A stretch of 16,137 nucleotides of DNA from positions 1 to 16,137 of the forward strand of contig JACRIR010000100.1 of the NCBI GenBank assembly GCA_016215705.1, read 5' to 3'. Source of the DNA: Candidatus Poribacteria bacterium. GTDB taxonomy: Bacteria; Abyssobacteria; SURF-5. The position numbers and the translations under genes are program-made. The notes below the pieces were generated by a model. That model was not told where the DNA came from. It did not search any database and worked only from the letters and a program-made list of their open reading frames with translations. Below are positions 1 to 16,137 of this stretch, piece by piece (the stretch's first letter is position 1; the number at the start of each line of letters is the position of its first letter).

Positions 1-133
1 ACGATCGCTCGAGCTGCTTCAATAAATCAAGCGCCGACTTCTTCGTCTTACCAGCTCGCTTGATCTCCGTCACAAAACTCGGCCATGGACCCTTCTCCAA
101 CTCGTCCAACATCGGCGTCCCATTCTCACTCAT
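1..133 (-). CDS. dsrA: Dissimilatory sulfite reductase alpha subunit, N-terminal fragment (runs off window)
   Basis: DsrA is the siroheme/Fe4S4 catalytic alpha subunit of cytoplasmic DsrAB, which reduces sulfite in sulfate reducers or runs in reverse in sulfur oxidisers. Only the first 44 codons are inside the window; the rest lies to the left. The visible protein starts [20 protein letters not shown] and continues [24 protein letters not shown]. The TPMLDxLExGPWPSFVxxIK segment followed by a DLLxxLExS segment is the hallmark N-terminus of DsrA as I know it from Desulfovibrio and Allochromatium. The ATG at 131-133 is preceded by AGGAGAG about 6 nt upstream, and a TATAAT-like box lies about 32 bp upstream. 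The catalytic cysteines and siroheme site are not visible, so reductive versus oxidative type cannot be judged. Identification rests on a short stretch, but it is distinctive. Confidence 0.85.
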
Positions 134-164
134 AGCTCTCTCCTGTCTACCCTACGCTTCATTA

Positions 165-170
165 ATTATA
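165..170 (-). promoter_or_regulatory. Candidate -10 box for dsrA
   Basis: On the minus strand the sequence reads TATAAT, 32 bp upstream of the dsrA ATG, which would give a leader of about 25 nt. No good TTGACA-like -35 hexamer is present at 16-18 bp spacing, so this promoter may need an activator or may not be the real one. Confidence 0.35.
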
Positions 171-503
171 GAAAAAATGCAGCCACAGACACGTTTCCGG
201 CTTCGAGGACAGACGAAAGAAACATCATACATCGTACACTCCGGCATCCTCTTGCGCCCTCCGAGTCATAGCTACACACTTCTAGCGTGCATGTCAGAAC
301 TGGAACAATGTGGAGGGAAGTAACTACCAATACAACCTCATGAAAAAGCAACTAGCATGCCAGAGAACCAGGGGAGAAGGTAAGCGCCTCATATCATCAA
401 CTTCAACTCCTTGGAACCATTATACTTATCCATACTTGTTCTGTCAAATGAATACCAAACGACACCCAAATTCGACAATGCCAAACAATCGTGAATACGA
501 AAT

Positions 504-545
504 ATTTGCATAGTAAAACCATATGGAATGGGGCACTATGCAAAT
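504..545. repeat. 11-bp perfect inverted repeat, possible operator
   Basis: ATTTGCATAGT at 504-514 is the exact reverse complement of ACTATGCAAAT at 535-545, separated by 20 bp. The right arm overlaps a second small palindrome, TGCAAATTTTGCA (539-551). It sits mid-way between the divergent dsrA and rtcA genes, so a regulator binding site or a remnant of a mobile-element end are both possible. Confidence 0.4.
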
Positions 546-875
546 TTTGCAAGGCAGTCCGCCTGGAGCCTCTAAAAGGGTCGTAATCAGTTCGTGTCAA
601 AATACTTCGATGATTCTGAGATCAGACCGCGATTCCGTGCTGTGGCAAAAGGTCTGACAATTCCTCACCGCAGGCGGTCGTCAAATCCTCCTTTGAAACT
701 GCCCCGCAATTGGCTAACTGGCAGCCAACTCCGTAAGTGCAAATCCATTCGTACAATGTTTTCGGACCCTTTCCGAATCTCGCCTAAGAATGAATTCGCG
801 CCTACGGAATAGCGAGATGGATTCTTCTTCGCCTTGTCCCGGTTTCCCCTTTGTCCCCTCGACAGCCTTTTGCTC

Positions 876-904
876 TGGACGCCAGTGGCTGCGAAAGCTA
901 AAAT
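876..904 (+). promoter_or_regulatory. Candidate sigma70 promoter for rtcA
   Basis: TGGACG at 876-881 and TAAAAT at 899-904 are separated by 17 bp. The predicted start of transcription is near 911, about 19 nt before the rtcA ATG. The -35 matches 4 of 6 consensus bases and the -10 matches 5 of 6. Confidence 0.4.
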
Positions 905-929
905 AGTTGTGAAGAAAGGATGGGGACTC

Positions 930-2024
930 ATGATGATCGAAATCGACGGCTCATACCTTGAGGGCGGCGGCGCCATCCTGAGAGTGGCCTCGGCCCTCGC
1001 CGCAGTTACCGGCAAGCCAATGAAGGTTCACAAGATTCGAGCCGGAAGGAAGAACCCGGGCCTTAGAGCGCAACATTTGGAAGGTCTTAAGGCAGTAGCT
1101 GAGTTGTGCTCCGGGCGTCTGGTAAATGCCGAGCTTGGTTCAACCGAAATCGAATTTCATCCTGGAGTAATCAGGCCGGCAAAGCTCGAGATTCAGATAT
1201 CTACCGCCGGAGCATTGGGATTGGTCTTCCAGTCGCTCAAAGTTCCACTCTGCCTGGCAGGCGACGAGGTAACCGTAAACATACGCGGCGGGGCGACCTT
1301 TGGGAAATGGGCGCCGCCAGTGCCTTACACGATGAACGTGCTGCTTCCAGTCTTAAAGAATATAGGGTACACCGCCGAGATAACAATTAAGAAACACGGG
1401 TTCTATCCGAGGGGCGGAGCGGAAGTCGAGATGAGGGGCTTCCCCTGCCTCTATCCTATTGAGCCGAATTCATTCAGCCTCTTTTCCCGTAAACCCTTCC
1501 GGCCTTTGCATATGATAGACCGTGGCGCTGTTGGAAAAATCGCCGGCATATCTGTTGCCAGCAAACATCTCCGCAAACCCAGGGTCGCCGAAAGACAGGC
1601 CGAGGCCGCAAAGAAGAGTCTGGAGGCAAGGGGACTGGAAGTTTCAGTTGATGCACAGTATGCAGACGCCGCGTGCGCGGGTTCAGGCGTCGTGCTATGG
1701 GCAACCACAAGCACCGGCGCCATCCTGGGCGCAGACTCGCTCGGTGAACGAGGCAAACCATCAGAGAAGGTCGGAGAAGAAGCGGCAATGCAAATACTCC
1801 AAACAATTGATTCGGGCGCGACGGTCGATAAACACCTTTCGGACCAGTTGCTCATTTTCATGGCGCTGGCCGAAGGCCAATCAGCCATCACCGCCCCCGA
1901 ACTCACAGACCACGCCAGGACGAATATCTGTGTCATACAAAATTTCCTGCCGGTCGAGTTCAAAATAACCGACGGCACGCCAACCCTGATCGAATGCTCG
2001 GGGAAAGAAAGAGAATCGGAATAG
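930..2024 (+). CDS. rtcA: RNA 3'-terminal phosphate cyclase
   Basis: RtcA converts an RNA 3'-phosphate end to a 2',3'-cyclic phosphate using ATP through a covalent enzyme-AMP intermediate; it acts in the cytoplasm in RNA repair. The 364-residue product has the usual family length. Visible family signatures are the N-terminal DGSYLEGGGAILR (about residues 6-18), the basic stretch RAGRKNPGLRAQHLEGLKA (37-55), HGFYPRGGAEVE (156-167) and, near the C-terminus, KHLSDQLL, whose His302 corresponds to the nucleotidylated histidine (His309) of the E. coli enzyme. I start at the ATG at 930, which is followed by a second ATG and preceded by GAAAGGA about 9 nt upstream; an in-frame extension to 834 would add 32 residues unlike the family. 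It is the only plus-strand protein gene. Neither rtcB nor the regulator gene rtcR is beside it. Confidence 0.95.
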   Translation: MMIEIDGSYLEGGGAILRVASALAAVTGKPMKVHKIRAGRKNPGLRAQHLEGLKAVAELCSGRLVNAELGSTEIEFHPGVIRPAKLEIQISTAGALGLVFQSLKVPLCLAGDEVTVNIRGGATFGKWAPPVPYTMNVLLPVLKNIGYTAEITIKKHGFYPRGGAEVEMRGFPCLYPIEPNSFSLFSRKPFRPLHMIDRGAVGKIAGISVASKHLRKPRVAERQAEAAKKSLEARGLEVSVDAQYADAACAGSGVVLWATTSTGAILGADSLGERGKPSEKVGEEAAMQILQTIDSGATVDKHLSDQLLIFMALAEGQSAITAPELTDHARTNICVIQNFLPVEFKITDGTPTLIECSGKERESE

Positions 2025-2090
2025 GGATGACGCGAATCCGCTCATATCCGTGCAACTTGCTTCTTCATTTGTGTTCCTGCTTTTTCTTAT

Positions 2091-2624
2091 TCACTCCTCC
2101 GCTTTGAAGGACTGCATCAGATCGAAGAGTTCTTCCGGCGAAATGCTCTCCTCGCCCGCCATGTATTTGCGCGAGAGAACATAGTATGAAATTGCATTCT
2201 GCTCGATGAATTCAGGGCGACCCTTGCCATCTATGATGCGCCCGGGCACACCCACTACGAGCGAGTTGGGTGGAACGATGGTGTTCTCTTTTACCAATGC
2301 ATTCGCGGCTATGAGAGTGCCATCGCCTATCCGAGCGCCGTCCATGATGGTCGCCCCCATTCCTATCATGACGCGATTCCCGATTGTGCACGCATGCATG
2401 ATCGTTGAATGCGCCGCAGTGACAAAATCGCCGATGCTTGTCGGGTGCGTGGGCGAACAATGGATGGTCGCGTGGTCCTGAATGTTTGTGTACCGGCCGA
2501 CAGTGATGCAGTTGAAGTCGGCGCGGATGACTGCATTCGCCCATATGCTGCAATTCCTGCCGATCGTGAGATTCCCGTGCATGACAGCAGTAGGATGAAC
2601 ATAGACGGTTGGATCAATATTCAC
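2091..2624 (-). CDS. Gamma carbonic anhydrase-like hexapeptide-repeat protein
   Basis: A 177-residue left-handed beta-helix protein of the gamma carbonic anhydrase/YrdA/PaaY type, probably a cytoplasmic trimer with zinc or iron at subunit interfaces. Hexapeptide repeats run from about residue 10 to 130. All three metal-binding histidines are in place: H55 (in HATIH), H72 (in AAHSTIM) and H77 (in MHACTIG). The conserved Arg34/Asp36 pair (VIRADFN) and Gln49 (NIQD) are also present. The acidic proton-shuttle loop of the Methanosarcina Cam enzyme is absent, so carbonic anhydrase activity is possible but unproven. The start is GTG, chosen because TGGAGG lies 7 nt upstream and the resulting N-terminus fits the family. 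It is the last gene of the minus-strand series, 73 bp behind the M24 peptidase gene, and ends convergently with rtcA 66 bp away. Confidence 0.88.
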   Translation of the reverse strand: MNIDPTVYVHPTAVMHGNLTIGRNCSIWANAVIRADFNCITVGRYTNIQDHATIHCSPTHPTSIGDFVTAAHSTIMHACTIGNRVMIGMGATIMDGARIGDGTLIAANALVKENTIVPPNSLVVGVPGRIIDGKGRPEFIEQNAISYYVLSRKYMAGEESISPEELFDLMQSFKAEE

Positions 2625-2697
2625 TGGAATGCCTCCACAAGAATTGGGACCATAAACTTGTTTTTCTTCTTTTGTTCTAATTCCAATCTAAAATAAC

Positions 2698-3861
2698 TCA
2701 ATCACCCACTTCAAACAGACGGCGAGGTGTGTTCGATAACAACTCCACTCCACTGGCTTTTACAATGAACGAGTCTTCTACTTTGATCGCGCCGAAGCCG
2801 GGAATGATTGTGTTGATTTCTATCGCAAGCGTCATATTCTCTTTGATTATTGTCGGATCGTCCGGGCCTATAATCGGTGGCTCATCGAGCTCGAGACCAA
2901 GCCCGTGTCCCACAAATCTCCCCTTCTCCTCGTATCCCATAAAATATTCGCCATATTTCGTCTTAGCGGCGGCCTGAACACCCTGCGCATAAACCTCGGC
3001 TGCCGGCACACCCGGCCGGATGGCGGACAGAATCTCATCCTCGACTTCACAGAGGGCGTCAAAAACATCTTTCTGTTTCTTCGAGGCCTTCCCGATAACG
3101 TATTGCCTTGTCGCATCGGTTATATAACCGTGGTAGCAGCCTGTAATATCAATCATAATGAGGTCGCCGCGCTTCAAAGCCCGACTCGAGGCGCTGATCC
3201 GCATCGCGGGGCTGAGCCCGATTCCCGTGGCGACATTGGCAAAGCCCGCAAAACGGGTAAGATTCTCGCCCGAGCCGATCATGCCGTACATCGTGTATGC
3301 ATCGAAACGTCTGTTGACAAGGATGCCCTCGTGTTTGTTCCGCCGGAGCTCGGCCTCTATCGCGGCTGCCATCTCGATCTCGTCCATGCCGTCGCGGATC
3401 ACTTCGAGCGCACGCCGCTGTCCCTTTTCAATCATCGAAGCTGATACGCGAACGAACTCGAGTTCACGCTCGTCCTTTATCATGCGCTGTGAAATTATCA
3501 GCGAACTGACGTTTACGAACGCTGCGTGTGGCAGCGCATCGCGAATCTTGAAAAACAATTCCGCCGGTATCACATCGAGCTCGAGACCGATTGTCAAACG
3601 ATCAAGTTCCTCAGAACGAACCTGTTCCGCGACCGAACGCAAGCTGCCGTCGGCGACAACGTCGCTCACGGTGGCGTCCTGCCGGGCGAACCCGATTGCC
3701 CGCCGTACATACAACCGCGCCGTTTGATGGGTTATCAATAGAATACTCGGAACCGAGACACCCGCGTAGTAATAAATATCCCGAGAATAGAGCAGGATGG
3801 CTGCCTGAATAGAATTGCGCGCCATTTCAGCGCGAAAGACGTTGATGCGTTGCTCAGACAT
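2698..3861 (-). CDS. M24 family metallopeptidase (Xaa-Pro aminopeptidase/dipeptidase-like)
   Basis: A 387-residue cytoplasmic pita-bread-fold peptidase, probably removing N-terminal residues ahead of proline or splitting Xaa-Pro dipeptides. Residues 1-125 form the creatinase-like N-terminal domain and about 132-385 the catalytic domain. All five dinuclear metal ligands are visible: D238 (MIDITG), D249 (TDATRQ), H319 (VGHGLGLELDEPP), E348 (AIEIN) and E362 (KVEDSF), so it should be active. Length matches PepQ-type enzymes and not the longer PepP. No signal peptide is seen. The ATG at 3859-3861 has only a weak purine-rich stretch upstream. It follows the AhpD-like selenoprotein gene by 111 bp and precedes the gamma carbonic anhydrase gene by 73 bp on the same strand. 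Exact substrate cannot be told from sequence. Confidence 0.92.
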   Translation of the reverse strand: MSEQRINVFRAEMARNSIQAAILLYSRDIYYYAGVSVPSILLITHQTARLYVRRAIGFARQDATVSDVVADGSLRSVAEQVRSEELDRLTIGLELDVIPAELFFKIRDALPHAAFVNVSSLIISQRMIKDERELEFVRVSASMIEKGQRRALEVIRDGMDEIEMAAAIEAELRRNKHEGILVNRRFDAYTMYGMIGSGENLTRFAGFANVATGIGLSPAMRISASSRALKRGDLIMIDITGCYHGYITDATRQYVIGKASKKQKDVFDALCEVEDEILSAIRPGVPAAEVYAQGVQAAAKTKYGEYFMGYEEKGRFVGHGLGLELDEPPIIGPDDPTIIKENMTLAIEINTIIPGFGAIKVEDSFIVKASGVELLSNTPRRLFEVGD

Positions 3862-3972
3862 CGTCGTTTTTCTCGATTTTGGATCCGTATCTGCAGGTTA
3901 AGCGGATTCTCAATAATTAAGAGGGCACACCTGACTTTATCACTACTTCACTCATCATTCACCATCTGTCAT

Positions 3973-4272
3973 TCACTTCGCCTTGCCCTTTTCCCCTATT
4001 GTTAGCTCCAGCCCTTCGATGGCGTCAACAAGATGACTTCGAACTTTGCCGGCCGCCGCCATCATTGCGCAGGCCATCGTTTCTCGAAGTTCGTCATCGG
4101 TTGCTCCGGCTTCCTTTGCGCCCGCAAAGTGGGCTTTCGTTCAATGGCCGCAGCCGGCGACCGCAGCCGCAGCCAACAAAACAAGCTCACGCGTCTTTTC
4201 GTCAAGTGAACCTTCGATGTACTCGAACCGAAGAAACTTGTTGGTTTTCCTGATTGCGCTTTTCTCTTTCAT
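3973..4272 (-). CDS. AhpD-like (carboxymuconolactone decarboxylase family) selenoprotein, UGA = Sec44
   Basis: A 99-residue small helical protein of the AhpD/CMD family, interrupted at codon 44 (4141-4143) by an in-frame TGA. Around it the protein reads ELVLLAAAAVAGCGH-U-TKAHFAGAKEAGATDDELRE. This matches the family pattern with a CxxC redox pair followed by xxxH and an EAGAT turn, except that the second cysteine is the TGA codon. Such CxxU AhpD-like selenoproteins are known in bacteria. The frame continues 55 more codons with family-like sequence (ETMACAMMAAAGKV) to a final TGA. A GGGC-loop hairpin sits 11 nt after the codon. The ATG is preceded by TTTTGGAGG at about 6 nt, an excellent ribosome site, and a promoter lies about 90 bp upstream. 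Family role: peroxide or disulfide reduction; the substrate is unknown. It stands between the kinase gene and the M24 peptidase gene. Alternatives are a pseudogene or a sequencing error, both less likely given the hairpin and intact flanks. Confidence 0.85.
4114..4129 (-). promoter_or_regulatory. Putative bacterial SECIS hairpin
   Basis: On the minus strand CUUUGC-GGGC-GCAAAG forms a perfect 6-bp stem with a 4-nt loop. It begins 11 nt after the in-frame UGA, so the apical loop starts 17 nt downstream of the UGA. Known bacterial SECIS elements sit immediately 3' of the UGA inside the coding region, with a small apical loop roughly 16-37 nt away and a G in the first two loop positions. All of these hold here. 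SelB binding is inferred. Confidence 0.75.
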
Positions 4273-4358
4273 GGCATCCTCCAAAAGAGACGTTGAATCC
4301 GCAGAGTCCGTTGATTTGCGTGGTTCTTCACCGCTTAGGTGCAGAGAGGATGGGAAGA

Positions 4359-4387
4359 ATGATAGCAGGGATCAAGCGGAATGGCAA
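4359..4387 (-). promoter_or_regulatory. Sigma70-type promoter for the selenoprotein gene
   Basis: Minus strand: TTGCCA (4387-4382), 17-bp spacer, TATCAT (4364-4359). Each hexamer matches 5 of 6 consensus bases at the optimal spacing. The predicted start near 4352 leaves an 80-nt leader before the selenoprotein ATG. It lies just past the end of the kinase gene, so the selenoprotein can be expressed independently of cinA and the kinase. Confidence 0.6.
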
Positions 4388-4421
4388 CAAGAATAGGTAG
4401 TGATGGAGTGACTGCAGAAAG

Positions 4422-6158
4422 CTATCGTCTTTTCCAGGGTCTTTCCAGGAATCCAATGAACAGATGTATGAAAAAGCCTAATGCGCCCCCGAGTACAATC
4501 CAGTCAAGAGGCACAGCCCAAATTGCCGAAAACAGTTGGTGGACGCCAAGGAATGCGGCGAAACCTGCCGCCCCTCCCACAGCGCCCCATATCAAGCAAC
4601 CGATCAGATATCCGGCGGACCTCTCATATACACCGTCGGCGATTCCGAGGAATCCGCCGATGACTGCGCCATACAGCGCCTCACGATATGAGGATTTCAA
4701 CGGACCGAACGTGGGCGCGCCGAATCCTGACGTAAGCATGTACGTGGCCACAGCGCCCCCGATGATCCCCAGGGTGAGCGAAAACATTCCCCTCAGTGTC
4801 TTTTTATAAGCGATGCCGACAGCGGCTCCGATGAGTCCTCCGTATAAGAAGAGGCTCAATTGAAAGAGGGTCTCCCGGCTCATGGGCCAACGACCAGTCC
4901 GTTCGGCGGCGGCTACCAACAAGCCCGCAAGAACGCCCGCCAACGCGCCCAGCGGCATGCGCGCGTGTTCGCGCTCAGGGGCATAGTCTCCCAACCCTGC
5001 ATTCTTCTCGACCTTGCTCACGCGGTCGATGACCCGCGCCGACCTTTCCGGCGCCGACATCTTGTACACTTCAACGCGATTCAGTTGAGGAGGCTCAGCT
5101 TCGGGTTCAGCGAAAGGCGCGGCAGTCGTCGCGGCCGGAGCCAACTTGATCTCTTCTTCGTTGCGGAGCCACCACGGCAGGTATTTGCCCTGCATGGGGA
5201 TGCCGATATCCTGCTGGCCGGTCAAAACGGCTTTGAGTTCCGCTGCGCTTTGCCATCTGCCTTCAGCTTCTTTTCGCAGGCATTTCAACACCACCGTGTT
5301 CAACCAGACAGACAAGCCTTCAATCGGCTTCGGGATAACGTGCAGATGTTGAAGGCTTACTTCTTTTCCCTTGAACGGCGGCGTTCCCGCCAACATCTCG
5401 TACATCGTTATCCCGAGCGAATAGATGTCGGTTCGCCCATCGAGCGGGCGGCCGAAAATCTGTTCCGGACTCATGTAAATCGGCGTGCCGCCACCCAATT
5501 CGCTGCTGTCAGTTTCGCTCATAAAGGCAATCCCGAAATCCGCGAGCTTGACACGATGGTCGCTCGTGATAAGAATATTGCTCGGTTTTATGTCTCTGTG
5601 TATCACTTCTTCGGCATGCGCATACTTGAGCGCTTCGCAAACTTGAGGGATATAGCGCAAAACCTCGGCCTCGGTGAAGCGCCGATTTGGTTTCCTCAGC
5701 GCCATCGAGGCGAGCGATTCTCCCTCCACGTACTCCATTAGAAGATACTTCACCCCGGCCGTCTCCTCGAAATTGTAAAGGCGGATGATATTCGGATGGG
5801 CCAGCTTCATGGCGGCCTTTGCCTCGCGCTTCAGACTCATGATGGCCGAAATGTCGTTCGCCAGGCCGTCGAGCAGAAACTTTATGGCAACATCCATGCC
5901 TAACTGGCGATCATGAGCCAGGAACAATAGCCCCATGCCGCCGCGCGCAATCTTCTCTTTCAACTCATATCGACTGCCCAGGCTGCGGCTGTACCTTTCA
6001 ATCAGCTCGCGGTCATCGGCCTCTGACGAGGGAGCACCCGTCTCCTCCGCCACGGCGACCGGAACTTCCGCAGCTCGAATGTGCGAAAATTTCTGACTGC
6101 ATTTGTGGCAGAAGTTGGCGTCGTCTCGATTTTCCACGCCGCAGTTATCACAAAACAT
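4422..6158 (-). CDS. Membrane Ser/Thr protein kinase with N-terminal zinc ribbon
   Basis: A 578-residue Hanks-type kinase. Residues 1-25 form a zinc ribbon (C3, C6, C17, C20). The kinase domain spans about 62-314: glycine loop ARGGMG (71-76), ATP-binding K93 in VAIK, HRD catalytic loop with D189 (HRDIKPSN), DFG at 207-209, and SPEQ (230-233) in the APE position, so it should be active. A linker rich in Ala, Pro and Glu (about 335-400) leads to a hydrophobic, glycine-rich C-terminal half with about six predicted membrane segments (roughly 403-420, 434-451, 460-477, 495-511, 516-538, 550-572). Most PknB-type kinases have one membrane helix and an extracellular sensor; here there are many helices and no large outer domain. 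The gene starts 3 bp after the cinA stop, with GAGG upstream inside cinA, so the two are translationally close. Targets are unknown. Confidence 0.93.
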   Translation of the reverse strand: MFCDNCGVENRDDANFCHKCSQKFSHIRAAEVPVAVAEETGAPSSEADDRELIERYSRSLGSRYELKEKIARGGMGLLFLAHDRQLGMDVAIKFLLDGLANDISAIMSLKREAKAAMKLAHPNIIRLYNFEETAGVKYLLMEYVEGESLASMALRKPNRRFTEAEVLRYIPQVCEALKYAHAEEVIHRDIKPSNILITSDHRVKLADFGIAFMSETDSSELGGGTPIYMSPEQIFGRPLDGRTDIYSLGITMYEMLAGTPPFKGKEVSLQHLHVIPKPIEGLSVWLNTVVLKCLRKEAEGRWQSAAELKAVLTGQQDIGIPMQGKYLPWWLRNEEEIKLAPAATTAAPFAEPEAEPPQLNRVEVYKMSAPERSARVIDRVSKVEKNAGLGDYAPEREHARMPLGALAGVLAGLLVAAAERTGRWPMSRETLFQLSLFLYGGLIGAAVGIAYKKTLRGMFSLTLGIIGGAVATYMLTSGFGAPTFGPLKSSYREALYGAVIGGFLGIADGVYERSAGYLIGCLIWGAVGGAAGFAAFLGVHQLFSAIWAVPLDWIVLGGALGFFIHLFIGFLERPWKRR

Positions 6159-6161
6159 GAT

Positions 6162-7445
6162 CTAGTGCCTCGATTGAGTCCGGGGCGGAAACTCCGGGTC
6201 CACGTAACCGATGAGATATCGCCGCAGCATCTCGATAGCAAGAACGGTTGCGCGTGTTTGGTTCAATGAGTCTATCCCTCCAAAAAGGAATTGCCAATAG
6301 GCGGACCCCGTCTCCGATTCAACGGCGATGCATGTTTTCCCTGATTCCTTTTCGTCAGTCTCAAGCTGTTCAGAGCCGGGCAATATGCCAAGCGCCGCCA
6401 CTGCAATATCAGACCCCGAGCGACCCCGCATCTCTCTGGCCAGAGCTACGACAAGAGACCGATGATTACGTTTTTCGTCACTCCAGCGACGGGTTTCGAC
6501 TCCGGCGAGACGGCGGCGAGCCTCCTCGCTGTGTGCGACAACGGCCTCAATCAATGCCTGACTCCCAATGGATGTGAACCTCTGCGCTATGCCTCCGCCG
6601 GTCAATGTTTCCACCAGGGCAAGCGACTTCTGCTTCTGCGTAAGCATCGTGTTGACAGTGCCTTCCAGCGTATCGTCGTCAGCCCCGAATATCAGCGGCC
6701 CAAGGCGGCCACGAATATCCGCCTCCATTACCGCAATCTTATCCGTCGCCTCGGACAAACTTGGCGCCTTGGCCGTTATTCGGAGCAAAATCTGTGCCGG
6801 TTCGGCCAAAATGCCAAGCGTCGGGTTTGACGAGTCCCGGAGGAGGTCGCCCACTTGCGTGTCCACCCTGCTTTCACCCATTCCGCAGATTTTGAGAACA
6901 CGCGAAACAATCGTGACTTCTCCAAGTGAAAACCTTTTCCGAAGAAAGGGAATCACAAAAGTCTCGGTGAGGAATTTCAACTCGCGAGGAACGCCTGGAA
7001 GCGAGATGATTACCCTCCCGTTTTTCTCGGCGACGAACCCGGGGGCGGTGCCCACCGGATTCTCAATAGCGATGGCGTCCCGTGGGATGAACGCCTGCTT
7101 GCGATTGTTCGGGCTCATGGTGAATCCATGCCGCTTGAACAAACCCTCGATCTGATCGAATAGCTCCTGCCGGAATTCGAGCGGCTGACCGACCACATCA
7201 GCGACCACCTCGCGCGTGAGATCATCTTCCGTCGGCCCGATGCCGCCGGAAGTAATGACGATGTCCGACCGCATCAGCGCGTTCTCAATAACCTCCGCCA
7301 TCCTCCGCCAATTGTCGCCAACCGTGGTCTTGAAGAACAGGTTTATTCCGGCGCCAGCCAGTTCTCTCGCCAGATACGCGGCATTCGTGTCAACAATCTG
7401 ACCAAGCAAAAGCTCGGAACCGATCATGATAATTTCTGCGTTCAT
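6162..7445 (-). CDS. cinA: CinA-like protein, MoaB-type domain with a degenerate NMN-amidohydrolase domain
   Basis: CinA proteins join an N-terminal MoaB/MogA-like domain, which can act as an ADP-ribose/CoA pyrophosphatase, to a C-terminal PncC domain that deamidates nicotinamide mononucleotide in pyridine nucleotide salvage. Length here, 427 residues, is normal. The N-terminal domain is well conserved: IMIGSELLLGQIVDTNA (6-22), TSGGIGPTEDDLT (65-77), NPVGTAPGF (129-137) and SLPGVPRE (148-155). The C-terminal domain (about 262-415) has drifted: the usual AESCTGG is VETLTGG (278-284), the YSNExK segment is HSEEAR (305-310), and the TGIAGPGG loop is LGILPGSE (352-359). The residues equivalent to the catalytic Ser, Tyr and Lys of PncC are therefore changed. 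The start is the ATG at 7443-7445 with GAGGAG about 5 nt upstream; an 18-codon upstream extension is not family-like. It is the first gene of the minus-strand series, followed directly by the kinase. Confidence 0.93.
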   Translation of the reverse strand: MNAEIIMIGSELLLGQIVDTNAAYLARELAGAGINLFFKTTVGDNWRRMAEVIENALMRSDIVITSGGIGPTEDDLTREVVADVVGQPLEFRQELFDQIEGLFKRHGFTMSPNNRKQAFIPRDAIAIENPVGTAPGFVAEKNGRVIISLPGVPRELKFLTETFVIPFLRKRFSLGEVTIVSRVLKICGMGESRVDTQVGDLLRDSSNPTLGILAEPAQILLRITAKAPSLSEATDKIAVMEADIRGRLGPLIFGADDDTLEGTVNTMLTQKQKSLALVETLTGGGIAQRFTSIGSQALIEAVVAHSEEARRRLAGVETRRWSDEKRNHRSLVVALAREMRGRSGSDIAVAALGILPGSEQLETDEKESGKTCIAVESETGSAYWQFLFGGIDSLNQTRATVLAIEMLRRYLIGYVDPEFPPRTQSRH

Positions 7446-7480
7446 AGTCTCCTCAATAGCTTTCGTAAACCAGTCCATCG

Positions 7481-7560
7481 CCGGAAAATGTTCCGTCAAT
7501 TAGGTCTAACGCCAGGAACTGTTCCGTCGGTTGAGTCTATCGTTCGAAAATGTTCCGCAG
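7481..7560. repeat. 31-bp imperfect tandem repeat, about 2.6 copies
   Basis: Units at 7481-7511, 7512-7542 and a partial one at 7543-7560 share the core TGTTCCGTC followed by a GTCTA block and ending in CG. The repeats lie in the cinA leader, just upstream of its ribosome binding site. Copies have diverged by several bases. Confidence 0.6.
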
Positions 7561-7570
7561 TACTTCGTAG

Positions 7571-7591
7571 GGGCGACCCGGCGGGTCGCCC
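7571..7591. repeat. REP-like perfect hairpin
   Basis: GGGCGACCC and GGGTCGCCC form a perfect 9-bp stem around a GGC loop, preceded by GTAG. This short GC-rich palindrome resembles the REP/BIME-like intergenic elements scattered in many bacterial genomes. In the cinA transcript it would form a stable structure about 130 nt before the start codon. Confidence 0.65.
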
Positions 7592-7681
7592 TCAAACCAG
7601 AATCCGAATCGCTACACAAAAAAGGATTGGTTCGCCAATTGCGGAACAGTCTATGAAGGGGGATTTGTCAGTGCCCCAAAT

Positions 7682-7725
7682 TTCGCGAATTCTAACACGG
7701 CATAGGAGACGTGTCAATTCGCGAA
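7682..7725. promoter_or_regulatory. Operator-like inverted repeat with paired TTCGCGAA palindromes
   Basis: TTCGCGAATT at 7682-7691 and AATTCGCGAA at 7716-7725 are perfect reverse complements. Each arm contains the self-complementary octamer TTCGCGAA. An inner ACACG/CGTGT match (7695-7699 and 7710-7714) extends the symmetry. One arm overlaps the -10 and the other the -35 of the promoter at 7689-7717. Confidence 0.5.
7689..7717 (-). promoter_or_regulatory. Near-consensus sigma70 promoter for the cinA series
   Basis: Minus strand: TTGACA (7717-7712), exactly 17 bp, then TAGAAT (7694-7689), 11 of 12 consensus bases. Transcription would begin near 7682 and read into cinA after a leader of about 235 nt. 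The two hexamers overlap the arms of the inverted repeat described separately, so binding there would block polymerase. Confidence 0.7.
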
Positions 7726-7781
7726 CTGGAGACATAAGGAATGGTAGGCGTCTGCGAATGATCCGGATGATGCGATTCTAG

Positions 7782-7855
7782 TGGGCGCTACTGGACTCGA
7801 ACCAGTGGCCTCTGCGATGTGAACGCAGCGCTCCAACCAACTGAGCTAAGCGCCC
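7782..7855 (-). tRNA. tRNA-Val, anticodon CAC
   Basis: A 74-nt cloverleaf on the minus strand: acceptor GGGCGCT/AGCGCCC with discriminator A, D-stem GCTC/GAGC, anticodon stem CTGCG/CGCAG around loop TTCACAT (anticodon CAC, reading GUG), and T-arm ACTGG-TTCGAGT-CCAGT. The 3' CCA is not encoded. It has its own promoter and lies between ybgF and cinA. Confidence 0.96.
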
Positions 7856-7867
7856 CGGCGCAACAAC

Positions 7868-7897
7868 AGTATAGTGACACACAACGCCTTTTGTCAA
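7868..7897 (-). promoter_or_regulatory. Sigma70 promoter for tRNA-Val
   Basis: Minus strand: TTGACA (7897-7892), 18-bp spacer, TATACT (7873-7868). Transcription would start near 7861, about 6 nt before the mature tRNA 5' end. Confidence 0.7.
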
Positions 7898-7956
7898 ATG
7901 CCACAAGTACGCAAACGAGTTGCCGCCACAGGTGCAGACGAAAAGAGCTTTTCGCC

Positions 7957-8835
7957 TTATTTCATCTCCCTCAGTTTCGCCTTGGCCTGGTCGGCCTCGC
8001 TCGAAAGCGGATAGGCGTCCAAAACCTTCTGGAACATTTTTCTGGCTTCGTCTTTCTTGCCTGTTTCCACCAGGGCGTAGCCGGACTTCAGCATCGCTCG
8101 CGGAACCTTATTGCCCGTCGGGTAGCGCGTGATCACTTTGTTGAATGCGCCGACGGCCTCCTCGTATTTGCCCTCGGCATAATAGCACTCCCCTATCCAG
8201 TATTGGGCGTTGTCAGCCAGGTCGGTGTCAGGATATTGCTTCAGATACTCCTCGAAACCGTTCCGCGCGAGCGGATAGTTCTGCCGGACGTAGTCCTCGT
8301 AGGCAGTATCGTAGAGCTTCGTGTAGTCTACGAGCCCTACTGACTCCGACGGCACGGATTCCTCGCCCCGGCTGCCGGCATTCTCGGGGGCAGCCGGCTG
8401 AGTGACAGGCGACGATGATTCTTCAGGCGGAGTGCTGCCTTCGGGCGGTCTCGGAGGCGACGATGCCCTGGTCATCGCTTTCAGCGCGTCCATCTGGCTG
8501 TACATGTTCAGCTTGAGGTTGGTGATCTCCTGCTTGAGGGCCGTCAACTCGTGTCGTGTCTCCTCCAGTTTGCTATCGATTTGTTGCTGGCCTTCTTGCA
8601 GCGCAATCAACGTCTCTCGCTGGGCAGCCTGTTTCTTCAGAAGGTCCTGGCAGGGCGACGAAGCTGCCGGCCCCACGCTCTGTTTGATTTCCTCGACGTC
8701 GCGCCTCATCCGCACAATGTCGGACCGGATATAGCCAAGCTCTTGTTCGGACGCCGTCTGGCATCCGGCCTGCCCCATAAAGAAGTATGACAACAGGCAC
8801 ACAAAAGCAAACCAGGCCTTAGATGGGTGTGACAT
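7957..8835 (-). CDS. ybgF: Tol-Pal system protein YbgF/CpoB
   Basis: A 292-residue periplasmic protein that in E. coli coordinates Tol-Pal with peptidoglycan synthesis during division. The N-terminus has a hydrophobic export segment (about 7-24) ending in GQAGC; C25 could be lipidated, but position -3 is Gln, so the lipobox is weak and a plain signal peptide is possible. Residues 30-120 are heptad-rich and should form the coiled-coil trimerisation region. A Pro/Ser/Glu-rich linker (124-165) follows, then three tetratricopeptide repeats (about 170-290) with the family pattern YDTAYEDYVRQNYPLA, ADNAQYWIGECYYAEGKYEEA and ALVETGKKDEARKMF. The ATG is preceded by AAGGGGGA. It lies 72 bp behind pal, completing the tolA-tolB-pal-ybgF order. 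Confidence 0.93.
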   Translation of the reverse strand: MSHPSKAWFAFVCLLSYFFMGQAGCQTASEQELGYIRSDIVRMRRDVEEIKQSVGPAASSPCQDLLKKQAAQRETLIALQEGQQQIDSKLEETRHELTALKQEITNLKLNMYSQMDALKAMTRASSPPRPPEGSTPPEESSSPVTQPAAPENAGSRGEESVPSESVGLVDYTKLYDTAYEDYVRQNYPLARNGFEEYLKQYPDTDLADNAQYWIGECYYAEGKYEEAVGAFNKVITRYPTGNKVPRAMLKSGYALVETGKKDEARKMFQKVLDAYPLSSEADQAKAKLREMK

Positions 8836-8877
8836 ACGTCCCCCTTACGCCTCTTTTCGTGATTTCAAAAGCTCTTG

Positions 8878-8897
8878 CGTCATTCCCGCGCAGGCGG
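8878..8897. repeat. Degenerate TCATTCCCGC-type intergenic repeat
   Basis: CGTCATTCCCGCGCAGGCGG matches one half of a widespread bacterial palindromic intergenic repeat whose full form is a CATTCCCGC...GCGGGAATG hairpin. Here the second arm is truncated. It lies between pal and ybgF; a related copy lies just upstream of pal. Confidence 0.4.
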
Positions 8898-8907
8898 CAT
8901 GATCCGC

Positions 8908-9495
8908 TCAGGATGATATCTTGAATTCATCCCGACGATTCATTTTCCAAGCGGATTCATCGTGGCCATCGACCGCTGGTCTCTCTTCGCCGTAGCTGAT
9001 CGTGAAAATACGATCCGCGCTTATTCCGACGCTCAGGAGATAGCGACGCGCGGAAAGAGCACGCCGTTCGCCGAGGGCTAGGTTGTATTCGTTGGTGCCA
9101 CGCTCGTCGCAATGTCCTTCGATCTGCACGTTGACACTAGCATTGTTTTTCAGCCAGTCTGCGGCCCTATCGAGATTCTTTATCGCCTCGGGCGTTAGGA
9201 CTGCGCTGTCGTAGTCAAAATAGATCGTCTTGAGTTCCTCTTTTGCTTCCTTGAAGAGAAGCTCGCGCGCGAGCGGAGTCTGGGGAATCGGAGTTTCGCC
9301 TTCTTCGATACCTTCACCCGGTCGTTCACCCAATGGTCCTTCGCCGGGACGCTCGGGCGCGACCGGCGTCGCTACCTGTTGCTCGGCGGGAAACTTCGGG
9401 GCCGCCGTCGTGCTCTTGCGAGCGCAGCCGGTGCAATTAACAAGAAGAACCAGTAGAATCATACAAACCAGCAAACCCGTCAGCTTGCGATACAT
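8908..9495 (-). CDS. pal: Peptidoglycan-associated lipoprotein Pal (OmpA family)
   Basis: Pal is an outer-membrane lipoprotein whose periplasmic OmpA-like domain binds peptidoglycan and TolB. The 195-residue product begins MYRKLTGLLVCMILLVLLV and the likely lipidated residue is C24 in CTGC (C21 in LVNC is the alternative). A low-complexity Pro/Gly/Glu linker (about 30-75) follows. The OmpA_C domain spans about 88-190: IYFDYDS (91-97) and GHCDERGTNEYNLALGERRA (127-146), which contains the Asp and Arg that bind diaminopimelate, then GEERP and NRRDEF. I start at the ATG at 9493-9495, because AAGGAGGAACAA directly precedes it and a signal peptide follows; the longer ORF adds 20 residues with no such site. 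It lies 195 bp behind tolB. Confidence 0.95.
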   Translation of the reverse strand: MYRKLTGLLVCMILLVLLVNCTGCARKSTTAAPKFPAEQQVATPVAPERPGEGPLGERPGEGIEEGETPIPQTPLARELLFKEAKEELKTIYFDYDSAVLTPEAIKNLDRAADWLKNNASVNVQIEGHCDERGTNEYNLALGERRALSARRYLLSVGISADRIFTISYGEERPAVDGHDESAWKMNRRDEFKISS

Positions 9496-9572
9496 TTGTT
9501 CCTCCTTCCAAAAAGATATCCTGCCAGACCTCGTCTTATTTCTGTGGGCTTTCATGAAACCTCATAATTCAG

Positions 9573-9590
9573 TTCCCGCTTCCGCGGGAA
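9573..9590. repeat. Short TTCCCGC/GCGGGAA hairpin repeat
   Basis: TTCCCGC and GCGGGAA form a perfect 7-bp stem with loop TTCC. It is a copy of the common bacterial TCATTCCCGC palindromic repeat and sits in the 195-bp gap between tolB and pal. Confidence 0.5.
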
Positions 9591-9690
9591 TGAAACGACC
9601 CCGACCCGTTTCCTGCCCGGATGATCCGCAACCGACGGGGCGGTTACTCTCAACAAACCGGCGACTCTCTCGGACGCCCCGACAAAGCGT

Positions 9691-10986
9691 TCAGGGCGAC
9701 CACGCAGGGGACATACAATCACCTCCTCCTGAGGTAACTCCTTTTGTGCCGGAACCATCGGCCCGCATGAGGTAGATGTCTCTGCGGCCCCCCACTTTTG
9801 AGCTGTAGGCAAGATACCTGCCATCGGGCGACCATGTCGGGTCTTCGTTGCCGCCGCTCACGGTCAAGCGGGTGGGTTCGCCGCCGGTCGGGCTGATCGT
9901 GTAAATATCACCCCTCGACCCGGCGCTCGAAACATATGCAATCTTATCGCCTGTCGATGACCACACAGGCGATGTGTTATATGAGCCGGAATAAGTGAGC
10001 CTTCGCAGGTTGACCCCCTCACGGTCGGTGATATAGACCTGGGGCGAACCGGAGCGATCAGATACGAACGCTATCTCGCGTCCGCTGGGCGACCAAGTGG
10101 GAGAGGTGTCGACCTTGGGGTTGCGGGTAAGCCTCGTGAGCCCCTTTGTTTTCATATCGAGCAAGTATACCTCGGGGTTTCCATCTTTGCTGAGCGTAAG
10201 CGCGAGCGTTCTGCCGTCGGGCGAAAAGGCCGGTGTCGTGTTCAATCCGATATACCCTGAGAGGCGGACATAACTCCGGGCCTTGAGGTCAACAACATAG
10301 ACATCGGGGTTTCGGTCGCGATAGGAAGTAAAGACGACCTTGCTGCCGTCGGGCGCCCACCGGGGCGAAAGCGCGATCGAGTTGTCATGAGTAAGCTGGT
10401 AGGAATTGCGGCCGTCGTAATCCATGATATGGATTTCTTTGTTCGGACCTTTTCTTTTCACATACGCAATCGACGTCGTGGCGATGCCGCGCTTGCCGGT
10501 GTAACGGTAGACGATCTCGTCGGCAAAGCTATGGGCGATAAGCCGGCCTTCGCGTTGGTTACCCTTGTAGAATCTGCCGAAGATGCGCGTCTCCGACTCC
10601 ACGTCGAACAGAGCGGCCTCGAGCGTTACGTAGTCACTCAGTTGTTTGTAACCACCCTGTACGACGGCCTGCACGCCGAGAGGGAGCCATGCCTTCAGCG
10701 GTGCGCCGGCAGCGGACTGGCTTTGAAGCGGAGGCGACGGAAACACCTGGAACAATCCGCTAAAGTCGAGGTCATCGCGGATTATTTGCGCCATCTCCTC
10801 GCCTTTGAGAAATCCTGCGGCGGGAGGCGTGGCCGGATCGCTCGTGAACGGCGGTATGCCGATTTTGATTCGGGCCATACCCAACTTACGAATATCAATC
10901 TCTATGTCACTCTGCGCGAGCAAGACGCTTCCAAAAAGAAGCAGCGCTGCAAGCGAGAGGATCGCGGTAACCCACCTGCGAATCAT
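9691..10986 (-). CDS. tolB: Tol-Pal system beta-propeller protein TolB
   Basis: TolB is the periplasmic partner of Pal and TolA and helps keep the outer membrane attached during constriction. The 431-residue length is typical. A signal peptide (1-24, cleavage after LLA before QSD) is followed by the N-terminal alpha/beta domain (about 28-165, including IGIPPF and DDLDFSGLF) and a six-bladed propeller of WD40-like/PD40 repeats from about 170 to the end, each with the SPDG or WSPDG turn and a DIY or EVYLLD strand. It ends in SPAWSP like other TolB proteins. The ATG overlaps the stop of the upstream tolA-like gene as ATGA (10983-10986), showing translational coupling. A GGAGAAAA stretch precedes the start. 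Confidence 0.95.
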   Translation of the reverse strand: MIRRWVTAILSLAALLLFGSVLLAQSDIEIDIRKLGMARIKIGIPPFTSDPATPPAAGFLKGEEMAQIIRDDLDFSGLFQVFPSPPLQSQSAAGAPLKAWLPLGVQAVVQGGYKQLSDYVTLEAALFDVESETRIFGRFYKGNQREGRLIAHSFADEIVYRYTGKRGIATTSIAYVKRKGPNKEIHIMDYDGRNSYQLTHDNSIALSPRWAPDGSKVVFTSYRDRNPDVYVVDLKARSYVRLSGYIGLNTTPAFSPDGRTLALTLSKDGNPEVYLLDMKTKGLTRLTRNPKVDTSPTWSPSGREIAFVSDRSGSPQVYITDREGVNLRRLTYSGSYNTSPVWSSTGDKIAYVSSAGSRGDIYTISPTGGEPTRLTVSGGNEDPTWSPDGRYLAYSSKVGGRRDIYLMRADGSGTKGVTSGGGDCMSPAWSP

Positions 10987-11864
10987 GCATTTTCTCCGTA
11001 TTCAAACCCGAACCGGATACCCATGATATTGCCTCTGTAACTTTCAGGAAGCGGCGGAAACGGAGCGGCTCTGAGCACGGCGCGATATCCGGATTGATCG
11101 ACGAGCGGAACATTCGATGTTTCAAAGACCTCGGGTGGCGCCACAAAGCCACCGTCGCGCCCTATTTCGAACCTGATTACCACGCGCGCATGGACTCCGT
11201 CCGTCAGCACATGACGCGGCTCTATCCAGTTTTGCCAAACCTTGCGCCTGATTATTTCAATGTACCATCTCAACTCGGGATTGATGAGGTCCTTGCTGAC
11301 ATTGCCGGGCCCCACGACATCGCCGGGGTCACCGGAAGTGACAAAATCCTGGTCAGCTTTGGACGCCACTTGCTTCGGCTCAGGGCGAACCGGTTCTTCC
11401 TCCGACTCGACAGGTTCTTCCTTCTTCGGCGGCGCCGCTGACATCGCGGCTTCGTCCGGTTTCTCCTTTGGCTTTGGAGTTTTCTCCTTCTTAGGCGTTT
11501 CGACCTTCTTTTGCGATGCCAGCGCCACCTGTTTCTTGTCCGGCGGCTTCTGGATAGCTTTCTTGGTTTCCTTGACAGGCTTCGGTTTCGGCTGTTCGAG
11601 CTTCTTCGCGATGACACTCGAAACCTGTTTGGCCATTGCGGCTCCCGGGCGACTCATATCCACCAGGTCCACGCTGTAAATGATTGGTAGTTTCCTGAAG
11701 GAGAGATTGAGCGCTCTGGCCATCATGAAAGAGGTGATAAGGCATAGATGGAAGACCACCGAATACATGAGCATTCGACTCATGTGCGGCGCCGGCCAAA
11801 GCCCCGTTGTCAAACCCTGAGGATCAATATGACCTGTAGTTGTACGAACAATAAATGGTCTCAT
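10983..11864 (-). CDS. tolA: TolA-like/TonB C-terminal domain protein
   Basis: A 293-residue inner-membrane protein that spans the periplasm. One membrane helix (about 32-52, SRMLMYSVVFHLCLITSFMM) anchors it. Residues 80-170 are a Lys/Pro/Glu-rich stretch (QPKPKPVKET, KKEKTPKPKEKP) like the extended region of TolA and TonB. Residues about 205-290 form a TonB/TolA C-terminal domain (VWQNWIEP, VVIRFEIGRDG, VLRAAPFPPLPESY). The tolB-pal-ybgF neighbourhood makes TolA the best reading, although by sequence alone TonB is possible. The annotated ATG gives a 31-residue cytoplasmic tail and a leader of only about 10 nt from the predicted promoter, with just a GAGAG ribosome site; M28 or M31 are alternative starts. 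tolQ and tolR, normally just upstream, are not present. Confidence 0.85.
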   Translation of the reverse strand: MRPFIVRTTTGHIDPQGLTTGLWPAPHMSRMLMYSVVFHLCLITSFMMARALNLSFRKLPIIYSVDLVDMSRPGAAMAKQVSSVIAKKLEQPKPKPVKETKKAIQKPPDKKQVALASQKKVETPKKEKTPKPKEKPDEAAMSAAPPKKEEPVESEEEPVRPEPKQVASKADQDFVTSGDPGDVVGPGNVSKDLINPELRWYIEIIRRKVWQNWIEPRHVLTDGVHARVVIRFEIGRDGGFVAPPEVFETSNVPLVDQSGYRAVLRAAPFPPLPESYRGNIMGIRFGFEYGENA

Positions 11865-11880
11865 GGCACACTCTCAAGAT

Positions 11881-11908
11881 ATTATACATGAAATTCGCCA
11901 AAATTCAA
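11881..11908 (-). promoter_or_regulatory. Sigma70 promoter for the tolA-tolB cluster
   Basis: Minus strand: TTGAAT (11908-11903), 16-bp spacer, TATAAT (11886-11881). The -10 is perfect and the -35 matches 4 of 6. Transcription would start near 11874, about 10 nt before the annotated ATG. Confidence 0.55.
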
Positions 11909-12133
11909 GGACAATCTGCGAGTTACGCCACAATATGTTGTTAACCCGCGATTGGACTGCTACAAGAAATAGGCACACTCAGATACCTGGCATTAATTGC
12001 CGATGAAGAAGGACCCGACTGGGGATTGGCAAAAGACGGACAGTTTATCCCTTGCCCATTTCACCCATTTCGCCTCATGCGACAATGCATAAAGAGACTC
12101 CAAGAGACATCTCTTGCCACGGAGACCACGGGG

Positions 12134-12253
12134 GGTTTATGGTTCATGGTTTATGGTTCATGGTCTACAGCAACCGGTTTACGGTTTAGGGTCCACAGTA
12201 TACGTTCACGGTTCGCGGTCAGGACAAGAGAGGGTTTGGGGTTCAAGGTTGGG
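12134..12253. repeat. Degenerate heptanucleotide repeat, consensus GGTTYAY
   Basis: From 12134 the sequence runs in 7-bp steps: GGTTTAT, GGTTCAT, GGTTTAT, GGTTCAT, GGTCTAC, AGCAACC, GGTTTAC, GGTTTAG, GGTCCAC, AGTATAC, then after a 1-bp slip GGTTCGC, and after a gap GGTTTGG, GGTTCAA, GGTTGGG. The first four units are nearly perfect and the array decays to the right. Confidence 0.75.
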
Positions 12254-12264
12254 TGAAGGCTGGA

Positions 12265-12390
12265 ACACGAATGAAGCGAATGGAATACGAATAAAACGAA
12301 TCATTAGCCACGGAGGGCGCAGAGGTCTCAGAGAAGGGAAAAGAAGAAGCTTTGGGAACCACGGATGCACACGGATTAACGCGGATTTAA
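12265..12390. repeat. ACGAAT and CACGGA short interspersed motifs
   Basis: Two adjacent units of about 20 bp share ACGAATnAAnCGAAT (12265-12303), with a third similar copy at 12427-12444. They are followed by GCCACGGAGGGCGCAGAGG (12306-12324) and CCACGGATGCACACGGATTA (12359-12378). These motif families occur as intergenic clutter in many environmental bacterial genomes; their function is unknown. Confidence 0.5.
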
Positions 12391-12515
12391 GGAAAAGAAG
12401 AAAGGAAAAACAAGAAGAAGAGTTGGATCACGAATCTAACGAATAAAGAAGAACACGGATTTGGGGAAAAAGATAAGAGCAATATATTTGACTATGGATA
12501 TCGCTGATTCTTCTA

Positions 12516-14006
12516 TTACTTTGTAAACGACCACACCTCGTCGCTTGTTATGATGGTTCGCGGCTCATAGAGCCAATCAACGCCACGCACACGCCAGTAT
12601 ATGGGCTTGTCTGAAGGAATCCTATCCCATAGTGATTGCGGCATTGTCCATGACGTCTCATAAAGCTCCAACTGGAGATTCTCCCATGTTGACCAGCGAG
12701 TCCTGAACGTGGGCGACAGGCTCGCGTCAACGGAAAACATCACGACTTGCCCCCCACTTGGTTCCCATAGAAAAGTGGGAGGTGACTCCAAGAAGGACAT
12801 GTTAGCAGGAGATACTAAATCTATCTGAGTTAAATCAGAGCGGACCTTGATCAGCCACACATCAGTGGCGCCCTTTCCGTATAACAAAGTCTCTCCGGCA
12901 ATGATATAGCCGCCGTCCGTGGTCTGTTGTACGCTATTGCCAACCGCATAAGATGACCCGTAAGATGGCCCGCCAAAGGTCTTATCCCAGAGCTTGTTGC
13001 CCGAGGAGTCGGTCTTGATCAGCCACGTGGCACCCTTTCCGTCGTCTGACAAAATAGATCCGGCAATGATATAGCCGCCGTCCGTGGTCTGTTGCACGCT
13101 ATTACCGTGATCGTCAGTAGATGCTTCGCCAAAAGTTTTATCCCAGAGCTTGTTGCCCAAGGAGTCGGTCTTGATCAGCCACACATCATGGGGGCCTACT
13201 AAATAGACATCAGCCCCTCTGGCACTTCCGGCAATGACATAGCCGCCGTCCGTGGTCTGTTGCACGCTATTACCGCGATCGTCAGTAGATGCTTCGCCAA
13301 AAGTTTTATCCCAGAGCTTGTTGCCCAGGGAGTCGGTCTTGATCAGCCACGCGTTGTAGAGAGCCGATCCAGACGGCATAGTGTTTCCAGTCCCTCCGGC
13401 AATGATATAGCCGCCGTCAGTGGTCTGTTGCACGCTGAGAGCGTGATCGTTGACTCTTCCTAAGCCGAAGGTCTTATCCCAGAGCTTGTTTCCCAAGGAG
13501 TCGGTCTTGATCAGCAACACATCATAGGCGCCCTCTCCCCAAGTCTCTCCGGCAATGATATAGCCGCCATCAATGGTCTGTTGTACATCATAACCGTGAT
13601 CGTTGACTGCTCCGCCGAGCGTCCTATCCCAGAGCTTGTTGCCCGAAGAGTCGGTCTTGATCAGCCACACGTCTCTGCCGCCGGCTCCGTATGAGTCAGT
13701 CCATCCGGCAATGATATAGCCGCCGTCAGTGGTCTGTTGGACGCATTCACCGTAATCGTAGCCTGCTCCGCCGAAAGTCCTATCCCAGAGCTTGTTTCCT
13801 AATGGGTCAGTCTTGATCAGCAACACATCTTGCCGAGTGACTCCGACAATGATATAGCCGCCGTCAGTGGTCTGTTGGACGCATTCACCTTCGTCAGAAG
13901 ATGCTCCCCCGAACGTCTTATCCCAATCAAGACTCTGTGCTCGCGCTACAGAAATAAATAAAAACACGAGAACAGCGGCAATGATTATTGCAGCGAATCT
14001 TCTCAC
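12516..14006 (-). CDS. Exported seven-repeat propeller-like protein
   Basis: A 496-residue secreted or surface protein of unknown function. A clear signal peptide (1-23, RRFAAIIIAAVLVFLF...ARA before QS) is followed by seven repeats of about 50 residues (26-391), each reading roughly NKLWDKTFGG...SVQQTTDGGYIIAG...DVWLIKTDSLG. Seven such units suggest a seven-bladed beta-propeller, similar to hypothetical repeat proteins common in environmental bacteria. Residues 394-496 form an Ig/fibronectin-like C-terminal domain (IDLVSPANMSFLESPPTFLW...YWRVRGVD...EVWSFTK). I choose the GTG at 14004-14006 because GGGAGGG lies 9 nt upstream and the signal peptide begins there; a GTG at 14039 would add 11 residues and put the ribosome site inside the gene. 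It follows the beta-helix gene by 82 bp, on the same strand. Confidence 0.8.
   Translation of the reverse strand: MRRFAAIIIAAVLVFLFISVARAQSLDWDKTFGGASSDEGECVQQTTDGGYIIVGVTRQDVLLIKTDPLGNKLWDRTFGGAGYDYGECVQQTTDGGYIIAGWTDSYGAGGRDVWLIKTDSSGNKLWDRTLGGAVNDHGYDVQQTIDGGYIIAGETWGEGAYDVLLIKTDSLGNKLWDKTFGLGRVNDHALSVQQTTDGGYIIAGGTGNTMPSGSALYNAWLIKTDSLGNKLWDKTFGEASTDDRGNSVQQTTDGGYVIAGSARGADVYLVGPHDVWLIKTDSLGNKLWDKTFGEASTDDHGNSVQQTTDGGYIIAGSILSDDGKGATWLIKTDSSGNKLWDKTFGGPSYGSSYAVGNSVQQTTDGGYIIAGETLLYGKGATDVWLIKVRSDLTQIDLVSPANMSFLESPPTFLWEPSGGQVVMFSVDASLSPTFRTRWSTWENLQLELYETSWTMPQSLWDRIPSDKPIYWRVRGVDWLYEPRTIITSDEVWSFTK
12834..13931 (-). repeat. Seven near-identical internal coding repeats
   Basis: The DNA for the seven protein repeats is itself strongly conserved: the block around CCGCCGTCNGTGGTCTGTTG (plus strand) recurs seven times at spacings of about 140-170 bp, and CAGAGCTTGTTGCCC-type blocks also recur. 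Two repeats (around 13110 and 13280) share long almost identical stretches including the EASTDD segment, which points to recent duplication. Confidence 0.8.
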
Positions 14007-14088
14007 GTTCCGACACCCTCCCTTATGGTCACTCCTCACCCTTGCTATCCGTAACCGCCGAACATGCGCCGACTCCTTTGTGTATTCC

Positions 14089-16137
14089 TTACTTTACTTT
14101 GAAATCGAAATGATACTCATTCAGAATAGTCGGATAATCACCGACGAAGCCGTTGAACGTGTAATCGCCCAGCGGAGCAACCGTCGGGATCTTGTTCGTC
14201 TGCCGGCCCGAACGACTTGCGGAGCCGTTCAAAGTCACCGGATACGGTCCAAACAGCCACCCTGACGGCGGGTGAGTAGTCCCGCTCGGGAGCACAACGT
14301 TCGTCCAGTAATCATATGTTGCAGTTGTCGCATCGCAGTTCGTTATCGTTATGTTATATCCGAGAGTGCCTCCCCGCGAAATTTGCTCCGAATCAGGAAC
14401 AAGTCTCAAGCTGACGTGCTGGAGCCCTTCAACATATTCGTCCGCTCCCATGTCGCAGGCCGCTCCTTGTGGTCGCGTGTCAGCGTCAACATCATTGCCC
14501 GGCGCGCCGGAAGATGTTCCTGCATCGATACACGGCGAAGCGCACAGCAGATGATAATCGCTTATGGAGTTGACCCCGTCTGAGTATTGCGGCTGGACAA
14601 ACAGCGGGTCCACCGTCAGGTTGCTCGTGTTGCTCCAATTAAGCGTACAACCCGAATCCACAGCAATGTAGGATGTGCCTCCCTCGACATCGCTGTAGTT
14701 AATCGAAACCGATGAACAAGCGCCCGCCGCGCCAAGTGTCATTGCCGGTCCGCAGGTGGTTCCCCACGTCGCGACATTCCTCCACAAGATGCAGTTCTTG
14801 ATTTCCAGTGTCGAAGCGTAACACGAAATGCCGCCGCCGCCCGAAGCTATGTTTTCGGTGACAGTGCAATTTGTCAAAACTGACGATGGGGTGAACGAGT
14901 AATACATCCCCCCTCCGTATTCCGCTGAGTTGCCGCTGATAACGCAGTTCGTGATCACAGGAGAGCCGGCATACGCCATAACGCCGCCTCCTGCATATGC
15001 CGAGTTTTCACGGATAGTGCAATTGATGATATTCGCAGCGGGTGTTACCGAGCTGTAGATTCCGCCTGCAAATGGCGCGTAGTTGTTTTCAATCACGCAA
15101 TTACTGATCGTCGCTCCTCCCGCCTCCGTGAGTATTGCGCCGCCGGCGTTGCCCGCGTAGTTATCGCTCATAACGCAGTTTGTAATCGTCGGCGATGCGC
15201 CTTCGCAGAGAATCGCCCCGCCATTGCCGGAAACCGAGCCGTTAACGATTGTGAAGCCATCCACAACCGAATCTAACCCTTCGCCGCCGTGGAAATAGAA
15301 CGCTCGTCCATTGCCTTCACAATCAATGATGCAATTCTCCGGCCCGTTTTCCGAGCGGAGCGTTATCGCCTGGCCGCCGAAATCAAGGTTCTTGTTACCG
15401 GGCCCGAAATATCGGCCATCACTAACTATGACAGTCTTGCATCCCGCGTCCAGCGCAGCCTGAATCGTCACGAAATCACCGGGCACATAGCAGGTTGTCG
15501 CCACATACTCGTCCGAACCCATATCGTAGCCTGCGCCCTCCGGCCTGTCATCGCCGTCTATGTCGGAATCAACCCCGACATCACTACCGGCATCGATGCA
15601 TGGAGAATCGAAGTTTAGATGATAGTCGCCATCTACCCAGACATCTCCGTTCCAATGGCCGGGGGCTGCGAACCTGGGATCGCCTCCGATATTGCCACTT
15701 CCCCACGTGAGCGTACAACCTGATTCTTTATAAACAGCCGGCTGCCCATCCATTACATCGCTATAGCTTATCGTTAACGAAGATGGCGAGGCGGCCGTTC
15801 TCAGGGATAACTCCGGCCCTTGAGGCGCGTCATTATCCCAAAGGATGCTGTTGCTGACACTAATAGTGGAAGATGCTCCACACGAAATCGCCCCTCCGTA
15901 ACTGTTGGCCACGTTACCGTTGATAGTGCAATGTTTCACGGATGGGGATGAGTTACTGCTGTTGACTCCACCTCCATATGTTGCGCTATTCCCGGCTATG
16001 GTACAGTTTGTGAGAATCGGCGAGGATGGGGCGGAGTAGCTGATACCGCCGCCATATATGGCTGAGTTTCCACTGATGACGCACTCACTGATGACAGGCG
16101 AGGATGCGTTGGCGGCAATACCGCCGCCGTAGTTAGC
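14089..16137 (-). CDS. Large parallel beta-helix surface protein, 5' end beyond window
   Basis: The reading frame is open from the TAA at 14089-14091 to the right edge, giving 682 visible residues; the true start and any signal peptide lie outside. Residues 1-115 and about 225-470 are right-handed parallel beta-helix coils with the repeated pattern SPxITNCxISGNSAxYGGGI. Each helix is followed by a module of the choice-of-anchor Q type (about 121-212 and 476-569) containing YSDV...GCTLxW...DPxF...DYHL...SPCIDAG...D.RP.G...DMGxDEYV. The C-terminal 109 residues (574-682) resemble an all-beta domain with RGGTLGYNITITN, SGWLFGPYP and LGDYTFNGFVGDYP, found at the ends of other secreted proteins of uncultured bacteria. 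Parallel beta-helices often bind or cleave polysaccharide, but no catalytic residues can be named, so a structural or adhesive role is equally likely. Confidence 0.85.
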   Translation of the reverse strand, partial: ANYGGGIAANASSPVISECVISGNSAIYGGGISYSAPSSPILTNCTIAGNSATYGGGVNSSNSSPSVKHCTINGNVANSYGGAISCGASSTISVSNSILWDNDAPQGPELSLRTAASPSSLTISYSDVMDGQPAVYKESGCTLTWGSGNIGGDPRFAAPGHWNGDVWVDGDYHLNFDSPCIDAGSDVGVDSDIDGDDRPEGAGYDMGSDEYVATTCYVPGDFVTIQAALDAGCKTVIVSDGRYFGPGNKNLDFGGQAITLRSENGPENCIIDCEGNGRAFYFHGGEGLDSVVDGFTIVNGSVSGNGGAILCEGASPTITNCVMSDNYAGNAGGAILTEAGGATISNCVIENNYAPFAGGIYSSVTPAANIINCTIRENSAYAGGGVMAYAGSPVITNCVISGNSAEYGGGMYYSFTPSSVLTNCTVTENIASGGGGISCYASTLEIKNCILWRNVATWGTTCGPAMTLGAAGACSSVSINYSDVEGGTSYIAVDSGCTLNWSNTSNLTVDPLFVQPQYSDGVNSISDYHLLCASPCIDAGTSSGAPGNDVDADTRPQGAACDMGADEYVEGLQHVSLRLVPDSEQISRGGTLGYNITITNCDATTATYDYWTNVVLPSGTTHPPSGWLFGPYPVTLNGSASRSGRQTNKIPTVAPLGDYTFNGFVGDYPTILNEYHFDFKVK

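Follow-up and report, generated by a model that had tools for sequence, protein, structure and literature searches.

The locus at the centre of this work, in a 16,137-nucleotide stretch of DNA (hereafter the window), raises a simple question: does a short frame broken by one TGA encode a selenoprotein, or is it a gene that has been lost, misread or written in another code? We conclude that it is almost certainly a genuine bacterial selenoprotein gene of the CMD/AhpD superfamily. The gene lies on the minus strand, which a preliminary description of the same DNA had left unsaid, and the only interruption of its frame is the TGA of codon 44, which occupies the second position of a C-G-H-U redox motif (Table 1). 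With this TGA read as U, the translation is MKEKSAIRKTNKFLRFEYIEGSLDEKTRELVLLAAAAVAGCGHUTKAHFAGAKEAGATDDELRETMACAMMAAAGKVRSHLVDAIEGLELTIGEKGKAK. The preliminary description held that readthrough restores an AhpD/CMD protein that is family-like on both sides of the TGA, that the TGA falls at the second Cys of a CxxC, and that the ribosome-binding site is strong. All this stands: the PF02627 match runs across the TGA (residues 14-84) with 63.2 bits against a gathering score of 23 bits, residue 44 is indeed the second motif position, and a GGAGG precedes the ATG.

Table 1. Features of the window, with positions counted from its first nucleotide
Feature	Position	Strand	Remarks
CDS of CMD/AhpD-family selenoprotein	3973..4272	-	99 residues including U44; terminal stop TGA 3975-3973
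Start codon ATG	4272-4270	-	From sequence reading
In-frame TGA, predicted Sec codon (U44 of C41-G-H-U44)	4141..4143	-	Kept in L032, L033, L034, L056, L076 and L083
Shine-Dalgarno GGAGG	4278..4282	-	5-nt spacer to ATG; read directly in the sequence
Predicted bSECIS upper stem-loop CUUUGC-GGGC-GCAAAG	4114..4129	-	UGA-to-loop distance 17 nt
Downstream neighbour, M24 metallopeptidase (Creatinase_N + Peptidase_M24)	2698..3861	-	Shared with SURF_17 and G001
Upstream neighbour, Ser/Thr protein kinase-domain protein	4422..6158	-	Upstream also in SURF_17 and G001
RNA 3'-terminal phosphate cyclase (RTC) gene	834-2024		243 bits
tRNA gene	7782-7855	-	Between cinA-like and TPR-protein genes; Rfam

An in-frame TGA within a conserved frame would also be seen if TGA had been reassigned to an amino acid throughout the genome. 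However, 11 flanking ORFs of the window stop at TGA (five), TAA (three) or TAG (three), and TGA is therefore an ordinary stop in this DNA. Moreover, the Pfam-matched window genes that we read contain no internal TGA, which bears out what had been said of the other genes from the letters alone. The genome also possesses the dedicated machinery. In this assembly (5.47 Mb in 270 contigs, 92% complete), selB and selA adjoin on contig C228 (371 and 580 bits), selD is on contig C134 (391 bits), and a tRNA-Sec with anticodon UCA is on contig C59 (68 bits; anticodon tca according to ARAGORN). The complete set of selA, selB, selC and selD, predicted before the genome was searched, is thus present. A second match to the tRNA-Sec model, on contig C42 (51 bits), is a tRNA-Leu and was rejected. 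Both selB and tRNA-Sec were also found above cut-off in G001 and G002, which represent two further genera of the organism's family, and in the more distant genome G086. Finally, the in-frame TGAs that we saw elsewhere in the genome all fall at redox-motif positions. With TGA stops, selenocysteine machinery and such positions all speaking against it, genome-wide reassignment is effectively excluded.

These other in-frame TGAs deserve mention in their own right. The selD gene has one at SSGG-U-ACK, which corresponds to a Sec-containing selenophosphate synthetase (L095). Two thioredoxin/TlpA-like genes, L092 on contig C176 and L093 on contig C145, carry a TGA at AGU-KPC and AGU-NSC (UxxC). In each a strong hairpin follows the TGA, and both are likely selenoproteins. 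The same is likely for L094 on contig C85, a peroxiredoxin-like AhpC-TSA gene with a TGA in LW-U-LFC (UxxC). Since three genes of the AhpC-TSA fold have an in-frame TGA at UxxC, the organism probably uses several redox selenoproteins.

As for the TGA of the window gene, it is found at the same codon in G001 and G002, whose proteins are 72% and 76% identical to the window protein, respectively. G002 is Candidatus Abyssobacteria SURF_17 (L061). Homologs from three more distant genomes, G086 (two genes in register), G363 and G310, have a TGA at the same column, and homologs without Sec have a Cys there. Column 44 is invariant in a 24-sequence alignment in which Sec is written as Cys, and the check for Cys or Sec at this position, which the preliminary description had called for, gave one or the other in the homologs aligned. 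A scan of genome contigs with the single window protein as query returned SURF_17 only, and a scan of viral contigs with the alignment of Sec homologs gave no match.

The pattern of substitution extends this picture past the TGA. Beyond the TGA, the window gene and its SURF_17 counterpart show 6, 3 and 27 differences at first, second and third codon positions, respectively, and dN is about 0.10 both upstream and downstream of it. Across same-family comparisons dN is about 0.10-0.18 on either side, with dS saturated for most pairs. The excess of third-position differences, together with an equally low dN on both sides, shows that purifying selection acts through the TGA. In a single genome, a former CxxC protein that had acquired a nonsense mutation, or in which a base had been miscalled, would present the same appearance, namely a small gene with one early stop. 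Because two further genera, at 72-76% identity, retain the TGA, it is not a sequencing error. A decayed gene is equally hard to reconcile with a TGA that three genera and more distant homologs have preserved, that sits exactly at a catalytic Cys, and downstream of which selection is the same as upstream. Like reassignment, a pseudogene or sequencing error is effectively excluded.

Gene order is also shared. As in the window, the TGA gene of G001 and SURF_17 adjoins an M24 peptidase gene and lies downstream of a Ser/Thr kinase gene, with one extra gene between in SURF_17.

The preliminary description had also pointed to a SECIS-shaped hairpin at the right distance from the TGA. The hairpin exists: it has a 6-bp stem and a 4-nt loop with G at its first position, and a predicted energy of -8.7 kcal/mol. 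It fits the published bSECIS model (loop of 3-9 nt, stem of 4-16 bp, G in the first two loop positions, spacing of 16-37 nt and MFE of -7.5 or lower; PMC13188914), a model that many random sequences fit too. Taken alone, it is weaker evidence than was claimed. Its single-sequence fold does not reach significance (z = -0.29), and hairpins of the same stability within range follow 12% of random window codons and occur in 24% of synonymous recodings. An Rfam scan of the window at gathering thresholds returned the tRNA only.

Comparison across homologs is more informative. In all seven in-register Sec homologs, a 6-bp stem without mismatch closes a 4-nt loop that lies exactly 17 nt from the UGA; none of 18 Cys homologs has such a stem-loop at this place. 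Furthermore, the stem shows compensatory changes, pair 18-27 being C-G, U-A or G-C and pair 16-29 being U-A or C-G. We counted five double-change cells against 1.3 in shuffled alignments; none of 500 shuffles, and no slid register, reached five. This count is based on two varying pairs in seven in-register Sec sequences, a third CMD-family gene of G086 (L059) having been left out because its hairpin is out of register, with four of six pairs there. Since the sequences are only seven and the stem overlaps codons that are themselves constrained (FAGAK/LAGAR), we regard the covariation as supportive, not overwhelming. L059 itself has its in-frame TGA at CEYU, and its own loop is 20 nt away, not 17. 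Another G086 homolog (L056) has a perfect in-register SECIS and an N-T-H-U motif, in which Sec is kept and the first motif Cys has become Asn. To judge from its motif, L056 may be a peroxidase that lacks the customary resolving Cys, or may perform other chemistry.

Together, these findings suggest how the gene would be expressed. SelB, with tRNA-Sec(UCA), would insert selenocysteine at the UGA, presumably guided by the stem-loop, which has its apical loop 17 nt further on. In the product, Sec44 would stand in place of the second Cys of the CxxC, with Cys41 as the putative resolving thiol.

The structure predicted for the window protein (pLDDT 84.5) consists of one CMD domain, helical throughout; its best matches are CMD-family structures (RclX 7y4r, E = 2e-4). 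In AhpD from Mycobacterium tuberculosis, a proton relay is formed by Glu118, Cys130, His132, Cys133 and His137 (PMC3141380). All five positions are present in the window protein by spacing, as E29, C41, H43, U44 and H48, with U for the second Cys. Because this spacing matches that of AhpD, Sec44 would replace the second Cys of the CxxC. On these grounds we somewhat favour one of two roles for the protein, that of a selenol/thiol peroxidase or that of a redox adaptor in the regeneration of a peroxiredoxin. No peroxiredoxin partner gene was found adjoining the selenoprotein gene. A less probable but serious alternative is that Sec is inserted into a CMD-fold redox or metal/arsenic-related enzyme that is neither a peroxidase nor a peroxiredoxin adaptor. 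Functions are diverse in the CMD family, the next NCBIfam matches after the best one are to AhpD domains of methyltransferase selenoproteins (ArsM_AhpD_UU and MduS), and TIGR04169 (arsenosugar biosynthesis) matches weakly. However, all five relay residues are in position, and no arsenic genes were found adjacent to the selenoprotein gene in the window.

The selenoprotein reading adds a well-supported selenoprotein, of a kind that routine gene callers split or overlook, to a deep-subsurface candidate lineage. In the literature searched, no paper mentions Abyssubacteria as well as selenocysteine, and selenium is absent from the text of the Abyssubacteria genome paper. In addition, the SECIS holds its 17-nt position in bacteria that are only distantly related, and so provides a clean case for studying how a bSECIS evolves when its sequence also has to code for protein.

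As for known systems, CxxU selenoproteins of PF02627 have been known since 2005, and the Abyssobacteria gene adds a member. The CMD-domain proteins of the Sargasso Sea (2005, four sequences; PMC1088965) and the AhpD-like 2 proteins of GOS (2008, 70 sequences; PMC2398784) have PF02627 and CxxU in common with the window protein. They are known from metagenomic reads, and our comparison with them covers domain and motif. A 2026 review lists CxxU families of CMD-like, AhpD-like and GSU3128 type, the last listed as a distant AhpD homolog (PMC13188914); GSU3128 was not found by name in the literature searched. The best NCBIfam model for the window protein is the GSU3128 family (seleno)protein NF041047. 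With Cys for Sec, the protein scores 72.2 bits, below the cut-off of 110, and is therefore a relative of this family, not a member as curated. In contrast, the G310 homolog L083, whose hairpin is in register with that of the window gene, passes (131 against 110). A tentative idea, which we consider rather unlikely, is that the window protein and its G086 and G363 homologs make up a distinct CxxU CMD subfamily. This would stand next to GSU3128, score under all full-length NCBIfam cut-offs, have a position-locked SECIS of its own and serve a function different from that of an AhpD-type peroxidase. The protein exceeds the curated cut-off of the AhpD core domain TIGR00778 (44.9 against 27.8 bits) and falls far below that of AhpD TIGR00777 (22.4 against 191.95). 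M. tuberculosis AhpD shares with the window protein the CMD core and the E-x11-C-x-H-[C/U]-x3-H spacing, but is longer, has two Cys and is a weak fold match (1knc/1gu9). The closest solved sequences and folds are RclX and other single-domain CMD proteins (PDB 7y4r, 1vke, 2cwq and 3bey), which lack Sec and are about 30% identical to the window protein.
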